Positions 1 through 64,000 of a stretch of 64,000 nucleotides of DNA are shown piece by piece. Positions within the stretch are counted from its first letter, which is position 1. Each line of letters begins with the position of its first letter. Made by a program: the position numbers and the translations under genes. Origin of the DNA: Archangium gephyra. GTDB taxonomy: Bacteria > Myxococcota > Myxococcia > Myxococcales > Myxococcaceae. Location: assembly GCF_001027285.1 (NCBI RefSeq), contig NZ_CP011509.1, positions 11,742,501 to 11,806,500 of the forward strand, written 5' to 3'. Below the pieces are notes generated by a model. That model saw only the letters and a list, made by a program, of their open reading frames with translations, did no database searches and was not told the origin of the DNA.

Positions 1-1
1 C

Positions 2-226
2 AACGTGACGGGAATCTGGGTGGGGGCCGCCTACTGGGTGGCGAGCAACTGGTTCCCCCGCATGCGGGAGGCCGGGCTGCGTCACTTCGCCTGGGTGCAG
101 TCCCCTTCCCGGCTCAGCCAGCTCTCCGCGACCACCGCCGTGGAGCACACGACGCCAGGCACCGCCGTGCTCTTCGACGACCTCTCCTCCGCCGCCAGGT
201 GGCTCCGGGAGGCGTGCCAGCCCTGA
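2..226 (+). CDS. C-terminal fragment of a small conserved protein (possibly STAS/SEC14-like)
   Basis: The reading frame is open from the window edge to TGA at 224-226, so only the last 74 codons are visible and the true start lies upstream. The fragment has a Trp/Tyr-rich segment (WVGAAYWVASNWFPRMREAG) and an end of the type AVLFDDLSSAARWLRE. This resembles the C-terminus of small cytoplasmic STAS/SEC14-like proteins that place a short strand-helix after a conserved Trp, but that is recall, not a search. No signal peptide or membrane segment is visible. A palindromic repeat follows 35 bases after the stop. Confidence 0.6.
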   Translation, partial: NVTGIWVGAAYWVASNWFPRMREAGLRHFAWVQSPSRLSQLSATTAVEHTTPGTAVLFDDLSSAARWLREACQP

Positions 227-261
227 GCGGCCTTGGGTTCCGTGGGAACACGCTGACCCAT

Positions 262-402
262 TTCCCCTCGCCCTCCGGGAGAGGGACGGGGTGAGGGTAT
301 CGGGTGAACCCGGGTTGAACCCACTGTCCACACCGAGGGCCACGGGTTGGAGAACGGGCCCGGACACCCTCACCCCGACCCTCTCCCGAGGGGAGAGGGG
401 AG
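262..402. repeat. GC-rich intergenic palindromic repeat, complete copy 1
   Basis: The left arm begins TTCCCCTCGCCCTCCGGGAG and continues with ACGGGGTGAGGGTATC. The right arm is its approximate reverse complement (CCCTCACCCCGACCCTCTCC, then CGAGGGGAGAGGGG). Between them lies a core containing GGGTGAACCCGGGTTGAACC and CCACGGGTTG. The same arms and core recur at 16365-16503 and 40669-40805, and half copies occur at 4005-4053 and 27061-27100. It sits between two gene 3' ends, where each arm can form a strong hairpin, so it probably acts as a bidirectional terminator. Confidence 0.85.
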
Positions 403-436
403 ATGCGCTCACTTACCTTGAAGCCCTTGAAGCAGC

Positions 437-3400
437 TCAGGGGGCCGGACGGGTGGCCGGGCCGCCCGCGAGCTTCTCGATGTTGAACTCGACGCGGCGG
501 TTGTTCTCCCGGCCCGCATCCGTCGCGTTGGTGTCCATCGGGCGCGTCTCGCCGTAGCCCTCCGCCTCCAGCCGCTCGGCGGCGATGCCCTCGGCGATGA
601 GGAAGGCACGCACGTTGGTGGCCCTCCGCCTCGACAGGTCCATGTTGAAGGCGTCGTCACCCCGGTCGTCCGTGTGCCCCTCCACGCGCACCCGCTCCAC
701 GCGCGGGTTGGCCTTGAGCACCGACGCCACCTGCTTCAACAGCTCGAAGGACCTGTCCAGGATGACGTCCTTGTTGGTGGCGAAGTGCACCTTCTCCAGG
801 ATGACGATGCGATCGGCCTCCAGGCGCACCCGGGACACGTCGGGCGGAGGCCTCACCGGGTCCGTCTCGATGAGAGCGGGCGCCGCGGGAGCCACCGGGA
901 CCTCCTCGACCGACGAGGACGCGGCCACCGGCACCGGAGCCTCGGCGATGGGCTGGGTCCGAGGCGCTGGGGCACGCTCGCCGGGCTGGGTCCAGTCGAT
1001 TCCCGCGAAGACGCGGAAGCCGGGCGTCCCGTAGCCACGCGTCAGGCCCGGGCCACCACCCACGTGCGCCAGCAGCCCGTCACGCACGCGGTACTGCACC
1101 GAGGCCAGCAGCTCCAGCGGCAGCTCCTCCGCGTTCCGCTCGGCCAGTCCGAGCGCCCCCGACAGCTGGGCCTGCACCGCGAGCCGCTCCCCCACGGGCA
1201 GCCTCGCCCCGAGCGCGTACGACAGCTCGTTGCCGGTGCGCAGGTTGCTCAGCCGCTGCTCTCCACGCAGGTGGGCGCCCACGTTGGCCACCACACGCAC
1301 GCCACTCGAGGAGAGCCACTCGCCCACCACCTGGGGCTGCACGGCCAGGCCCGCGCCACCCCGGAAGCCCTGGCCTCCGGCCGTGGGCAGCACCACCGGA
1401 ACGGCCACGCCCAGGTGCAACCCGCCCTTGGAGAAGAGGTGCGCCTTGGGCACCAGCCGCAGGTCTCCCAGTCCCGCCCCATTCACCCCCTCCGCGAAGG
1501 CCGGCATCACGGCAGCGCCGCTCTCGGAGGCCTGGTACGTGACGGGCAGGGCCATGCCCAGCTCGAAGCGGTCGAAGAAGGAGATGGAGCCCATCAGGTC
1601 CAACGTCACCTGGGTGGCCACCACGCCGTAGACGAAGTCGTCCTGGCGCTTGTCGAGGAAGTTCAGCGGGTTGTTGGCGTAGTTGAGCGAGGCGCCCAGG
1701 TGCCAGCCCAGGTGCTTGTCCACCCGGGCGCCGTACACGCCGAGGAGATCCGTGGCTCCGGGACCGGGCTTGTAGCGCTGCACGTCGATGGACTGAGACA
1801 GCGTGGCCGGGTCGAGCAGCTGGGCCTGGGCGGCCTCCGGAGCGGACAGCGTGCCGAGCGCCACCAGTCCAGCGGCCGCGGTGCCCGTGCGGCGGCGCGA
1901 GCGAATCAGCGGAACGGCGAGCAGCAGCGCCGCGAGCCACACCAGGGGCGAACCGCTCGAGGCACTGCAGCCACGGCCCGCGACGACGTATTCAACCTCA
2001 TTGTCAGGGCCGCCATCGAACCCACCGTCAGGGCCGCCATCGGACCCACCGTCAGGGCCGCCATCGGACCCACCGTCAGGGCCGCCATCGGACCCACCGT
2101 CAGGGCCGCCATCGGACCCACCGTCAGGGCCGCCGTCGGACCCACCGTCAGGGCCGCCCGGCGCCGGAATGGGCATGGGCGTGGGACCCGGAGGCAGGCC
2201 CGGACCCGGGCGCGAGCGGGTGTCCATCGCGTCCGTGCCCAGCTTGCCCGCGGCATTGATGATGGCGACGTTCTCGATGGTGCCCGTGGCCCCGGCGGCG
2301 ACGAGCGCCTCGAACTGAAGGGTGGCCGAGGCACCCATGGCCATCTCGCCGCCCTTGGTGGGCGTGGCGCCACGGCCCAGGTAGACGGTGAGGGTGCTCC
2401 CATCCCACGAGCCAACGTCATCACCCGAGGCATCGGTCACCGGCCGGCTGTTCACCCGGAGGGATCCGGCGACGTACGTGAGCTGAGCGGGCAGCGTGTC
2501 CACGAACTTCGTGTCGATGGCGTCGTCGTCGCCCGTGTTCACCGTGGTGATGGTGTAGCGCAGGCTGTTACCGGGCCGCGCCGTGCCGTCGGTCCGCGAG
2601 AGGTTCTCCACCGTCTTGAACGTGTTCCGGAAGTCCGGGCGCTTCGTGGCGATGGAGGAGACGAAGCCACCCAGCCAGTAGATGTCCCCCGAGGTCCCCA
2701 CCTTCACCTCGGCCGTCTGGGAGCCGGGCGCCATCGTGACGTCCACCACGTCCAGGTCCAGTCCCGACAGGCTCCCCTGCGTGCCCGTCAGCCGGGGCAG
2801 GTCTCCCGCCACGCTCACGGGCACCGCCGCGGGCGTCCCCACCGCTCCCGCCGCGAGCGGCTGGTGGCTGCGCGTGCTGTTGAAGAAGTTGTCCGCCGGG
2901 TTCAGCGCGTTCCCCATCCGGACCTTGTTGAAGTCGAGCCAATCGCCCTTGTCGTACTCGTCCCCGTCGAAGGCGACGACGCCCAGCTTCGCCTCGTTGG
3001 CGTGCTCCGGCACGTAGAAGCCCCGGAGATTCACCGTGATGTCGGCGCCCGCCACCGGATCCAGGCCGTCGTACAGCTTCAGGTCCCGCATCGGCTCGCT
3101 GTCCAGCTCGTAGAACACCACCATCCACCAGGCGCTGAACATGAACTCGGAGAGGAAGTAGCGGCCCCGCAGGTCGATGCTGTCCACCCCTCCCACCTGA
3201 TAGAGGCCCGGCCCGTGCTTCTGGACGAAGTCCGTCACGTCCCGCGAGGCCTGGTACTGGAAGTCCTGCGTGACCTTGTAATCCGACTTGAAGGTCACGT
3301 CGGCGGTGAGGCCCCGGGTCTCCTGGGCACCCAGCGGCAGGTCACGCAGGAAGGTGAGCTCGGCGGTGTCGTCCGGCTGCTCCGGGCTCCGCGCCGAGGG

Positions 3401-3856
3401 CTTCTGGGAGTTGGAGCGCGTGGCCGCCCAGTAGATGCGCGCGTACGTCACCCGCGCTCCCGTGGGCAGCTCGAGCTTGACCCGGCTGCGGGCCTCCCCG
3501 GGGAGCACGTACGGGTCGGCCACGGCCTCCTCCCCTCCTGCTGCGCTCTGGAGGGTCCAGAAGTAGTCCGGCGAGGTGTCATCGCTCTTGCCCGCGTGGC
3601 TGCCGCACGCGTCCCCGACGGTGCCCACCACCGGTGCGGGCGTCTCGGTGTTGCAGCCCTGCGCGAGCGTGTTGCCGAGCAGGACGAAGTTGCCGTGCTG
3701 GTCGCTCCAGTAACGGGGCGTCTTGGTGCTCTGGGCCTCGGCGGGGCCGGCCACCAGCAGCGCGGTGAGGGTGGACAGCAGCCACAACACCCAGAACCAC
3801 AGCGAGGGCCGCTGCCACGAGGTGGAGTCCGGGGAATACGAGGGATGGGTGCGCAT
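437..3856 (-). CDS. 1139-aa OmpA-family surface protein with internal MYXO-CTERM-like motif
   Basis: I chose the ATG at 3856 because AGGAG lies 8 nt upstream; an in-frame codon 23 residues earlier lacks this. A signal peptide ends AGPAEAQ. Residues about 40-410 form a secreted region of unknown fold. Residues about 420-545 look like a DUF11 domain (YTITTVNTGDDDAIDTKFVD). A GGPDGGSD-type linker follows at about 566-618. A MYXO-CTERM-like motif follows: GRGC with Cys630, a hydrophobic helix, then RSRRR. A second signal-peptide-like stretch (ending about residue 678, AAQAQ), a barrel-like region (about 690-950) and a C-terminal OmpA peptidoglycan-binding domain (VRVEGHTDDRG; NNRRVEF) come next. 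The order mimics TraA (MYXO-CTERM) followed by TraB (OmpA) of outer membrane exchange, but the PA14 and Cys-rich repeats of TraA are absent. A 238-bp gap separates it from the regA-like gene upstream. Confidence 0.88.
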   Translation of the reverse strand: MRTHPSYSPDSTSWQRPSLWFWVLWLLSTLTALLVAGPAEAQSTKTPRYWSDQHGNFVLLGNTLAQGCNTETPAPVVGTVGDACGSHAGKSDDTSPDYFWTLQSAAGGEEAVADPYVLPGEARSRVKLELPTGARVTYARIYWAATRSNSQKPSARSPEQPDDTAELTFLRDLPLGAQETRGLTADVTFKSDYKVTQDFQYQASRDVTDFVQKHGPGLYQVGGVDSIDLRGRYFLSEFMFSAWWMVVFYELDSEPMRDLKLYDGLDPVAGADITVNLRGFYVPEHANEAKLGVVAFDGDEYDKGDWLDFNKVRMGNALNPADNFFNSTRSHQPLAAGAVGTPAAVPVSVAGDLPRLTGTQGSLSGLDLDVVDVTMAPGSQTAEVKVGTSGDIYWLGGFVSSIATKRPDFRNTFKTVENLSRTDGTARPGNSLRYTITTVNTGDDDAIDTKFVDTLPAQLTYVAGSLRVNSRPVTDASGDDVGSWDGSTLTVYLGRGATPTKGGEMAMGASATLQFEALVAAGATGTIENVAIINAAGKLGTDAMDTRSRPGPGLPPGPTPMPIPAPGGPDGGSDGGPDGGSDGGPDGGSDGGPDGGSDGGPDGGSDGGPDGGFDGGPDNEVEYVVAGRGCSASSGSPLVWLAALLLAVPLIRSRRRTGTAAAGLVALGTLSAPEAAQAQLLDPATLSQSIDVQRYKPGPGATDLLGVYGARVDKHLGWHLGASLNYANNPLNFLDKRQDDFVYGVVATQVTLDLMGSISFFDRFELGMALPVTYQASESGAAVMPAFAEGVNGAGLGDLRLVPKAHLFSKGGLHLGVAVPVVLPTAGGQGFRGGAGLAVQPQVVGEWLSSSGVRVVANVGAHLRGEQRLSNLRTGNELSYALGARLPVGERLAVQAQLSGALGLAERNAEELPLELLASVQYRVRDGLLAHVGGGPGLTRGYGTPGFRVFAGIDWTQPGERAPAPRTQPIAEAPVPVAASSSVEEVPVAPAAPALIETDPVRPPPDVSRVRLEADRIVILEKVHFATNKDVILDRSFELLKQVASVLKANPRVERVRVEGHTDDRGDDAFNMDLSRRRATNVRAFLIAEGIAAERLEAEGYGETRPMDTNATDAGRENNRRVEFNIEKLAGGPATRPAP
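2003..2159. repeat. 24-bp tandem repeat coding a Gly-Pro-Asp-Ser linker
   Basis: Six units of 24 bp start at 2003, 2027, 2051, 2075, 2099 and 2123, with a partial seventh from 2147. The unit is GTCAGGGCCGCCATCG followed by GACCCACC, with one or two base changes between copies. On the coding strand it encodes GGPDGGSD-type repeats inside the OmpA-family protein, just before the MYXO-CTERM-like motif. Copy number is likely to vary between strains because units are near identical. Confidence 0.95.
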
Positions 3857-4004
3857 GGGTCGCTCCTGGGTGGAACGGAGGTACTCACAGGGCCCGGTGG
3901 TTCCGGCTCCCTGCATGCACACCAAGGTGCCAGTGACACCGCTCCCAGGCTGTGCGCGGCATCACGGCCCGGCTGTGAGGTCCGTCACTCACGGGGACAA
4001 CCCG

Positions 4005-4053
4005 GGGCACCCGATACCCTCACCCTGTCCCTCTCCCGGAGGGCGAGGGGAGA
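4005..4053. repeat. Half copy of the intergenic palindromic repeat
   Basis: Contains GATACCCTCACCCTGTCCCT followed by CTCCCGGAGGGCGAGGGG, the same arm as in the complete copies, without the central core. It lies between the stop of the RegA-like regulator and the start of the OmpA-family gene (both minus strand), where the hairpin could end the upstream operon. Confidence 0.8.
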
Positions 4054-4094
4054 GCTGCGCCCAGGACTTCCTTCTTCCCACTTCCCCGGTGTCG

Positions 4095-4649
4095 CTACTG
4101 CGCGGGCGGGTACTTCTGTAGTTTGCGCTGCAGCGAGCGCCGGTGCAGGCCCAGCCGCCTCGCCGCCTCGGAGATGTTGCCGCCACAGTCCGTCAGCACC
4201 CGCTGGATGTGCTCCCACTCCGCTCGCGCCAGCGTCGGCGGCTGGAAGTCCTCCGTCACCTGCGCCGCCTCGCCCGGGCCCCTCGAGAAGGCCAGCAACA
4301 GGTCATCCACGTCCGCCGGCTTCGGCAGGTAGTTGAACGCCCCCAGCTTCACCGCCTCCACCGCCGTGGCGATGCTCCCGTAACCCGTGAGCACGATGAT
4401 GCGCGTGGACGCATCCAGCGCGTGCAGCGCCCGCACCAGCTCCAGCCCTCCCCGCCCCGGCATCCGCAGGTCCACCACCGCCAGCTCCGGCGACTCCTTC
4501 GTGGCCAGCCCGAGCGCCTCGTCATACGAGCCCGCGGTGCTCACCTCGAAGCCACGCTCGCGGAAGGCCCGCGCCAGCCGCTCGCGGAACACCGCCTCGT
4601 CGTCCACCAACAACAGCGTCGGCGCATGGCCGGGCGTCGGGCTCGTCAT
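4095..4649 (-). CDS. regA: RegA/PrrA/ActR-type response regulator
   Basis: A 184-aa cytoplasmic regulator. The receiver domain covers residues 10-125 with acidic pocket VDDE (15-18), phosphoacceptor Asp60 (VVDLRMPG), Thr88 and Lys110. A short linker leads to a Fis-type helix-turn-helix at 155-176 (GGNISEAARRLGLHRRSLQR), which closely matches the RegA/PrrA/ActR signature. No AAA domain is present, so it is not an NtrC-type activator. The ATG start overlaps the kinase stop as ATGA, which implies translational coupling. The family controls redox-dependent respiratory and energy genes in alphaproteobacteria; its targets here are unknown. The half repeat at 4005-4053 lies just downstream. Confidence 0.92.
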   Translation of the reverse strand: MTSPTPGHAPTLLLVDDEAVFRERLARAFRERGFEVSTAGSYDEALGLATKESPELAVVDLRMPGRGGLELVRALHALDASTRIIVLTGYGSIATAVEAVKLGAFNYLPKPADVDDLLLAFSRGPGEAAQVTEDFQPPTLARAEWEHIQRVLTDCGGNISEAARRLGLHRRSLQRKLQKYPPAQ

Positions 4650-5980
4650 GTCCCTGGCTTCACCCGGGAGGCGCCCGCAGGCAACGCGGCGGATTGTCGC
4701 AGCCCCCCCGCCGGCCACGTCAGCACCACCGTCGTCCCCTGGCCCGGCGTGGAGCGCAGCACCAGCCCTCCGCCCAACTGCTCCAGCACCGCGCGCGTGA
4801 GGAAGAGCCCCAGCCCCATGCCCTCCCCGGGCGCCTTGGTGGTGAAGAAGGGCTCGCCCGCCCGCGCCAATACCTCCGCCGGCATCCCCTCCCCCGAGTC
4901 CTCCACCGTGAGCCGCCACCCCGCCGCCTCGCGCACCAGCCCCAGCCGCACCGGCTTCCCCGGCCCCGAGGCCTGCAGCGCGTTCTTCACCACGCCCCGG
5001 ATGGCCCGGGCGAAGGCGTGCGCCGGCACCAGCTCCCGCTCCTCCCGCGTCCGGGCGTCCAGCTCCGTGCGCACCCGCTCCCGCTCCGGCAGCCCCTCCA
5101 GCGCCTCCTCCACCAGGGCCGCGGGCGCCCGCTCCACCATGGACTCGCCCTGGCTCGCCCCCGCGTCCAACGTCATCTGCGTCAGGATGTCCCGGCAGCG
5201 CGCCACCTGCTGGCGGATGAGCTGCACGTCCTCCAGCGTGGCCGCCTCCGAGCCCGTGCGCGTCAGCTGCCGCTCCAGCTCCCGCGCCGCCACCGCGATG
5301 GTGGACAGCGGCGTGGACAGCTCATGCGCCGCCCCCGCCGCCAGCGTGCCCAGCGCCGTCAGCTTCTCGTGGCGCGCCGCCGCCGCCCGCGCCTCCACCA
5401 GCTCCGCCTCGCGCGCGGCCAGCGCCCGCGTCACCCGCTGCACGAAGTAGACGATGAAGCCCGCCGCCAGCGCGAAGGCCGCCCACATCCCCTCCAGGTG
5501 CATCCGCACGTCATGGATGTGGTGCTGCGGGTGGTGCGCCGACGCCAGCTCGCCCCCCGTGCTGGGGAACCACAGGTGGTCCACGAAGAGCGCGCCGAAG
5601 CACCCGATGGCCAGCCCCGTCAGCGCCCACGTCCACCCCGCGCGCAGCACCACCGCCGCCAGCGCGATGTGCACCAGGTACAGCGCGCTGAAGGGATTGA
5701 AGGGGCCTCCGCTCAGGTCCAGCAGCACCGTGAGCAGCACCACGTCCAGCGCCATCACCGCCCACAGCAGCCGCTCACGGATGCGGCGCTCGCGCCGGGC
5801 CCACAGCCCCAGCGCCACGTTGCTCGCCGCCGCCACGGCGATGGTGACGAACAGCGGCACCAGCCGCTGCGTCATCCCCAGCCCGAAGTGCACGCCCAGG
5901 ATGATGGCCGCCTGCCCCACCACGGCCCCCCAGCGCAGCCGCAGCAGCCAGGAGAGGTTGATGGCCTGCGCGTCCCGCAC
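4646..5980 (-). CDS. regB: RegB/PrrB/ActS-type redox sensor histidine kinase
   Basis: A 444-aa membrane kinase with about six N-terminal transmembrane helices (residues 10-182). Between helices lies GGPFNPF at 91-97, matching the quinone-binding GGxxNPF heptapeptide of RegB. The H-box GAAHELSTPLS carries phospho-His219. Cys262 in VARCRDIL sits where RegB has its redox-active Cys265 (RegB His225). The ATP-binding domain shows N, G1 (DSGEGMP) and G2 (GEGMGLGLFL) boxes. The start is GTG at 5980, four bases after the stop of the zinc-ribbon gene, and the 3' end overlaps the regulator as ATGA. Function is inferred from these family hallmarks. Confidence 0.92.
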   Translation of the reverse strand: MRDAQAINLSWLLRLRWGAVVGQAAIILGVHFGLGMTQRLVPLFVTIAVAAASNVALGLWARRERRIRERLLWAVMALDVVLLTVLLDLSGGPFNPFSALYLVHIALAAVVLRAGWTWALTGLAIGCFGALFVDHLWFPSTGGELASAHHPQHHIHDVRMHLEGMWAAFALAAGFIVYFVQRVTRALAAREAELVEARAAAARHEKLTALGTLAAGAAHELSTPLSTIAVAARELERQLTRTGSEAATLEDVQLIRQQVARCRDILTQMTLDAGASQGESMVERAPAALVEEALEGLPERERVRTELDARTREERELVPAHAFARAIRGVVKNALQASGPGKPVRLGLVREAAGWRLTVEDSGEGMPAEVLARAGEPFFTTKAPGEGMGLGLFLTRAVLEQLGGGLVLRSTPGQGTTVVLTWPAGGLRQSAALPAGASRVKPGT

Positions 5981-5984
5981 CGCC

Positions 5985-7175
5985 CTACGGCGACCCCGTC
6001 GTCAGCATCCGCTTCACCTGCGCGCCGATCGCCACCGCCGCGATCATCAGCAGCAGGAAGACGAGGCCCAGCCCGGCCATCCTCATCTTCGTGCTCTTGT
6101 CCGGCGGAGGCGTGGCCATGAAGGTGGAGCTGGCCGCCGCCAGCCGTAGCACCTCCTCGCGCCCCCGCTGCGCCATGGTGTCCTCGGGGTTGCGGGCCAG
6201 CCGGATGCGGTACAGGCGGCCCAGCGCGGCCAGCTCCCCGCGCTCCGAGGCCAACGCGAGCACCTTGTCGTGCGCGCCCTTGCTCTCCCACAGCTCCACC
6301 ACGCCCAACCACGTGGAGGCCACCGCCCCGGAGGGACGCGACTCCTCGGGCCGGAAGCGCGCGTAGTCCAGCCCGCAGTAGGGGCACACCACCGCGCCGT
6401 CCTTCTTCACGCCGATGCACTTGGGGCAGTAGCCCGCCGGCGGCATGAATGGGTCGTCCGACGACGAGGAGAAGGAAGACACCGGAGCGGCGGGCGCCGA
6501 GGGATCCTGCACCACGCGCAGCTGCACGCCCGAGGCCTTCGCCGGCACGGGCTCCGGGGCCGGCGGCACCACCGTGGTCTCGCCTCCGCCGCGCGACTGC
6601 ACCTCCGAGAGCCGCAGCACCATCAGGTTGGACGCCGCCGCCGTCTCCGACATCGCCAGCCGGGGCTTGGACGCCACGGGCTCGGGAGGCGGGGCCTTGG
6701 CCGCCACGGGCTCGGGGGCCTGGAACTTCGTCACCACCGGCTCGGGCACCTGCGGCTTCACCACCACGGGCGCGGGCGCGGGCACGGGCGTCTTCGCCGG
6801 CTCGTCCGCCACGGGCACGGGCGTCTTCGCCGGCTCGGACTCCTTCGTCTTGCGCCTGCTCTCCCGCGCCTCGTTCTCGATGGCCGCGAGGATCTCCGCC
6901 GGCACCGCGACGCGCCGGGTCGGCTCGTTCTCGATGGGATCCGGCTCGGCCTCGCTCTCGCCCAGCATGATGACGGGCTCCGACGACTTCGACGCCTTCG
7001 AGGCCTTCGACTTCGCCGGCTTGGAAGGGGCCGCCGGGGCTGGATCCTCCACCTGCTCGGGCACGCTGCGCATCTCCACCTTGCAGCGCGAGCATTTGAC
7101 CACGAGCAGACCGTCCTCCATCCGGAACGACGCCGGGGGAACGAGCCGCTCGCAAGCCTCGCAGAAGTACTTCAC
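5985..7175 (-). CDS. Double zinc-ribbon membrane-anchored protein
   Basis: A 396-aa protein. The GTG start at 7175 overlaps the stop of the site-2 protease gene as GTGA and has GGAG five bases upstream. The N-terminus carries a zinc ribbon (Cys5, Cys8, Cys28, Cys31). A long Ala/Pro/Val-rich region follows with repeated PVPEPV-like units. A second ribbon (CPKC and CPYCGLDY) comes before a short helical region with the motif RLARNPED. One transmembrane helix (GLGLVFLLLMIAAVAIGA) lies near the C-terminus, so it is probably tail-anchored with its ribbons in the cytoplasm. No catalytic motif is seen. The position between a membrane protease and a redox kinase suggests an adaptor or regulated substrate, which is speculation. 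Confidence 0.85.
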   Translation of the reverse strand: MKYFCEACERLVPPASFRMEDGLLVVKCSRCKVEMRSVPEQVEDPAPAAPSKPAKSKASKASKSSEPVIMLGESEAEPDPIENEPTRRVAVPAEILAAIENEARESRRKTKESEPAKTPVPVADEPAKTPVPAPAPVVVKPQVPEPVVTKFQAPEPVAAKAPPPEPVASKPRLAMSETAAASNLMVLRLSEVQSRGGGETTVVPPAPEPVPAKASGVQLRVVQDPSAPAAPVSSFSSSSDDPFMPPAGYCPKCIGVKKDGAVVCPYCGLDYARFRPEESRPSGAVASTWLGVVELWESKGAHDKVLALASERGELAALGRLYRIRLARNPEDTMAQRGREEVLRLAAASSTFMATPPPDKSTKMRMAGLGLVFLLLMIAAVAIGAQVKRMLTTGSP

Positions 7176-8194
7176 CAGATCTCCATTCGGATGGGCACGG
7201 GCATGGCACACCCCGCCAGCGCGAGGAAGCATACCGCGCAGACCAGCTTCCGCCCGAGTCCCAAAGGCTCGGCTGGTTGGGTCACCTCCGGGTGACCGAA
7301 TCCCACCACCTTGGTGGCCACCAGGAGCCAGGGGCCCCAGGTGACCGTGTAGAACAGGGTGAGGAAAAGCAGCACCACGGCCATGGCCTTGCCTACCCAC
7401 CGGGCGTGCTTGCCCCAGAGGGCGTAGGCGAGGTGTCCACCATCGAACTGTCCCACCGGGACGAGGTTGAGCAGCGTCACCAGCAGGCCGAACCAGGCGG
7501 CAATCACCACCGGGTGCTCCTGCAGGCCCTTGCCGGCGGGCAGCGGCCCCAGGACGAGCCACTTGAGCCCCCGCATCAGCAGCCCGTCCCCGAAAATCAG
7601 CAGGGCGTGCTGGGGCAGGGCGTCGCTGGCCGGGGAGGCCGGGGCCCGGGAGAGCTTCACCTGGAGCCACTGCAGGAAGTCCCCGCCCAGGCTCCAGAGG
7701 GAGGTGCGGCCCGGGAAGGAGGAGGAGAGCTCGGGCACGTCCACCACGGGCGAGTGGGCCAGGCCCCAGAGGAGGAAGGGCAGGGCCACCAGCAGGCCGG
7801 CCAGCGGCCCGGCGGCGCCGATGTCCACCAGGGCGTTGCGGGTGGGGATGCGGCCGCGGATGCGGATGACGGCGCCCAGGGTGCCCACCCCGAGGTACGG
7901 CAACGGGATGAAGTAGGGCAGCGACGCATCCACGCCGTGCAGCCGCGCCAGCACGTAGTGCCCCATCTCGTGCGCCCCGAGGATGGTCAGCAACGCGACA
8001 CTGAAGGTCAGCGCCTCGCCGAGCCGGGTGCCCCACGGCAGCGACGCCCCGAGGAAGAGGTTGTCGAAGGTGAGCGAGGTGGTGCCGACGGTCAGCACGA
8101 AGAGCAGCAGGTGCAGCCAGGGGCGGTTGACGACTCGGGCGGGCGCGCTCTCCATAGGAATGGAGGGGGTAGCCACGATGGGCCGGTATTTCAA
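7172..8194 (-). CDS. Site-2 protease family membrane metallopeptidase (M50)
   Basis: An intramembrane zinc protease of about 340 aa with multiple transmembrane helices. The first catalytic motif is HEMGH at 75-79 inside a hydrophobic helix. The second is NLVPVGQFDGG at 243-253, matching the NxxPxxxxDG signature. No PDZ domain is visible between them, so it belongs with the short or EGY1-like members. The start is uncertain: TTG at 8194 is used here, and ATG at 8155 (residue 14) is also possible; neither has a clear ribosome-binding site. It is first in the operon leading to the RegBA pair, and the last four bases overlap the next start. Such proteases release membrane-held regulators. Confidence 0.85.
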   Translation of the reverse strand: MKYRPIVATPSIPMESAPARVVNRPWLHLLLFVLTVGTTSLTFDNLFLGASLPWGTRLGEALTFSVALLTILGAHEMGHYVLARLHGVDASLPYFIPLPYLGVGTLGAVIRIRGRIPTRNALVDIGAAGPLAGLLVALPFLLWGLAHSPVVDVPELSSSFPGRTSLWSLGGDFLQWLQVKLSRAPASPASDALPQHALLIFGDGLLMRGLKWLVLGPLPAGKGLQEHPVVIAAWFGLLVTLLNLVPVGQFDGGHLAYALWGKHARWVGKAMAVVLLFLTLFYTVTWGPWLLVATKVVGFGHPEVTQPAEPLGLGRKLVCAVCFLALAGCAMPVPIRMEIW

Positions 8195-8244
8195 TGCGGC
8201 GCGGACGGCCGTGGGCGGGGCCGGATAATCGGAAGATCCATTGC

Positions 8245-8272
8245 TTGACTTGAAAGGTGCCTTTGCTACGAC
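8245..8272 (+). promoter_or_regulatory. Candidate sigma70-type promoter for the small lipoprotein gene
   Basis: TTGACT at 8245-8250 and TACGAC at 8267-8272 are separated by 16 bases. They lie about 90 bases upstream of the ATG at 8365, in the gap between two divergent genes. The -35 element is close to consensus and the -10 is weak, which is common in this GC-rich group. Confidence 0.4.
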
Positions 8273-8364
8273 GGCCCGGCAGCTTGAACACCCATCGACC
8301 TGTTGGGGGCCTGGTCAACCGAATGGTCAGTGCGCCCCAGCGTCTAACCGGAGGGAAGCACAAG

Positions 8365-8715
8365 ATGAAGAAGGCCATTGTTTCGGCGTTTCTGGCGAGC
8401 AGCCTGGTGGCGTGCACGAGCGTGGAGACCGCGGTGGTCTCGGGCAACGAGGTGTCGGCCGCCGGTGGCGAGCCCATCGCCGTCATCCAGGGCACCGCGC
8501 TGGGCCTGACCGCCATCTTCCACGTGATCGACCTGGTGCAGAGCGACCTGGACACCGTGGTGAACAAGCTCCTGGTGGCCGAGGCCAAGGCCATGGGCGG
8601 CAACAAGATCCAGCTGCTGGGCGCCGGCACCACGCCGCGTCACGGCATCTTCGCCCTGTCCGGCACCATCATCGGCTTCCCCATCTCCCAGGCGACCGGC
8701 GTGGCGGTGAAGTAG
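8365..8715 (+). CDS. Small outer-membrane lipoprotein of unknown function
   Basis: A 116-aa lipoprotein. The ATG at 8365 is preceded by GGAGG. The type II signal peptide ends in LVAC with Cys17. The body contains two hydrophobic or Gly-rich stretches (GTALGLTAIFHVIDLV; IFALSGTIIGFPI) and the motif AKAMGGNKIQLLGAG. The latter recalls small lipoproteins with a conserved GGN-V-QLL pattern (DUF4156-like), but I would not assign it. It is a single-gene unit: a candidate promoter lies upstream and a good hairpin terminator 30 bases downstream. Confidence 0.85.
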   Translation: MKKAIVSAFLASSLVACTSVETAVVSGNEVSAAGGEPIAVIQGTALGLTAIFHVIDLVQSDLDTVVNKLLVAEAKAMGGNKIQLLGAGTTPRHGIFALSGTIIGFPISQATGVAVK

Positions 8716-8745
8716 TCAGCCTCCGCCGTTTGCACGTAGTGTGCG

Positions 8746-8781
8746 AAGGCCCCCTGGCGACAGCGGGGCCTTCTGCTTTTT
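8746..8781 (+). terminator. Rho-independent terminator
   Basis: AAGGCCCC at 8746-8753 pairs perfectly with GGGGCCTT at 8765-8772. A T tract follows at 8777-8781. It lies between the small lipoprotein gene and the LolA-like lipoprotein gene on the same strand, so the two are separate transcription units unless there is readthrough. Confidence 0.85.
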
Positions 8782-8807
8782 CAGCGCCCTGGTCCGCTCC
8801 GCGCCTC

Positions 8808-9575
8808 ATGTCCGCCCGCCACCTGTCCCTGCTCCTGCTCGTCCTCGCCGGCTGCCGCCGGGGTGACGACACGTCCGCCCTGCTCACCGATGCCCGGCAG
8901 CGCCTGGCCGCGCGCGACGGCAAGCTCACCAGCTACGCGCTGGCGGGCACTGCCCGCGAGGCGGGCCAGACGATGGACTTCCAGTTCGCCTACCGCGCCC
9001 CGCAGAAGATGCTGGGGACGCTGGGCACGCCGGCCGTGCGCGCCTTCGCCTGGGACGGGGAGCACCTCTTCGAGCGCGACGACGTGGCGAAGAAGTTCCG
9101 CACCTATGACGGAGGGCTGGGGCCCGAGGAGCGGGCGGGCGTGCTCACGGGGCTCTTCGCGCCCTTCGCCCCCGAGGGCTTCCGCGTGCCGCTGCTGCCG
9201 GGCCAGGGCGTGAGCGCGCGCCGGACACAGCACCCGAAGGGCCCCGAGGCGGTGGAGCTGACGGTGAAGCCCGCGGGCACGGACGTGGAGGTGACGTACG
9301 TGCTGCGCTGGCCGGCCATGGACTTCCTGGGCAAACGCACCCGGAGTGGCGGCGACCTGGCGGAGCTGCGCGTGGAGGAGGAGCACTGCGAGCAGGCTCT
9401 CGGCCTGTGCGTTCCCAGGCGGCTGACACAGTGGGGCGGCGGACAGCAGGTGGCCGAGACGTCCCTGACGCGCGTGGAGCTCAACCCCTCGCTGCCCGCG
9501 GAGACGTTCTCGCTCAGCGCGCCCGGGGGTTACGACGTTGAGACGAAGACGCTCGCGGCGTTGGGCGGGCGGTAA
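8808..9575 (+). CDS. LolA-like outer-membrane lipoprotein
   Basis: A 255-aa lipoprotein. The signal peptide MSARHLSLLLLVLAGC gives lipobox LAGC with Cys16. The mature part has the alternating strand pattern of LolA/LolB-like half-barrels: FQFAYRAPQKML, then FAWDGEHLFERDDVAKKF, and a C-terminal LTRVELNPSLPAETFSLSAP that matches the usual last strand of this fold. Two Cys (HCEQALGLCVP) may form a disulphide. The start is taken at ATG 8808, after the terminator. It is probably periplasm-facing and may bind lipid or act in envelope maintenance; the substrate is unknown. Confidence 0.82.
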   Translation: MSARHLSLLLLVLAGCRRGDDTSALLTDARQRLAARDGKLTSYALAGTAREAGQTMDFQFAYRAPQKMLGTLGTPAVRAFAWDGEHLFERDDVAKKFRTYDGGLGPEERAGVLTGLFAPFAPEGFRVPLLPGQGVSARRTQHPKGPEAVELTVKPAGTDVEVTYVLRWPAMDFLGKRTRSGGDLAELRVEEEHCEQALGLCVPRRLTQWGGGQQVAETSLTRVELNPSLPAETFSLSAPGGYDVETKTLAALGGR

Positions 9576-9654
9576 GGCGCACTCGCGCGTCCGGACGGGG
9601 TTGATGGGCCCGGGGAGCATCCCCACCTTCCCCACCGGGAAGGAGCGCGAGGTC

Positions 9655-10374
9655 ATGGCCCTGGTGCAGAACGTCATCTTCGATGTGGATGGCACGCTGG
9701 TGGACTCGGTGGATGAGCATGCCGAGGCCTGGAGACGTGCCTTCCTGGAGTTCGGCCGCGACGTGCCCTTCGCGCATGTGCGCAGCCAGATTGGAAAGGG
9801 CGCGGACCAGCTCATGCCCGTCTTCTTCACCGAGGACGAGCTGGAGAAGTTCGGCCAGGAGCTGAGCGACTTCCGCTCCACGCTCTTCAAGCGCGAGTTC
9901 ATGCCGAAGCTGCGCCCCTTTCCGCGGGTGCGCGAGCTGTTCCAGCGGCTGCGCAAGGACGGGCTGCGCCTCGCGGTGGCCTCGAGCGCCAAGGGGGACG
10001 AGCTCGAGTTCTACCTGCGCCTGTGCAACATCCAGGGGATGCTGGACGGCGAGACGTCGAAGGACGACGCGTCGAAGTCCAAGCCGCACCCGGACATCTT
10101 CGAGGCGGCGCTGGAGCAGCTGGGCCGGCCGGATACGCGGGGCGTGGTGGTGATTGGGGACACGCCCTACGACGCGCTGGCGGCGAGCAAGGCGGGAGTG
10201 CCCACGGTGGGCATGCTGTGCGGAGGCTTCCCGGAGGAGGATCTGCGCACGGCGGGCTGCCGCGCCATCTACAAGGATCCAGCGGACCTGCTGGCGCATT
10301 ACGACTCCTCGCGGGACACCTGGCCGTGGGCCGCGGACGCGGTGGCCGCCGCCAAGGACGAGGAGCCGCGCTGA
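9655..10374 (+). CDS. HAD-family hydrolase (beta-phosphoglucomutase/phosphatase type)
   Basis: A 239-aa cytoplasmic HAD enzyme. The ATG at 9655 has AAGGAG at 9640-9645. Motif I is FDVDGTLVDS with nucleophile Asp10 and Asp12. Motif II is the Ser of VASSAKGDE, motif III the Lys of SKSKPHPD, and motif IV GDTPYDALAA. A helical cap between motifs I and II gives subclass I. The fold fits phosphoglycolate-phosphatase or beta-phosphoglucomutase-like enzymes acting on small phosphate esters; the substrate cannot be told. It is convergent with the nucleotidyltransferase gene, with 3 bases between stops. Confidence 0.9.
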   Translation: MALVQNVIFDVDGTLVDSVDEHAEAWRRAFLEFGRDVPFAHVRSQIGKGADQLMPVFFTEDELEKFGQELSDFRSTLFKREFMPKLRPFPRVRELFQRLRKDGLRLAVASSAKGDELEFYLRLCNIQGMLDGETSKDDASKSKPHPDIFEAALEQLGRPDTRGVVVIGDTPYDALAASKAGVPTVGMLCGGFPEEDLRTAGCRAIYKDPADLLAHYDSSRDTWPWAADAVAAAKDEEPR

Positions 10375-10377
10375 CGG

Positions 10378-10983
10378 CTACGCGAAGCCGAGCTCCGTCA
10401 GCAGGGGCTCCAGCGCCGCGCCGAGCCCGTGGCGGTTGCACACGTCACGCAGCCCGGCGAGGTCCAGGTGCTCCCGGTTGCGCTCGAGGAGCTCGAGAAC
10501 GTCGTTCGTCGACTTTCGCCCTCCCGCGTAGAGCTTCAGCGCGATGAGGTAGGGCAGGCTGACGACGCGCAACGGGCTCTCCGGGCTCAGCTCCACCTTG
10601 GCTTCGAGGAGGGCTTCCCGGGCCAGCACGGTGCAGTCGCGTGAGCCGGGCCAGGGATTCTGGAAGTTCACGACCTCCACCAGGTCGAAGTCATCTCCTG
10701 TGACCCGCAGCACTCCACCGAGAGGATCCCCAGCATCAGGCGGATCGAACGCGACCTCGAATCCCTGCTGGCGGAGCGCCTCTTCCACACGACGCATCGT
10801 GGGGAAAGGATTGATGTTGATCGCCAGATCGAAATCTTCGGTGTAGCGAGGGCAGAGGTGAACGGCGAGAGCCGCGGCACCGATGACCGCTGAGGGGATT
10901 TGATGCTGATGCAGGGTATCGGCAATCCGCTCAGCCACCTGGATGGTGCGCTCCGCCCGGTCGATGGCTTTCGAGTCACTCAC
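10378..10983 (-). CDS. Nucleotidyltransferase-fold protein, possible toxin-antitoxin component
   Basis: A 201-aa protein with a minimal nucleotidyltransferase core: IGAAALAVH followed by RYTEDFDLAI, giving Gly35 and the Asp50-x-Asp52 metal pair. A hydrophobic strand-helix region follows (DFDLVEVVNFQ, then SLPYLIALKLYAGGRKSTND), typical of AbiEii-like or DUF6036 proteins. The GTG start at 10983 overlaps the stop of the small upstream gene as GTGA, so the two are co-translated. The pairing resembles type IV or HEPN/MNT-like toxin-antitoxin modules, but it could also be a housekeeping nucleotidyltransferase. Confidence 0.82.
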   Translation of the reverse strand: MSDSKAIDRAERTIQVAERIADTLHQHQIPSAVIGAAALAVHLCPRYTEDFDLAININPFPTMRRVEEALRQQGFEVAFDPPDAGDPLGGVLRVTGDDFDLVEVVNFQNPWPGSRDCTVLAREALLEAKVELSPESPLRVVSLPYLIALKLYAGGRKSTNDVLELLERNREHLDLAGLRDVCNRHGLGAALEPLLTELGFA

Positions 10984-11195
10984 TTGCGAATCACATCTCT
11001 CAATTGGGGACGACCGGCTGCGACCCCCATGAGACGAGCACGCTCCTTGAGCGAAAGCGCCAGGATGACGCGCTCTCGAGGAGTCATCGCCGCCAGGCGC
11101 TCGAACTGACGCCTCCGCGCCGTATCAGCACTCTTGCTCGGCCTGGCACCGTACAATCCACGCTGCGCCAGGGGGTTGTCGGCGTCCACGATCAT
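10980..11195 (-). CDS. Small basic partner protein of the nucleotidyltransferase
   Basis: A 71-aa protein with start ATG at 11195, set immediately after GGAGAG. The sequence is rich in Arg and Lys and predicted helical: SKSADTARRRQFERLAAMTP, then RERVILALSLKERARL. The second half matches a short helix common in small proteins placed before nucleotidyltransferase genes. There is no DNA-binding motif I can name and no signal peptide. The 4-base overlap with the downstream gene suggests fixed stoichiometry, as for an antitoxin, substrate or chaperone. Confidence 0.7.
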   Translation of the reverse strand: MIVDADNPLAQRGLYGARPSKSADTARRRQFERLAAMTPRERVILALSLKERARLMGVAAGRPQLRDVIRK

Positions 11196-11429
11196 CTCTC
11201 CATGCACACGTGCCTCAAGTGTAAACACCCCGGGAGATCTCGTAAACGCGAGCGGCGCGAATGTCCATGAGGATCCGCGAGCACATCTTCCCGAAATCAC
11301 AGCGGAATCAGGAGGGCGCCGAACTGCGCGGGCCCACCTGGAAACGCGCGAAATAATCCCGCCCGCAACCAATTCGCGGGACCCGGGTTCATGGAAACGA
11401 GGCCGGACAACAACCCTCGGAGAGAACCC

Positions 11430-12287
11430 ATGAACCGCACCACGCCCTACCGCCGTCTGCTCACCGCTGCCCTGTGCTTCACCCTCCCGCTGGCCACCGT
11501 GGCCTGCAACAACGCCGTGCAGGAGGAGGAGCTCGTCGTCGGTGAGGCCTCGGCCTTCCTGTCCACCTCGGAGGAGTCCGGAGCCATCGGCGCCGACGCC
11601 GTGGCCGATGCCTCCAGCGAGACGCTCACCTCCATGAGCGCCGAGGACGTGGACACCGCCACCGAGCCCACCACCGACGAGCCCGGCATCTGTGACTTCA
11701 GCGCCCGCCGCCAGGAGGTGCTGGAGAAGTACGACGCCAACCAGGACGGCTCGCTCAACCGCGCCGAGCTGAAGGCGCTCAAGGACGACCTCGCCGCGCA
11801 GACCGGCTCCCCGCGCTTCGTCCGCGCCGGCATGCGCGTGCGCCACTGGGCCTTCTGGCGCGTGCGCTGGGCCTTCGACGAGAACGGCGACAAGGCGCTG
11901 TCCACCGAGGAGCGCACCGCCCTCGTGGACGCCATGGAGGCCCGTTGCGAGCGTCTCCGCCAGCAGGCCCTCACGAAGTACGACACCAACCAGGACGGCA
12001 CCCTCGATGAGGCCGAGCGCCAGGCCGCCCGCCAGGCCCTCCGCACCGCCTGGGAGCAGAAGCGCCAGGCCCTGCTGGCCGAGTACGACCTCAACGGCAG
12101 CGGCGTCCTTGAGCTCACCGAGCGTGCGAAGCTACGCGAGGACCGCGTCGCCGCCGCGCGTGCCCGCCGCCAGGCCCTGCTCGAGCAGTACGACACCAAC
12201 AAGGACGGCAGCCTGAGCCCCCAGGAGGCCCTGCCCCTGCGCCAGGCCATCCAGCGCCGCATCATCGAGGGCCAGGACGCCAACTGA
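11430..12287 (+). CDS. Lipoprotein with five EF-hand-like calcium-binding loops
   Basis: A 285-aa lipoprotein. The ATG at 11430 follows GGAG. The signal peptide has lipobox TVAC with Cys26. After an acidic Ser/Thr-rich linker come five EF-hand-like loops of DxNxDG type: DANQDGSLNRAE, DENGDKALSTEE, DTNQDGTLDEAE, DLNGSGVLELTE and DTNKDGSLSPQE. They are separated by Arg/Gln-rich helices (RRQALLEQY). The second and fourth loops deviate at the Gly or Asp positions. It is probably on the cell surface or in the periplasm and binds calcium. It is a single gene with a 234-bp leader region. Confidence 0.9.
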   Translation: MNRTTPYRRLLTAALCFTLPLATVACNNAVQEEELVVGEASAFLSTSEESGAIGADAVADASSETLTSMSAEDVDTATEPTTDEPGICDFSARRQEVLEKYDANQDGSLNRAELKALKDDLAAQTGSPRFVRAGMRVRHWAFWRVRWAFDENGDKALSTEERTALVDAMEARCERLRQQALTKYDTNQDGTLDEAERQAARQALRTAWEQKRQALLAEYDLNGSGVLELTERAKLREDRVAAARARRQALLEQYDTNKDGSLSPQEALPLRQAIQRRIIEGQDAN

Positions 12288-12397
12288 GCTGAGCACCCCT
12301 CGCCCGCTCCCCTGCCCTGGGAGGGACGAGGCGGGGACGGCCAGGCGTACACTGGCCTCCTGGCTGCCCTGATCGTCCGTGCGCACCCTTGCTGGTA

Positions 12398-13399
12398 ATG
12401 GCCAGCGAAGCTTCTCCAGAGGTCGCACTCTCGAAGCCTCCCAAGCGCGGTGCCCTCGACGAGGGGCCCGCGCTCCTCGTCGTGAACAGCAAGTGCCGCA
12501 TGGGCAAGGAGGCCTTCCCGGCCGCCCGCGAGGCGCTCGCGGCCCGAGGCATCCCCCTGGTGGCCTGTCACCGGCTCTCGCGCCAGAAACACATGGTCCG
12601 GGTGCTGCGCGAGGCCCTGGACGCCGGAGTCCGGCGCGTCTTCATCGGCGGCGGCGATGGCACGTTGAACGCCGCGGTGCAGCACCTGCTCGGACGCGAC
12701 GTGACGCTGGGCGTGCTGCCGCTGGGCACGGGCAATGACTTCGCGCGCTCGCTCGGCATCGCGCCCACGCTCGAGGCCGCCTGTGACGTCATCGCCGCGG
12801 GCTACACGGCACGCGTGGACGTGGGGCTCGCCAACGGACAGCCCTTCCTCAACGCGGTGAGCCTCGGCCTGGCCTCCGCCATCGCCCGGCGGCTCACGCC
12901 CCAGCTCAAACGGCGCGCCGGCAAGCTGGCCTACCCCGTGGCCGCCGTCGCCGAGCTCTGGGAGCACCAGCCCTTCCACGTGCGCATGAAGACGGACCGC
13001 GGGGAGATGGAGCTGGACGTGCTCCAGCTCGTGGTGGGCAACGGGCGCTACCACGGCGCGGGCAACGTGGTGACACCCGAGTCCCGCCTGGATGACCGCC
13101 GCCTGGACGCCTATACCATCGCCGCGCCCTCGTCCGAGTCCGGGCGCGAGGGCACCGGCCTGGGCCACGTGCAGGACGTCTCCACCCTGGCACGCATCGC
13201 CCTGTCCCTGCGCCGGGGCGAGCACGTGAGCCACCCGGCCGTCACCTCGGTGCACAGCACGCACCTGTACGTGGAGGCGCAGCCCGCGCAGGACATCAAC
13301 GCGGATGGGGAGATCATCGGCCACACGCCGGTGCGCTTCGAGCTCGCGCCCGCGGCCCTGCGCGTCTACGCGCCCGCGCCCACGCCCACCACGCACTGA
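12398..13399 (+). CDS. Diacylglycerol/lipid kinase family protein (YegS-like)
   Basis: A 333-aa cytoplasmic kinase. The nucleotide loop is GGGDGTLN at 84-91 and the second conserved motif is GTGNDFA at 110-116. The C-terminal domain ends with INADGEI and PVRFELAPAALRVYAP, the usual end of this family, so the length is complete. It phosphorylates lipid such as diacylglycerol or a related sphingoid base using ATP; the actual substrate is unknown. ATG 12398 is preferred; an in-frame TTG lies three codons upstream. The family often supports membrane lipid recycling. Confidence 0.9.
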   Translation: MASEASPEVALSKPPKRGALDEGPALLVVNSKCRMGKEAFPAAREALAARGIPLVACHRLSRQKHMVRVLREALDAGVRRVFIGGGDGTLNAAVQHLLGRDVTLGVLPLGTGNDFARSLGIAPTLEAACDVIAAGYTARVDVGLANGQPFLNAVSLGLASAIARRLTPQLKRRAGKLAYPVAAVAELWEHQPFHVRMKTDRGEMELDVLQLVVGNGRYHGAGNVVTPESRLDDRRLDAYTIAAPSSESGREGTGLGHVQDVSTLARIALSLRRGEHVSHPAVTSVHSTHLYVEAQPAQDINADGEIIGHTPVRFELAPAALRVYAPAPTPTTH

Positions 13400-13473
13400 G
13401 CCGGGATTTCGGCCCACGCCGGTTTCACGGCTAGTCTCTCCGAGGGGTGCCGTCCATCCCCGCGGAGAAGCCC

Positions 13474-16332
13474 GTGCGCCAACGTCCCCTCTTCCCGCTC
13501 GTCGTGGCCGCCGCCCTCTCGGTGGCGGCGCTCCTCCTGCTGTGGCTCCGCCCGACGCTGGGAGAGACGCCCGGCACGGCGACGGTGGGCCCTCGGGCCA
13601 CCACGCGCCCGGGCTCCCCTGGCAACGCTCCGGCCCGCACGTCGCCCCGCCCCACACCACCGCTCGACGTGCCCGCGACGCTGGCCGATGGCAGCTTCGT
13701 GGTGCGGGTGAGGGCCTCGGGCGCGCCCGTGCCGGGAGCGAGGGTCCGGGCCTGGTTGAAGGGGCCGGAGGACGGCGCGGGCCAGCCCTCGTGGCGCCGC
13801 GCCGGTGAGGGGACGACGGCCCAGGACGGCACGCTTCGGCTGCCCTCGGCTCCGGGCCTCTACCTCCTCAGCGCCCAGGCACAGGGCCACGCTCCCGCGC
13901 GGCGCGAGGTGCCCCGGCACCAGGGCGAGCCCGAAACAGTGGTGGAGCTGTCCCTGCCCGCGAGCACCTCGCTGCGCGGGCGCACGGTGGCCGAGGGCCG
14001 CGGCGAGCCAGTGCCCCTGGCCGAGGTGACGCTGCGCCCCTACACCGAGCCGGGAAACCCCTCGGCCCAGGCGCACGCGCTGCCCGAGGAGGTGGCGGTG
14101 GCGACGAGCGACGCGCGGGGGCACTTCGACTTCACGGGGCTCGCGCCGGGCCGCTACGAGCTGGTGGCGGAGGCACCGGGCTTCAGCCGCCGGACGATGC
14201 GCTTCGTGGCGGTGCCCGCCTCGGGCGAGCTGGAGGTGGGGCTGTGGCCTGCCTCCACGCTGGAGGGCTTCGTGGTGGGCGCGGACGGACAGCCGGCGCC
14301 GGACGCGGAGGTGCGGGTGCTGGGAGGGCCCACGGACTTCCGCACCACCACGGGCGCGGGTGGCGGCTTCTCCCTGGAGGTGTCCGGCGGGACGTACTGG
14401 GTGGTGGCCCGGAAGGGCGGCCAGGTGGGACGCGCGCCGGGCTTCATCGTGGTGGGGCCGGGAGAGACGGCGCGCGACGTCACGGTGCGGCTCGGCGCGT
14501 CCGGACACCTCGCGGGCACGGTGACGCGCGTGGCGGACGCCGGGCCCGTGGAGGGCGCGTGGCTGGTGGCCAGTCCGGCCGGTGCGGGCGGGGAGCTGGG
14601 CCGTGCGCGGACGGATGCCTCGGGCCAGTACGCACTGGAGCTGCCGCCAGGGGACTACGACGTGCGGGTGCTGGCCCCGGGCCACACGGACAGCTCGGGC
14701 CAGGGGCTGGTGGTGGAGGCGGACCGGTACACCGTGGCGGACTTCCGCCTGGAGGGCACGGCGTCGGTGGAGGGCACGGTGGCGGACGGCCAGGGACGGC
14801 CGCTCGCCGGAGTGAGCGTGCGCGCGGGCCTGCTGCGCGGCGCCTCGGGCGAGGAGTTCTACACGCGCACCGACGCGGCGGGCGCCTTCCTGCTGGAAGG
14901 ACTGCCGGTGGGCACGGTGCGAGTACGGGCCAGGCAGGACGCCTCGGCCGTGTGGACGAGCCGCACCACGCCGCTCGCCTCGGGCGCGCGAAGCCGGGTG
15001 GACTTCACGCTCTCGGAGACGGGCATGGTGCGGGGCCGGGTGACGCAGGCCTCGGGCGCGCCGCTGCCCGAGCCGGCCGTGGTGCGCGCGATGGCGAAGG
15101 AGGGCTCCGGCGGCCTGCTGGACATGGGCCTCGCCGAGACGGACGCGGAGGGCCACTACCAGCTGGAGCTGCGCGCGGGCGTCTACCAACTCACCGCCGT
15201 GCTGCCGGGAGCCCGCTACACCTACCACCACGTGGATGACCCGGCGGTGACGGTGGAGCCCGGCGCCTCGGTGATGATGGACCTCACGCTGCTGAACGAG
15301 CGCGGGCTGCACGGCGTGGTGCTGGAACCCTCGGGAACGCCGAGCCCCGGGGCCCTGGTGGTGGTGACCCAGGCGGGGGACTTCCCCTTCTCCTTCCCCG
15401 TGGACGCGGACGAAGAGGGGCGCTTCAACGTCCCGCCCCACCCCCAGCCCACCACGCTGACACTGCGGGCGCACCACGCGGGCCGGCTCAGTGTGCCCCT
15501 GCCCATTCCAGAGGGCGCGGGCGAGCTGAAGCTCCAACTCCAACCCGCGGCCACGCTCCACGGACGCGTGGTGGCACGCAGCGGCGCCGCGCCGAGCGGC
15601 TTCACCCTGCGGCTGCTCAACGCGGACGGCTCGGTGCCGGCGTGGGCTCGCGACACGCAGCGGACGTTCCCCGGCGGCGAATTCCTGCTCACCGATGCCC
15701 CGGGACAGCCGCTGAAGGTGAGCGTACGCACCACGGACGGACGCACGGGCGAGGCACAGGTGACGCTCTCACCGGGACAGCGCGCGGACGTGGAGGTGCC
15801 GCTGACGGGCGGTGCGGCCTCCATTTCGGGGCGGGTGGTGTGGAGCCCCTCGGGCGCACCGGCCTCGGGAGTGGGCCTCTACCTGGACCGGGCACCGGGC
15901 TCGGCGGCCGATGCGCACTCGGGACCCGATGGGCGCTTCCGCCTGGCGGACGTGACGCCCGGGGCGCATACCGTGCAACTGCTCGCGCCGGAGGGCAGGC
16001 CGGAGACGCGCACCGTGACGGTGGCCACGAGCGAGGCGGTGGACGTGGGCGACGTGCAGGTGACGGCGCGCAAGGCGAACGCGGGCAGCGTGGGCGCGGG
16101 CTTCAGTGAGAACCAGGGGCAGGTGTCCATCGCGTGGCTGACGCCGGAGGGCCCCGCGGCCCGGGGTGGCGTGCGCGTGGGGGATCGGCTGCTGTCCGTG
16201 GATGGGCAGGTGGTGCGCAACCGCACCGAGGCGGAGCGCCGCACCCAGGGCGCACCCGGCACACCGGTCCAGGTGACGGTGCGGCGCGAGGGCGGCGTGG
16301 AGCAGACGCTGCTGTTGACCCGGGCCGATTGA
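13474..16332 (+). CDS. Carboxypeptidase-regulatory-like repeat protein with C-terminal PDZ
   Basis: A 952-aa envelope protein. GTG at 13474 is chosen because GGAG sits seven bases upstream and the N-terminus then begins VRQRPLFPLVVAAA, a signal-anchor helix; a GTG at 13447 is the alternative. It contains about nine beta-sandwich repeats of the carboxypeptidase-D regulatory type (motifs such as TDASGQYALELPPG and TDAAGAFLLEGLPVG). A PDZ-like domain closes the protein (PEGPAARGGVRVGDRLLSVD). No protease residues are seen. It probably binds peptide or polysaccharide at the surface. The complete palindromic repeat follows 32 bases after the stop. Confidence 0.87.
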   Translation: MRQRPLFPLVVAAALSVAALLLLWLRPTLGETPGTATVGPRATTRPGSPGNAPARTSPRPTPPLDVPATLADGSFVVRVRASGAPVPGARVRAWLKGPEDGAGQPSWRRAGEGTTAQDGTLRLPSAPGLYLLSAQAQGHAPARREVPRHQGEPETVVELSLPASTSLRGRTVAEGRGEPVPLAEVTLRPYTEPGNPSAQAHALPEEVAVATSDARGHFDFTGLAPGRYELVAEAPGFSRRTMRFVAVPASGELEVGLWPASTLEGFVVGADGQPAPDAEVRVLGGPTDFRTTTGAGGGFSLEVSGGTYWVVARKGGQVGRAPGFIVVGPGETARDVTVRLGASGHLAGTVTRVADAGPVEGAWLVASPAGAGGELGRARTDASGQYALELPPGDYDVRVLAPGHTDSSGQGLVVEADRYTVADFRLEGTASVEGTVADGQGRPLAGVSVRAGLLRGASGEEFYTRTDAAGAFLLEGLPVGTVRVRARQDASAVWTSRTTPLASGARSRVDFTLSETGMVRGRVTQASGAPLPEPAVVRAMAKEGSGGLLDMGLAETDAEGHYQLELRAGVYQLTAVLPGARYTYHHVDDPAVTVEPGASVMMDLTLLNERGLHGVVLEPSGTPSPGALVVVTQAGDFPFSFPVDADEEGRFNVPPHPQPTTLTLRAHHAGRLSVPLPIPEGAGELKLQLQPAATLHGRVVARSGAAPSGFTLRLLNADGSVPAWARDTQRTFPGGEFLLTDAPGQPLKVSVRTTDGRTGEAQVTLSPGQRADVEVPLTGGAASISGRVVWSPSGAPASGVGLYLDRAPGSAADAHSGPDGRFRLADVTPGAHTVQLLAPEGRPETRTVTVATSEAVDVGDVQVTARKANAGSVGAGFSENQGQVSIAWLTPEGPAARGGVRVGDRLLSVDGQVVRNRTEAERRTQGAPGTPVQVTVRREGGVEQTLLLTRAD

Positions 16333-16364
16333 CCCTGGGGAAAATGCGCTGACACCGCGACAAC

Positions 16365-16503
16365 TTCCCCTCGCCCTCCGGGAGAGGGACGGGGTGAGGG
16401 TATCGGGTGAACCCGGGTTGAACCCCCTGCCCCCAGTGCGTGCCACGGGTTGAAGAACGGGCTCGGACACCCTCACCCCGTCCCTCTCCCGAGGGGAGAG
16501 GGA
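16365..16503. repeat. GC-rich intergenic palindromic repeat, complete copy 2
   Basis: It is nearly identical to the copy at 262-402 in both arms and in the core (GGGTGAACCCGGGTTGAACC, then CCACGGGTTG). It lies between two convergent genes, and its right arm enters the coding region of the downstream minus-strand hydrolase, supplying the last ten codons and the stop. It probably serves as a bidirectional terminator. Confidence 0.88.
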
Positions 16504-17246
16504 ATATTGAGGAACTCCAGGGCGGTCTCCCGGAAGCGCGGGGCCATCGGGCCGAAGATGGGACCATGGCCGCCCTCCGGCACCACCCACAACGCCGCTC
16601 GCGGGATGGCCGTGTACATCTCCACCGCCAGGTCCACCGGATACAGCGGATCCCTGTCTCCGTGCACGATGAGCGTGCGCGCGGAGATCGTCGACAGGTA
16701 CGGCGGCGTGAAATTCATATCGTCGTAGCTGTCCTTGAACGCCCGCATCTGCGCGTGCAGCGCGCGGATCTGCTCATCACCGTGGACGTGCTTCTGTCGC
16801 AGCAGCGTCCACTCCCCTTCGCTCAAGGCATCCGCGTTGCTCTGTGCCATGAGCGCCCGGGCCCGCGAGGGAAAGTACGGAGTCGCGCTCACGAGGACCA
16901 TCGCGTCGACGCGCGCCGGCTGAGCGGTCGCCACATGCAGCAGCGTCTTGGCGCCGAGGCTCATCCCGATGGCCTTGAAGCGCTCGATGCCGAGGCGATC
17001 CATCAGCGCGAGCACATCCCTCGCCACCTGGCGGACGGTGAGTATCCCGGAGGGGTTCGTCGAGCGGCCATGGCCGCGCAGGTCCGGCACGACGGTCCGA
17101 TACCCCTCGAGCGGCGCGTCGAAGACGTAGCGCCAGTCACTGCCCGCGCCCGTGCCGCCGTGCAGCAGCACCAACGGCTCGCCCTCCCCGCGAACCTCGC
17201 AGTGCATCTCGATACCGTTGAGCTCGAACGTCCGTGCCTCGTGCAT
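16473..17246 (-). CDS. Alpha/beta-hydrolase
   Basis: A 257-aa cytoplasmic hydrolase. ATG at 17246 is supported by GAGGGGG six bases upstream. Features of the fold are VLLHGGTGAG (oxyanion loop), the nucleophile elbow GMSLGA with Ser96, an acid in VHGDRDPLYP (Asp197 or Asp199) and His227 in PEGGHGP. It belongs with proline-iminopeptidase or esterase-like members; the substrate is unknown. The C-terminus IPSPLGRGTG is encoded by the palindromic repeat, so the original gene end was overwritten. It diverges from the haloperoxidase-like gene across 140 bp. Confidence 0.9.
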   Translation of the reverse strand: MHEARTFELNGIEMHCEVRGEGEPLVLLHGGTGAGSDWRYVFDAPLEGYRTVVPDLRGHGRSTNPSGILTVRQVARDVLALMDRLGIERFKAIGMSLGAKTLLHVATAQPARVDAMVLVSATPYFPSRARALMAQSNADALSEGEWTLLRQKHVHGDEQIRALHAQMRAFKDSYDDMNFTPPYLSTISARTLIVHGDRDPLYPVDLAVEMYTAIPRAALWVVPEGGHGPIFGPMAPRFRETALEFLNIPSPLGRGTG

Positions 17247-17386
17247 GCGTGCCCCCTCGATTGCAGTGCCAGGAATCAAACACCCAACCAGACCATCCTA
17301 TTCCAAACACATATCAAAGCACCCACGGCCTCAAACCATGTCAGACCCGGAGCCGAGAATCGCCAGACATCACCTCGAGGTGTTCC

Positions 17387-19663
17387 ATGGCGAAGGCGCA
17401 TACGCTCACCGACAACTTCAATGACAATTCGCTCAACAGCTCCAAGTGGGCGGTCTACGGGCCCGTCCAGGAGGTGAATCGCCGCCTCGAGTTCAGACCG
17501 GATGGAGGCATCGCGAACTACGCGGGGTGCAGGGCCACTGCCGCGTATGACCTGACCGACTCCTTCTTCCAGCTCGAGGTCAGCCAGGCGCTGCTGCAGT
17601 CGACGCCGTCGTCCGAGACGACGTTCTTCGCCAGGGGGACGGGGGGCGAGAGGGTCCTGTTCGTCGTGGGGGGCGGCGAGCTGGCCTGCGTCCTGAACAC
17701 CGCGACTCTCGCGCGCGTGCCCTACGACCCGGAACGCCACCGTTGGTGGCGCATGCGCGAGTCCGCGAGCGTGATCCATTGGGAGGTCTCGGCCGACGGG
17801 CGGGAGTGGACCGCCCTGGTCAGCAAACAGCTGGATGCCGCGCTCCGGACCGTCTTCACCACCCTCACCGTCGAGTTCCAGGCGGGCTGCTTCCAGCCGA
17901 CCACTTCCCCGGGCGTGGCCATCTTCGACTCCTTCAACACTCCCCCGGAGAGCCTGCCCCGGCGCACGGAGGAGCGGCGCCTGTCCGCACTGGCCACGCG
18001 CGAGAAGGCCGCCCGGCTCGCCGCCGAGCGCCCCCACCCCGAGCACTTCAACAACAACGACGAGGTCAACTACCCGGACCGTCCCTTCATCGGCAACTTC
18101 TCCAAGGGCCTCAAGCACGACACCGTCGGCGATCCGGATCCCATCTCCTACGGCTCGCTGCTGCGCGCCCTGGAGAGCCGGGACCCGGGGGACTTCGAGG
18201 AGATCCTCCAGCCCGCGGGGGCCGTGAAGCTCGTCAATCCGCAGGCCGGCCTCGCCTTCGAGCTGTCGGGCCCGGACGCGCAGGCCGTCACCCAGCCGCC
18301 CGCGCCGCGCTTCGACAGCAAGCGGGCCGCGGCGGAGATGGGCGAGCTGTACTGGATGGCGCTCGCCCGCGACGTGCCCTTCGTCAACTACGCCGCCGAG
18401 GCGGGCGTCGCCAACAGCATCATCGAGCGCGCCATCCGCTCGCTCACCACCGAGTTCCCCTTGTTCGGCGGCACCCCCACCGTCACCGCGCAGAACCTCT
18501 TCCGCGGCATCTTCCCCGGCGAGCAGGTGGGGCCCTACGTCTCCCAGTTCCTCTGGAAGGGCAACAGCGACCCGCGCAAGCCCGACGGCAAGGGGCGTGA
18601 CGCCGACGAGGGCTACATCACCTACGGCTCCCAGGTCATCGACCAGCGCCAGTTGACCGTGAAGGGCGCCGAGCTCGGCGCCGCCGCCGACTACCTGACC
18701 CAGTTCGCCACCTGGCTCGCCGTGCAGAACGGCCGGGATGACCGGGGCAAGGACCAGTTCGACCCCATGCCCCGCTTCATCCGCAACCTGCGCGACGGGG
18801 CCAACTTCGTCCACTTCGACCAGGTGGTGAACGCGTACCTGAACGCCGCCTTCCTGCTGCTCTCCGAGCCCCTCGGCAACCAGCTCTCGGGCATGGGCGC
18901 CAGCCGGCCCCAGGTGGACAAGGAGTTCCCCTGCAACCCGGGCAACCCCTACGATCCACCGGGCACCGCGGGCGACTCGCGCACCCAGGTGGGCTTCACC
19001 ACCTTCGGGCCCATCCACCTGTTGCAGCTGCTCATCGAGGTGTCCGGGCGGGCCGGGCGCGCCGTGTGGTGGCAGAAGTGGGGCGTGCACCGGCGGCTGC
19101 GCCCCGAGGAGTACGGCGGGCGCATCGACAACCACCTGTCCGGCCGGCGCACCTACCCGCTGGACACCTCCATCCTCAACTCGCTGTCCACCGGACTGCT
19201 CAGCCCGTACTTCTCCGAGCGCTGGGGCTCCTTCCTCCTCCCGCAGGCCTACCCCGAGGGCGCGCCCCTCCACCCGGCCTACGGCGCGGGCCACGCCACC
19301 ATCTCCGGCGCGTGCGCCACCCTCCTCAAGGCGTACTTCGATGAGAGCGCGCCCATCGAGAGCCCCGTCATCGCCAGAGCGGACGGCCTCGCCCTGGATC
19401 CCTACACGGGGGCCGGCGCCACGCAGATGACGGTGGGCGGCGAGCTCAACAAGCTGGCCGGCAACATCGCCCTCTTCCGCAGCGCCGCGGGCGTGCACTG
19501 GCGCACCGACTACTGCGAGTCCCTCCTGCTCGGAGAGCGCGTGGCCCTCGGGCTCCTGCAGGAGATGAGCCTCACCTTCAACGAGGACGACGCCTTCTTC
19601 CAGTTCACCCGGTTCGACGGCACCCGCGTCCGCATCTTCGACGGACGCGTGGAACCCGCCTGA
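17387..19663 (+). CDS. Vanadium-dependent haloperoxidase-like protein with N-terminal lectin-like domain
   Basis: A 758-aa protein; the ATG at 17387 has GAGG seven bases upstream. Residues 1-185 look like a concanavalin-type domain (DNFNDNSLNSSKWAVYG; WRMRESASVIHWEVSADG). The rest matches algal-type vanadium bromoperoxidases: Lys564 and Arg572 (KWGVHRRLR), His629, Gly635-His636 (HPAYGAGHAT), Arg698 and His704 (HWRTDY) have the same spacing as the Corallina enzyme's vanadate residues. Ala634 replaces the Ser ligand. No signal peptide is seen. If active it oxidises halide with peroxide. It is convergent with the nuclease gene, nine bases apart. Confidence 0.85.
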   Translation: MAKAHTLTDNFNDNSLNSSKWAVYGPVQEVNRRLEFRPDGGIANYAGCRATAAYDLTDSFFQLEVSQALLQSTPSSETTFFARGTGGERVLFVVGGGELACVLNTATLARVPYDPERHRWWRMRESASVIHWEVSADGREWTALVSKQLDAALRTVFTTLTVEFQAGCFQPTTSPGVAIFDSFNTPPESLPRRTEERRLSALATREKAARLAAERPHPEHFNNNDEVNYPDRPFIGNFSKGLKHDTVGDPDPISYGSLLRALESRDPGDFEEILQPAGAVKLVNPQAGLAFELSGPDAQAVTQPPAPRFDSKRAAAEMGELYWMALARDVPFVNYAAEAGVANSIIERAIRSLTTEFPLFGGTPTVTAQNLFRGIFPGEQVGPYVSQFLWKGNSDPRKPDGKGRDADEGYITYGSQVIDQRQLTVKGAELGAAADYLTQFATWLAVQNGRDDRGKDQFDPMPRFIRNLRDGANFVHFDQVVNAYLNAAFLLLSEPLGNQLSGMGASRPQVDKEFPCNPGNPYDPPGTAGDSRTQVGFTTFGPIHLLQLLIEVSGRAGRAVWWQKWGVHRRLRPEEYGGRIDNHLSGRRTYPLDTSILNSLSTGLLSPYFSERWGSFLLPQAYPEGAPLHPAYGAGHATISGACATLLKAYFDESAPIESPVIARADGLALDPYTGAGATQMTVGGELNKLAGNIALFRSAAGVHWRTDYCESLLLGERVALGLLQEMSLTFNEDDAFFQFTRFDGTRVRIFDGRVEPA

Positions 19664-19672
19664 GGCAACTCG

Positions 19673-20452
19673 TCAGTTGCAGCCCTGGTTCGTCAGCCAG
19701 GTCACGCCCCGGTTCTTCTCGTTCGTGCCGTTGGTGCCGCCGTAGTCCACGTTCGAGAAGGACAGGGCCACGTAGCTACCCGTGGACTGGTTGCGCAGCT
19801 CCATCGTCATGTTGTTGGGGATGAGCGCGGTGGTGTTCGGGTAGTTCGCGCCGATGTAGTAGCGGATCCGGCCGCTCGGCAGGCTCCCGCACTTGGCCGC
19901 CTTGTTCTCGAGCGTCACCCAGTTGCCCCGGTTGAAGTTGGCGTCCTGGGGCACCAGGTTCGCCCGGCCCCCCCAGCCTCCGAGCTGCGAGCCGATCATG
20001 TGGCCCCCATCATAGTCGTTGGCGGGGTTCTCCGCGTCGCCCCACTGCCCCACGTTCAACTGGCAGGAGTCGATGCGCGCCGCGGCGACGATCGGCGGCA
20101 GGTACTTGTACGCCCGGCTCGGCCGGCCCGAGCCGTCGATGAGGTAGTACTCGCCGTCGAAGTTGAACCAGATGTTCCGGTCCGCCGACGCGAAGTACTT
20201 CGGACAGTCGCTGATCGCCTCCTCGGTGACCCGCCCGCGCACGACGTACCCGATGCCGTAGACCTTCAGCGCCTCGCGGATCTCCTCCTCCGTGTGGCTC
20301 TGGAAGAACTCCATGAGGCCGTCCGGGCCCCCGAAGTCCTGCTCCATCTGACTGGCGACACCGTCGCCACCCAGGTCCGTCTCCGACACTCCACAACCGC
20401 CAAGCAACAGGCCAGACACCACCGCGATCGCGAGCTTGTTCAGGGGGCGCAT
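19673..20452 (-). CDS. Lipoprotein DNA/RNA non-specific endonuclease (Endonuclea_NS_2 type)
   Basis: A 259-aa protein. ATG at 20452 is preceded by GGAAGG. The signal peptide has lipobox LGGC with Cys20. The nuclease core is DYDGGHMIGSQLGGWGG followed by ANLVPQDANFNRGNW, giving catalytic His151 and metal-binding Asn173 of the beta-beta-alpha metal family. Four further Cys could form disulphides. It is probably displayed outside the cytoplasm and degrades extracellular DNA or RNA, or acts as a toxin. No immunity-like gene is adjacent. Its upstream region (about 20520-20580) is unusually AT-rich for this genome and probably holds the promoter. Confidence 0.88.
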   Translation of the reverse strand: MRPLNKLAIAVVSGLLLGGCGVSETDLGGDGVASQMEQDFGGPDGLMEFFQSHTEEEIREALKVYGIGYVVRGRVTEEAISDCPKYFASADRNIWFNFDGEYYLIDGSGRPSRAYKYLPPIVAAARIDSCQLNVGQWGDAENPANDYDGGHMIGSQLGGWGGRANLVPQDANFNRGNWVTLENKAAKCGSLPSGRIRYYIGANYPNTTALIPNNMTMELRNQSTGSYVALSFSNVDYGGTNGTNEKNRGVTWLTNQGCN

Positions 20453-20677
20453 GCTTCCGGGTCCTTCCTCAGGGGGGTTCGCTGCCTTCGGGTTCTCGAC
20501 TATCGAGAAAGTGAGAACCGGATTGCAACGATTCTGAGAAATCTGCGCCAGAATAATTTTATGCAAAAAACATGCTGGATGGGCCATCCCGGGAAAAGCC
20601 GTGGGAAGGCCAGGGCGTGAAACGACGAAGGCCGCCCCCGTTACGCACAGGAGCGGCCACGAACAGCGTTTGGAGAG

Positions 20678-20698
20678 CCCTCTCCCCGAGGGAGAGGG
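20678..20698. terminator. Hairpin beyond the 3' end of hrcA
   Basis: CCCTCTCCC (20678-20686) and GGGAGAGGG (20690-20698) form a perfect 9-bp stem with a 3-base loop, eight bases beyond the hrcA stop. The arm resembles half of the palindromic repeat family. No T tract follows in the direction of hrcA, so termination by this element is likely but not certain. Confidence 0.6.
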
Positions 20699-20706
20699 AG
20701 TGGGGG

Positions 20707-21741
20707 TCAGGCCTTGTCGAGCGCCATCGACAGCACCTGGGCGGTGAAGTTCACCAGGGGGATGATGCGCTGGTAGTTCATGCGCGTGGGCCCGATGACG
20801 CCCACCGTGCCGAGCACCTGCTCGCGGCTGCCGTAGGGGCTGGCGATGACCGTCACGTCACCGGCCGAGGAGAACTCGCTCTCGGTGCCGATGAAGATCT
20901 GCATCTCGCGCGCGCGCTGCACCCGGTCCAGCAGCGACAGCAGCTTGTGCTTCTCCCCGAGCGCCTTGAAGAGCGCGCGCATGCGCTCCACGTCGGCGAA
21001 CTCGGGCTGCTCCAGGAAGGAGCCCGTGCCCTCGATGAGCACGCGCTCTCCCGTCTGGAGGTCCGTGGCGGCCGCGCCCAGCTTGAGCGCCTTGGACGTC
21101 AGCGCGTTGTAGAGCGCCTGCTCCTGGTCCAGCTCGGTGCGGATGCGCTCGCGCGCCTCCTCCAGCGTCACCTCGTGCAGCAGCTCGGAGAGGTAGTTGC
21201 TCGCCTTGAGCAGCTCGTCCGAGGTGATGGGGAAGTCCACCATCAGCAGCTTGTTGTGCACCTGGCCGTTCTGCCCCACCAGGATGGCGAGCACCCGGTC
21301 CTCGCGCAGCCGGACGAATTCAATCCGCTGGAAGATGGCCACGTCCGGGCGCGGGGTGACGACGACTCCCGCGTGCCGGGTGAGCGAGTGCAACAGGCGC
21401 GAGGCCTCGGACAGCAGTTCCTCCATGCCTGACTCGTGCGCCAGCCCGGCGTGGATGAGCTCCCGGTCTCTCGGGGCGGGATCCTTCAGCCGCACCATCG
21501 TGTCCACGTAGAAGCGGTAGCCACGGTCCGTGGGAACGCGGCCCGCGGAGGTGTGGGGCTTCTCGAGGAAGCCGAGCTCCTCCAGGTCCGCGAGCACGTT
21601 GCGCAGCGTGGCGGAAGAGACGTCGAACTCCGCGCGGCGCGCCAGGTGCTGACTGCCGACCGGGCCGCCGGTGGAGATGTATTCCTGAACGACAGCGCGG
21701 AGGACTTCCTTCTCGCGCTCACCCAGTAGCTCCTCGGACAT
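20707..21741 (-). CDS. hrcA: Heat-inducible transcription repressor HrcA
   Basis: A 344-aa repressor, full length for the family. The N-terminal winged helix starts LGEREKEVLRAVVQEYISTG and includes the recognition helix SSATLRNVLADLEELGFL, followed by HTSAGRVPTDRGYRFYVD, a signature of HrcA. The GAF-like dimerisation core contains VLAILVGQNG and the C-terminus GVIGPTRMNYQRIIPLV. HrcA binds the CIRCE operator of groE/dnaK genes and is activated by GroEL. I looked for a CIRCE inverted repeat upstream and found none. No dnaK or grpE lies next to it here, unlike the common hrcA-grpE-dnaK order. Confidence 0.97.
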   Translation of the reverse strand: MSEELLGEREKEVLRAVVQEYISTGGPVGSQHLARRAEFDVSSATLRNVLADLEELGFLEKPHTSAGRVPTDRGYRFYVDTMVRLKDPAPRDRELIHAGLAHESGMEELLSEASRLLHSLTRHAGVVVTPRPDVAIFQRIEFVRLREDRVLAILVGQNGQVHNKLLMVDFPITSDELLKASNYLSELLHEVTLEEARERIRTELDQEQALYNALTSKALKLGAAATDLQTGERVLIEGTGSFLEQPEFADVERMRALFKALGEKHKLLSLLDRVQRAREMQIFIGTESEFSSAGDVTVIASPYGSREQVLGTVGVIGPTRMNYQRIIPLVNFTAQVLSMALDKA

Positions 21742-21903
21742 CCTTGGCTCACACTCCCCAACGACGACGTCTCACCCGGACTGGGTGAAGGCGTCGAGAA
21801 TGCCCTGAAACATTAAGAAGGTGGAGGGAACGGTTCAATCCCCGCCCGCCCAGCGAGCGGGCGAGGAAGCCCCCCTGCGCGTCCATACCTGTCCACACAC
21901 GGC

Positions 21904-23043
21904 TCAGGGCCGCCGGGCGCGACAGGCACGGTCCAGGTCATTCATAAGGCCGGGCTCCAGGGCCCGCGTCGTCCGCGGGGACAGTGTCCGGAAGTGTCGG
22001 CATCGTTCCTCGGGGTCCTTCTCCTGCCGGAAGTAGCGGGTCATCACCTCCGCGGCCTCGTCCACCCGGCCCTGCTTCAGGTGGAGGCGCTGCAGGGCGA
22101 GGTACGGCTCCGCGGGCACGGGGTTCTCCTGAATCTGGCGCTCCAACTCCTGGAGGGCGGCCGCGTCCCGGCCCTGGCGCTCCAGCTCCACCGCTCCCTC
22201 CAGGCGGGGCGAGCCGGCACAGGCGGACCGGAGGTTACGCAGCTCCCGCGCGAAACGGGCGCCGATGCGCTCGTAGGGGTCGAGCTCCACGGCCTTGAAG
22301 ATCTGACAGCGCTCGGAGCGGGGCTCCTTGCCGGTGGCGTCCCAGACGGCGTCGTACACCTGGGAGGCCTCGCGCACGCGCCCGGCCGAGGCGAGCCTGT
22401 CAGCGAACTGGATGTCCTCCAGGGCATCCTCGCGGCCCTCGTAGGGGCGCACCGAGAGGTGGGTGCGGTACTCGCGCACGGCCTCGTCCACCTGGCCCCG
22501 GGTGAGCAGCAGCCCGGCCAGGTCCTTGTGGGCCTCGGGGTGCTTGGGGGCGAGCTCCAGGGCGCGGCGCAGCAGCCCGATGCGGAGGTCCGGGTCGCGC
22601 GTGAGGACGCTGAGCCCGTAGTACGGCCGCGCATCCGGGACGCCCAGGTCCACCAGTTGCTGGTAGAGCTCGAGCGAGCGCTGGCGGAGGCGTGCGCGCT
22701 CGGCGGAGCCCTCGGGCTTTCGGAAGGCCTGGTTCCAGACGGCATCCGCGAGCGCGAGCTGCGCGTCGAGCTGGCGCGGGTCGTCGCGCACGACGGCCTC
22801 CAGCTGGCGCACGGCCTTCTCGCAGGTGGCGTCGTCGAAGCCCTCGGCCTGGCAGCCCTCCTGGTGAAGCCGCAGCGCCGCCCGGGCCGCCGGAGAGGGG
22901 GGCGCGGGCACGTAGCGGGGAGGCGCGACGGCGGAGAAACGGCCCGGGGCCGGAGCGGGGGCGGTGGTGGGCGGCTGCTGGGCCCACGCCGCGGAGGAGA
23001 GGAGCACGCAACAGGCGAAGAGACGGAAGCGAGGGGAAGCCAT
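21904..23043 (-). CDS. Secreted tetratricopeptide-repeat protein
   Basis: A 379-aa protein. ATG at 23043 gives a signal peptide MASPRFRLFACCVLLSSAAW with cleavage near AWAQ. A Pro-rich linker precedes TPR-like helical pairs: QLDAQLALADAVWNQAF, PEAHKDLAGLLLTRGQVDEA and PAEPYLALQRLHLKQGRVDE. Five Cys in the mature part suggest disulphides. It follows the frameshifted lipoprotein/M15-like gene by 22 bases on the same strand and probably shares its transcript. It is expected in the periplasm as a scaffold; the partner is unknown. Confidence 0.85.
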   Translation of the reverse strand: MASPRFRLFACCVLLSSAAWAQQPPTTAPAPAPGRFSAVAPPRYVPAPPSPAARAALRLHQEGCQAEGFDDATCEKAVRQLEAVVRDDPRQLDAQLALADAVWNQAFRKPEGSAERARLRQRSLELYQQLVDLGVPDARPYYGLSVLTRDPDLRIGLLRRALELAPKHPEAHKDLAGLLLTRGQVDEAVREYRTHLSVRPYEGREDALEDIQFADRLASAGRVREASQVYDAVWDATGKEPRSERCQIFKAVELDPYERIGARFARELRNLRSACAGSPRLEGAVELERQGRDAAALQELERQIQENPVPAEPYLALQRLHLKQGRVDEAAEVMTRYFRQEKDPEERCRHFRTLSPRTTRALEPGLMNDLDRACRARRP

Positions 23044-23065
23044 GGGCAGGTGTCCTTTCCGGGCC

Positions 23066-23599
23066 TCAGCGCTGGACATGCACGTGGTCGGCGGACGGGC
23101 TGTCGCACGCGAGGAAGAGGGTGGCGCCGCGCTCGGTGAAGGAGTCGCGCTCGCCGACGACGGTGTCTCCGGCGGCCTCGACGATGCACATCAACTGCTG
23201 TGGCGTCTTGCCGGGGATGGGCATGCGGCGCGGGTCGATGTCCAGCGCGCTGCCGCGGGTGTGGCGGCTGTTGATGGTGGCCGAGCCGGCGGCGCGGTTG
23301 CGCTGCGGGTTGCGGAAGGCGCTGCTGACGAAGTCCTCCAACTTCACCTGCGTCTCGCGGTTGTTGGCGCGGGTGTCGGCGATGCCATTGGGACCGGCGA
23401 GGATGGAGCCGGCGCACCGCCCGCCCACGCGGGGACCCGAGCAGACATCATCTCCCTGGGGATCCGTGTCCCCGAGCGCTCCCACGGTGAGGATGGGCGC
23501 TCCGGGCGACACCACCACCGTCCTGGGCGTCAGGCCGCGCGTCCCCACCGGCTTCTCCTGCACATCGTTCTGGAGGAGCGCGCGGACGCGCTCGTCCAT
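23066..23599 (-). CDS. M15-like peptidase domain, downstream part of a frameshifted gene
   Basis: The frame carries a D-Ala-D-Ala carboxypeptidase-like zinc core: NSRHTRGSALDIDPRR (the SxHxxGxAxD pattern) and DHVHVQR at the end. The upstream boundary given is the first ATG (23599), but no ribosome-binding site precedes it and no signal peptide follows. The frame stays open further upstream and joins the preceding lipoprotein smoothly if one G is added to the C5/G5 run at 23622-23626. The intact product would be a lipoprotein with an Ig-like region and an M15 domain acting on peptidoglycan. A real frameshift, a sequencing error or -1 slippage are all possible. Confidence 0.7.
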   Translation of the reverse strand: MDERVRALLQNDVQEKPVGTRGLTPRTVVVSPGAPILTVGALGDTDPQGDDVCSGPRVGGRCAGSILAGPNGIADTRANNRETQVKLEDFVSSAFRNPQRNRAAGSATINSRHTRGSALDIDPRRMPIPGKTPQQLMCIVEAAGDTVVGERDSFTERGATLFLACDSPSADHVHVQR

Positions 23600-23604
23600 C
23601 TCAT

Positions 23605-24273
23605 TCAACAAGCGCGAGAGTCCCCCGCTTCCGACTCGGCGATGACGGTGTAGTTGCCGGTGTTGAGGACGGGGCGGCCCGGGATGGAGAGGAGGGCGCG
23701 GCCCGGCTGGAAGCGCGTGCCGAAGTCCAGGTACTCCTGGCGCAGCACATCGTCCTCCTCCTGGCGCAGGAAGGTGGTGGGGGACAGGCGGACCTCGAGC
23801 GTCTCGCCGCCCTCCAGGGGCAGCGAGGCCACCAGCTCGTACTCCAGCGGCGGGTTGGGCTCGCGGTTGCCCTTCGTGCCCACGCGCGAGCTGGCTTGGA
23901 AGACAACCTCGCGCCCCTCCTTCGAGGCGGGCGCCGCGGGCCCGGTGTGCGGCCCCACCGGCTGGAGGCTCCACTGGATGCGTGAGTCCAGCTCCTCGGC
24001 GTTGCGCACCCGGCCGCGCGCGGTGATGGACTCGCCCGTCACGAAGGAGGTGCGCGAGGCCTCCGCGCCCTCGCCCTCCACGGCGACGTCGAGCACCTCC
24101 AGGACGAGCTCCTCGCCGTCCCGTCGGGTGGAGTCCTGGCCCAGGGGTGCCGGCTCTCCGGAGCCGCCCGTGCCCTCCTCGCCCGAGCCTGGACGCTTGG
24201 AGCACGTACAACCCGCCAGCAGGAGGACCATGCACGCCCACCCTGCCCTCCACCGCGTCCGGCTTCCGCTCAC
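23605..24273 (-). CDS. Lipoprotein N-terminal part, frame broken before the M15-like domain
   Basis: A 222-aa frame. GTG at 24273 is preceded by GGAGG at eight bases and begins a signal peptide ending LLAGC (Cys22). An acidic Gly/Ser linker leads into beta-rich sequence (ELVLEVLDVAVEGEG; EYELVASLPLEGGETLEVRL) typical of an Ig-like or CARDB-like domain. It ends AESEAGDSRAC then stops at 23605. The C-terminal peptidase frame begins in the -1 frame at a G5 run, so this is probably the front half of one longer protein. Confidence 0.72.
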   Translation of the reverse strand: MSGSRTRWRAGWACMVLLLAGCTCSKRPGSGEEGTGGSGEPAPLGQDSTRRDGEELVLEVLDVAVEGEGAEASRTSFVTGESITARGRVRNAEELDSRIQWSLQPVGPHTGPAAPASKEGREVVFQASSRVGTKGNREPNPPLEYELVASLPLEGGETLEVRLSPTTFLRQEEDDVLRQEYLDFGTRFQPGRALLSIPGRPVLNTGNYTVIAESEAGDSRAC

Positions 24274-24524
24274 GGTACGACCTCCCCCCGCCACGCGTGT
24301 CTCACGCGGCGAAACGCGCGCCACCGTAGGGAGCCCCTGCGAACGCCTCCATCGCCCCCCAGGCACGGGTGTCGCGGAACAGACGCACCCGGCGGCGGAT
24401 GTGAGGCAGGCAGCCGAGCATTGCCCCGCAGGGTAGGCCGAGGAATTACATCGCCGGGCAAAAGGCGCGGCGTTAAAAGCGCGACGCCTTGTCCTCCGCT
24501 ACCTCCTCGATTCCCACCGCGGCG

Positions 24525-25409
24525 ATGCCCGCGGACACCACGCCCGCGGACCCCAACCGCGGGATGCTGATCTTCTGCCTCTTCGCGCTCTATGTGGTCT
24601 GGGGCTCGACGTACCTGGCCATCCGCTGGGCGCTGCAAGGGGGCTTCCCGCCCTTCCTCATGGCGGGCCTGCGCTTCTCGCTGGCGGGACTCATCCTCTA
24701 CACGCTGTTGCGGGTGCGCGGGTACGCCCACCCCTCGGTGCGCGAGTGGGGGGCGGGGGCGCTCATCGGCACGCTGCTGTTGGTGATGGGCAACGGCGGC
24801 GTGGTGTTCGCGCAGCAGTACGTGCCCTCGGGCGTGGTGGCGATCGTGGTGGGGAGCGTGCCGTTGTGGGCGGCGCTCTTCGGCGGACTGTTCGGCCAGT
24901 GGCCGGGAAACGCCGAGCGCTGGGGCCTGGCCATCGGCTTCTGCGGCCTCATCCTGCTCAACCTCGGCAGTGACATGAGCGGCAACGGGTGGGCGTCCTT
25001 CGCGCTGCTGGTGGGCCCCATCACGTGGGCCTTCGGCTCCATCTGGTCGCGCCGGCTGCCCATGGCGCAGGGGCTCATGTCCACCGCCACGCAGATGCTC
25101 ACCGGAGGCGCCCTCTTCCTGCTCATCAGCTTCCTGCTCGGCGAGCGCCTCACCACCCTGCCCTCGCCGCGCGCCCTCAGCGCCTTCTTCTACCTGGTGC
25201 TCTTCGGCTCGCTGGTGGCCTTCAGCGCCTACGGCTACCTGCTGCGCAACGCGCGTCCGGCGCTCGCCACCAGCTACGCCTACGTCAACCCGATGGTGGC
25301 GGTGCTGCTGGGCACCTTCCTGGCCGGCGAGTCGCTGAGCACCTGGGGGATGCTCGCCATGGGCGCCATCCTCGGCTCCGTGGTGCTGCTCACCCGCGCG
25401 AAGCGCTGA
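24525..25409 (+). CDS. EamA/DMT-family transporter (YedA-like)
   Basis: An inner-membrane exporter of about 294 aa with ten hydrophobic helices in two EamA repeats. The first begins CLFALYVVWGSTYLAIRWAL, a signature of YedA-like members. The second contains VGPITWAFGSIWSRRLPM and ends LATSYAYVNPMVAVLLGTF. It probably exports amino acids or related metabolites; the substrate is unknown. ATG at 24525 is used; TTG at 24489 would add 12 residues, and neither has a good ribosome-binding site. It diverges from the frameshifted lipoprotein gene over about 250 bp. Confidence 0.88.
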   Translation: MPADTTPADPNRGMLIFCLFALYVVWGSTYLAIRWALQGGFPPFLMAGLRFSLAGLILYTLLRVRGYAHPSVREWGAGALIGTLLLVMGNGGVVFAQQYVPSGVVAIVVGSVPLWAALFGGLFGQWPGNAERWGLAIGFCGLILLNLGSDMSGNGWASFALLVGPITWAFGSIWSRRLPMAQGLMSTATQMLTGGALFLLISFLLGERLTTLPSPRALSAFFYLVLFGSLVAFSAYGYLLRNARPALATSYAYVNPMVAVLLGTFLAGESLSTWGMLAMGAILGSVVLLTRAKR

Positions 25410-25598
25410 AAACCCCGCCCGGACGGGCCCGGCCTCGAGCCCGAGTGTCATCACTTCGACGTGGCACCCCCGCGCACTGATTGGGCGCGAGCGGAGTGTC
25501 ACGCGGTGCGCACGTGGCTCTTTCCTCTAGGGGGGCTCGTTCCTAGTGTCCGCGGCGCACTGGGAGTACCCACCCGGCGGAAAAGGACAGCGCCCCCT

Positions 25599-27020
25599 AT
25601 GACGAACAAGACGGCGAAGGACGTGCTCTCGTACGCGAAGGAGCACGGCACGCAGATGGTGAGCCTGCGCTTCATCGACTTCATCGGCCGGTGGCGCCAC
25701 TTCGCGGTGCCGCTGCACGAGCTGAACGAGGGCATCTTCGAGGAAGGCCTGGGCTTCGACGGCTCGTCCATCAAGGGGTGGTTGGAGATCCACAACTCGG
25801 ACATGCTGGTGGTGCCGGATCCGAACACGGCGGTGATGGATCCCTTCACGCAGACGCCCACGCTGGTGCTGCTGTGCAACGTGAGCGATCCCATCACGAA
25901 GGAGCAGTACATGAGGGATCCGCGCAACATCGCGTCGCGCGCGGAGAAGTACCTCAAGAGCACGGGCCTGGCGGACACGGCGTTCTTCGGGCCGGAGGCC
26001 GAGTTCTTCATCTTCGACGGGGTGCGCTACAGCACGGACCCGCACCACATGTTCTTCGAGGTGGACTCCATCGAGGGCGCGTGGAACTCGGGCCGCGAGG
26101 AGCCGGGCGGCAACCTGGGCTACAAGCCGGGCTTCAAGGATGGCTACAACGCGGTGATGCCCACGGACGCGCACAACGACATGCGCGACGAGATGTGCCG
26201 GATTCTCGGTGAGGTGGGAATCACGGTGGAGCGCCAGCACCACGAGGTGGCGACGGCGGGCCAGTCGGAGATCGACTTCCGCTTCGACACGCTGGTGAAG
26301 ACGGCGGACAACCTGATGTGGTTCAAGTACGTGCTGAAGAACGTGGCGGCGCGGCACGGCAAGACGGTGACGTTCATGCCCAAGCCCCTGTACGGGGACA
26401 ACGGCAGCGGCATGCACACGCACCAGTCCCTGTGGAAGGGTGGCAAGCCGCTGTTCGCGGGCGAGGGCTACGCGGGCATGAGCGAGATGGCGCTGCACTA
26501 CATTGGCGGCATCCTCAAGCACGCGCGGGCGCTGGCGGCCATCTGCAACCCGACGAACAACTCGTACAAGCGGCTGGTGCCGGGCTACGAGGCGCCGGTG
26601 AATCTGGCGTACTCGAGCCGCAACCGCAGCGCGTCCATCCGGATTCCCATGTTCAGCGCGAGCCCGAAGGCGAAGCGGCTGGAGTTCCGCTCGCCGGATC
26701 CGAGCTGCAACCCGTACCTGGCGTTCGCGGCGCAGTTGATGGCGGGGCTGGACGGCATCGAGAACAAGATCGACCCGGGCGAGCCGCTGGACAAGGACAT
26801 CTACGGGCTGTCGCCGGAGGAGCTCAAGGACGTGCCGAAGATGCCGGGCTCGCTGGAGGAGGCGCTGGACTGCCTGAAGAAGGACCACAAGTTCCTGCTG
26901 AAGGGGGACGTGTTCAGCGAGGACGCGCTCACGAGTTGGATCGAGCAGAAGCAGAAGGAGGTGGACGCCATCCGCCTGCGTCCGCACCCGATGGAGTACC
27001 AGCTCTACTTCGACATCTGA
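25599..27020 (+). CDS. glnA: Type I glutamine synthetase
   Basis: A 473-aa enzyme converting glutamate and ammonia to glutamine with ATP. Family motifs present are [10 protein letters not shown] near the N-terminus, the glutamate/metal helix [12 protein letters not shown], the ATP/ammonium-binding [12 protein letters not shown] and the Arg-containing [17 protein letters not shown]. Tyr402 in [10 protein letters not shown] corresponds to the adenylylation site (Tyr397 in E. coli), so control by GlnE is likely. ATG 25599 has AAGGA 12 bases upstream. No glnB or ntrBC lies nearby, and no canonical sigma54 site is found upstream (see rejected list). Confidence 0.97.
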
Positions 27021-27060
27021 GCCGCCGTCGCCGCGGAGCCAGAAGGCCCCGCGTGCCCAC

Positions 27061-27100
27061 TTCCCCTCTCCCCCCGGGAGAGGGACGGGGTGAGGGTATC
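27061..27100. repeat. Half copy of the intergenic palindromic repeat
   Basis: TTCCCCTCTCCCCCCGGGAG continuing ACGGGGTGAGGGTATC is the left arm of the repeat family, 40 bases after the glnA stop. No right arm follows; the next bases (CCCCCCGGATTGCACACGGG) differ from the usual core. Probably a terminator for glnA. Confidence 0.78.
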
Positions 27101-27163
27101 TGGCCCCCCGGATTGCACACGGGGTGCATCCCGGGAAAGACTGGGGGTGCCCCGTCGCCCCCC

Positions 27164-27517
27164 ATGTCATTTCCCCGCGAGTCCACCGCATTGAAGACCG
27201 GGCCGCTCACCACCCCGGATGGCCGTTACATCGTGGTGGAGGGGCAGCTCTGGCGGCGCTCCAACCCCGGGCTCGGGGAGAAGCAGCGAGCGCTGTTGGT
27301 GGAGGCGCTGATGCACGCGCGGCGGGACGTGGGCCTGGCGCTGCGGGCGCGTGACGCGGAGGCGGAGCAGGAGGCCCGAGCACGGGTGCACCGGGCGAAG
27401 GTGGCACTCGGGGAGCGGGGGCCACCGTGGTGGACGGACGGCAGCCCGGACTTCAACCGCCGCCGGGTGGAGAACACGCCCTACGCCGCGTGGTTCCGCG
27501 CCCAGCCCGGCCGTTGA
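27164..27517 (+). CDS. Conserved small hypothetical protein
   Basis: A 117-aa cytoplasmic protein starting at ATG 27164. It has an N-terminal hairpin (TTPDGRYIVVEGQLWRRSNP), a helical middle (EKQRALLVEALMHARRDVG) and the C-terminal GERGPPWWTDGSPDFNRR followed by NTPYAAWF. The pattern, with its WW and DFNRR motifs, is widespread in proteobacterial small proteins of unknown function, so this is a real gene although no role is known. It has no signal peptide and stands alone after the glnA repeat. Confidence 0.8.
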   Translation: MSFPRESTALKTGPLTTPDGRYIVVEGQLWRRSNPGLGEKQRALLVEALMHARRDVGLALRARDAEAEQEARARVHRAKVALGERGPPWWTDGSPDFNRRRVENTPYAAWFRAQPGR

Positions 27518-27578
27518 ACAATACTCCCAACGGGCCCGACGCAAGCCTGTCCCCCTCGCTTGATGAAAGAACGTGACG

Positions 27579-28583
27579 ATGCGCTTGCGAACCTGGAGCG
27601 CGCTCCTGGTGCTGCTCACCGCCTGCGCGAGCGCGCCCGCCTCGCGGTCGATGCCACGGCCCCACCCCTTCACGTCGACTCCCACTTCGAGCCCGCGCAT
27701 CCGGCTCGTTTCCGCGCCGATGGAGCCAGCACCGGAACGGTCGTGGATTGGAAAGGCGGACCTGGACAAGGCCAGGGCCCTGCTGTCTCGGGCACGCAAA
27801 GACCTGGAACCGCGTCAGTGGGAACGGTTGGACCGCGAGCTCACCGCGGCGGAACGGGCCTTCGAGCGCTTCTCGCGCGCCGCGAGGACGAGCGGGCAAG
27901 CCGCTGAGGTGGTGAGGGGAGCCGAGGGCCTCGCCCAGGCTGGACGCGCAAGCGAGGCCCCTCTGGCGCTCTCCAGGGTGGGCCCGGTGCTCGTGGCCCT
28001 CGTCCTGCTCTGGCCCTCCAGCACCGCCGGGCCGGAGTCCGACCGCCGTCCGCCCTGGCTCGACGCTCAACGGGAGCTCGAGGCACGGCTGCGGGACGTC
28101 TCGGAGTCCTCGCGGCAACTCATGGTGGCCCTCGAGGCCCAGCCTCGTGTGTCGAAAGCACCGGCACCGGAGCCCTCGCCGCACAATCAGCTCGCGCCCG
28201 CCCTCGTGGAAGAAGACGACACGAGCTGCAAGCCCGTCCCGGTGCCACACCTGGGCGGTCATGACCCGCACAACCAATGCGCCGACCTGATGCCGGACAA
28301 CAGCTTCCCCGGCTGGGATGTGTTGGTGAACGGGAAGAACTTCGACGCGCTGCAACTGGCCACGCGCACGCTGTGGGACGTCAAGACGGATGACTTCGAC
28401 AAACACAGCCGTCGTTCTCAGCAATTCTTCATCGAAATCAAGCTACCGGAGCTACAACGAGAGCGCAGGCTTGCGGAAGAATGCGGTTATGGCTTTGTCG
28501 TCGGCGTCCGCAGTGAAGCACATAAAATCGCTCTGGAGCGCGCGGATCGCAGACTTCATGTCGTTGTCATGGACTGGTGCTGA
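27579..28583 (+). CDS. DUF6310 lipoprotein, putative nuclease-fold toxin
   Basis: A 334-aa lipoprotein; lipobox LTAC with Cys16. Residues about 35-130 are helical and charged, then a hydrophobic segment (VGPVLVALVLLWPSS) follows. The C-terminal DUF6310 domain has PHLGGHDPHNQCAD, FPGWDVLVNGKNFDALQ (Asp256) and LWDVKTDDFDKH (Asp267-x-Lys269), then CGYGFVVGVRSEAHK and ends VVVMDWC. The D...D-x-K layout resembles a PD-(D/E)xK nuclease fold. The 3' third is less GC-rich than its surroundings. GTG at 27573 is an alternative start. The adjacent DUF5953 gene begins one base after the stop. The architecture (lipoprotein N-terminus, hydrophobic middle, toxin-like end, tight partner) recalls SitA toxins; activity is inferred. 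Confidence 0.82.
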   Translation: MRLRTWSALLVLLTACASAPASRSMPRPHPFTSTPTSSPRIRLVSAPMEPAPERSWIGKADLDKARALLSRARKDLEPRQWERLDRELTAAERAFERFSRAARTSGQAAEVVRGAEGLAQAGRASEAPLALSRVGPVLVALVLLWPSSTAGPESDRRPPWLDAQRELEARLRDVSESSRQLMVALEAQPRVSKAPAPEPSPHNQLAPALVEEDDTSCKPVPVPHLGGHDPHNQCADLMPDNSFPGWDVLVNGKNFDALQLATRTLWDVKTDDFDKHSRRSQQFFIEIKLPELQRERRLAEECGYGFVVGVRSEAHKIALERADRRLHVVVMDWC

Positions 28584-28584
28584 C

Positions 28585-29343
28585 ATGTCGAGTACCCATG
28601 AGGATATTGGCATCACTGTCTATGCGCCTGCGCTTGTGGGCGATGACGGCCGACCCTTGGCTGTTGTCCGTGGGATGGAACGTGCGCTTCCCGGTTTACG
28701 CCTGGGGTGGACGACTTCTGGGAAGGAAGACCTGATTGCATTGCCTCACCGCGATGAGTGGGTCGCGACCCACAGGACAAGCGGAGGGTTTCCGTTCCTC
28801 TGTAACGATGACGATGACCACCTCGTGACGATTGCCGGGCGGGAGAACCCGGACGGTCTTGCCGCGGGGAGCCCGCCGCATCTCGAAGTCAATGTGACCA
28901 TGCTCCTGGATGCAGCCGGCATTGCCGCGGTAGCGGGTGCCCTCGAAGCGGTAGCGGAGGGCGCACGCGCGTTCTGGGGGCACGCGACGCCGTCCAACGC
29001 GGCCGTCGAGATTTCGCGGCAGACGAGAGATCCAGTGCGTAAGCCGGGGGTTGCACCGCGAGGGCTGCCAGCGCTCAGATTTTCTGATTCCATCCGCGCG
29101 CCTGAGATTCCGCACTGTCTCGGGTGGCTCAATTACTGGTCGGATGATGCCGCACGGGCCATCGGCTTTCCGGACCCCGCCCGCGACGCGGATTTGCTCT
29201 CACGAGCGCGTCGTACCGCGACGGGCGGGTGGGTCGTGCAGCTCACCGATGCGCCGCTCGACCTGGACGACCCCGCCCATCTGGAAGCGCTCAAGCAGGC
29301 CTATGAGCGCTTCCCGGAGATTGGCGGGCGCCTGGCCCCTTGA
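28585..29343 (+). CDS. DUF5953 family protein, putative immunity partner
   Basis: A 252-aa cytoplasmic protein starting at ATG 28585, one base after the DUF6310 stop. The N-terminus DIGITVYAPALVGDDGRPLA and GMERALPGLRLGW, and the end LTDAPLDLDDPAHLEALKQA, match what I recall of DUF5953, a family restricted to myxobacteria. It has no signal peptide and no catalytic motif. The gene is distinctly less GC-rich than its neighbours, which suggests transfer as a cassette with the upstream gene. Immunity is inferred from its position and lack of export signal. Confidence 0.8.
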   Translation: MSSTHEDIGITVYAPALVGDDGRPLAVVRGMERALPGLRLGWTTSGKEDLIALPHRDEWVATHRTSGGFPFLCNDDDDHLVTIAGRENPDGLAAGSPPHLEVNVTMLLDAAGIAAVAGALEAVAEGARAFWGHATPSNAAVEISRQTRDPVRKPGVAPRGLPALRFSDSIRAPEIPHCLGWLNYWSDDAARAIGFPDPARDADLLSRARRTATGGWVVQLTDAPLDLDDPAHLEALKQAYERFPEIGGRLAP

Positions 29344-29441
29344 GGAGCACGGCTCGCGGGAGGACCCTCCGGGCCCGGTCTCGCAAAAGTTGTCCAACTG
29401 TTGGACAAGTTCGTGAAGAGCGCGCCCGGACCGTGCCCCTC

Positions 29442-31229
29442 CTACTCGCCGAGAGCCCCGTAGTGCACGACGCGGAAGCGGGCGCCCTGGGCCTCGCGGA
29501 TGCGGGCGGCGAGCGCCTCGTGCAGCTCGGGTGTCCAGGTGGTCCACTGGTCGAAGAAGCGCACGGCGGCGGCCTTGTCTCCCGCGTGCTGGAGCGTGAG
29601 CACCTCCTTGAGCAGTGAGGCGACGGTCTCCGGGTAGCGCTCGTAGCGGATGGTGAGGCGGGCGGTCTTCGGGTCGGCCTCGAGCAGCCCATGCGCCAGG
29701 AACCAGTTGAACTGGATGAGCTGCATGGTCTGGTAGGGCTGGTCGCGGCGAGGCTTCGCGTTCTGCAGCGTCCGCCGGATGCCCGAGGCCTGTACGGCGC
29801 GCAGCGTGGCGTTCCCCACCGTTCCCTTCTTGTTCATCGATTGCAGCGCGAAGAGCGAGACGAGGTCTGCCTTCATCTCCTCGAGCGCATCCGCGTAGTC
29901 CTCGAGCGCGACATCGAGCGTGCGCCCCTTCGCGTCCCGCTCGACGCCCAGGTAGTGGCCGATCTCATGCCACAGCGTGCGCTGGGAGTTCCCCTCGGGG
30001 GCGAGGTCGTTCGCGTGGGCGTCCACGGTGACGGCGCGCCAGATGCGCTCGTCAGCGGCGAAGATGTCCGGGTTCTTCATGATGTTGTCGCGCAGCAGGA
30101 TGGTGCGGCCGTAGCGGCGCGAGAAGAGCGCGTCATTGGAGAGGATGCTCGCGGTGTTGGTGCCACGCGCCTGGCCGAAGTCGGCGATGACGTCGTAGAC
30201 GCCGACGGGGATGTCCTCGCGCACGCGCCGGGGGTGCACGTACGGCAGCGAGTCCTGGAGCGCCTGCAGCCCACCGAGGGCCTTGCGCAGCTCGCCGGTC
30301 GCCTGCTCGTTCTCCAGGAGCAGGCTCATGCCGTGGAAGGCCTTCACCCCGAAGAGCGCGTCATCGTACGTCTCGTAGGCGCCGATCTGCGCGTTGAGCC
30401 GCTGGAAGCGGCCCGTCACCCAGGACGCATCGCCGCTCTCGTAGTCATTGGAGAGCAGATCCCTGGCGCGGTTGCGGAGGAAGCGGGCGAACTCGCCATC
30501 CGCCTTCTCCACCGAGTCCGCGGCGCTCATGAGCAGCTCGTACGCGCGCACGAAGTCATTCGCGTACGCGACGGGGTACGGCACCGCGTAGAGCAGCTTC
30601 GCCTCGGGTTTCTTCGCGAGGGACTTCAGGTGCGGGGCGAGCCGCGGGTGGAGCACGGCGAGCACGGGGTGCTTCGCGAGCGTGGCGAGGTCCCGGTCGA
30701 GCGAGGCCTTCGTGGCGCGGCGGACGACGGTCCGCTCGCCGAGGATGGAGTCCCGCTGCTCGGGGAAGCGGGCCAGGAAGGCGTCGAGCTCCTCGCGCGT
30801 GGCATCCGGCGGGTAGACGTTGCGCGCGGGCACCTCCGGGGAGACGGGAAGGAAGGCCTCGCGGCGGTTGTCGAGCGTCGTGGCGATGGGGCCCTGGAAG
30901 AGGCGGTAGAGCATGAGCAGGTCGCGCGTCTGCTTCGGGCCGCCGAGCTGCAAGTCCAGCCGGGCGAGGCGGTCCCGGGCCTCGAGCGCCTGGGGGTGCC
31001 GGGACTCCTCGTAGACGCGCTGGAGGAGCTGCCCCACCTCGAGGAGATCCTTCACGGCCCGCTGCTCCTCGGGGGTGAGGCGAGAGAGGTCCGGCGCGAG
31101 GCGGATGGTCTCGGTCTTGGCGAGGAGCTCCTGGGTTTTGGACTCGGGCCAGTAGCCGGCCGGGAGGGGCTTGGGCGCGGCGGAGGCGGCCGTGGAGAGC
31201 GCGAGGGTGATGACGAGCGGCAGTTTCAT
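29442..31229 (-). CDS. Secreted M49-like (dipeptidyl-peptidase III-like) metallopeptidase
   Basis: A 595-aa protein. ATG at 31229 gives signal peptide MKLPLVITLALSTAASAAPK. The zinc motif is WHEIGHYLG (His421, His425) followed about 25 residues on by LEEMKADLVSL, the HExxH...EExxAD layout of M49-like peptidases. The N-terminal half is helical and Leu-rich. It probably acts as a periplasmic or extracellular peptidase releasing short peptides. It is last in a four-gene operon, 10 bases after the E2-like acyltransferase stop. It converges on the DUF5953 gene with about 100 bp between. Confidence 0.85.
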   Translation of the reverse strand: MKLPLVITLALSTAASAAPKPLPAGYWPESKTQELLAKTETIRLAPDLSRLTPEEQRAVKDLLEVGQLLQRVYEESRHPQALEARDRLARLDLQLGGPKQTRDLLMLYRLFQGPIATTLDNRREAFLPVSPEVPARNVYPPDATREELDAFLARFPEQRDSILGERTVVRRATKASLDRDLATLAKHPVLAVLHPRLAPHLKSLAKKPEAKLLYAVPYPVAYANDFVRAYELLMSAADSVEKADGEFARFLRNRARDLLSNDYESGDASWVTGRFQRLNAQIGAYETYDDALFGVKAFHGMSLLLENEQATGELRKALGGLQALQDSLPYVHPRRVREDIPVGVYDVIADFGQARGTNTASILSNDALFSRRYGRTILLRDNIMKNPDIFAADERIWRAVTVDAHANDLAPEGNSQRTLWHEIGHYLGVERDAKGRTLDVALEDYADALEEMKADLVSLFALQSMNKKGTVGNATLRAVQASGIRRTLQNAKPRRDQPYQTMQLIQFNWFLAHGLLEADPKTARLTIRYERYPETVASLLKEVLTLQHAGDKAAAVRFFDQWTTWTPELHEALAARIREAQGARFRVVHYGALGE

Positions 31230-31239
31230 GCGCGGCAGC

Positions 31240-32058
31240 CTACCGCGCCGGGGGTTCCTCGGGGGCGGGCGGGCCCCATGCGGACGCGGGGTCCTCCAGG
31301 GCGTCGCCGATGTGACGCAGGACACGCGCGACGAGGTCGGCATCGAGCAGGCGCGCATCGAAGGTGCACGAGAGCGTCATCTCCTTGCCGGCAACGAGGG
31401 ACTCGCCCTCGAGCACGGGGACATCGCGCACGGCACCGGAGGCGAGATACAGGGCCACACGGGTGTAGGGCACCATGGCCAGCCAGGCGCGCTCCAGGCC
31501 GAGCGAGCCCACGTTGGAGACGGCGACGGAGCCGAAGGGGTCTCTCGGCATGCCCACCCACGCGAGGTCCATGTTGAGGGTGAACCAGACGAAGGAGAGC
31601 AACCGGAGGACGCTGTTCATCACGAGGCCGGGGACGCGGTAGGAGCGCCGCTTGCCCCGCTCGATGACGGCGTCCCGGCGGTGGCGGACGTGGTCGACGC
31701 GCGCCTGCATCGCGCTGGCGAAACCCTGGAGCGAGAGCGTATCCGCATCGGGGACGGTGGCGGTGGTGAGGTCCACGCGGCCGAGGTGCTCGGGCTGCAC
31801 CACCAGGACACAGACGCTCACGCGCTTGCGCAACCAGGGCCGGTTCCAGCGGAGGATGGCATTGGCCTCGGGGTAGCGGCGGAGGGCATCGGCGGCGGCC
31901 TTGGCCACCAGGTGCGTCACCGTGAGGCGCTGGCCCGAGCGCGAGCGGAAGGCGTCCAGATACGCGAGCGCGCGCTCCATGCGCACTTCGATCGCCGCAT
32001 AGGCACTCGGGTCCCGGGGGGACTTGTAGGTACCGAGGGCGAAGAGGGGGAAGTTCAC
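31240..32058 (-). CDS. 2-oxoacid dehydrogenase E2-like acyltransferase lacking the catalytic His
   Basis: A 272-aa protein with GTG start at 32058 and AGGAG upstream. The chloramphenicol-acetyltransferase-like fold is seen in LTVTHLVAKAAADALRRYPE and in SVAVSNVGSLGLERAW, matching E2 catalytic domains. There is no lipoyl or E1/E3-binding domain. The usual active-site DHRxxDG reads DARLLDA (234-240), so catalytic His is Ala235. It may bind a substrate without canonical transfer or use other residues. It lies between an unknown gene and the M49-like peptidase, with gaps of 15 and 10 bases. Confidence 0.84.
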   Translation of the reverse strand: MNFPLFALGTYKSPRDPSAYAAIEVRMERALAYLDAFRSRSGQRLTVTHLVAKAAADALRRYPEANAILRWNRPWLRKRVSVCVLVVQPEHLGRVDLTTATVPDADTLSLQGFASAMQARVDHVRHRRDAVIERGKRRSYRVPGLVMNSVLRLLSFVWFTLNMDLAWVGMPRDPFGSVAVSNVGSLGLERAWLAMVPYTRVALYLASGAVRDVPVLEGESLVAGKEMTLSCTFDARLLDADLVARVLRHIGDALEDPASAWGPPAPEEPPAR

Positions 32059-32073
32059 GGGCTCGTGACTCCT

Positions 32074-32667
32074 CTACCACCGGTCATCGGTGAAGAGGCA
32101 GTCGATCAACTTCGCGTTGCCCAGCAACACATTGCCGCACTGGATATCGGGCACGGGGGTGAAGAGTGTCTCGTTGGGCAGGCGGTGAACGTGGAGCACG
32201 TCCCGAATGATGGCCTCGACCTTGTCCGCATAGGACTTCGTCTCGGGGACGTCCTCGTAGAAGGTCTCCGAGGGCCACGATTTCTTCTCGACCAGATGGT
32301 AGCGCCGGAACGAGCTGTAGAGGACATACACAGGCGCGAGGATGCTGACCAGGACCACCACGGTCCTGACCTCATCCTGCCCGCCAGGAAGCCTCAGCAC
32401 CTCGGGAAGATTGACCCTGACACGCCAGCAGTTGTCGTCGGAGAAGAGCACGGTCCAATCCTCGACCTTGCACTCCGGTAGCGCCTCGCGCAGCCGCGCG
32501 AGCAACCCCCTCCAACTCGTTGGATTCTTCAGTGCCTGGGCGCGCAGCTGCAACATGCGCTGGGACTGCTCGGATTCACCATAGCGCTCGTTGTCGCCGT
32601 GCAGGTTGAGGGGGTAGTAGCGGTGAAGCAGTTCGATGAGCCGTGGCGGAGAGAAATCTTCGTTCAT
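32074..32667 (-). CDS. Unknown 197-aa protein with one membrane-like segment
   Basis: The ATG at 32667 begins MNEDFSPPRLIELLHRYYPL. The middle holds a hydrophobic stretch (RTVVVLVSILAPVYVLYSSF, about residues 100-120), followed by an acidic region (ETFYEDVPETKSYADKVEAI) and a C-terminus with two Cys (DIQCGNVLLGNAKLIDCLF). I do not recognise the family. It starts 6 bases after the stop of a lipoprotein gene, and the E2-like gene follows by 15 bases. The lipoprotein-then-partner order invites comparison with toxin/immunity pairs, without further support. Confidence 0.75.
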   Translation of the reverse strand: MNEDFSPPRLIELLHRYYPLNLHGDNERYGESEQSQRMLQLRAQALKNPTSWRGLLARLREALPECKVEDWTVLFSDDNCWRVRVNLPEVLRLPGGQDEVRTVVVLVSILAPVYVLYSSFRRYHLVEKKSWPSETFYEDVPETKSYADKVEAIIRDVLHVHRLPNETLFTPVPDIQCGNVLLGNAKLIDCLFTDDRW

Positions 32668-32673
32668 GGGAGC

Positions 32674-33174
32674 CTACTCCCGTGCAACCCGGAGAACTCG
32701 AGGGGCGCTACCTTCATTCTCGGCCCCCTTCATGTCGATGAATTTACGGACGCGCGCTCCAGGGATGGGAATCTCCAGTCGCTTCCGCATTTCCTCATGG
32801 AATCGGCCGCACATTTCCGCCGAAAAGAGCCCTTGCGTCAGCACGATTTCCGCTGCGGCATCCGCGGCCTTCGCTGCCTCCGTCTGCGCGAGCGCATCCG
32901 AGATGGAACCGAGGTAGTTGGCCTCCGGTACCTCGACCTGGACCTGGCAGGGAACAAGCTGCAGTCGTCCATCGCCCGACTGACGGGCCAGGTTGATGAT
33001 GATGCGCGCGGCCTTCCATCCACCGGGCCCGGCCGCATCCGGTGGCACATACGACTTGAACATGAATCGCGAGGGAGAGATGCCCTCCCATGCACCGTCT
33101 TTGTCGACGAACGACACACAGGCCGTCGCGTAGAGCAGAACGGCCAGGGCGAGCAGCAAGACTCGACGCTTCAT
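32674..33174 (-). CDS. Small lipoprotein of unknown function, first gene of a four-gene operon
   Basis: A 166-aa lipoprotein. ATG at 33174 follows GGAGAGG. The lipobox is ATAC with Cys19. The mature part has FVDKDGAWEGISPSRFMFKS, a central basic/hydrophobic strand (GWKAARIIINLARQSG), an Ala-rich helix (SDALAQTEAAKAADAAAEIV) and a Lys/Arg-rich end. I do not recognise the family. It probably sits in the outer membrane facing the periplasm. The next gene begins 6 bases after its stop. Confidence 0.78.
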   Translation of the reverse strand: MKRRVLLLALAVLLYATACVSFVDKDGAWEGISPSRFMFKSYVPPDAAGPGGWKAARIIINLARQSGDGRLQLVPCQVQVEVPEANYLGSISDALAQTEAAKAADAAAEIVLTQGLFSAEMCGRFHEEMRKRLEIPIPGARVRKFIDMKGAENEGSAPRVLRVARE

Positions 33175-33327
33175 CACCCTCTCCCGGAACACGGTCCCGG
33201 AGGAGACTACGCGGGGCCCTGCCAGCCGGTGGTCACGAATCAAGTCCCACCGTCCGCCGCGTCCACCTCCTGACGGGCCCGCCACGGTCCGGTGGCGCAC
33301 GCTCCCTCCGCCCGTCATAGATGCGGC

Positions 33328-34479
33328 ATGCGCACCTGCCTCGTGCTCTCCGCACTCGTGTTCCTCGCCGCCTGCTCCGGCTGCCGCAAGAGCCAGGCCA
33401 AGACAGCCCCCGATTGCATCCTCGTCGAGGATGACTTCGGCCCCAATGGCACCGTGCCCATCACCGTCGACGTCGTCGCCGAGGGCCTCGAGGTCCCCTG
33501 GGGCATCGCCTGGCTCCCGGGCGGCGACGCGCTCGTCACCGAGCGTCCCGGCCGCATCCGCCTGCTGCGCAACGGCTCGCTCCAGCCCGCTCCCGTCGCC
33601 ACCGTGAAGATCTCCTCCGCCGGCGAGAGCGGCCTGCTCGGCATCGCCGCGCACCCCTCCTTCGCGAGCAACCGGCAGTTCTACATCTACGTGACCACCG
33701 ACGAGGGCGGCTCGACGCAGAACCGCGTGGAGCGGTGGACCCTCTCCGAGGACCACGCCACCGCCACCTTCGAGCGCGTCATCTTCGGCGGCATCCCCGC
33801 GGCCAAATACCACGACGGCGGGCGCATCCGCTTCGGCCCGGACGGCATGCTCTACGTGGGCACGGGGGACTCGCGCGAGCCGGACAACGCGCAGAACGTG
33901 GACACGCCCTCCGGCAAGCTGCTGCGGCTCACGCCCGAGGGGGAGGTGCCCGGGGACAACCCCTTCCCCGGCAAGCCCGCCTTCCTCCTCGGCGTGCGCA
34001 ACACCCAGGGCTTCGACTGGAAGGACCGCGACACGCTCTACTTCACCGACCACGGCCCCAGCGGCGAGACGTTCCGCCGTGGCCATGACGAGGTCAGCGT
34101 GGTGCGCAAGGGAGACAACCTCGGCTGGCCCACCGTCTACAGCTGCGAATCCGGCGAGGGCCTCATCACCCCGTCCCTCACCTGGGAGAGCGCGGCACCC
34201 CCGGGCGGCGCGGCCATCTACACCGGCGACGCCATTCCCGAGTGGAAGGGCTCCCTGCTCATCGGCACGCTCGGCTCACGGCACCTGCACCGCGTGGTCT
34301 TCTCCCCGGAGAGTCCCTTCCAGGTCGCCCAGCACGAGGTGTACCTGCGCAACGAGTGGGGCCGTCTGCGGGAAACGATCATGGGCCCGGACGGCCACCT
34401 CTACGTCACCACCAGCAACTGCGACAGCCGCGGAGACTGCACCGCGCGCAAGGACCTCATCCTGCGCATCCGCCGCTGA
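33328..34479 (+). CDS. PQQ-dependent sugar dehydrogenase-like lipoprotein
   Basis: A 383-aa lipoprotein; signal peptide MRTCLVLSALVFLAAC with Cys16. The six-bladed propeller motifs of soluble glucose/aldose dehydrogenase are clear: EVPWGIAWLPGGDALVTERP, SGLLGIAAHPSF, YHDGGRIRFGPDGMLYVGTG, GVRNTQGFDW, GHDEVSVVRKGDNLGWP and the final RLRETIMGPDGHLYVTTSN. His in KYHDGG and Arg in VRNTQG are expected PQQ and catalytic residues. It oxidises sugars with pyrroloquinoline quinone in the periplasm. No PQQ biosynthesis genes are in the window. A 12-bp hairpin follows the stop. Confidence 0.92.
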   Translation: MRTCLVLSALVFLAACSGCRKSQAKTAPDCILVEDDFGPNGTVPITVDVVAEGLEVPWGIAWLPGGDALVTERPGRIRLLRNGSLQPAPVATVKISSAGESGLLGIAAHPSFASNRQFYIYVTTDEGGSTQNRVERWTLSEDHATATFERVIFGGIPAAKYHDGGRIRFGPDGMLYVGTGDSREPDNAQNVDTPSGKLLRLTPEGEVPGDNPFPGKPAFLLGVRNTQGFDWKDRDTLYFTDHGPSGETFRRGHDEVSVVRKGDNLGWPTVYSCESGEGLITPSLTWESAAPPGGAAIYTGDAIPEWKGSLLIGTLGSRHLHRVVFSPESPFQVAQHEVYLRNEWGRLRETIMGPDGHLYVTTSNCDSRGDCTARKDLILRIRR

Positions 34480-34487
34480 ACGAAGAA

Positions 34488-34522
34488 GGGGCCGCGTGCC
34501 CGTACCGGACGCACGCGGCCCC
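34488..34522. terminator. Bidirectional terminator between convergent genes
   Basis: GGGGCCGCGTGC at 34488-34499 and GCACGCGGCCCC at 34511-34522 form a perfect 12-bp stem with an 11-base loop. It lies between the stops of two convergent genes (34479 and 34529). No long T tract flanks it, as is usual in this GC-rich genome. Confidence 0.75.
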
Positions 34523-34528
34523 CCGGGC

Positions 34529-36304
34529 TCACCAGCTCACCGAGTCCACGTACAGCGTGCCGGACCAGGCCGCATCGGTGAAGAGCTCGAGGCCGAGCTG
34601 GTGCAGGGGCGATACCGCGTTCGCGGGCACCTGCACGGTGACGGTGCTCCAATCACCGAGCTTCAGGGACGTGGGGGCCACCCACGCGCCCGTCCACCCC
34701 CAGCCGCCCGCCACGCCCTGCTGCACATAGGGCTGGATGCCGATGATGCGGCTGCCGGCCGGGACCCACACCCGGAAGGACACCGTCCGGCCCGCGGGCA
34801 CGGCGGCGTTGAGCACGGAGACGCTGGACTTCCCCGCCGCGGTGCCACCCATCGTCACCGCCAGCGAACGGCTGCCCGCGTACGCCTTCGCGGTGGACGC
34901 CGTCACGCCCTTCACGAGCGTCCCCGAGAAGGCCCACCCCTGCGTGTCCGTCTCGAAGCTGAACTGCGCGGTGCCTGGAGTCGGAGTCGGAGTCGGCGTG
35001 GGAGTCGGCGTCGGCGTCGTGGTGGAGCCCGCGGGAATGGGGAGCCCACCGGCCTTCAGGAAGGCGCCCGCGCGGCTCTTCAGGAAGAGCTGGCCGTCCG
35101 TGTAGACGTCAGTGGTGTGCGAGGCCTGCCGGCCCTCGCCCCGTCCGAAGAGCAGCGCGATGACGCCACTGCTCGCGAACTTCTCGCGGTGGGGGGCGCT
35201 CCCGGTGCCGAAGAAGTACTCGGAGCGGTTGTCCTTGTAGCCCGAGCGCGGCGCGTTGCTCGTGTTGTCCACGTTCAGGCTGTGGGAGTTGCCCTCCGGA
35301 ATCTGCCACAGCACCCAGCGCTTGCCCGAGGCGACGTTCCACAGCCGCAGCCACTCCGCGTACCGGTTGAAGCTGCTGGAGGTGATGGGCGCCGAGTCGC
35401 TCGCGTCCCACCACCGGTTCTGCCCGAACATGCGCATGTAGAAGTCCGAGTCGCGGTCGAGCGGATCTCCCACCAGCACGTCATAGGTGGCCCCCGTGAC
35501 GTTGCTCCCCAGGCCCAGCGGCTTGAGGAAGTTGTAGACCTTGTCCACCTCGGGCTGCAGCGAGTCCGCCACCGAGAAGTACGCGATGTCCTTGTTACTG
35601 GCCCACCCCGAGATGTGCATGCCCAGGACGACGTTGTGGGCCCCCACCGCCTTGCGCAGCTGGAGGAACGCCAGGCTCCACCCGGCCACCGTGTTGGGCA
35701 ATCCCGCCAGCTCCGGCAGCCCCGTGGCCGCCACGGCCGCGTAGGCGTTGGGGTTGTTGTTCGAGTACTGCTGGAGGTAGCCAAAGCCATCCGCCTCCAT
35801 CAGCACGAGCACCGGCTTGCCGAAGTCCTTGGCCAGCTGCATCAGCAGCTTGAAGTCGGAGAAGTAGCCCTTCATGGTGGTGGCGTTCTGCGCCTTGACG
35901 AGGAACTGGTCCTCGCCGCCACCCGGCTCCCCGTTGACCTGGTAGTACTGGATGGCCGGGATGAAGCCCTGGGTCGCGGACTCCGTCAGGAACTGCTTGC
36001 CCCAGGAGCCATCCGCGGCGGACCAGCCCCAGTTGTTGACCCAGCCCTTGGTGAAGTAGCGGTAGCGCACGTCCCAGGGCACCGCGCTGTCCTTCATCCA
36101 CGTGTGACCGGCCTCCTCGAAGAGACCCACCATCAGGCGCGCGGGAAGTCCCGTGGGGATGGAGCCCGCGGGCTGCACCGCCAACGGCGCCTCCCGGGTG
36201 TCCAGCGTGTCCAGCGTCGGGTTGTCGGAGGAGAGATCTCCGGGCAGCTCGGGACCACAAGCCGCGCACGCCAGGAGAGCAAGCGATAGGAGGATGTGTT
36301 TCAT
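34529..36304 (-). CDS. Lipoprotein of glycoside-hydrolase-like build with carbohydrate-binding C-terminus
   Basis: A 591-aa lipoprotein; signal peptide MKHILLSLALLACAAC with Cys16. Residues about 50-430 look like a TIM-barrel hydrolase (MVGLFEEAGHTWMKDSAVPW; PVLVLMEADGFGYLQQYSNN; VVLGMHISGWAS; RWVLWQIPEGN) without an assignable family, and Glu171-type acids cannot be confirmed. A Thr-Pro linker joins a C-terminal domain (FSFETDTQGWAFSGTLVKG; WSTVTVQVPAN) resembling carbohydrate-binding jelly rolls. A perfect 9-bp inverted repeat touches the start codon (36305-36330). It probably acts on polysaccharide at the cell surface. Confidence 0.82.
   Translation of the reverse strand: MKHILLSLALLACAACGPELPGDLSSDNPTLDTLDTREAPLAVQPAGSIPTGLPARLMVGLFEEAGHTWMKDSAVPWDVRYRYFTKGWVNNWGWSAADGSWGKQFLTESATQGFIPAIQYYQVNGEPGGGEDQFLVKAQNATTMKGYFSDFKLLMQLAKDFGKPVLVLMEADGFGYLQQYSNNNPNAYAAVAATGLPELAGLPNTVAGWSLAFLQLRKAVGAHNVVLGMHISGWASNKDIAYFSVADSLQPEVDKVYNFLKPLGLGSNVTGATYDVLVGDPLDRDSDFYMRMFGQNRWWDASDSAPITSSSFNRYAEWLRLWNVASGKRWVLWQIPEGNSHSLNVDNTSNAPRSGYKDNRSEYFFGTGSAPHREKFASSGVIALLFGRGEGRQASHTTDVYTDGQLFLKSRAGAFLKAGGLPIPAGSTTTPTPTPTPTPTPTPGTAQFSFETDTQGWAFSGTLVKGVTASTAKAYAGSRSLAVTMGGTAAGKSSVSVLNAAVPAGRTVSFRVWVPAGSRIIGIQPYVQQGVAGGWGWTGAWVAPTSLKLGDWSTVTVQVPANAVSPLHQLGLELFTDAAWSGTLYVDSVSW
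34977..35023. repeat. Six-base microsatellite encoding the Thr-Pro linker
   Basis: A run of GGAGTC/GGCGTC/GGCGTG hexamers that reads as alternating Thr-Pro on the minus strand, linking the hydrolase-like and binding domains of the 591-aa lipoprotein. Copy number is likely to vary without changing the frame, because units are multiples of three. Confidence 0.85.
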
Positions 36305-36330
36305 GGGGCCCCCAACCGGAAGGGGGCCCC
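36305..36330 (-). promoter_or_regulatory. Perfect GC hairpin abutting a start codon
   Basis: GGGGCCCCC (36305-36313) and GGGGGCCCC (36322-36330) pair over nine GC base pairs with loop AACCGGAA. In the minus-strand mRNA the hairpin ends at the base before the ATG at 36304, and no Shine-Dalgarno sequence is free. Such a structure would block ribosome entry unless it is opened, so it may be a translational control element or a misplaced start. Confidence 0.6.
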
Positions 36331-36461
36331 GTCCTTTCCCGCCTCCCTGGCGAGACCCCAGGGACGGACCCGGGGGCTCGCCTCCCTGGTGACCCCGGTA
36401 TGACATCCGGCCACAGGCAACCCGTGCAGGCCGCTCGCTCTTCTGCGAGGCTTGGCCCCGC

Positions 36462-38054
36462 GTGCACCTCGAAATGCCCCTCATCATCGGCCTGATGGTG
36501 GCCGCCAGCTCGCTCGCCATCGCCGCCAAGCGCGTGCGGATTCCGTACAACGTCGCGCTGGTGGTGGGGGGACTGCTCCTCTCCGTGGGTGGAGTCCTCT
36601 CGGGCGTGCCTCCGCTCAACCCGGAGGTCGTCTTCCTCGTCTGCCTGCCGCTGCTGCTCTTCGAGGGCGGCATCACCGCGGACGTGGCCAACGTGCGCGC
36701 CAACCTCCTGCCCATCGCCACCCTGGCCACCCTGGGCATGGTGCTGGCCATCGCCGCCACCGGCACCGCGCTCCACTACACCCTCGCGCTCGCCTGGGGC
36801 CCCGCCCTGCTGCTCGGGTCCATTCTCGCCGTCACCGACACCGTCTCCATCCTCTACGCCTTCCGCCGTGCCCCCGTGCCCCGGCGCCTCTCCGGCATCA
36901 TGCAGGGCGAGAGCCTCTTCAACGACGGCACCGCGCTCGTGGCCTACGCGGCCATCTCCAGCATCGTGGTGGGCGGAGAGGCCTCGTTCTCGCTGCCGCT
37001 CATCAGCGCCAAGGTGGTGGGGGCCACCCTGGGCGGCCTCGCCATCGGCCTCACCCTGGGCCTGGTGGCCGGCTTCATCATCCGCCGCACCGAGGATCCG
37101 CTCGCGGAGATCATGGTGACCACGGCGCTGGCCTTCGCCGCCTTCGTCATCGGCGAGCAGCTGCACCTGTCGGGCGCCATCGCCGCGGTGATGGCCGGCC
37201 TGGCCACGGGCATCAACCTGCGGCGCCACGTGGCCCCCCAGAGCCAGGTGGCCATCCACACCTTCTGGGAGTACGCCGCCTTCGGGGTGAACACCTTTCT
37301 CTTCCTCTCGATGGGGCTCACCACCCGGCCCGAGACGCTGGTGCGCTACCTGCCGCAGACGCTGCTCGCGGTGGTCTGTGTCTTCGCTGGCCGCGCGGTG
37401 GCCATCTACCTGCCCTTCCTGCTGCTGCGCTGGCTGCGCCCCTCCGAGGCCGTGCCCCTGCGCTGGCAGCACGTCTTCATCCTCGGCAACATCAAGGGCG
37501 CGCTGTCCATCGGCCTGGCGCTCGGTCTGCCGGAGGCCACGCCCGCGCGCGAGCTGCTGGTGGCCATCGCCTTCGGCGTCTGTTTCCTGTCCCTGGTGCT
37601 CCAGGGGTTGATGCTCACGGACATCCTCAAGCGGCTGGGCCTCTTCCACGAGGATCCGGTGGCCTACGCGGTGGCCGAGCAGCAGGCGCGCCTCATCGCC
37701 AGCCGCGCCGCGCGCCAGGAGCTGGAGGTGCTGCACGATCAGGGGCTCATCCCCCGCGCGGCCTATGAGCACCTGCGCAGCGACTACCAGGTGGGCATCG
37801 CCAGCGCCGAGCGAGAGTTGCGCCGGCTCAGCGAGCAGCACCTGGCGCAGGGGGCGAAAATCGTCCTGGCCACGCGCCGCCGCCTCATCGACGCGGAGCG
37901 CACGGCGCTCTTGTCGGCCCGGCGCGCCGGCCTCATCCCCGAGGCCACGGCCGAGGTACAACTGGCGAAGCTGGACACGCGCACGCTGGAGCTGGAGCAC
38001 GTGCTGGCGAGCGCGCAGGAGCACGAGGCGGACAGCGGGAGGAAGGTGTCATGA
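36462..38054 (+). CDS. CPA1-family sodium/proton antiporter
   Basis: A 530-aa inner-membrane transporter with about 12 transmembrane helices. Family features are LLLFEGGITAD in the third helix region, GSILAVTDTVSILYAFR, and GIMQGESLFNDGTALVAYAA, the conserved FNDGT of CPA1 exchangers. Helix 9 contains GLTTRP and a later GNIKGALSIGLALGLP. A cytoplasmic helical tail of about 100 residues (AYEHLRSDYQVGIASAEREL) follows. GTG at 36462 is used, with ATG at 36474 as the alternative. Its end overlaps the next gene as ATGA, so it is co-translated with an RCK-cNMP regulator. Confidence 0.92.
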   Translation: MHLEMPLIIGLMVAASSLAIAAKRVRIPYNVALVVGGLLLSVGGVLSGVPPLNPEVVFLVCLPLLLFEGGITADVANVRANLLPIATLATLGMVLAIAATGTALHYTLALAWGPALLLGSILAVTDTVSILYAFRRAPVPRRLSGIMQGESLFNDGTALVAYAAISSIVVGGEASFSLPLISAKVVGATLGGLAIGLTLGLVAGFIIRRTEDPLAEIMVTTALAFAAFVIGEQLHLSGAIAAVMAGLATGINLRRHVAPQSQVAIHTFWEYAAFGVNTFLFLSMGLTTRPETLVRYLPQTLLAVVCVFAGRAVAIYLPFLLLRWLRPSEAVPLRWQHVFILGNIKGALSIGLALGLPEATPARELLVAIAFGVCFLSLVLQGLMLTDILKRLGLFHEDPVAYAVAEQQARLIASRAARQELEVLHDQGLIPRAAYEHLRSDYQVGIASAERELRRLSEQHLAQGAKIVLATRRRLIDAERTALLSARRAGLIPEATAEVQLAKLDTRTLELEHVLASAQEHEADSGRKVS

Positions 38055-39184
38055 AGATCATCATCGCGGGTGGCGGACGGGTGGGCGGGACGCTGGCGGC
38101 GCGGCTGGTGGCGGAGCAGCACCAGGTGACGGTGGTGGAGCGGGATGCGAACACCTGCCACCGGCTCTTCGAGGACATTGGCGTGGTGACGGTGTGCGGG
38201 GATGCGAACGACCCGTCGGTGCTGGAGTCGGCGGGCATCTCGGGGGCGGACATCGCGGCGGGGGTGCTGGCGCGCGACGCGGAGAACCTGGCCTTCTCCA
38301 CGCTGGTGCGCTCCATGAGCAGCGCGCGCGTCATGGTGCGCATGTTGGACAGCCGCTACCGCCAGGCCTACAAGCTGGCCGGGGTGAGCGAGCTGGTGGC
38401 GGAGGCCGAGGTGGTGGTGGCGAAGATGACCACGGCCATCGACTTCCCGCAGGTGGCGGGCTCGCTGCCGCTGGCGGCGGGGACGGCCATCCTCTTCGAG
38501 CTGGAGGTGAGCCCGAAGGCGCTGGTGGCCGGGCGCACGGTGGCGCAGGTGCGCGGCCAGCCCGAGTTCCCGCGCGAGTGCGTGTTCATCGGCCTGGTGG
38601 ACCCGGAGGGCCGCATCACGTTGCCGGACGGGAACACGGTGCTGCGCGCGGGCCACACCATCATCCTCGTGGCGCGCCGCGCCGAGCTGGCCCGGGCCGT
38701 GGAGTACCTCACCGCCGAGGCCCAGCGCCAGACCGACACGCCGCTGGCGGAGATGCTGCGCAAGGTGGACTTCCTCGCACCGCTCAACGACGAGCAGCTG
38801 GCCTCGGTGGCGCGCGGCGCCGACTACCTGCGCAAGGAGGCCGGCGAGACGCTCTTCAAGAAGGGCGACGCGGGCGAGTCCTTCTACGTCGTCGTCTCCG
38901 GCGAGGTGAACCTGCTGGCCGAGGGCGGGCGGCTGGTGGAGGTGGTGAAGGCGGGAGGCTTCTTCGGGGAGATCGCCCTGCTCACGGGGGAGCCGCGCGC
39001 CACGAGCGCCAAGGCCGCCACGGCGTGCGAGCTGGCCGCCGTGGGCCGCGAGGACTTCCAGGGCATGGTGATGGCCAACCCCACCGTGGCGCTGGAGATG
39101 AGCCGCATCCTCGGGCAGCGGCTGGCGAGGATGGCGCAGCAGGAGCGCGCGCCCCAGAAGCGCAAGGGCCTGTTCGGCCGCTGA
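38051..39184 (+). CDS. RCK (TrkA-N/C) plus cyclic-nucleotide-binding regulatory protein
   Basis: A 377-aa cytoplasmic protein. The Rossmann NAD-binding loop is GGGRVGG (7-13), followed by VVERD and CGDAND, standard for TrkA-N. TrkA-C covers about 130-215 (VRGQPEFPRECVFIGLVDPE; AGHTIILVARR). Residues 245-360 form a cNMP-binding domain (AGESFYVVVSGEV; FFGEIALLTGEPRATSAKA). The phosphate-binding cassette FFGEIALLTGEPRAT has the expected Arg, so cNMP binding is plausible. The 4-base overlap with the antiporter gene indicates a regulatory subunit responding to NAD(H) and cyclic nucleotide. Confidence 0.93.
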   Translation: MKIIIAGGGRVGGTLAARLVAEQHQVTVVERDANTCHRLFEDIGVVTVCGDANDPSVLESAGISGADIAAGVLARDAENLAFSTLVRSMSSARVMVRMLDSRYRQAYKLAGVSELVAEAEVVVAKMTTAIDFPQVAGSLPLAAGTAILFELEVSPKALVAGRTVAQVRGQPEFPRECVFIGLVDPEGRITLPDGNTVLRAGHTIILVARRAELARAVEYLTAEAQRQTDTPLAEMLRKVDFLAPLNDEQLASVARGADYLRKEAGETLFKKGDAGESFYVVVSGEVNLLAEGGRLVEVVKAGGFFGEIALLTGEPRATSAKAATACELAAVGREDFQGMVMANPTVALEMSRILGQRLARMAQQERAPQKRKGLFGR

Positions 39185-39207
39185 GCACGGAGCTCCGGGC
39201 CTGCCCT

Positions 39208-39855
39208 TCAGGCGGCGAGCCGGAGCCGCTCCTGGGCCTTCGCGAGCGCGTGCGCCGCGCGCACCAGCGACTCCAGGTTGTGCCGGACCTTGCCGGCATC
39301 CTCCATGAAGGTGGGTTTCTCGTACGCGAGGCCCACGTGGTTGTCCTGCACGAAGCTCACGCTCTCGGGGTTCACGAGCTCGCGGAGCGCCTGCTGGACG
39401 TCCGGCTCCTGGAGGAGCTTCCGGCCCTCCTCGAGCGGACCGCACTGGAAGATGTGGGCCTTGTCGAGCACGGGCTCCCCCGCCTTGAAGACGTTGGGGG
39501 TGCCCACCCCCTCGAACAAGGACGTCCACTTGCGCGGCGCGGCGACGAAGTGACGGGGCAACTTCCCGGGCACCTCCACCCGCACCACGTACACGGAGTC
39601 GTTCTCCTTCCTCCCGCCCATGCGCTCGCCCTTCTCCCGGAAGATGCGCACGGGCAGCCCCTCGAACTCTCCGGAGAGAGTCCCGCCCTTCTCGTACGTC
39701 AGCCCGAGCGGCCCGGCCATGTTGGCCCAGGAGGCCTGCCGTTTCTCATCGAGCAGTGCCTGCTTCTTCGCGCTCCAGAAGACCCAGGGGACGGCAACCG
39801 CCATGATGACGAAGAAGGCGATGAACTCGCCCGAGAACAGATCCGAGATGTCCAT
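39208..39855 (-). CDS. Membrane-anchored protein of unknown function
   Basis: A 215-aa protein; ATG at 39855 is preceded by GGGAG. One N-terminal helix (FIAFFVIMAVAVPWVFWSA) is followed by a cytoplasmic domain containing GPLGLTYEKGGTLSGEFEG, VRIFREKGERMGG and VVRVEVPGKLPRHFVA. The compact beta-rich start resembles membrane-associated domains of DUF3137-like proteins, which I offer only as a resemblance. It is convergent with the RCK-cNMP gene, 23 bases apart. Confidence 0.8.
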   Translation of the reverse strand: MDISDLFSGEFIAFFVIMAVAVPWVFWSAKKQALLDEKRQASWANMAGPLGLTYEKGGTLSGEFEGLPVRIFREKGERMGGRKENDSVYVVRVEVPGKLPRHFVAAPRKWTSLFEGVGTPNVFKAGEPVLDKAHIFQCGPLEEGRKLLQEPDVQQALRELVNPESVSFVQDNHVGLAYEKPTFMEDAGKVRHNLESLVRAAHALAKAQERLRLAA

Positions 39856-40040
39856 GACGCTCCCAGCATAACCCGCCTCGGCCTGCCCGGGGCCGGGGGC
39901 CGAACGTCCAGCATCGCAAGTTGACGCACCGCGAGTGTCCATCGCCACACCCGCCGGACACGCGCCCCCTGGTGTCCCGGGCGAGCCCGCTCCATAGCGA
40001 TGCCTCCACGCGGGGAATGGCACCGCCGGAGGAGAGCACC

Positions 40041-40664
40041 ATGAGACACATCGCGAACGCACTGCTGGTCGTTGGAATGCTGTGGGCCGCCCAGGGACAG
40101 GCCCGCGACAAGACGATGGACTACCGGGGGATGAAGTTCTCCACCGACCCCAAGCAGTTCGTCGACCGGATGCTCTACCTGCACGGGGAGATCATCGACG
40201 AGGGCCGCATGGCCCAGCGCAACAGCCAGTCACCGCAGGTGAAGGAACTGTCCGAGACGCTGGTGAAGAGCCACCAGGCCTTCGATGAGCGGCTGAAGAA
40301 GCACCTCAAGGAGCAGAAGCTGCAGCCCGGTACCTTCAAGTCCACCACGGACGAGGAGCGGGGCACCGTCGCGCTCGAGAAGTCCACCGAGAACAAGCTC
40401 AAGACGCTCTCGGGCGATGCGTTCGATCAGGCCTTCCTCGCCGCGCAGGTGAGCGACCATGACCGGCTGCTCATGAGCGTGCTGGCGGGCCAGCAGATGT
40501 TCTCCGGACAGCCGCTCGGCGCGGTGCTCGCGGAGATGCAGCCCGAGTTGCTGAAGCTCCGGGAGCAGGCCTACCAGCTCCTGGGTCAGCAGGCGGCGAG
40601 CCTCGGCACGGGTGGCGCCGGCACGGACACGGGCAACGCCCCCAAGGACGACGGGAAGAAGTAG
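40041..40664 (+). CDS. DUF4142 periplasmic protein
   Basis: A 207-aa protein; ATG at 40041 is preceded by GGAGGAG. The signal peptide MRHIANALLVVGMLWAAQGQ is cleaved near AQGQA. The helical DUF4142 body follows: LYLHGEIIDEGRMAQRNSQS, VKELSETLVKSHQAFDERLK and FLAAQVSDHDRLLMSVLAGQ. In other bacteria DUF4142 proteins form ferritin-like four-helix bundles, but no metal ligands are certain here. It ends in a Gly-rich tail. A complete palindromic repeat starts 4 bases after the stop. Confidence 0.87.
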   Translation: MRHIANALLVVGMLWAAQGQARDKTMDYRGMKFSTDPKQFVDRMLYLHGEIIDEGRMAQRNSQSPQVKELSETLVKSHQAFDERLKKHLKEQKLQPGTFKSTTDEERGTVALEKSTENKLKTLSGDAFDQAFLAAQVSDHDRLLMSVLAGQQMFSGQPLGAVLAEMQPELLKLREQAYQLLGQQAASLGTGGAGTDTGNAPKDDGKK

Positions 40665-40668
40665 CTGC

Positions 40669-40805
40669 TCCCTCGCCCCCCGGGAGAGGGCGGGGGTGAG
40701 GGTATCCGGACCCGTTCTTCAACCTGTGGCCCCGGTTGTGGACAGCGGGTTCAACCCGGGGTCCGTGGCACCCTCACCCCGTCCCTCTCCCGGAGGGCGA
40801 GGGGA
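40669..40805. repeat. GC-rich intergenic palindromic repeat, complete copy 3
   Basis: The arms match the other copies (CGGGAGAGGGCGGGGGTGAG; then CCCTCACCCCGTCCCTCTCC, GGAGGGCGAGGGGA). The core appears in inverted orientation relative to copies 1 and 2 (GGGTTCAACCCGGGGTC on this strand). It lies between two genes of the same strand, 4 bases after the DUF4142 stop and 37 bases before the next ATG, so it probably ends the first transcript. Confidence 0.85.
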
Positions 40806-40842
40806 TTTGCCCACGGGCGGGCGGGCACCGTGTAATGGGGGC

Positions 40843-42492
40843 ATGACCACCCCCAGCGTGACCTTCGCCGTGGACGATGTCACCCCGGCTCCCTTTCCCC
40901 TCCAGGAGTGCGGCCTCGCCGAGTCGCTCGCGGCGAGGTTGAAGGAGCCGGTGCTCGGTTCCTCTCATGGGCCCCAGGTCCGCTTCATCTCACCCTCGGA
41001 CACGCACCCGCTCATGGCCGCGGTGCACCTGGCCTTCAGCGATCACCGTCCGCTGGTGCTCTCACCCGACCTCGTCTGGGTGACCATCGCCCAGGGGCTC
41101 GCGCTGCACATCGTCCAGAACGCGGAGGCCCTGCGCTTCGACCTGGTCCGGCACCAGGGCAAGAAGCAGCTCGTGGTGCCGCGCACGGACTGGGACTTCT
41201 CCTCGGCGGAGTTCTGGAACGAGGTCGTCGGCGACTTCTCCGCGCTGCTCCGGCAGGAGAGCACGGCCGTGCACGACTTGATGGTGTGCGATTTCTCGAC
41301 GACGGGCACCGTCGAGCGCGTGGTCAGTCAGGTGGTGCTGATGGACGCGCTGCGCGAGTACTTCGACTACGTCCTGGCGTGCATCTGCGGCATCCCCACC
41401 ATCACGCTCGAGGGCACCCCGGCGGACTGGAGCCGGCTCCGCGAGAAGGCCGGGCAGCTCTCCCGGTATGGGCTGGACTGGTGGGTCCAGCACCTGCTGC
41501 CCATCTGCGACCAGTTCGTGCGGGCCTCGCAGGGGAACGCGGATCGGGCGTTCTGGAAGGACATCTACAAGCCACGGGAGATCTACGGCGGAGACGTCAT
41601 CAACGGGTGGATCTGCAAGCTGTTCCCCTTCATCCGCAACGGCGTCACCGGCCAGTACGACATCCAGAATCCGGTGTTCGAGTCCGATCCCAACGCGCCC
41701 GAGGACGAGGGCGGGCGGTTCGGCGGCCCGCCGGGGTGGATTCAGAGCGACACCCTGCCCACGGGCCTGTCGCGTGTCCCGCTCGCCCTCGTGGAGCACA
41801 CGCCCGAGGGACGGAAGACGCGGAGCCTGGCCCTCACCGCGGGCTTCCTGGGGGTGAGCCAGTCCTCGAGCACGATGGCCCTGCGCCCCGAGCTCGGCTG
41901 GGTCGTCCATGAGGACCTCGGCCTGGAGGGCCTGCTGCGGCGCATGGGCGAGGAGCACCCGGTGAGCCCTCCGCTCCCACGGGAGGCGTTCCTGGCGTGG
42001 AGGGAGCAGTGGAGCGACTCCGGGCTGCCGGCCGACATCCTCCGTCTGTACAGCACCTGCGATGGGGCCTCGCTCTTTGGCGGGCGGGGCACGCCCTCGT
42101 ACCGGCTCCGTCCCGCGCGGGAGCTCGAGTTCCGGCATGAGAGGCGCTGGCTGCGCTTGCGCTCCCCGGAGGAAAAGGAGGCGATGGAGGAGAGAATCCG
42201 AGAGATGGATATGGCGGGGGAGATACCGGATGAAGTGCTGTGGGTGCTGAGCAGACCGAGCGGCTGGACGCGCTTCTGCGACCTGGCGGACGGCGGCTTC
42301 CTGGCCTTCAACTTCAACTACCGGGACGGTCAGCAGCTGCCCATCGTCTGGGTGAAGGACGCCCAGGCCACGCATGGAGAGCGCGTCGCCGACACGCTGG
42401 AGCAGTTCCTCCAGCGGGCGCTCGACTCCAAGGGCCGCCCGTACTTCCAGGAGCCGGGGTTCACGCCGGGGGAGCGCGTCGCGCTGTCGTGA
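40843..42492 (+). CDS. DUF4419 protein with C-terminal SMI1/KNR4 (SUKH)-like domain
   Basis: A 549-aa cytoplasmic protein. The first 350 residues match DUF4419: SDHRPLVLSPDLVWVTIAQG, DFSTTGTVERVVSQVVLMDA, YVLACICGIPTITLEGTPAD and GGDVINGWICKLFPF. The C-terminal 190 residues fit a SMI1/KNR4 domain: PADILRLYSTCDGASLFGG, then DLADGGFLAFNFNYRDGQQ. SUKH domains are common immunity domains in polymorphic toxin systems, but no toxin gene is next to it. The last 32 bases overlap the convergent membrane-protein gene. Function is unknown. Confidence 0.85.
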   Translation: MTTPSVTFAVDDVTPAPFPLQECGLAESLAARLKEPVLGSSHGPQVRFISPSDTHPLMAAVHLAFSDHRPLVLSPDLVWVTIAQGLALHIVQNAEALRFDLVRHQGKKQLVVPRTDWDFSSAEFWNEVVGDFSALLRQESTAVHDLMVCDFSTTGTVERVVSQVVLMDALREYFDYVLACICGIPTITLEGTPADWSRLREKAGQLSRYGLDWWVQHLLPICDQFVRASQGNADRAFWKDIYKPREIYGGDVINGWICKLFPFIRNGVTGQYDIQNPVFESDPNAPEDEGGRFGGPPGWIQSDTLPTGLSRVPLALVEHTPEGRKTRSLALTAGFLGVSQSSSTMALRPELGWVVHEDLGLEGLLRRMGEEHPVSPPLPREAFLAWREQWSDSGLPADILRLYSTCDGASLFGGRGTPSYRLRPARELEFRHERRWLRLRSPEEKEAMEERIREMDMAGEIPDEVLWVLSRPSGWTRFCDLADGGFLAFNFNYRDGQQLPIVWVKDAQATHGERVADTLEQFLQRALDSKGRPYFQEPGFTPGERVALS

Positions 42493-44257
42493 AGGCCAGG
42501 AGCCCGGAGCCCCGCCGGCGGGAGGCGAGGAAGAGCACCGCGCCCAGTGCCGCCACGCCCAGCCCGGTGCCCACCCATCCGGCGGGCGTCGTCCCGGGCT
42601 CCACCGTGAAGGTGTACTGACCCGGAAGCAGCCGCACCCCGAGCAGCCCCTGCTCGGAGAAGGTCTCCAGGGTCCGCTCGCCCTCGCCCGTGGCGCGGTA
42701 GAAGTCATAGGCCACCACGGGCAGCACGAGTGGACCACCCTGGGGCGCGTCGACTCGCATGCTCCACCGCGAGCCCTCGCGCTCCGCCCCGAGCACCTGG
42801 ATGCCCCCACCCGGCACCGGTGAAGCGGACACGCGCTCCACCCACTGCTCCACGGGCAGGCTGCGGGGCAGGTACTCGCCGTTCGCCGTGTACCCGCTGG
42901 CGCCATTGCGCCGCAGCGTCCACCGGTTGATCGCCGCGTCATCCCAGTCCCCCACCAGGCTGTTGGTGCGCTGGAAGGGCGGCGTGGACAGGGCGAGCAC
43001 CAGCGCCGCACTGGAGATGACGGCGCCCAGGCGGGGGCTGATGGGGGCACGCGCCAGGAAGAGCCCGGCGGCGGCGAGCGAGAGGAACGCTGTCACGCCC
43101 AGCAGGCGCCAGGGAAACTGGATGGCGCTGAAGGCCTCGGGCAGCACGCTCAGGAAGGGGAGCGGGGCCACCATGAAGAGCAGACACCCGGCCCACAGCA
43201 CGGCCAGGCCCTTCGCGAGCGCCGTCAGCCGCGCGTCTCCCACCGCCAGGCCGCGCCTCGCCACCACGGTGTAGGCCCCGGCCGCCACCGCGAGCACCAC
43301 CCACTGGGCCGCGCCCAGGGAGAAGCACATGCTGTCGAATTCGAAGGTGGAGATGCCGTTCCACCGGTTCGGGTGCTCGTCGAACCACTGCCAGGGCTGG
43401 ACGCGGTGGCCGTGGACGAAGCCGGGCAGGCGCCGCATCACCTCCGGCACGTCCGCCCACACGTCCGGCAGGGAGAGCCGCGCGGGCAGGAAGTGCCAGA
43501 GCGTCAGGGCCCCGCCCAGCAGCCCTCCCGCGGCCACGCGTCCCGCACCGCGCCAGCCGAGCCTGGCGCCACAGCCCGCCAGCACCAGCGCGCACAGGCC
43601 GAGGAAGTACAGGGCCATCACCGAGTGGGTGAGCAGCAGCGCCGCCACCGCGAGCGGGAGGAGCCAGGACAGCCGCTCGCGGTTCACCGTCCGCCACGCC
43701 CCGGTGAGCACGAGCGGGTACCAGACGAAGCTCCAGGACTCCTCGAGCGCGCCAGTCACGAACACACTCACGAAGCGGTACGGCAGGGAGACGTAGAGGA
43801 GGGCCCCCATGAGGGCGAGCCACCGTCTGCCGGTGAGGGCCATGCCCATGCCGTACATGGCCCACGCGGAGAGCAGCACCGACAGCAGGAACGACACGTT
43901 GACGCCCACCACCATGTCGCCGAGGAACAGGCCCAGGAAGGCGGACAGCCAGTACGCGAGCGGTGGGTGGAAGAACGGGAACGCGGAGCCCCCACCCGCC
44001 ACGGCATCCGGGAACACCCGGGGAGGGAAGTGCCCGGCGGCGAGCTCCACGGCGTATTGCTGGACGCGCAGGTACAGCCAGAAGGTCTCCCAGCTCTGGA
44101 AGGCCAGGTCCGAGAGGATCTCGAAGAAGAGGTAGAGCACCACGAGGAGGATCAGCGCGGCGGCGCCCCCATGCGCGGCGAGTGTCCGCCAGCGCGCGGG
44201 GGAGAGGAGGCCGGAGGGGTCGTCGTGGAGAGGCTCATCCAGCGTCCATCTTTTCAA
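42461..44257 (-). CDS. Polytopic membrane protein, GT-C/YfhO-like
   Basis: About 598 aa with roughly 12 transmembrane helices. The first helix (HGGAAALILLVVLYLFFEIL) is followed by a loop with FWLYLRVQQYAVELAAGHFP, VFPDAVAGGGSAFPFFHPPL and LPYRFVSVFVTGALEESWSF, where the acidic residues at a membrane face suggest a GT-C fold. A C-terminal soluble part (about 140 residues) and last helix follow. The start is uncertain: TTG 44257 is used, GTG 44296 is possible. It may transfer sugar from a lipid carrier to a surface polymer; no donor can be assigned. It follows the KefB-like gene on the same strand. Confidence 0.8.
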   Translation of the reverse strand: MKRWTLDEPLHDDPSGLLSPARWRTLAAHGGAAALILLVVLYLFFEILSDLAFQSWETFWLYLRVQQYAVELAAGHFPPRVFPDAVAGGGSAFPFFHPPLAYWLSAFLGLFLGDMVVGVNVSFLLSVLLSAWAMYGMGMALTGRRWLALMGALLYVSLPYRFVSVFVTGALEESWSFVWYPLVLTGAWRTVNRERLSWLLPLAVAALLLTHSVMALYFLGLCALVLAGCGARLGWRGAGRVAAGGLLGGALTLWHFLPARLSLPDVWADVPEVMRRLPGFVHGHRVQPWQWFDEHPNRWNGISTFEFDSMCFSLGAAQWVVLAVAAGAYTVVARRGLAVGDARLTALAKGLAVLWAGCLLFMVAPLPFLSVLPEAFSAIQFPWRLLGVTAFLSLAAAGLFLARAPISPRLGAVISSAALVLALSTPPFQRTNSLVGDWDDAAINRWTLRRNGASGYTANGEYLPRSLPVEQWVERVSASPVPGGGIQVLGAEREGSRWSMRVDAPQGGPLVLPVVAYDFYRATGEGERTLETFSEQGLLGVRLLPGQYTFTVEPGTTPAGWVGTGLGVAALGAVLFLASRRRGSGLLAFTTARRAPPA

Positions 44258-44306
44258 TGGAGCCGGGCCGGGTCCAGCGAGCGGGCAAGCGTCCACGGCC
44301 CGTCCG

Positions 44307-46382
44307 TCAGGAGACGTGGAGCGAGGGTGGCGCGGGCTCCATCGGTGGAGGAGGCGGCGGCCTGGGATCGATCTCCAGGGCATCCACATAGCACCAGCCC
44401 CAGTGCTCGCCCGGCTCGAAGGAGCGCATGAGCGGGTGCCCCGTGGCCTCGAAGTGCTTCATCGCGTGCCGGCCGAAGGAGGCGTCGCAGCAGCCCACGT
44501 GGCCGCACGTCAGACACATCCGCAGGTTGTGCCAGCGCAGGTGCAGCGCCAGGCAGGCCTCGCAGCCCGAGGTCCGGGGCAGCACGTCGTACCGCAGCTG
44601 CTCCAGGTGCGAGCACGTGGTGGCCGTGCCCCGCCGCAGGCCTCCCATCGTCCCCAGCATGCGCCGGGGGCCGGAGACGGGGCCGTGCTCGGGAACGCCC
44701 TCGTGGCGCAGCCCGGCCAGCAGCGCGTTCATGGCCTCCTCCGCCACGCCCCCCGCGTGCAGCACCCGCGTCACCGCCTCCAGGGCCGTCTCGAACTCGC
44801 CGGCCACGATGTCGCTCGCGCCCCGCTCGTGCAGGTCTCCGATGTCCCGCAGCCGGGGCACCTTCACCAGGATGGGCACGTCCGGGGACAGCCTCCGCGC
44901 GGCCGACACCGCCCGCTGCGAGCCCTCGGGGTCGCTGATGAGCAGCACCAGCGCCCGCGCCCGGTGGATGCCCGCGCGCTCCAATATCTCCGGGCTGGTG
45001 ATGTCGCCGTAGTACATGACCTCGCCGCGCCGCCGCGCCTCGGCCACCACGTGCGGATCCAACTCGATGACCACGTGGGGCAGGTTGCTGGCGCGCAGGG
45101 CCCTCACCACCATGCGTCCGGCGGTGCCCAGCCCCGCGACGATGAAGTGCTGGGAGAGCTCCTCGTGCTCGGGCTCCAGCCGGTGGGGCCCATGCGCGCC
45201 GAACAGCGCCTCCAAGGGCCGGAGGTGCGCCACGCCCGCCGCCAGCCGGGGCGCGAAGCTCAGCGCCACCGGCGTCGCCGCCATGGTGAGGACGCTCATG
45301 CACACGAAGAGATCCCTCTCCTGCGCGCTGAGCAGCCCCACCTGCAGCCCCGCGTTGGCCAGCACGAAGGAGAACTCGCCAATCTGCGCCAGCCCCACGC
45401 CCGCCAGCACCGCCACCCGCGGGGGGAAGCGCATCACCAGGGCCCCCACCCCGCCGAGCACCGACTTGCCCACCAGCACGCCCACCAGCAACCCCGCCAC
45501 CAGCAGCGGGTGCTCCCCCACGACGCGCACGTCGAAGAGCATGCCGATGGAGATGAAGAAGAGGCTGGCGAACGTCTCGCGCAGCGGCAGCATGTCCGCC
45601 AGCGCCTGGTAGCCGTAGTCGCTGTCCGCCAGCGCCACCCCGGCCATGAAGGCCCCCAGCGCCAGCGACAGGCCCGCCAGCGAGGACAGCCAGGCCACGC
45701 CCGCGCCCAGCCCCAGCACCGCCAGCAGGAAGAGCTCGCGCCGCCGCGTGCCCGCCACCGCCTTGAGCAGCGGCGGCACCGCCACCCGTCCGAGCACCAG
45801 CGTCGCCACCACCAGCAGCGCCGCCCTGGCCAGCACCCAGGCGATGGACGCCGCGCCCACCTCCTGCCCCGCCAGCAGCGGAATGGCGAGCATCATCGGC
45901 ACCACGCACAAGTCCTGGAAGATGAGCGCCCCGACGATGAGCCGCCCGTGGGGCGCGTCCGTCTCCTGCCGCTCACCGAGCGCCCGCAGCACGATGGCCG
46001 TGCTGGAGAGCGCCACCAGGAAGCCGAGGAAGACACCCTTGCGCGGGGAGAAGCCCAGCGCCGTGGCCACCGTCACCACGGCCACCAGGGTGAGCACCAC
46101 CTGGAGGCCTCCTCCCAGGGTGAGCACCTTCCACAGCCGCCTCAGCCGCTCGAGCGAGAACTCCAGCCCGATGCCGAAAAGCAGCAGGGCCACGCCGAGC
46201 TCGGCCAGGGCCTCCAGCCGCCAGGTGTCGCGCACCCAGCCGAGGCCACTCGGGCCGATGAGCGCACCCGCGGCGATGAGGCCGGCGATGGTGGGAAGGC
46301 GCAACCGGCTGAGCGCCAGGACCACCACCACCGCCACCCCGAAGACCACCACCAGTTCCTGGAGAAGCTCGGGAGCCTGCAT
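44307..46382 (-). CDS. KefB-type cation/proton antiporter with C-terminal UBP zinc finger
   Basis: A 691-aa protein. ATG 46382 is chosen because GGAGG lies seven bases upstream. The CPA2 transporter part occupies the first 390 residues (12 helices; ALIGPSGLGWVRDT; FLVALSSTAIVLRAL; GALIFQDLCVVPMMLAIPLL). A TrkA-N domain (VAGLGTAGRMVVRALRASN; GDITSPEILERAGI) and helical spacer follow. The last 85 residues form a UBP-type zinc finger: Cys607-x2-Cys610, CLTCGHVGCCD, RHAMKHFEATGHPLMRS and WGWCYVD. Bacterial UBP fingers are usually separate proteins. Probably a K+/H+ antiporter. Confidence 0.93.
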   Translation of the reverse strand: MQAPELLQELVVVFGVAVVVVLALSRLRLPTIAGLIAAGALIGPSGLGWVRDTWRLEALAELGVALLLFGIGLEFSLERLRRLWKVLTLGGGLQVVLTLVAVVTVATALGFSPRKGVFLGFLVALSSTAIVLRALGERQETDAPHGRLIVGALIFQDLCVVPMMLAIPLLAGQEVGAASIAWVLARAALLVVATLVLGRVAVPPLLKAVAGTRRRELFLLAVLGLGAGVAWLSSLAGLSLALGAFMAGVALADSDYGYQALADMLPLRETFASLFFISIGMLFDVRVVGEHPLLVAGLLVGVLVGKSVLGGVGALVMRFPPRVAVLAGVGLAQIGEFSFVLANAGLQVGLLSAQERDLFVCMSVLTMAATPVALSFAPRLAAGVAHLRPLEALFGAHGPHRLEPEHEELSQHFIVAGLGTAGRMVVRALRASNLPHVVIELDPHVVAEARRRGEVMYYGDITSPEILERAGIHRARALVLLISDPEGSQRAVSAARRLSPDVPILVKVPRLRDIGDLHERGASDIVAGEFETALEAVTRVLHAGGVAEEAMNALLAGLRHEGVPEHGPVSGPRRMLGTMGGLRRGTATTCSHLEQLRYDVLPRTSGCEACLALHLRWHNLRMCLTCGHVGCCDASFGRHAMKHFEATGHPLMRSFEPGEHWGWCYVDALEIDPRPPPPPPMEPAPPSLHVS

Positions 46383-46419
46383 GGGGCGCCTCCCCACGCC
46401 TCAGACTCCCGTAACGGCC

Positions 46420-47751
46420 TCAGCGCTGGAAGTCCACGCCCACGCCCAGGCCCGCCGTGAAGCCGTGGCGCAGGTGGCCCTCGGCCTGCGGGAAGTGCTC
46501 CCGCCCCGCCGTGACGAGCCCGTACACCGCGGGCAGGAAGCGGTGGCGCACCTCGAGGGCCGCCGAGTAGCGCGGGTGCACGGTGAGGTCGGTGAGGATG
46601 ACGCGCAGCTCGGCCACCGTCTTGCCGCCCGGCAGGTGCGCCTGGAGCGCCGCGTCCGCGTCCACCCGGCCCGTGCTGACGAAGTACTCGCCCGAGGCGC
46701 TCGCCGTCAGCTCCAGGTCCTCCGGCCCGCCCGGACTCACCGAGGCCGCGAACTCGCCGTACCCGGAGAACGTCCCCGGCAGCAGCTCCTCGGCGAGCGG
46801 CTGCTCGCTCAGGCCCACGCCCGAGAAGCGCCCGAACTCGTAGCCCGCGCCGAAGAAGCCGAAGCGGAAGCGCCCGCCCTGGCGCCGTGCCTCCAACCGG
46901 CCGGTGAGGTCCACCAGTTCCTGGGGCTGGCCGCGCACCACCACGCCAAAGGCCGCGCCGTAGTCCGGAACCGACTCGACGAGTGTATCGGCCCGCGCGC
47001 CCGCCGCGGCCTGCAGCCACAGCTGCAGCCTGTCGTTCTTCACCACGCCCGCCTGGAAGCCGACGCTCGCCGCGGACAGCGGGGGCGCCGTGCCGCCCGC
47101 CTGGCCGAAGTCATGCGCCGCGTCCACCGACAGCAGGAAGCGATCGAAAGCCGTGTCCTGGTCGCTCAGCACGCGGCCCAGGTCCAACCGCACCTCGGCG
47201 GCGAAGAGGCGCGGGGCCAGCACGTCGCTCGCGAAGAGCTCCACCCGCGTGGGCCCCAGGTACGCCACGACATTGCCGCCCGCCGGGTGGTAGTCCGGCG
47301 AGATGCGGTTGTGGTAGCGGTTCACCAGCCAGCCCGCGCCCAGCGAGTACGTGGAGAAGGCGCCCGCGCGCAGCTGCACCCGCCCATCGTCCCGGCCGAT
47401 GCGCAGGTTCCTCAGAATCTGCGCGAAGTCGCTGCGCTCGTCCCAGTCCTGGCGCCGCAGCCGGCCGCCGTAGTCCTGCTCCAGCTGCAGCGGCTCCTGG
47501 TCGAGGAAGCGCACGCGCAGGGGCGCGCCCAGCTCGAACTCGAACTCATCGCCGCCCTTCACGCCCAGGCGCGGGAAGGCGACGGCGAAGCCATCCATCT
47601 GGTTGGCGCCCGTGCCCGAGGGCAGGGCCAGTCCGCCCACCTCGAGCGCCGCCTGGAATTGAATGCCTTCTTCCGCGGGCGCGGCGGGATTTTCGACGAA
47701 GGCCTTGGGGGCCTGATGGAGCACGGAGGCAAGAACGAGGGCACCAATCAT
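46420..47751 (-). CDS. Outer-membrane beta-barrel protein
   Basis: A 443-aa protein; the ATG at 47751 gives a short N-terminal hydrophobic stretch MIGALVLASVLHQAP as the signal. The rest alternates polar and hydrophobic residues with aromatic girdles typical of barrels, such as VQLRAGAFSTYSLGAGWLVN and RFGFFGAGYEFGRF, and ends AGLGVGVDFQR. The pattern of the last strand is weakly consistent with outer-membrane insertion. It precedes the KefB-like gene by 37 bases and probably shares its transcript. Confidence 0.82.
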   Translation of the reverse strand: MIGALVLASVLHQAPKAFVENPAAPAEEGIQFQAALEVGGLALPSGTGANQMDGFAVAFPRLGVKGGDEFEFELGAPLRVRFLDQEPLQLEQDYGGRLRRQDWDERSDFAQILRNLRIGRDDGRVQLRAGAFSTYSLGAGWLVNRYHNRISPDYHPAGGNVVAYLGPTRVELFASDVLAPRLFAAEVRLDLGRVLSDQDTAFDRFLLSVDAAHDFGQAGGTAPPLSAASVGFQAGVVKNDRLQLWLQAAAGARADTLVESVPDYGAAFGVVVRGQPQELVDLTGRLEARRQGGRFRFGFFGAGYEFGRFSGVGLSEQPLAEELLPGTFSGYGEFAASVSPGGPEDLELTASASGEYFVSTGRVDADAALQAHLPGGKTVAELRVILTDLTVHPRYSAALEVRHRFLPAVYGLVTAGREHFPQAEGHLRHGFTAGLGVGVDFQR

Positions 47752-47809
47752 GGCGCGCCACTCTACCCCGCTTCCCGCCCCGTTCCCGGTGAAGCACGCC
47801 CGACAGACG

Positions 47810-47848
47810 AACGGCTCGCTCTCTCGGATTTCGAGCAGGCGAGCCGTT
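47810..47848. terminator. Inverted repeat between two minus-strand genes
   Basis: AACGGCTCGC (47810-47819) and GCGAGCCGTT (47839-47848) form a 10-bp perfect stem with a 19-base loop. It lies between the small basic protein gene (stop at 47996) and the outer-membrane protein gene (start 47751). No T tract follows in the direction of transcription, so termination or attenuation is uncertain. Confidence 0.5.
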
Positions 47849-47995
47849 TGCCGTCACGGTGTGTCAGTGGACCTCGGCCCGCGTCCAGGGAGGGTCATCC
47901 GGCAGCGAGGCTCCATCCCCAGCCCCGACCTTCCCCACGCCCCGGCTCGCTCCCGGCCCTCCGCTGGACGCGGGCCGCTGCCCGAACCCGCGTGC

Positions 47996-48229
47996 TCAAC
48001 CCACGAAGACGATCTGCTTGCCCGTCACCTCGGCCATGGCCCGCGACGACACCAGCTTCGCGGCGGCCGTCGTCTCGCCCGCCACATCGAAGGCCGCGGC
48101 GATCAAATCCCCCAGCGTCACCTGCACCTTGCGCACCGGCCGGCTCGCCTTCGCCACCGCACGCCCCGCCGTGCCCTTCACCCGACGCGCCACCTTCATC
48201 ACCTGTCCACCACGCTGGGTCTTCGCCAT
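47996..48229 (-). CDS. Small basic protein of unknown function
   Basis: A 77-aa protein starting at ATG 48229 with AAGGG upstream. The first half is very basic (MAKTQRGGQVMKVARRVKGT; AVAKASRPVRKVQVT) and the second is amphipathic (LGDLIAAAFDVAGETTAAAK), ending EVTGKQIVFVG. The basic N-terminus could bind nucleic acid or the inner face of a membrane. I do not recognise a family. It stands alone between two intergenic regions. Confidence 0.65.
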   Translation of the reverse strand: MAKTQRGGQVMKVARRVKGTAGRAVAKASRPVRKVQVTLGDLIAAAFDVAGETTAAAKLVSSRAMAEVTGKQIVFVG

Positions 48230-48617
48230 GGATCGCCCTTCCCTCTGGTCTGGGTTGCTTGTCTCGTTGCCGACGCCCCACGCCGCCCGCCCCACGTCCA
48301 ACCCTTAGAGCAACCCGCGTGCCTGCATATAACCCCCTGGAATCACTGGACTCCCACAAGGTGAGAGGGCCACGAGCCCCCCACCCGGGACTGACATTTC
48401 TACAAAAAGGGGGGTGGATCACCCCGGAACGAATGACCGGAACCGACACCCGCGGAGACGCACGCACCTCTTTCAGACGGTGCACACCGCCTCTATCGAG
48501 AAGACGACGGGAGCACGCCGCCGGGAGCGAGCCCCCCTGCCCTCGCCGCCGGGAATGGCGTCTACTCGTAGCCCTCCAAGTCACGACTGACGAAGTCCTC
48601 CTCGGGAGCCAGCCAGC
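48230..48617. other. 388-bp intergenic region between divergent genes
   Basis: No open frame with coding signal is visible. It contains AT-richer islands near 48335-48350 (TGCATATAACC) and 48395-48412 (CATTTCTACAAAAAG), and a small hairpin GGGGTG-GAT-CACCCC near 48412-48426. It should hold promoters for the small basic protein (minus) and the V4R-like protein (plus), but I cannot define the boxes with confidence. Confidence 0.6.
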
Positions 48618-49160
48618 ATGAACAACCGCGTCATTCCCCCTGAAGTCCAGGTGTTGGGCCAGTCCATCATGGCGATGGTCGGAGGAATGGAGCTGCTCAA
48701 GTCCAGGGCGATGAAGATCCTCGCGGAGAACGGCATTCCCACGCTGGAGCCGCAGGGGTGGTACCCCATGCGCAACGCGCTGACGGCCATCGGGAGCATC
48801 GAGCAGAAGATTGGCCCGGTGACGATGAGGGCGGTGGGCCGGAAGGTTCCGGAGCACGCCAAGTTCCCGCCGGAGATCCGCACCCTGGAGGAGGCCCTGA
48901 GCGCGCTCAACGTGGCCTACCAGATGAACCACCGGGGCCAGCAGAGCGGCAACATCGGCGGCTACCGCTTCGAGACGGCGCCGCACGGGGGGCGGATGAT
49001 TTGCGACAACCCCTACCCGTGCAACTTCGACCACGGAATCATCGAGGCGCTGTGCGAGCGCTTCCGGCCCAAGGACGCGATGTGGGTGCGCGTGGAGCAC
49101 GCGCCGCTGGGGTGCCGCCAGAAGGGCGGCCTGGACTGCACCTACCTCATCAGCTGGTGA
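48618..49160 (+). CDS. V4R-like cytoplasmic sensor-domain protein
   Basis: A 180-aa protein; the ATG follows CGGGAG at 12 bases. The N-terminal helix-rich region carries VIPPEVQVLGQSIMAMVGGM and LTAIGSIEQKIGPVTMRAVG. The C-terminal half fits a V4R-like fold: NPYPCNFDHGIIEALCERF, then WVRVEHAPLGCRQKGGLDCT, with a Cys pattern (CNF; ALC; GCR; DCT) similar to the metal or small-molecule site of V4R domains. The assignment is by pattern only. Convergent with the exported-protein gene, six bases apart. Confidence 0.8.
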   Translation: MNNRVIPPEVQVLGQSIMAMVGGMELLKSRAMKILAENGIPTLEPQGWYPMRNALTAIGSIEQKIGPVTMRAVGRKVPEHAKFPPEIRTLEEALSALNVAYQMNHRGQQSGNIGGYRFETAPHGGRMICDNPYPCNFDHGIIEALCERFRPKDAMWVRVEHAPLGCRQKGGLDCTYLISW

Positions 49161-49166
49161 GGCGGA

Positions 49167-49628
49167 CTACTTCGCCGGCGGCGCGGTGAGCACGAGGATG
49201 AGCTCGCCGCCCACGTGCTTGCCGGCGCGCTGGTAGACGGCGCCCTCGCGGCCCAGCTCCACGTCCACGGCGGACAGCTGGGGCACGTCCACGCGCAGGG
49301 TGGCGGTGTCGCCCTGCATGCGCAGCAGCTTGAGCGAGGCGTTGACGCCATTGGGCAGCTTCACCTCGGTGGGCTCCTTGCTGCTCACCTCGAGGGACTG
49401 CTGGGACAGGCGCTTGAAGGAGGTGAAGTTGAAGTTCTGACGCTGGAACGTCTCCTTCATCTTCTGGAGCTGGGGAGGATCCACCTCGGTGCCCTTGCGG
49501 GAGACGAGCACCACCTCCACCTCCACCTTGAGCTTCTGCTCCTGGGCGAGCGCGGCCCCTGGAAGGAGAAGCAGCCCCAGCAGGGCCAGCACCCGCAGGG
49601 CCCCCGGCACGCGCGTCGTCGTCCTCAT
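49167..49628 (-). CDS. Exported protein of the sigma/anti-sigma operon
   Basis: A 153-aa protein. A signal peptide runs LRVLALLGLLLLPGAALAQE. The mature part is an all-beta small domain: KLKVEVEVVLVSRKGTEVDP, NFTSFKRLSQQSLEVSSKEP and AVYQRAGKHVGGELILVLTA. I do not recognise a family; the alternation suggests a periplasmic adaptor or target of the regulator. ATG 49628 overlaps the stop of the anti-sigma gene, so it is translated with it. Confidence 0.8.
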   Translation of the reverse strand: MRTTTRVPGALRVLALLGLLLLPGAALAQEQKLKVEVEVVLVSRKGTEVDPPQLQKMKETFQRQNFNFTSFKRLSQQSLEVSSKEPTEVKLPNGVNASLKLLRMQGDTATLRVDVPQLSAVDVELGREGAVYQRAGKHVGGELILVLTAPPAK

Positions 49629-50269
49629 AGCTCTCCTCCCTTGGGGGGCTCGGCCTTGGCCGGGCCCTTCTTCAGCGGCTCGCCGTCCAGCTCGTCGCCC
49701 TCGTCCCGCGGGGTGCGGGACTTGGGCTCGGCCTCGGAGGCATCGTGCGCCGGAGCCGTGTCCTGGTCCACCACCCAGATGATGGTGTTGCCATCATCGG
49801 ACTCGAGCACCACCGGGGCCACCTTGGCGCCCTCGGAGGCGCGCACGGCGCGCACGCGCATCCGGTCCGCGCCGTAGCCCATGGGGGCCTCGTCCTGGTT
49901 CATCGCCAGGGGCACCACCACCAGGGCGAGCACCGCCGCGGTGGCCAGCGAGGAGACCATGGCGGTGCGGTGGTAGAGGAACAGCTCCGAGAAGGAGATG
50001 CGCAGCCGCTCGAGGAGGGGCGGACGCTCGGGCGTCACCCGGGCCATGACGCGCTGGGTGAAGTCCTTGAAGTCCACCTCGTCCACGGCCATTTCCAGGC
50101 CCACCCGGAGCAGGGCGGACTCGGCGCGCAGGTCGGCGGCGCGGCTGGCGCAGTCCCGGCAGGCCGAGAGGTGGCGCTCGACGTTGACGCGGTCAGCGGG
50201 GGACAGCTCCCCATCGATGTAGGGGGACAGCAGTGGGACGAAGCGCTCGCACGCGGGATTTCCGGCCAT
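49625..50269 (-). CDS. Zinc-finger (zf-HC2) transmembrane anti-sigma factor
   Basis: A 214-aa membrane protein. ATG 50269 (after GAGG) is preferred to GTG 50278. The ZAS motif ERHLSACRDCASR gives His33, Cys37 and Cys40 in a helical sigma-binding domain. A single helix near 105-125 (VSSLATAAVLALVVVPLAM) places the acidic C-terminal region in the periplasm. It should hold the adjacent sigma factor inactive until regulated release. It lies 69 bases downstream of the sigma gene and overlaps the next gene by ATGA. Confidence 0.92.
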   Translation of the reverse strand: MAGNPACERFVPLLSPYIDGELSPADRVNVERHLSACRDCASRAADLRAESALLRVGLEMAVDEVDFKDFTQRVMARVTPERPPLLERLRISFSELFLYHRTAMVSSLATAAVLALVVVPLAMNQDEAPMGYGADRMRVRAVRASEGAKVAPVVLESDDGNTIIWVVDQDTAPAHDASEAEPKSRTPRDEGDELDGEPLKKGPAKAEPPKGGEL

Positions 50270-50338
50270 GTTCCTCACCCGGCGTAATGGGGGACGTGCG
50301 GGTTGGACGGGGGCGGGGCACCGATATTCCAGCCCCTT

Positions 50339-50956
50339 TCACTCACTGCCCACTCCGCTCTTCGCCTCGTCCAACTCCAGGTATTCACTGAGGATTTTCT
50401 GCACCTTGGCCCGGGCGTGGAAGAGGCGGCTCATCACCGTGCCCTTGGGAATGTCCAGGGTGCGGGAGAGATCCTCGTAGGACATGCCCTCGATTTCGCG
50501 CAGCAGGAGGATGGCGCGGTGCTTCTCGGGGACGGCGGCGAGGGCCTCTTGAATCTTCTCGGCCAACTCGCGGCGCAGGGCGCTCTTCTGGGGGTTGGTG
50601 CCCAGGCGGCTGCCCAGGGCGCCGATGCGGGCCTCGGACAGGTCGTTGGCGACGGACTCGTCGAACTCCTCGGTCTCACCACCGGAGGCGCCTTTGCGGC
50701 GCATCACGTCGATACAGATGTTGACGGTGATGCGGTAGAGCCAGGTGTAGAAGGAGGAGTCGCCCTTGAAGTGGTCGAGGTACTTGTAGACCTTGACGAA
50801 CGCCTCCTGGGAGACGTCCATCGCCTCTTCCTTGTCCTTCAGCATGCCCAGCGCGACGGCGTACACCTTGCGTTGGTAACGCTCGACGAGGAGCTTGAAG
50901 GCGCGCTGGTCTCCACCGCGGACGCGCTTGACGAGAGTGAGATCGTCGGTAGCCAA
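50339..50956 (-). CDS. ECF-type RNA polymerase sigma factor (RpoE family)
   Basis: A 205-aa sigma factor. Region 2 is seen in VERYQRKVYAVALGMLKDKE, AMDVSQEAFVKVYKYLDHF and FYTWLYRITVNICIDVMRR. Region 4 contains AVPEKHRAILLLREIEGMSY and TLDIPKGTVMSRLFHARAKV. The only in-frame starts near the conserved N-terminus are TTG 50956 and similar weak codons. It leads a three-gene operon with its anti-sigma factor and an exported protein. Its upstream region (208 bp) is shared with the divergent SitA5-like toxin gene. The homology to M. xanthus RpoE1 is possible but not established. Confidence 0.94.
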   Translation of the reverse strand: MATDDLTLVKRVRGGDQRAFKLLVERYQRKVYAVALGMLKDKEEAMDVSQEAFVKVYKYLDHFKGDSSFYTWLYRITVNICIDVMRRKGASGGETEEFDESVANDLSEARIGALGSRLGTNPQKSALRRELAEKIQEALAAVPEKHRAILLLREIEGMSYEDLSRTLDIPKGTVMSRLFHARAKVQKILSEYLELDEAKSGVGSE

Positions 50957-51164
50957 GGGTGCGCCACCCTAGCATGAGCGCCCCGGCCCCCAAGCAATAG
51001 TGCGCGGAGCGGCCGTTCACCGGTGGGCGCCCGGACGGACCGGCCCGCATTGCCGGAGACAGTGGGGTGCGCCCTCCCTCATTCCTTGACGGCCTCACAC
51101 GCCTCTCCGTGTACTCCCGGAAACACACCGCGCCAGCCGCCCCGGTTGGCGGAAGAGGTGCGGC

Positions 51165-52814
51165 ATGTTTCCCCTGCTGAAGAATCACCTCTGGACGGGC
51201 AGGCCGCCGCGCCGCCGCTGGGCGCTGCTCGTGCTGTGTCTCCTCTCGGCGTGCGCCACGGGCCATCCCCCGGGCCCTCGCCTCACGGACTGGGAGAGCG
51301 CGCCGCCTCCGGCTCCCAGGGAGGAGTCCACCCTGGAGCCCGACGCCGGCCTGGAGGAAGGGGTGGTGTACGAGGTGGAGGTGCTGGAGCCGGGCCTTGG
51401 GGCCACCCGGCCCGTACCGGTGAGCCACGCGGACTTCCAGCGCGCCTTGCGGCGAATCGCCCACCAGGTGCAACACCAGGGAAAGAGCCCGCGCGAGGCC
51501 GCACTCGAGTGGCTGAAGGGACAGGTGGAGCAGCCCCCGGAGTGGATGGAGTTGAGCGGGACGTGGGTGGCCGAGGTGTACAAGGACCGCGTCCTCACCC
51601 TGGTGCCGGCGGACAAGGACAGCCGGCTGACGCCCGTGGCGGACGAGGCCCTGCGCGACAAGTACCTTCTGTGGTGCACCCGGGGACGAGGTGGCGGTGA
51701 CTGCCTGCGCCTGTTGGACGACGGGCCCTACCTCAAGACGGATGACCGGCGCACGCTGGCACTCGCCCTGGCCTTTGGCTCGGTGCTGGAGGAGACGAAG
51801 GCGGCACTGGGGCGGGAATTGGATCCGCAGGTGCTGGTGGCCTCGTGCATGTGGACGCTCGGTGCCTACCTGGCCCTCTGGCTGGTGCCGGAACCGACGA
51901 CCAAGTTTCTGGCCGCTGGTCTGTCCGTGGTCCTGGTGGCGTGGCTGGGCGTGGACACGCTGTGGGGGCTGATGGACGGCTGGGCGCTGATGGCCACCCG
52001 GGCGCACGAGGCCACCACCTTCGCGGAGTTGCGCGAGGCGGGCGAGGGCTTCGCCCAGGTGCTGGGCACGGACGCGGCGCGGGCAATGATTCTGGCGGTG
52101 GGCGCGCTGACGGGGCGCACCCTGGGTGACGTGGCGGCGCGGGTGCGGGCACTACCGGGCTACGGCCTGGCGAGCGCACAGTGGCGGACGCAGAACGGAG
52201 CCGCGGTGCTGAAGCGGCTGGAAGTCATGGCAGCCGCGGAGGGTGCACTGGCCCGGGCCGTGGTGGCGGTGGAGACGGTGACGGCCACGCCCCACGGCCC
52301 GCTAGCGGTGGTGCTGCTCAAGAACAGGCGGGGTGGTGGAGCATCCTCCGGAAGCGGTTCCTCCGGCACGGTCTCCATCCGTCACCGGGGCGGCAATCAG
52401 CAGGTGATTCTGCCCAACGGCCAGCGCTGGCACCTGCCACGTGGCAAGTCACTGCACGACATCCCCGCCGAGGACGAGGTGGGCGACCTGCTCCAGAAGG
52501 CGATGACCGAGGCGGCCCAGCAATGGGGGCCACACCTGCTCTCGCGCAATGAGCGAAACGCCATCAACGAAGCCCTCGAGAAGGGCGAATACTGGCTGGC
52601 TCACCTGTTGGAACGCGAGGCCCGGGGCCGCTTCGTTCAGAGCAGGGTGAAAGACCAATTCGGACATCTCTACGAGTTCAACCTGAGCAAGGGCATCGAC
52701 GTGATTGATCGGGCAACAGGCCGCCAGTATGAGATTCTCTCTGGAACGGCATCGAACCTCGCGCGGCATGGCAGGCGTATGGCGAGCGAATTCTTCCGGA
52801 TGCTCACCTTCTGA
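51165..52814 (+). CDS. SitA5-family-like polymorphic lipoprotein toxin
   Basis: A 549-aa lipoprotein. ATG 51165 follows an AGAGG site; the signal peptide RRRWALLVLCLLSAC has Cys30. Residues 40-130 carry RLTDWESAPPPAPREES and RALRRIAHQVQHQGKSPREA, patterns I associate with SitA5 toxins of myxobacterial outer membrane exchange. A hydrophobic region (YLALWLVPEPTTKFLAAGLS) sits in the middle, then Gly/Ser linkers. The C-terminal toxin-like part (about 455-549) includes SRVKDQFGHLYEFNLSKGID and GRQYEILSGTASNLARHGRR, ending FFRMLTF; its activity is unknown. A pentapeptide-like immunity gene follows 11 bases on. Confidence 0.82.
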   Translation: MFPLLKNHLWTGRPPRRRWALLVLCLLSACATGHPPGPRLTDWESAPPPAPREESTLEPDAGLEEGVVYEVEVLEPGLGATRPVPVSHADFQRALRRIAHQVQHQGKSPREAALEWLKGQVEQPPEWMELSGTWVAEVYKDRVLTLVPADKDSRLTPVADEALRDKYLLWCTRGRGGGDCLRLLDDGPYLKTDDRRTLALALAFGSVLEETKAALGRELDPQVLVASCMWTLGAYLALWLVPEPTTKFLAAGLSVVLVAWLGVDTLWGLMDGWALMATRAHEATTFAELREAGEGFAQVLGTDAARAMILAVGALTGRTLGDVAARVRALPGYGLASAQWRTQNGAAVLKRLEVMAAAEGALARAVVAVETVTATPHGPLAVVLLKNRRGGGASSGSGSSGTVSIRHRGGNQQVILPNGQRWHLPRGKSLHDIPAEDEVGDLLQKAMTEAAQQWGPHLLSRNERNAINEALEKGEYWLAHLLEREARGRFVQSRVKDQFGHLYEFNLSKGIDVIDRATGRQYEILSGTASNLARHGRRMASEFFRMLTF

Positions 52815-52825
52815 AAGGGCGGCGG

Positions 52826-53455
52826 ATGCTCGCCAAAAAGGTCTTCTACGAAGACAAGCACCTCGAGAACGAGCGGCTGGAACTGACAGACAAAGGCACC
52901 CTCTACTTCCTGGGCCACAACCTGACGCTGAAGAACTGCACCCTCATCTTGAAGGTGGCTGCCAGCAATCTGTTCATCCGGGATGTCCGGTTCATCGACT
53001 GCACCTTCGAAGTGAAGCAGGAGTTGAAGAACCACCAGCAATGGATAAGAGCCTCGCTGAAGGGCTGCCGGTTCAAGGGGCGCTTGTCGGGATGCGATTT
53101 CGGGTACTGGCCCGAGTACGGGAACCAACCGGAGTACCAGCTGGGCTCCATTGAGGACTGCGACTTCTCGGAGGCCCGTCTGGATGGCTGCCGATTCATG
53201 GGGTGTGCCCCCCGTACCCTGACGTTTCCCAAGTGGCCCTGCTTCACCATCCTGGACCCTGTTCGCAGAGCGCCCGAATTGCTCAGCGCCAGGTGGCCGG
53301 GAGGTTTCCGCCCCATCGTTGTGGAAGGGCCTTATAGAGATCCGCCTTCCACGGCAGCCGTGGCGCTCTTCGCCCCCGCTGAAGCGAAGCGGCATGAGAC
53401 CACCCCGGAAGCATTCAAAGCCGTCATCGAGCAGTTCGACGGTATCGTCTACTGA
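52826..53455 (+). CDS. Pentapeptide-repeat-like immunity protein
   Basis: A 209-aa cytoplasmic protein; ATG 52826 has AAAGGG upstream. It contains pentapeptide-like coils: NLTLKNCTLILKVAASNLFI, RFIDCTFEVK, GCRFKGRLSGCDFG and EDCDFSEARLDGCRFMG, followed by a C-terminal helical part (TPEAFKAVIEQFDGIVY). No export signal is visible. The position directly after the SitA5-like toxin gene and the repeat fold used by some immunity proteins support its role as cognate immunity. Its GC content is lower than neighbouring housekeeping genes. Confidence 0.82.
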   Translation: MLAKKVFYEDKHLENERLELTDKGTLYFLGHNLTLKNCTLILKVAASNLFIRDVRFIDCTFEVKQELKNHQQWIRASLKGCRFKGRLSGCDFGYWPEYGNQPEYQLGSIEDCDFSEARLDGCRFMGCAPRTLTFPKWPCFTILDPVRRAPELLSARWPGGFRPIVVEGPYRDPPSTAAVALFAPAEAKRHETTPEAFKAVIEQFDGIVY

Positions 53456-53462
53456 CACGGGC

Positions 53463-54194
53463 ATGACACTGACTCGATCGCCGGATGCGCCTCCTTTTCT
53501 TCTCGGCGCCTACATCGTCGAAGAGCGCGTCCAGGACTGGAGCCAGTTTCCCTTCCATCTGCCGTACGTGAAGGAGCTCGACCTGACGCTCGACGGACCC
53601 GTCACCCTGTTCGTCGGGGAGAACGGCTCCGGCAAGTCCACCCTGCTGAGCGCGCTCGCGGAACTGGCGGGTCTGCCCGGAGGCGGTGGAAGCAGGAACG
53701 AGCTGCCCGATTCCGAGCGCCGTGCGTCGATGCTCGCCGCCGCCATCCGCCCCAAGTTCAGGGTCCGGCCCCGGGATGGTTTCTTCTTCCGCGCGGAGAG
53801 CCTCCTGGATTTCGCCCGTATCCTGGACAAGCGGAAGGACGATCCGGACTTCATGGGCGACCCCTATGCGCGGTACGGAGGCAAGTCCCTTCGGGAGCGC
53901 TCGCATGGAGAGGGCGTCTCCGCCGTGTTCGGCGCGAAGCGACAGGGCGGGCTCTTCTTCTTCGATGAGCCCGAGTCGGCCCTCTCGCCCATGCGTCAAT
54001 TGGAGCTCGTGAAGGCGATCGAGGAATCCGCGCGAGGCGGCAACTGGCAGTTCGTCATCGCCACCCATTCACCCATCATCATGTCCATCCCACGAGCGCG
54101 CCTGCTCGACTTCGACCGCCCGGGTCTTCCGCCGATACAGCCGGAAGAGACGAAACACTGGGCCGCCTTCAAGCGCGTCCTCTGTAGGGAGTAA
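53463..54194 (+). CDS. AAA/ABC-type ATPase (AAA_23/AAA_21-like)
   Basis: A 243-aa cytoplasmic ATPase. Walker A is GENGSGKST at 52-60, preceded by the beta strand LDLTLDGPVTLFV. Walker B is GGLFFFDEPESALSP and the H-loop is VIATHSPIIMS, the arrangement of soluble ABC-like ATPases. No transmembrane segment or nuclease domain is fused. It starts 7 bases after the immunity gene and may be part of the same transcript, but its role with the toxin is unknown. Similar ATPases occur both in defence systems and as housekeeping proteins. Confidence 0.9.
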   Translation: MTLTRSPDAPPFLLGAYIVEERVQDWSQFPFHLPYVKELDLTLDGPVTLFVGENGSGKSTLLSALAELAGLPGGGGSRNELPDSERRASMLAAAIRPKFRVRPRDGFFFRAESLLDFARILDKRKDDPDFMGDPYARYGGKSLRERSHGEGVSAVFGAKRQGGLFFFDEPESALSPMRQLELVKAIEESARGGNWQFVIATHSPIIMSIPRARLLDFDRPGLPPIQPEETKHWAAFKRVLCRE

Positions 54195-54206
54195 GGAGCC
54201 CGGAAC

Positions 54207-54539
54207 ATGCGCGCCTACGTCTATCTCGCCATCGCCATCCTGGCCGAGGTCATCGCCACCTCGTCCCTCAAGGCCACCGCGGAGTTCACCCGCCCCCTGC
54301 CCAGCATCCTGGTCGTCGCGGGCTATGCCACCGCCTTCTACTGTCTGACGCTCTCGCTCCGGAGCATTCCCGTCGGCATCGCCTATGCCCTCTGGTCCGG
54401 GCTCGGCATCGTCCTCGTCGCCACCGCGGGCTACGTGCTCTACCGGCAGAAGCTCGATGCGCCCGCCCTGCTCGGCATGGCCATGATTCTCGGCGGCTGC
54501 CTCGTCATCAACCTGTTCTCCAAGAGCTCCGCCCACTGA
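54207..54539 (+). CDS. SMR-family multidrug efflux transporter
   Basis: A 110-aa inner-membrane protein with four helices. Glu14 in ILAEVIATSSLK is the proton/drug site of EmrE-like transporters. Other markers are YCLTLSLRSIPVGIAYALW and SGLGIVLVATAGYVLY in helices 2-3. The ATG has AAGGAG upstream. It probably exports cationic antiseptics as a dimer. It follows the ATPase gene by 12 bases and stops 3 bases before a convergent gene. Confidence 0.95.
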   Translation: MRAYVYLAIAILAEVIATSSLKATAEFTRPLPSILVVAGYATAFYCLTLSLRSIPVGIAYALWSGLGIVLVATAGYVLYRQKLDAPALLGMAMILGGCLVINLFSKSSAH

Positions 54540-54542
54540 GCG

Positions 54543-56261
54543 TCACAGGCTCGCCAGCATCGCCACCAACAGCGCCGCCCCCACCAGGCTGATGATCGCC
54601 CCGAAGGCCAGCTGGCTCCACTGCTCCCGCTTCAGCGCCGTGTCCTCCTGCGAGTCGCGGAAGCCGTGCAGCGCGTTCCACAGCATGTGAGGCCCCAGCC
54701 GCTTGTTCGTGCCACGGCGGTCACGGTTCGCGAGCTCGTCCTCCGGGTTCGCAGTCACCTCCAGGCCCGTCTGCGTCCTCAGGCCCGGCACTGGAGGCTG
54801 CACCACTCCCTGCGGAGCGGCGTTCGTCTGGAGCGCCAGCACCGTGGGCTGCTCCTTCTGGTCGAACCCCGCCTGCTCCTGCTTCGGCTGCTGCACCTGA
54901 CGCTCGGCCGCGGGCTCGAACGCGTGGGCCTTCTGCTCCGGGGTGGCGGGACGCTCCGCCGCCGGATGCTCCAGGGGCGCCGTGTGCGGCTCCACGGGGA
55001 TGGAGACCTCCGAGGGAAGCGTCTCCGGGCGGGGCTCGATGCGGACCTCGGCGAGCTTCTGCTTCAGCTCCTCCGGAGAGCGGGCCTTCAGCAGCTCGAG
55101 GGCCACCTCCACGCCGTCCCGGCCGGTGTTCACGTCGTACAGGCCGGAGAAACCATGCTCGGTGAGCACCTCGCGGAAGCGCTCCCGCCCCGCCTCGCTC
55201 TGGCCCGCCGGATCCTTCGCGTTCGCCTCGGCATAGGCGAGGAAGAAGGCCCAGAGGCGCGCGGCCCGCTCGCCGGGTGGCAGCCGTGAGGGACGCAGCT
55301 CCGCGCCCAGGAAGCGCAACTCCTCGCCGAAGTGGAGGGCGAGCGACTCCTGCCCGATCGACTCGGAGAACACCGGCAGCAGGTCCTCCAGCGGCTTCGC
55401 GTCTCCGGAAGCCTCCGGGCCCTCGGGCGTGGACACGGGCACCGGGACGGCTTCGGCCCCCTGACGCGGAATCTCGACGGGGCGCCGCTCGGGGAGCCGA
55501 GGCCTCTCGCTCGTCCTCGGCGAGGCCGGATTCTCGAAGCGGTTACCGGGCTCGGCCCCCTCCTGGGTCCGCGTGCGTAGCCGGGGCCGCTCCCCCGTAC
55601 CGGGTTGGGGCCTCTCACCGGTAGGCAGCCGGGGCCTCTCACCGGTAGGGAGCCGGGGCCGCTCTCCGGTGGCGCGGGGGCGCTCCTGGCCCGGGTTCTC
55701 AAAGCGGGGACTCCTCTCCGACCCGTCCTGGGTCCGCGTGCGCAGCCGGGGCCGCTCGCCCGTCGTCCGCTGCGAGCCCGGGTCCTCGAAGCGGGGACCT
55801 CTCTCCGCGCCGTCCTGCGTCTGGGTGCGCAACCGGGGCCGCTCACCCGTGGAACGGGGACGCTCCTGGCCCTCGAAGCGGCCAGCGGACCTGTCCTCGC
55901 GAACCCTGTTGGAGCGGGCCTCGCCCCGGTTCTCCAGGCCGTCCTCGGTGAAGTTCCAGATGCCCGTCGGCTTCGGCTCCTTCGGCTCGCTCGGGCGCGG
56001 AACCTCCACCTGCGTGGGCGCGCGGCCAATGCGCGTCCGCTCCTCCTGCATCCCGCCCGCCCCGGGAGAACCCGCCTCCGCCGGAAAGCGGCCGATGCGC
56101 GTCCGCTCCTCGCGAGCCCCACCGGCGCCTGCGCCCCGGTCTCCATGGCCCGGAATGCCGCCGTCGGCGGAACGGCCCGGGCCTCCCCCCTCGGAGGAAC
56201 GGCCCGGAGACGGACCCACGAAGGGTCCAGCACCACCCTTGATGTTTCCGGCCTGGCTCAT
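54543..56261 (-). CDS. Low-complexity Arg/Pro-repeat protein with C-terminal membrane helix
   Basis: A 572-aa protein; ATG 56261 gives a start MSQAGNIKGGAGPFVGPSPG. The first 290 residues are Gly/Arg/Pro-rich with repeated units TGERPRLRTRTQDG and EERTRIGR. Residues about 300-420 form a folded helical domain (LLPVFSESIGQESLALHFGE; ARLWAFFLAYAEANAKDPAG; GVEVALELLKARSPEELKQK). A Gln/Pro-rich stretch precedes a C-terminal helix (LAFGAIISLVGAALLVAML). I do not recognise a family. The C-terminal anchor and repeat arms suggest a cytoplasmic scaffold tethered to membrane. Confidence 0.82.
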   Translation of the reverse strand: MSQAGNIKGGAGPFVGPSPGRSSEGGGPGRSADGGIPGHGDRGAGAGGAREERTRIGRFPAEAGSPGAGGMQEERTRIGRAPTQVEVPRPSEPKEPKPTGIWNFTEDGLENRGEARSNRVREDRSAGRFEGQERPRSTGERPRLRTQTQDGAERGPRFEDPGSQRTTGERPRLRTRTQDGSERSPRFENPGQERPRATGERPRLPTGERPRLPTGERPQPGTGERPRLRTRTQEGAEPGNRFENPASPRTSERPRLPERRPVEIPRQGAEAVPVPVSTPEGPEASGDAKPLEDLLPVFSESIGQESLALHFGEELRFLGAELRPSRLPPGERAARLWAFFLAYAEANAKDPAGQSEAGRERFREVLTEHGFSGLYDVNTGRDGVEVALELLKARSPEELKQKLAEVRIEPRPETLPSEVSIPVEPHTAPLEHPAAERPATPEQKAHAFEPAAERQVQQPKQEQAGFDQKEQPTVLALQTNAAPQGVVQPPVPGLRTQTGLEVTANPEDELANRDRRGTNKRLGPHMLWNALHGFRDSQEDTALKREQWSQLAFGAIISLVGAALLVAMLASL

Positions 56262-56311
56262 CCCCTGGATTGTCGTCCGGCCAGCGGACAAGTTGCCAGG
56301 GGCCCCCCTGA

Positions 56312-56815
56312 TTACTCCGTTTCCCGCTCGACCTTCACGGCGGACGTCATTCCGTTGGCGTCCAAGGTCACGGTGAAGACGGACACCTGGCCGTCCCCAT
56401 CCAGGTCCCCGCGCGCGTAGCAGGTGACCTCCGCCTCGCCCAGCGGCGTCTCCTGCACCACCACCTGGTACTGGTAGTGGACGCGCTCGCCAGGGTTGAA
56501 GCCCATCCGCTTCAGGTTCTCGTCCGGCTCGAAGGGCAGCGGCTCGCCCCCTCGCGGCACCTCCCGGGGCACCGGACCTCCCGCCAGGAAGACGCCGTGC
56601 TCGTCGCGGTAGGACTGCACGTCGCCACACAGGCGCAGCACGTTGACGCGCGCCTCGTTGGCGAGGGACGGGTCCCCCACACCGCCTCCACGGCGGAGCA
56701 GGACCAGGGCACCGCCGGCCGCCCCTCCCCCCACCAGGACGCCCAGCACCACCGCCACCATCACCCGCCTCTTGCGGGAGGCCACGTGCGGCTCGTCGGG
56801 AACGGAGTTCTCCAC
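56312..56815 (-). CDS. Small membrane-anchored exported protein
   Basis: A 167-aa protein. GTG 56815 is preceded by GGAGGAGG. A basic N-terminus (ASRKRR) and helix (VMVAVVLGVLVGGGAAGGAL) anchor it, with the rest outside. The exported part has the pattern ARVNVLRLCGDVQSYRDEHG, PGERVHYQYQVVVQETPLGE and ARGDLDGDGQVSVFTVTLD; the Asp-rich loop could bind calcium. The layout recalls pilin-like proteins, but no prepilin peptidase site is visible. It lies downstream of hemF by 15 bases, possibly in its operon. Confidence 0.78.
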   Translation of the reverse strand: MENSVPDEPHVASRKRRVMVAVVLGVLVGGGAAGGALVLLRRGGGVGDPSLANEARVNVLRLCGDVQSYRDEHGVFLAGGPVPREVPRGGEPLPFEPDENLKRMGFNPGERVHYQYQVVVQETPLGEAEVTCYARGDLDGDGQVSVFTVTLDANGMTSAVKVERETE

Positions 56816-56830
56816 GATGAACCCTCCTCC

Positions 56831-57733
56831 CTACCGGGAACCCGCCCAGTCGCGTGGGTTGCGAAGCACCTCCACCAGCCGCGCCTCCTCGGTTCCGGGC
56901 GACGGGTGGTAGTCGTAGCGCCAGCGCACCTGCGGGGGCAGCGACATGAGGATGGACTCGGTACGCCCCTTCGTCTCCAGGCCGAAGGTGGTGCCCCGGT
57001 CCCACACGAGGTTGAACTCCACGTAGCGCCCGCGCCGCACCTCCTGCCAGAAGCGCTGCGCCTCCGTGTACGGCATGTCCTTGCGCCGCTCGGCGATGGG
57101 CAGGTACGCGGGGAGGAAGGCCCGGCCCGCGTCGCGCACCAGCTCGAACTCGCGCTCCAGGTTGCCGCCGAGGTTCTCGAAGAAGATGCCGCCCACGCCC
57201 CGTGCCTCCTCGCGGTGACGCAGGTGGAAGTACTTGTCGCACGTCTCCTTGAAGCGCGGGTAGTACGCCGGATCATGCCGGTCGCACGCCTCCTTGTGCA
57301 CTCGGTGGAAGTGCGCCGCGTCCTCGTCATAGAGGTAGTACGGCGTCAGGTCCGCGCCACCGCCGAACCAGGCCTTCCCGCCCTGGTGGATGAAGCGGTA
57401 GTTGGCGTGCACGGTGGGCACATGCGGATTGCGCGGGTGGAGCACCAGCGAAATCCCCCCGGCCCAGAAGGAGCGGCCCTCGCCCTGCAGCTTCTTCGCG
57501 AAGGCCTCCTCCAGCTCGCCGAACACCACCGAGGTGCTCACCCCACCCTTCTCCAGCACCGCCCCTTCCTCCAGCACGCGGCTGCGCCCGCCACCGCCGC
57601 CCGGACGCTGCCAGGGGTCCTCGCGAAACCGCGCCTTCCCATCGAGCTGCTCCAACGCGCCGCAGATGTCGTCCTGCAGCCCGTGGATGAACTCCACCAT
57701 CCGCTCCTTCAGCTTCTCCACGTCCACCGTCAT
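56831..57733 (-). CDS. hemF: Coproporphyrinogen III oxidase, oxygen-dependent
   Basis: A 300-aa cytoplasmic enzyme converting coproporphyrinogen III to protoporphyrinogen IX with O2. Markers are GGISLVLHPRNPHVPTVHAN, WFGGGADLTPYYLYDEDAAH, FFENLGG, YVEFNLVWDRGTTFGLET and SILMSLPPQVRWRYDYHP, all HemF signatures at full length. ATG 57733 overlaps the stop of the upstream gene as ATGA. No other heme gene lies in the window. Confidence 0.97.
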   Translation of the reverse strand: MTVDVEKLKERMVEFIHGLQDDICGALEQLDGKARFREDPWQRPGGGGGRSRVLEEGAVLEKGGVSTSVVFGELEEAFAKKLQGEGRSFWAGGISLVLHPRNPHVPTVHANYRFIHQGGKAWFGGGADLTPYYLYDEDAAHFHRVHKEACDRHDPAYYPRFKETCDKYFHLRHREEARGVGGIFFENLGGNLEREFELVRDAGRAFLPAYLPIAERRKDMPYTEAQRFWQEVRRGRYVEFNLVWDRGTTFGLETKGRTESILMSLPPQVRWRYDYHPSPGTEEARLVEVLRNPRDWAGSR

Positions 57734-58485
57734 GGGTTCTCCTGGGTCGCCACGGGCGCCTCGAACTGCAGGTTGGGCACCGCGGGCGCGGTATTACCCG
57801 CCGCGTCGAAGACCTCCAACTTCGCGCGATAACTCTTTCCATCCTCCAGCGCGAAGGCCCCGCTGCAGGCCTGGTGCCCCACCAGCGCCACGCCGTCGTG
57901 CAGCGAGGTGAAGTAGTGCTGGGGCGCCATGTCCTGCCCCCGGCGCCAGAGCGTCACCACCACATAGGAGGGACTGTCCTCGCGCAGGGACATGCGCAGC
58001 TTGACGAAGCGCTCCGTGCCCTCGCGGGTGCGGCGGAACAGGCCCTCGCTGACGGCGGGGCGCTCGACCCAGCGCGGACGCGCCACGTCCTGGCCCCGGC
58101 CGCTGTGCCACTCGGGCCGCGTGGAGCCTCCCCCGTTGAGCACCTTCGCCCCGGGCAGCACGTCATCCAGGCGCAGCGTGTAGACGAGGCCCGGCTTGAG
58201 CGGGCCCGCGGGCCGCAAGACCACCGTGGAGCGTCCGAGGGTGCTGCTCCAGCCGCGCTGGATGCGGACCTCCACCTCGTGGCCATGCGCCTGCAGCCGC
58301 AGGACACGGCCCGGGAGCTCGGCCACCCGCGTGCTGAAGGCGCCGAGCCCCTCCAGCAGGAAGCGGGAATTGGTGGGGACCACCGCGCCAGGAATGGGGA
58401 ACACCTGTACGCCATCCGACGGACAGTCGGCATGTGCGGCCGGAGCGGACAGCATCAGGACGAGGAGCAGGACGACGAAGCGCAC
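57730..58485 (-). CDS. Exported Ig-like domain protein coupled to hemF
   Basis: A 251-aa exported protein. GTG at 58485 gives signal peptide VRFVVLLLVLMLSAPAAHAD; an ATG 30 codons upstream is less likely. The mature part is beta-rich: NSRFLLEGLGAFSTRVAELP, TLRLDDVLPGAKVLNGG and SPSYVVVTLWRRGQDMAPQH, with two Cys (DCPSDG; QACSGAF). The C-terminal pattern (SYRAKLEVFDAAGNTAPAVP) fits an Ig/FN3-type sandwich. The family is unknown. It is translationally coupled to hemF, although no link to heme is evident. Confidence 0.8.
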   Translation of the reverse strand: MRFVVLLLVLMLSAPAAHADCPSDGVQVFPIPGAVVPTNSRFLLEGLGAFSTRVAELPGRVLRLQAHGHEVEVRIQRGWSSTLGRSTVVLRPAGPLKPGLVYTLRLDDVLPGAKVLNGGGSTRPEWHSGRGQDVARPRWVERPAVSEGLFRRTREGTERFVKLRMSLREDSPSYVVVTLWRRGQDMAPQHYFTSLHDGVALVGHQACSGAFALEDGKSYRAKLEVFDAAGNTAPAVPNLQFEAPVATQENP

Positions 58486-58714
58486 GAGACCCCCGAGTCT
58501 GCGCTGACCCGGCGCCGGAGGCCAGCATCCCGACGCGAAGTCCGGGGACTCCGTCCGCCAGGACACCGAGGCCATGACGCGGCCCGCCGTGGGGACGGGC
58601 GGGGGCGCGAAAACAACGCGTGGCCAGCCGGATCGTCACCGAGTCTTCGCTTGGCCGCGGGGTGGGCAGCCATCCACTCTGCGCGCCCCATCCCCTCCAC
58701 CTGGGAGAACCCCC

Positions 58715-59671
58715 ATGAATCGTCTGCGCCTGTCCCTGCTGCTCCTCGGCTCGCTCGCCGCCGCGTGCGGTGGCACCCCCGAGGAGCTCGAGTCCGAGTC
58801 CGGGCTCGCCACGCGCGAGGATGCCGTCACCATCCCCGCCCGGGGCACCGCCACCACGCTCGACTTCGGCAACTGGAATCTCGAGTGGTTCGGCTCCACC
58901 TCCAATGGCCCCACCAACGAGTCGCTGCAGCTGTCCAACGCGCGCGACGTCATCAACGGCGCCGACCTGGACATCTGGGGCCTGGAGGAGGTGGTGAGCG
59001 TCACCAGCTTCAACAGCCTCGTCTCCCAGCTGCCCGGCTACGCGGGCCTGCTCGCCAGCGCCTCCACCGTGACGAGCGGCAGCACGTACTACAGCTCCAG
59101 CGAGCAGAAGGTGGGCATCGTCTACAAGACGAGCGTCGCCTCGGTGCTCAGCGCCCGCGTCATCCTCACCGCCTATGACTACGACTTCGCCGGCCGCCCG
59201 CCGCTCGAGGTGAAGCTGCGGGTGAACCTCAACGGCCGCACCGGGGACATCGTCGTCATCGTCCTGCACGCCAAGGCCTTCAACGACACGACGAGCTGGC
59301 AGCGCCGTTACAACGCCTCGGTGGCCCTCAAGTCCTACCTGGACAGCACGTACCCCACCACCAAGGTGATGGTGTTCGGCGACTGGAACGACGACGTGGA
59401 CACCTCCATCACCTCGGGCAAGGCGTCCCCGTACAAGAACTTCGTGGACGACTCGCTCGACTACACCTTCCCCACCAAGGCCCTGACCGACGCGGGCCTG
59501 TCCACCACCGCCAGCTACCCGGATGCCATCGACCACCAGCTCGTCACCAACGAGCTCAAGGCGACCTACGTCTCGGGCTCGGTGCAGGCGTACCGGGTGG
59601 ACTCGTACATCTCCAGCTACAGCAGCACCACGAGCGACCACTTCCCCGTGCTCTCTCGCTACACGTGGTGA
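58715..59671 (+). CDS. Lipoprotein endonuclease/exonuclease/phosphatase (EEP) family
   Basis: A 318-aa lipoprotein; signal peptide with lipobox AAAC at Cys18. The EEP fold is marked by FGNWNLEWFGS, LDIWGLEEVV (Glu), VVIVLHAKAFNDTTSWQRRY (His), VMVFGDWNDDVD and a C-terminal STTSDHFPVLSRY (Asp-His). These match metal-dependent nucleases or phosphodiesterases. Surface exposure suggests extracellular DNA digestion or nutrient release. GGGAG precedes the ATG. A hairpin terminator follows the stop. Confidence 0.92.
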   Translation: MNRLRLSLLLLGSLAAACGGTPEELESESGLATREDAVTIPARGTATTLDFGNWNLEWFGSTSNGPTNESLQLSNARDVINGADLDIWGLEEVVSVTSFNSLVSQLPGYAGLLASASTVTSGSTYYSSSEQKVGIVYKTSVASVLSARVILTAYDYDFAGRPPLEVKLRVNLNGRTGDIVVIVLHAKAFNDTTSWQRRYNASVALKSYLDSTYPTTKVMVFGDWNDDVDTSITSGKASPYKNFVDDSLDYTFPTKALTDAGLSTTASYPDAIDHQLVTNELKATYVSGSVQAYRVDSYISSYSSTTSDHFPVLSRYTW

Positions 59672-59692
59672 GCGGACGTTGACGCACCAGGA

Positions 59693-59720
59693 CTCCCACC
59701 CGTGTCCCCGCGGGTGGGAG
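59693..59720 (+). terminator. Rho-independent-like terminator after the EEP gene
   Basis: CTCCCACCCG (59693-59702) and CGGGTGGGAG (59711-59720) form a 10-bp perfect stem with an 8-base loop, 22 bases after the stop. The following bases (CGCCCTTCTC) are only partly T-rich. Confidence 0.7.
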
Positions 59721-59821
59721 CGCCCTTCTCGTGACGGCCTTCCTCGGAGAGGAGCGCCCTGTTCACGTATCGACAGGGGAGGGGGCATACCGCCAGAAGC
59801 GCGCGGTGATTAGACTGAATC

Positions 59822-60664
59822 ATGGTGCGAGCACAGCGGATGGACCCGGAGAAGACGGCGCCGTTCGAGCTGGGGCGGGGAGAAGACGCCTGCCTCCTGC
59901 TGCACGGCTTCACGGGGAGCCCCTGGGACGTGCGCCCGCTGGGCGAGGCCCTCGCGGCACGAGGCCTGTACGTCCGGGCGCCCCAGCTGCCGGGCCATGG
60001 ATCCACCCCCGAGGCTCTGCTGAGCGTGAGCCATCGTGACTGGGAGCGGGCCGCGGCGCAGGCGCTGCTGTCCCTGCGCGGCTACCGGCGCATCTTCGTC
60101 GCGGGTCTGTCCATGGGGGCGCTGCTGTCGCTGCGGCTCGCGGCGGACTACCCGGAGCAGGTGCACGGACTGGCGCTCGTCGCCCCGGCGCTGCGCTTCC
60201 AGGGCCCGCACATGTGGCTGCTCAAGCGGCTGCGGCGCCACGGGCTGCTGGAGCGGGTGAAGCCGTGGGTCTTCAAGACGGGCACGGACGTCTCGGATCC
60301 AGCGGTGCTGGCCGAGGCGCCCATCCTCCCCGCCTTCCCCTCGGCGCGGCTGCAGGACCTGTGGGAGTTGCAGGACATCGCGATGAGCGTGCTGCCCCGC
60401 GTGCGCTGCCCCGCGCTGGTGGCGGTGGCCGAGCAGGACCACGTGGTGGACCCCACGTGCGGCCCGGTGCTGGTCCGCGGCCTCACCGCCGCGCCCCACG
60501 TGCGCTTCATCTCGCTGAGCACGGGCTTCCACATCATCCCCCGGGACAAGGGCGGGCCGCTGCTCGCCTCGGAGGTGGGGAGCTTCTTCGCGCGGCTCCA
60601 GGGCACGCAGGCCGCACCGGTGGACGAGGAGCCTTCCGCTCCCGCCTGCTCCGGCTCGCGCTGA
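59822..60664 (+). CDS. Alpha/beta-hydrolase, carboxylesterase Est30-like
   Basis: A 280-aa cytoplasmic hydrolase. The oxyanion loop is LLHGFTGSPWDVRPLGEALA, the nucleophile elbow GLSMGA with Ser97, the acid in AVAEQDHVVDP and the His in STGFHIIPRDKGG. A cap with FQGPHMWLLKRLRRHG follows the nucleophile. This order fits Est30 carboxylesterases and monoacylglycerol lipases. ATG 59822 is used, with 59840 possible. It is convergent with the histidine kinase, two bases apart. Confidence 0.9.
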   Translation: MVRAQRMDPEKTAPFELGRGEDACLLLHGFTGSPWDVRPLGEALAARGLYVRAPQLPGHGSTPEALLSVSHRDWERAAAQALLSLRGYRRIFVAGLSMGALLSLRLAADYPEQVHGLALVAPALRFQGPHMWLLKRLRRHGLLERVKPWVFKTGTDVSDPAVLAEAPILPAFPSARLQDLWELQDIAMSVLPRVRCPALVAVAEQDHVVDPTCGPVLVRGLTAAPHVRFISLSTGFHIIPRDKGGPLLASEVGSFFARLQGTQAAPVDEEPSAPACSGSR

Positions 60665-60666
60665 GC

Positions 60667-62037
60667 CTACGCCCGCGCGCCCAGCGGCAGGGACACCGTG
60701 AAGGTGGAGCCCTCGCCCAGGCGGCTCTCCACGGAGATGTCGCCCCCGTGCGCCTGGACGATCTCCCGCGTGATGTAGAGCCCCAGCCCCAGGCCACTGG
60801 CCTCACTGGCGCTGATGGCCCGCTCGAAGCGCTCGAAGATGCGCGTGCGGTCCTCCTCGCGCAGCCCGACGCCGTGGTCCTTCACGGACAGGTACACCCG
60901 CGCCCCATCGGCCGCCACCTCGACCCGCACGGGCTTGCCCGCGCCGTACTTGAGCGCATTGGACAGCAGGTTGATGAGCACCTGCTCCAGCCGGCTCCGG
61001 TCCCAGTGTCCCACCACCTCGGGCCCCGGGACGACGTCCAGCCGCACGCCCATGTGCGTGAACTCTCCGGAGATGCGGTCCACCACGTCCTCGACGAGCT
61101 CACGCAGCTCCGTGCGCTCCAGCTCGAGCGTCATCTTGTTCGCGTGGATGCGCGAGACATCGAGCAGATCGGACACCAGCCGGGACAGCCGGCGCAGCTG
61201 CCGGTCCGTGCGATCGACGATGCCAGCCACCTTCTCCCGCGTGAGGGACGCTCCGTCTCCCCGGGCCAGGGCGCGCGTGAGGGACTGCACCTGGAGCTTG
61301 AGCGACGTCAGCGGCGTGTTGAGCTCGTGGCTGGCCACCGAGAGGAACTCGTCACGGCTCTGGATGGCGCGCTCCAGCTTGCGCTCGGCGCCGCGGAAGC
61401 GCTGGAGCTGTTCAATCATCCAGTCCACGCGCTGCTCGGGAGAGCCCTGGCCGAGCACCATGGCGGGCGTCTCGTAGTAGAGGTTGGGGCACACCTGGTT
61501 GCCGAGGATGGCGACGGGGTGGGTGCGCAGCACGTCGCGGATGAGGTCCGCGCCGAAGCGCTTGCGGTTGTACTGGCAGATGGCCGTGACCCGGCTGCCC
61601 GGGAAGAACTCGCTCAGGAGGGACTCGTACTCGATGAGCCGGTCACACCCACACTCCTGGCCCAGGGCCCACGTCATCTCGGCCGTCACGCGGAAGCCCG
61701 TGCGGCCCGCGGCGGCCGCCTCCCGCACGGTCGCCTCCAGGAAGGCGATCATCGCATGAGGGTTGAAGGCACCGGAGGCCAGATAGGCCTCGCGCTTGGT
61801 GGCGAAGACGAACTGGCCCGAGCGCACGTGCGCGTCGATGTCCACCCCGTAGGAGATGAAGGCCTGGCGGACCTCGTCGAGGGCGCGGTCGTCGATGACG
61901 TACAGGCACGCCTCGTTGCGCGCCAGACCCTCGGCCATGTACGGAATCACCGCGTCCCACTGCTCCTCGGCCGTCTCGTAGACGAGGCACAGGTGGTCAC
62001 CATGGCCCATGCGTTGAAGCTCTCGCTGAATCTCCAT
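60667..62037 (-). CDS. Histidine kinase with N-terminal MEDS sensory domain
   Basis: A 456-aa soluble kinase. ATG 62037 (after AAAGGG) starts MEIQRELQRMGHGDHLCLVY. Residues 8-190 match the MEDS (DcmR) domain: AEGLARNEACLYVIDD, FATKREAYLASGAFNP, RVTAEMTWALGQECGCDRLI and AICQYNRKRFGADLIRDVLR. The dimerisation/phosphoacceptor box is FLSVASHELNTPLTS with His237. N (LLSNALKYG), G1 (DHGVGLREED) and G2 (GLGLGLYITREI) boxes complete it. It senses an unknown small molecule, possibly in the cytoplasm. No regulator gene is adjacent. Confidence 0.93.
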   Translation of the reverse strand: MEIQRELQRMGHGDHLCLVYETAEEQWDAVIPYMAEGLARNEACLYVIDDRALDEVRQAFISYGVDIDAHVRSGQFVFATKREAYLASGAFNPHAMIAFLEATVREAAAAGRTGFRVTAEMTWALGQECGCDRLIEYESLLSEFFPGSRVTAICQYNRKRFGADLIRDVLRTHPVAILGNQVCPNLYYETPAMVLGQGSPEQRVDWMIEQLQRFRGAERKLERAIQSRDEFLSVASHELNTPLTSLKLQVQSLTRALARGDGASLTREKVAGIVDRTDRQLRRLSRLVSDLLDVSRIHANKMTLELERTELRELVEDVVDRISGEFTHMGVRLDVVPGPEVVGHWDRSRLEQVLINLLSNALKYGAGKPVRVEVAADGARVYLSVKDHGVGLREEDRTRIFERFERAISASEASGLGLGLYITREIVQAHGGDISVESRLGEGSTFTVSLPLGARA

Positions 62038-62238
62038 CCGCTCTTGTGTCCCTTTGCTCTGCCGAATGAGGAGCAGGTGTAGGTGATTCGAGGACAAAGG
62101 AGACAAACCCTGGACGCGAGGCATTCCGGCCCCCCGAGGGCACGGCCGAAGTCAGGAGGGAACGCATCCCCGCCTGCTCAGCGTGGGGGCATCGGAACGT
62201 GCGCGCACCTCGCGCATCCGTTAGGGACTTCCCCTCGC

Positions 62239-62937
62239 ATGCCCCCCGCCCAGCCCGTTGTCGAGCTCCACGACGTCTCCAAGTCCTACGCCGAGGGCGA
62301 TGCTGTCCGCGAGGTGCTCTCCAATGTGCGCATCACCCTGCACGCGGGCGAGTTCATCGTGCTGCTCGGCCGCAGCGGCTCGGGAAAATCCACGCTTCTC
62401 AATCTCATCAGCGGCATCGATCTGCCCTCGCGGGGCACGGTGCGCGTCGATGGCCGCGAGCTCGTCACCCTGAGCGAGCACGAGCGCACCCTGCTGCGCC
62501 GCGAGCGCATCGGCTTCATCTTCCAGGCCTTCAACCTGCTGCCCACCCTCACGGTCGAGGAGAACATCCTCCTGCCGCTGGAGCTCACCGGGCGCGACGG
62601 CCCCCACTCCCGCAACCGCGTGCGCGAGCTGCTCGACACCGTGGGCCTCGGCAACCGCGCCGCGAGCTTCCCCGACCGGCTCTCCGGCGGTGAGCAGCAG
62701 CGGGTGGCCGTGGCCCGCGCGCTCGCCCATACCCCTCCCCTGCTCCTGGCCGATGAGCCCACCGGCAACCTCGACGAGCAGACGGGTCGCAAGGTGTTGG
62801 ATCTGCTCGAGGGCCTCACACGCCGCGAGAACGCGTGTGCCCTCATCGTCACCCACGACCCCGGCCTCGTCGCGCGCGCGGACCGGGTGCTGTCCTTGGA
62901 GACGGGCCGGCTCGTCGAGCGGGAGGCTCGCGCGTGA
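62239..62937 (+). CDS. ABC transporter ATP-binding protein (LolD/MacB type)
   Basis: A 232-aa ATPase. Walker A is GRSGSGKST at 44-52, the Q-loop sits in FIFQAFNLLPTLTVEEN, the signature is LSGGEQQRVAVARAL, Walker B is LLLADEPTGNLD and the H-loop is LIVTHDP. The A-loop aromatic is in SKSYAEGD. It pairs with the FtsX-type permease that starts at its stop codon (GTGA overlap). These pairs drive lipoprotein release or export of molecules from the membrane; which one cannot be told. Confidence 0.95.
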   Translation: MPPAQPVVELHDVSKSYAEGDAVREVLSNVRITLHAGEFIVLLGRSGSGKSTLLNLISGIDLPSRGTVRVDGRELVTLSEHERTLLRRERIGFIFQAFNLLPTLTVEENILLPLELTGRDGPHSRNRVRELLDTVGLGNRAASFPDRLSGGEQQRVAVARALAHTPPLLLADEPTGNLDEQTGRKVLDLLEGLTRRENACALIVTHDPGLVARADRVLSLETGRLVEREARA

Positions 62938-64000
62938 GACAGCGCCTCCTGGTCCGCGCCAGCCTGCGCCACCTGGGCAGCCACCCGTGGCTCACCGCCC
63001 TGTCCCTGCTTGGCATCGCGCTCGGCGTGGCGGTGGTGGTGTCCATCGACCTCGCCAACGCGAGCGCCATGCGCGCCTTCGAGCGCTCCACGGACACCGT
63101 GGCGGGCCGCGCCACCCACCAGCTCGTCGGCGGGCCCTCGGGACTGCCCGAGTCCGTGTACCGCGCGCTGCGCCTCCAGCCCGGCGCGCCCGTGTCCGCC
63201 CCCGTGGTGGAGGGCTACGTCCGCGCGAGAAGCGGAGATCGGCGCACCCTCACCGTCCTGGGGGTGGACCCCTTCGCCGAGGCCCCCTTCCGCGCCTTCG
63301 TCCCCCGGGGCGGAGGCAGGGTGGACCTGGGCACCCTCCTCACCGAGCCCGGTGCCGCCCTCATGACGCAGCGCACGGCTCTGGCGCTGAACGTGAAGGC
63401 CGGAGACCCGCTCCTGGTGGCCGTGGAGGGCGTGGTGAAGCCCCTGCGCGTGGCGGCGCTGCTCCAGCCCGGCAACGAGGGCCGTGCCCAGGCGATGGAG
63501 GGCCTCGTCCTCACCGACATCTCCACCGCGCAGGAAGTGCTCGGTCTGGTGGGGCGCCTCTCGCACATCGACCTGAAGCTGCCGGAGGGGGAAGCCGGCG
63601 AGTCCCGGCTGGCGAGCCTGCGCCCGCTGCTCCCCGAGGGCGCCGAGGTGATACGGCCCCAGGCCCGGGGCAACGCGGTGGCGCAGATGACGCGCGCGTT
63701 CCGCACCAACCTCACCGCGCTGTCGCTGCTGGCGCTCGTGGTGGGGACGTTCCTCATCTACAACACGATGACCTTCTCGGTGGTGCAGCGGCGCGAGCAG
63801 CTCGGACGGCTGCGCGCGGTGGGCATCACCCGGCGCGAGCTCTTCGCCCTGGTGCTCGGCGAGGCGGCGGTGCTGGGCGCGGTGGGCACGGTGGCGGGGC
63901 TGTTGCTGGGGGTAGTGCTGGGACGCGGGCTGATGGAGCTCGTCACCCGGACGCTCAACGACCTGTACCTCGTGGTGAGCGTGCGGAGCCTCTCGCTGGA
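62934..64000 (+). CDS. FtsX-family ABC transporter permease, 3' truncated by the window
   Basis: GTG at 62934 overlaps the ATPase stop as GTGA. The visible 355 residues begin with a membrane helix (HPWLTALSLLGIALGVAVVV), a large periplasmic domain (FERSTDTVAGRATHQLVGGP; EVLGLVGRLSHIDLKLPEGE) and then FtsX-type helices (LTALSLLALVVGTFLIYNTM; AAVLGAVGTVAGLLLGVVLG). The end lies beyond the window; in this family a second FtsX half is usual. With the ATPase it should form a membrane complex for extraction or export of substrate from the inner membrane. Confidence 0.9.
   Translation, partial: MRQRLLVRASLRHLGSHPWLTALSLLGIALGVAVVVSIDLANASAMRAFERSTDTVAGRATHQLVGGPSGLPESVYRALRLQPGAPVSAPVVEGYVRARSGDRRTLTVLGVDPFAEAPFRAFVPRGGGRVDLGTLLTEPGAALMTQRTALALNVKAGDPLLVAVEGVVKPLRVAALLQPGNEGRAQAMEGLVLTDISTAQEVLGLVGRLSHIDLKLPEGEAGESRLASLRPLLPEGAEVIRPQARGNAVAQMTRAFRTNLTALSLLALVVGTFLIYNTMTFSVVQRREQLGRLRAVGITRRELFALVLGEAAVLGAVGTVAGLLLGVVLGRGLMELVTRTLNDLYLVVSVRSLSL

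Follow-up and report, generated by a model that had tools for sequence, protein, structure and literature searches.

What is a zinc finger of the ubiquitin-reading type doing at the end of a bacterial ion exchanger? The question arises from a single gene in the window, i.e., the whole stretch of DNA analysed here (64,000 nucleotides, bases 11742501-11806500 of a 12.49-Mb single-contig genome). The gene joins an ion exchanger that lacks most of the glutathione site of KefC to a C-terminal domain that is thought of as a eukaryotic ubiquitin reader. It lies on the minus strand, where it starts with the ATG at 46382 and closes with a stop codon whose last base is 44307, and it encodes 691 aa; the plus-strand frame at 44307-46382 reads as an unrelated one. 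The relevant features are the following (positions in the window):

44307..46382, minus strand: whole gene of the CPA2 antiporter - TrkA_N - zf-UBP fusion (P0002; open reading frame and Pfam)
45267..46334, minus strand: Na_H_Exchanger (CPA2) membrane domain, residues 17-372 (Pfam, 5.6e-58)
44805..45146, minus strand: TrkA_N (RCK/KTN) domain, residues 413-526 (Pfam, 4.8e-21, and KefC alignment)
44382..44615, minus strand: UBP-type zinc finger, residues 590-667 (Pfam, alignment, and structure model)
45912..45917, minus strand: Q156-D157, the counterparts of Q155/D156 in the K+ site of KefC (KefC alignment)
44484..44489, minus strand: C632-D633, an extra Cys and the Asp replacing the Arg that binds the ubiquitin carboxylate (finger alignments)
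44520..44522, minus strand: R621, two residues ahead of C623, where USP16 has Trp (finger alignments)
46420..47751, minus strand: 443-aa open reading frame, 37 bases upstream of the fusion gene (list of open reading frames)

The matches to the three Pfam domains are all above their cut-offs, which confirms the order given in the initial annotation: a CPA2 transporter with TrkA_N, and then a UBP-type finger. The finger match covers residues 607-670 (1e-11, 45.4 bits against a cut-off of 22.7 for PF02148), and the same scan gave no TrkA_C match in the fusion protein. The label 'KefB-like' was loose: the NCBIfam model of KefC scores higher than that of KefB (299.5 vs 254.7 bits), and both scores fall far short of the cut-offs (752 and 804, respectively). 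The protein aligns with KefC at 8e-60 (phmmer). The KefC residues that coordinate K+ according to the available part of PMC11150392 (S125, T127, Q155, and D156) are kept as S126, T128, Q156, and D157. Only one of the six aligned glutathione contacts of KefC is kept (R416, here R427), the others being replaced (R409>T420, Q412>R423, R498>P509, D499>R510, and R516>A527) and N551 falling outside the alignment. The trigger residue F441 is R452 here; the available parts of PMC10224563 and PMC11150392, from which we took the roles of the trigger and of the glutathione contacts, indicate that F441 is not conserved even in KefB. In summary, Na_H_Exchanger, TrkA_N/RCK, and the K+-site residues place the protein in the broad Kef-type CPA2 group, and the NCBIfam cut-offs and glutathione contacts place it outside KefC/KefB proper. 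Since the K+ site is kept and most glutathione contacts are gone, K+/H+ antiport is likely and gating by glutathione unlikely.

The finger itself is a member of the zf-UBP fold by both score and structure. Its model (49 sequences, pLDDT 91.3) matches best the bacterial structure 2ida (50% identity; Z 14.2 with an rmsd of 1.3 across 86 residues; phmmer 2.4e-27), and then the eukaryotic fingers of HDAC6 (Z up to 11.7), USP16 (10.2), and USP5 (8.8). The full-length protein, modelled from an alignment of 4, came out too poorly in the finger region to be of use (pLDDT below 50 for most of it) and gave no interface. The Cys/His pattern was initially quoted correctly for C607, C610, and CLTCGHVGCC (C623 to C632) but with two His, whereas there are three near-invariant ones (H639, H643, and H649); C590, H592, and C664 also belong to the set, which is completed by C626 and C631. 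These 11 Cys/His positions, together with D667, make up what would be the counterpart of the three-zinc ligand set of HDAC6, and all 11 are intact in 159 out of 174 bacterial finger rows. R621 is near-invariant as well, with Arg in 172 of these rows.

The residues around the ubiquitin pocket tell a different story in part. The GCCD of the window's finger aligns on GCGR of USP16, in a gapless stretch of the alignment, and the same alignment shows W663 and Y665, the counterparts of HDAC6 W1182 and Y1184, to be kept. With an offset of 17 from the chain numbering, the aligned USP16 Arg would be R84 and the Tyr opposite Y665 would be Y117; these two USP16 residues were mutated as counterparts of HDAC6 R1155 and Y1184 (available part of PMC10424181). 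Position 633 is Arg in none of the 174 bacterial rows, but residue counts from the pattern-scan loci are biased, because these were found with patterns containing CGHVGC and CD. Fairer figures come from 87 distinct HMM-found fingers, which were BLAST-filtered to the window's finger (L067 dropped out at this step). Among them, position 633 is Asp in 80, Asn in 4, Glu in 2, a gap in 1, and never Arg; position 632 is Cys in 84, Ser in 2, and a gap in 1; R621 is Arg in 85; and the position of Y665 is Phe in 26. The GCCD-type pattern of 2ida (C632, D633, R621, and W661/W663) is present in the window's finger.

The fusion is widespread enough to be real. Three of the genus's five other genomes have it, at 94, 90, and 89% identity over 677-685 residues, and it recurs in two further genera at 79% and 63%; the finger motif is kept in all of them and in the window's genome. 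In the two remaining congeners, the gene is broken over several frames (G064) or the antiporter matches are all weaker, reaching 37% at most (G063). This recurrence rules out chance and the assembly artefact that had been considered at the outset. Within 195 Myxococcota genomes, 82 have a zf-UBP, and 19 have an intact CPA2-finger fusion (6 resembling the window's gene and 13 forming a second type), as counted by examining every zf-UBP match with a frame of at least 600 aa. The two proteins of the second type that we scanned have a TrkA_C match too, above the cut-off in L063 and slightly short of it in L042. This second CPA2 lineage adds the finger to TrkA_C, which counts against an exchange of one for the other.

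The initial annotation called for a search for other antiporter-UBP fusions, and this was productive: five phyla have such fusions, which involve exchangers of both the CPA2 and the CPA1-like kind. Among named genomes (585 relatives), a pattern scan listed at least 80 loci, and the 80 kept include CPA2 fusions in a Phycisphaerae MAG (L073), Chloroflexi AL-N1 (L086), and Myxococcus (L078). We fetched 20 further stretches, which added CPA2 fusions in Actinomycetota (L155) and Acidobacteriota (L172). Outside Myxococcota, the CPA2 fusions are single cases in four other phyla. Four Actinomycetota proteins (L153, L158, L159, and L164) are CPA1-like exchangers that end in the finger and have no TrkA_N match; L153, the only one scanned with NCBIfam, is a CPA1 Na+/H+ antiporter (TIGR00831, 304.7 bits against a cut-off of 279.6). 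The finger is also fused to LtrA (L166), to cNMP-histidine kinases (L161 and L170), and to cNMP-flavoenzymes (L058, and L059 by HMM), always at the C-terminus except in L170, where it precedes the kinase. The domain itself was found in 68 of 296 Actinomycetota, 13 of 349 Pseudomonadota, 5 of 146 Cyanobacteriota, and 29 of 149 Acidobacteriota genomes (28 over the cut-off), as well as in 44 of 201 Chloroflexota and 3 of 199 Planctomycetota (1 over the cut-off), two phyla in which the searches centred on genomes chosen for holding a fusion. The window's genome encodes a second UBP finger, a stand-alone protein of about 107 aa near 836.9 kb.

We used trees to ask how often exchangers acquired the finger. 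In the tree of the CPA2 membrane domain (39 rows), from which the broken L069, the fragment L002, and the long-branched L195 and L198 were left out, the fused rows split into two groups, and three changes are required to explain the label. The same three changes are needed in a 40-row tree that includes L195 and L198 and excludes the window's row (and, as before, L069 and L002). Forcing all fused CPA2 rows into one clade was rejected (p-AU 0.011), and a weakly supported tree of the fingers likewise separates those of the two groups. With its root placed at the midpoint, the CPA2 tree accommodates repeated gain as well as one gain with losses. The CPA1 fusions argue for one separate gain at the least. 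An unfused clade of seven related rows is informative about the C-terminus: all three of its proteins that were scanned (L182, L183, and L188) end in TrkA_C, and the fused relatives scanned (L048, L060, L038, and L049) have no TrkA_C match. Since the finger stands at the C-terminus where these unfused relatives have TrkA_C, a role in gating the transporter, as had been suggested from the window, is a natural inference. Both finger and TrkA_C are absent from the nearest unfused relatives (L180 and L181), whose membrane part is 72-73% identical.

The genes around the fingers point to a possible source of the signal. A TrxR-fold flavoenzyme of one kind is found at 15 of the 80 pattern-scan loci listed: at 12 it adjoins the finger gene, and at 3 nothing but a cNMP-histidine kinase lies in between; the only internal control of this link is that the flavoenzyme occupies the nearest positions within loci. 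Five out of six flavoenzymes scanned with Pfam carry a cNMP-binding or receiver domain (L080 has neither). None of the 29 neighbouring or fused flavoenzymes has a CXXC in its aligned part, nor does the cNMP-flavoenzyme of the window's genome, and the four scanned with NCBIfam reach 203-235 bits for TRX_reduct (cut-off 343). By motif, and in these four also by score, they fall outside the thioredoxin reductases, and without CXXC a simple thiol relay from them, of the thioredoxin kind, is unsupported. The lone CXXC match, at L137, is another enzyme 1.6 kb away, which we excluded from the counts. A cNMP-kinase scoring more than 400 bits occurs at 6 of the 80 loci listed, matches of about 58-166 bits in the HMM scan having been left out of the neighbourhood counts. 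At L086, the kinase gene (515 bits) and the antiporter-finger gene share the letters ATGA, in which the ATG of the latter overlaps the stop of the former; at L100 (Hyalangium), the kinase is beside a stand-alone finger.

The CPA2 fusions themselves have less of this company. Among the 23 CPA2-fusion loci scanned, a high-scoring cNMP-kinase was found at one (L086) and the flavoenzyme at none. Low kinase matches (59-163 bits), on the opposite strand, occur at four other loci: those of L060 and L061 score about 162 bits and are 1.4-1.5 kb off, and those of L048 and L038 about 60 bits. The window has no TrxR-fold cNMP-flavoenzyme, and its kinase matches are generic ones of 56-82 bits, none nearer than about 5 kb. 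The genome has one close cNMP-flavoenzyme (46% identity to that of L144, E 9.7e-134), encoded at about 6.539 Mb of contig 1, far from both fingers. Next to the fusion gene, the 443-aa frame has no Pfam match. In L038, L048, L060, and L061, a relative either sits immediately ahead of the fusion gene or overlaps it, and in L069 one precedes the broken gene; this remark comes from a clustering of all neighbouring open reading frames that was swamped by spurious high-GC frames, and it leaves out the sixth clustered frame (L058, opposite strand). A second adjacent same-strand frame has a PTPS_related match under its cut-off. No Kef-type partner gene (KefF/KefG-type) was recognised in these two frames.

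We tentatively favour a reading, to which we give a probability of roughly 0.45, in which the protein is a Kef-type K+/H+ antiporter whose regulatory tail has been swapped: a finger would take the place of the glutathione gate and set gating on a signal from the kinase/flavoenzyme module. By analogy with the detachment of RCK domains proposed for the activation of KefC (available part of PMC11150392), the finger would be an input or docking domain deciding whether the RCK dimer clamps the transporter. The signal would come from a module consisting of a finger of the same kind, a cNMP-binding histidine kinase, and a TrxR-fold flavoenzyme with a cNMP or receiver domain, as the gene neighbourhoods and the other fusions suggest. 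The module, perhaps through a redox or electron-carrier state, would then take over from glutathione adducts the control of K+ efflux and proton entry. Two elements of this reading can be graded separately: the finger probably acts as a regulatory add-on, not as a reader of ubiquitin, and it is probably tied to the kinase/flavoenzyme module. Further points count against the reading. L180 and L181 presumably work without both finger and TrkA_C, and the link with the module is weakened by the distant flavoenzyme of the window's genome and by the 22 out of 23 CPA2-fusion loci lacking a high-scoring kinase.

Two other functions are serious rivals. The finger could serve only for docking, as a protein-protein adaptor to the flavoenzyme, the kinase, or another membrane protein, with no part in gating. 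Small stand-alone finger genes do adjoin the genes of such partners, fingers are fused to them, and their presence on proteins as unlike as CPA2 and CPA1-like exchangers, LtrA, kinase, and flavoenzyme suits a generic adaptor. We nevertheless find this somewhat doubtful, because in the window's lineage the finger occupies the regulatory place of TrkA_C, which favours regulation, and because 22 of the 23 CPA2-fusion loci scanned show neither a high-scoring kinase nor a flavoenzyme nearby. Alternatively, the finger may sense thiols, electrophiles, or metals: its zinc-bound Cys and C632 would react or lose zinc and open the antiporter, replacing the sensing of glutathione adducts. The near-constancy of C632 (84 of 87 distinct fingers, at a position where USP16 has Gly) and of the 11 Cys/His agrees with this, as does the response to electrophiles that is the known job of Kef (available part of PMC10224563). 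C632 could, however, be structural or a zinc ligand, and it is also present in stand-alone fingers, so that we regard such a sensor as unlikely.

The readings that involve ubiquitin or no function at all fare much worse. That the finger might sense a ubiquitin-like protein or another Gly-Gly C-terminus was the first idea raised by this locus, and both the clear UBP fold and the retention of W663 and Y665 speak for it. The pocket on which it depends has nevertheless lost the Arg that holds the ubiquitin carboxylate (R84 in USP16, R1155 in HDAC6, and R221 in USP5), an outcome for the pocket that had been named at the start as refuting the idea. In USP5, the single substitution R221K weakens the binding of ubiquitin about 40-fold, with a Kd of 100 instead of 2.3 µM, and Y261F brings the Kd to 88 µM (available part of PMC3247260). 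Given this loss, and the replacement of the Arg by Asp633 and of the preceding Gly by Cys632, ubiquitin-type binding by the window's finger is unlikely. Of the ubiquitin-like proteins with Gly-Gly ends whose search in the same genome was also called for initially, ubiquitin itself (PF00240) gave no match over the cut-off; a single sub-threshold match (E 0.652), within a 1446-aa frame, was taken as chance. On these two grounds we rejected ubiquitin reading, and we consider Gly-Gly sensing in general very improbable. It is also hard to believe that the finger was merely appended and is tolerated without a function. The absence of the finger from L180 and L181 and the broken gene of G064 are what one would expect in that case, but not its presence on exchangers of two kinds, nor the conservation of its motif across four genomes of the genus and two further genera.

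A broader reading is possible, and we offer it as speculative. There may be a bacterial signalling module, made of a cNMP-histidine kinase, a TrxR-fold flavoenzyme with a cNMP or receiver domain but lacking CXXC, and a GCCD finger; the finger would be a transferable input domain that CPA2 and CPA1 exchangers captured more than once and through which the module controls K+/H+ and Na+/H+ exchange. If so, the ubiquitin readers of eukaryotes and this bacterial signalling finger would have one fold in common but different ligands. The altered pocket, the two exchanger families, and the link with kinase and flavoenzyme together offer a testable route to the function of bacterial UBP fingers. Kef-type antiporters are already known, and so is a bacterial UBP finger (PDB 2ida, 2006). 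We found no paper in open-licence PMC on the combination of antiporter and finger, on the family-wide loss of the ubiquitin pocket, or on the company of kinases and flavoenzymes. Domain databases may already contain entries for architectures of this kind.

Several known systems come close to the protein in part. With KefC and KefB of E. coli it has in common the CPA2 membrane domain with its SST...QD K+ site and the RCK/TrkA_N domain; it differs from them by the UBP finger at its C-terminus, by the loss of most glutathione contacts, and by scores far under their cut-offs. The unfused antiporters L182, L183, and L188 belong to the same CPA2 group (51-57% identity in the membrane domain) and end in TrkA_C, where the window's protein ends in the finger. 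The CPA1-like exchangers L153, L158, L159, and L164 have a C-terminal finger as well, but on a protein without TrkA_N. As to the finger, the ZnF-UBP of HDAC6, USP5, and USP16 have the same fold (Z 8.8-11.7), the same Cys/His pattern, and the counterparts of W663 and Y665, and differ in that the window's finger has Asp for the carboxylate Arg, Cys for the Gly before it, and Arg for the Trp that precedes the third Cys in USP16. The closest solved finger is RPA1320 of Rhodopseudomonas palustris (2ida), which has the GCCD motif too; it is a separate protein of 102 residues, to which the listings seen give no function, whereas the window's finger is fused to an antiporter.

The fusion gene is directly preceded by a second open reading frame:

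window 46420-47751, (-) strand, 443-aa ORF just upstream of the fusion gene

This ORF has no match in Pfam. Its relatives overlap the antiporter-finger fusion or lie just upstream of it in four loci from other genomes (L038, L048, L060, and L061), and another stands before the broken antiporter-finger gene of L069, in the congener genome G064. The latter gene is split over several frames in a genome assembled as a single contig, and may be a pseudogene or the result of a sequencing error. Elsewhere in the window, a DUF4419 protein (40612-42492, (+) strand) matches SUKH-1 (SMI1_KNR4) at its C-terminus with a sub-threshold score, and a zf-HC2 protein (49625-50278, (-) strand), a putative zinc finger, presumably has a role of the anti-sigma type.

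The UBP finger is also carried by other proteins:

L058:3243-5687, three-part protein with cNMP-binding, Pyr_redox_2, and zf-UBP domains (Pfam)
L059:1829-4264, three-part protein as in L058, with flavoenzyme and finger sharing one frame (BLAST, HMM)
L166:2527-4182, LtrA-family membrane protein of an actinomycete, with the finger at the C-terminus
L171:4039-5610, neighbouring frames (102 and 421 aa) with two UBP fingers, in a Chloroflexota genome

In six loci (L098, L106, L116, L127, L161, and L170), a UBP finger is grouped with a cNMP-histidine kinase and a TrxR-fold flavoenzyme that lacks the CXXC motif. The flavoenzyme of this group includes a receiver domain in L127 and L161, while kinase and finger form a single protein in L161 and L170. 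This gene group is an uncharacterised module by itself.
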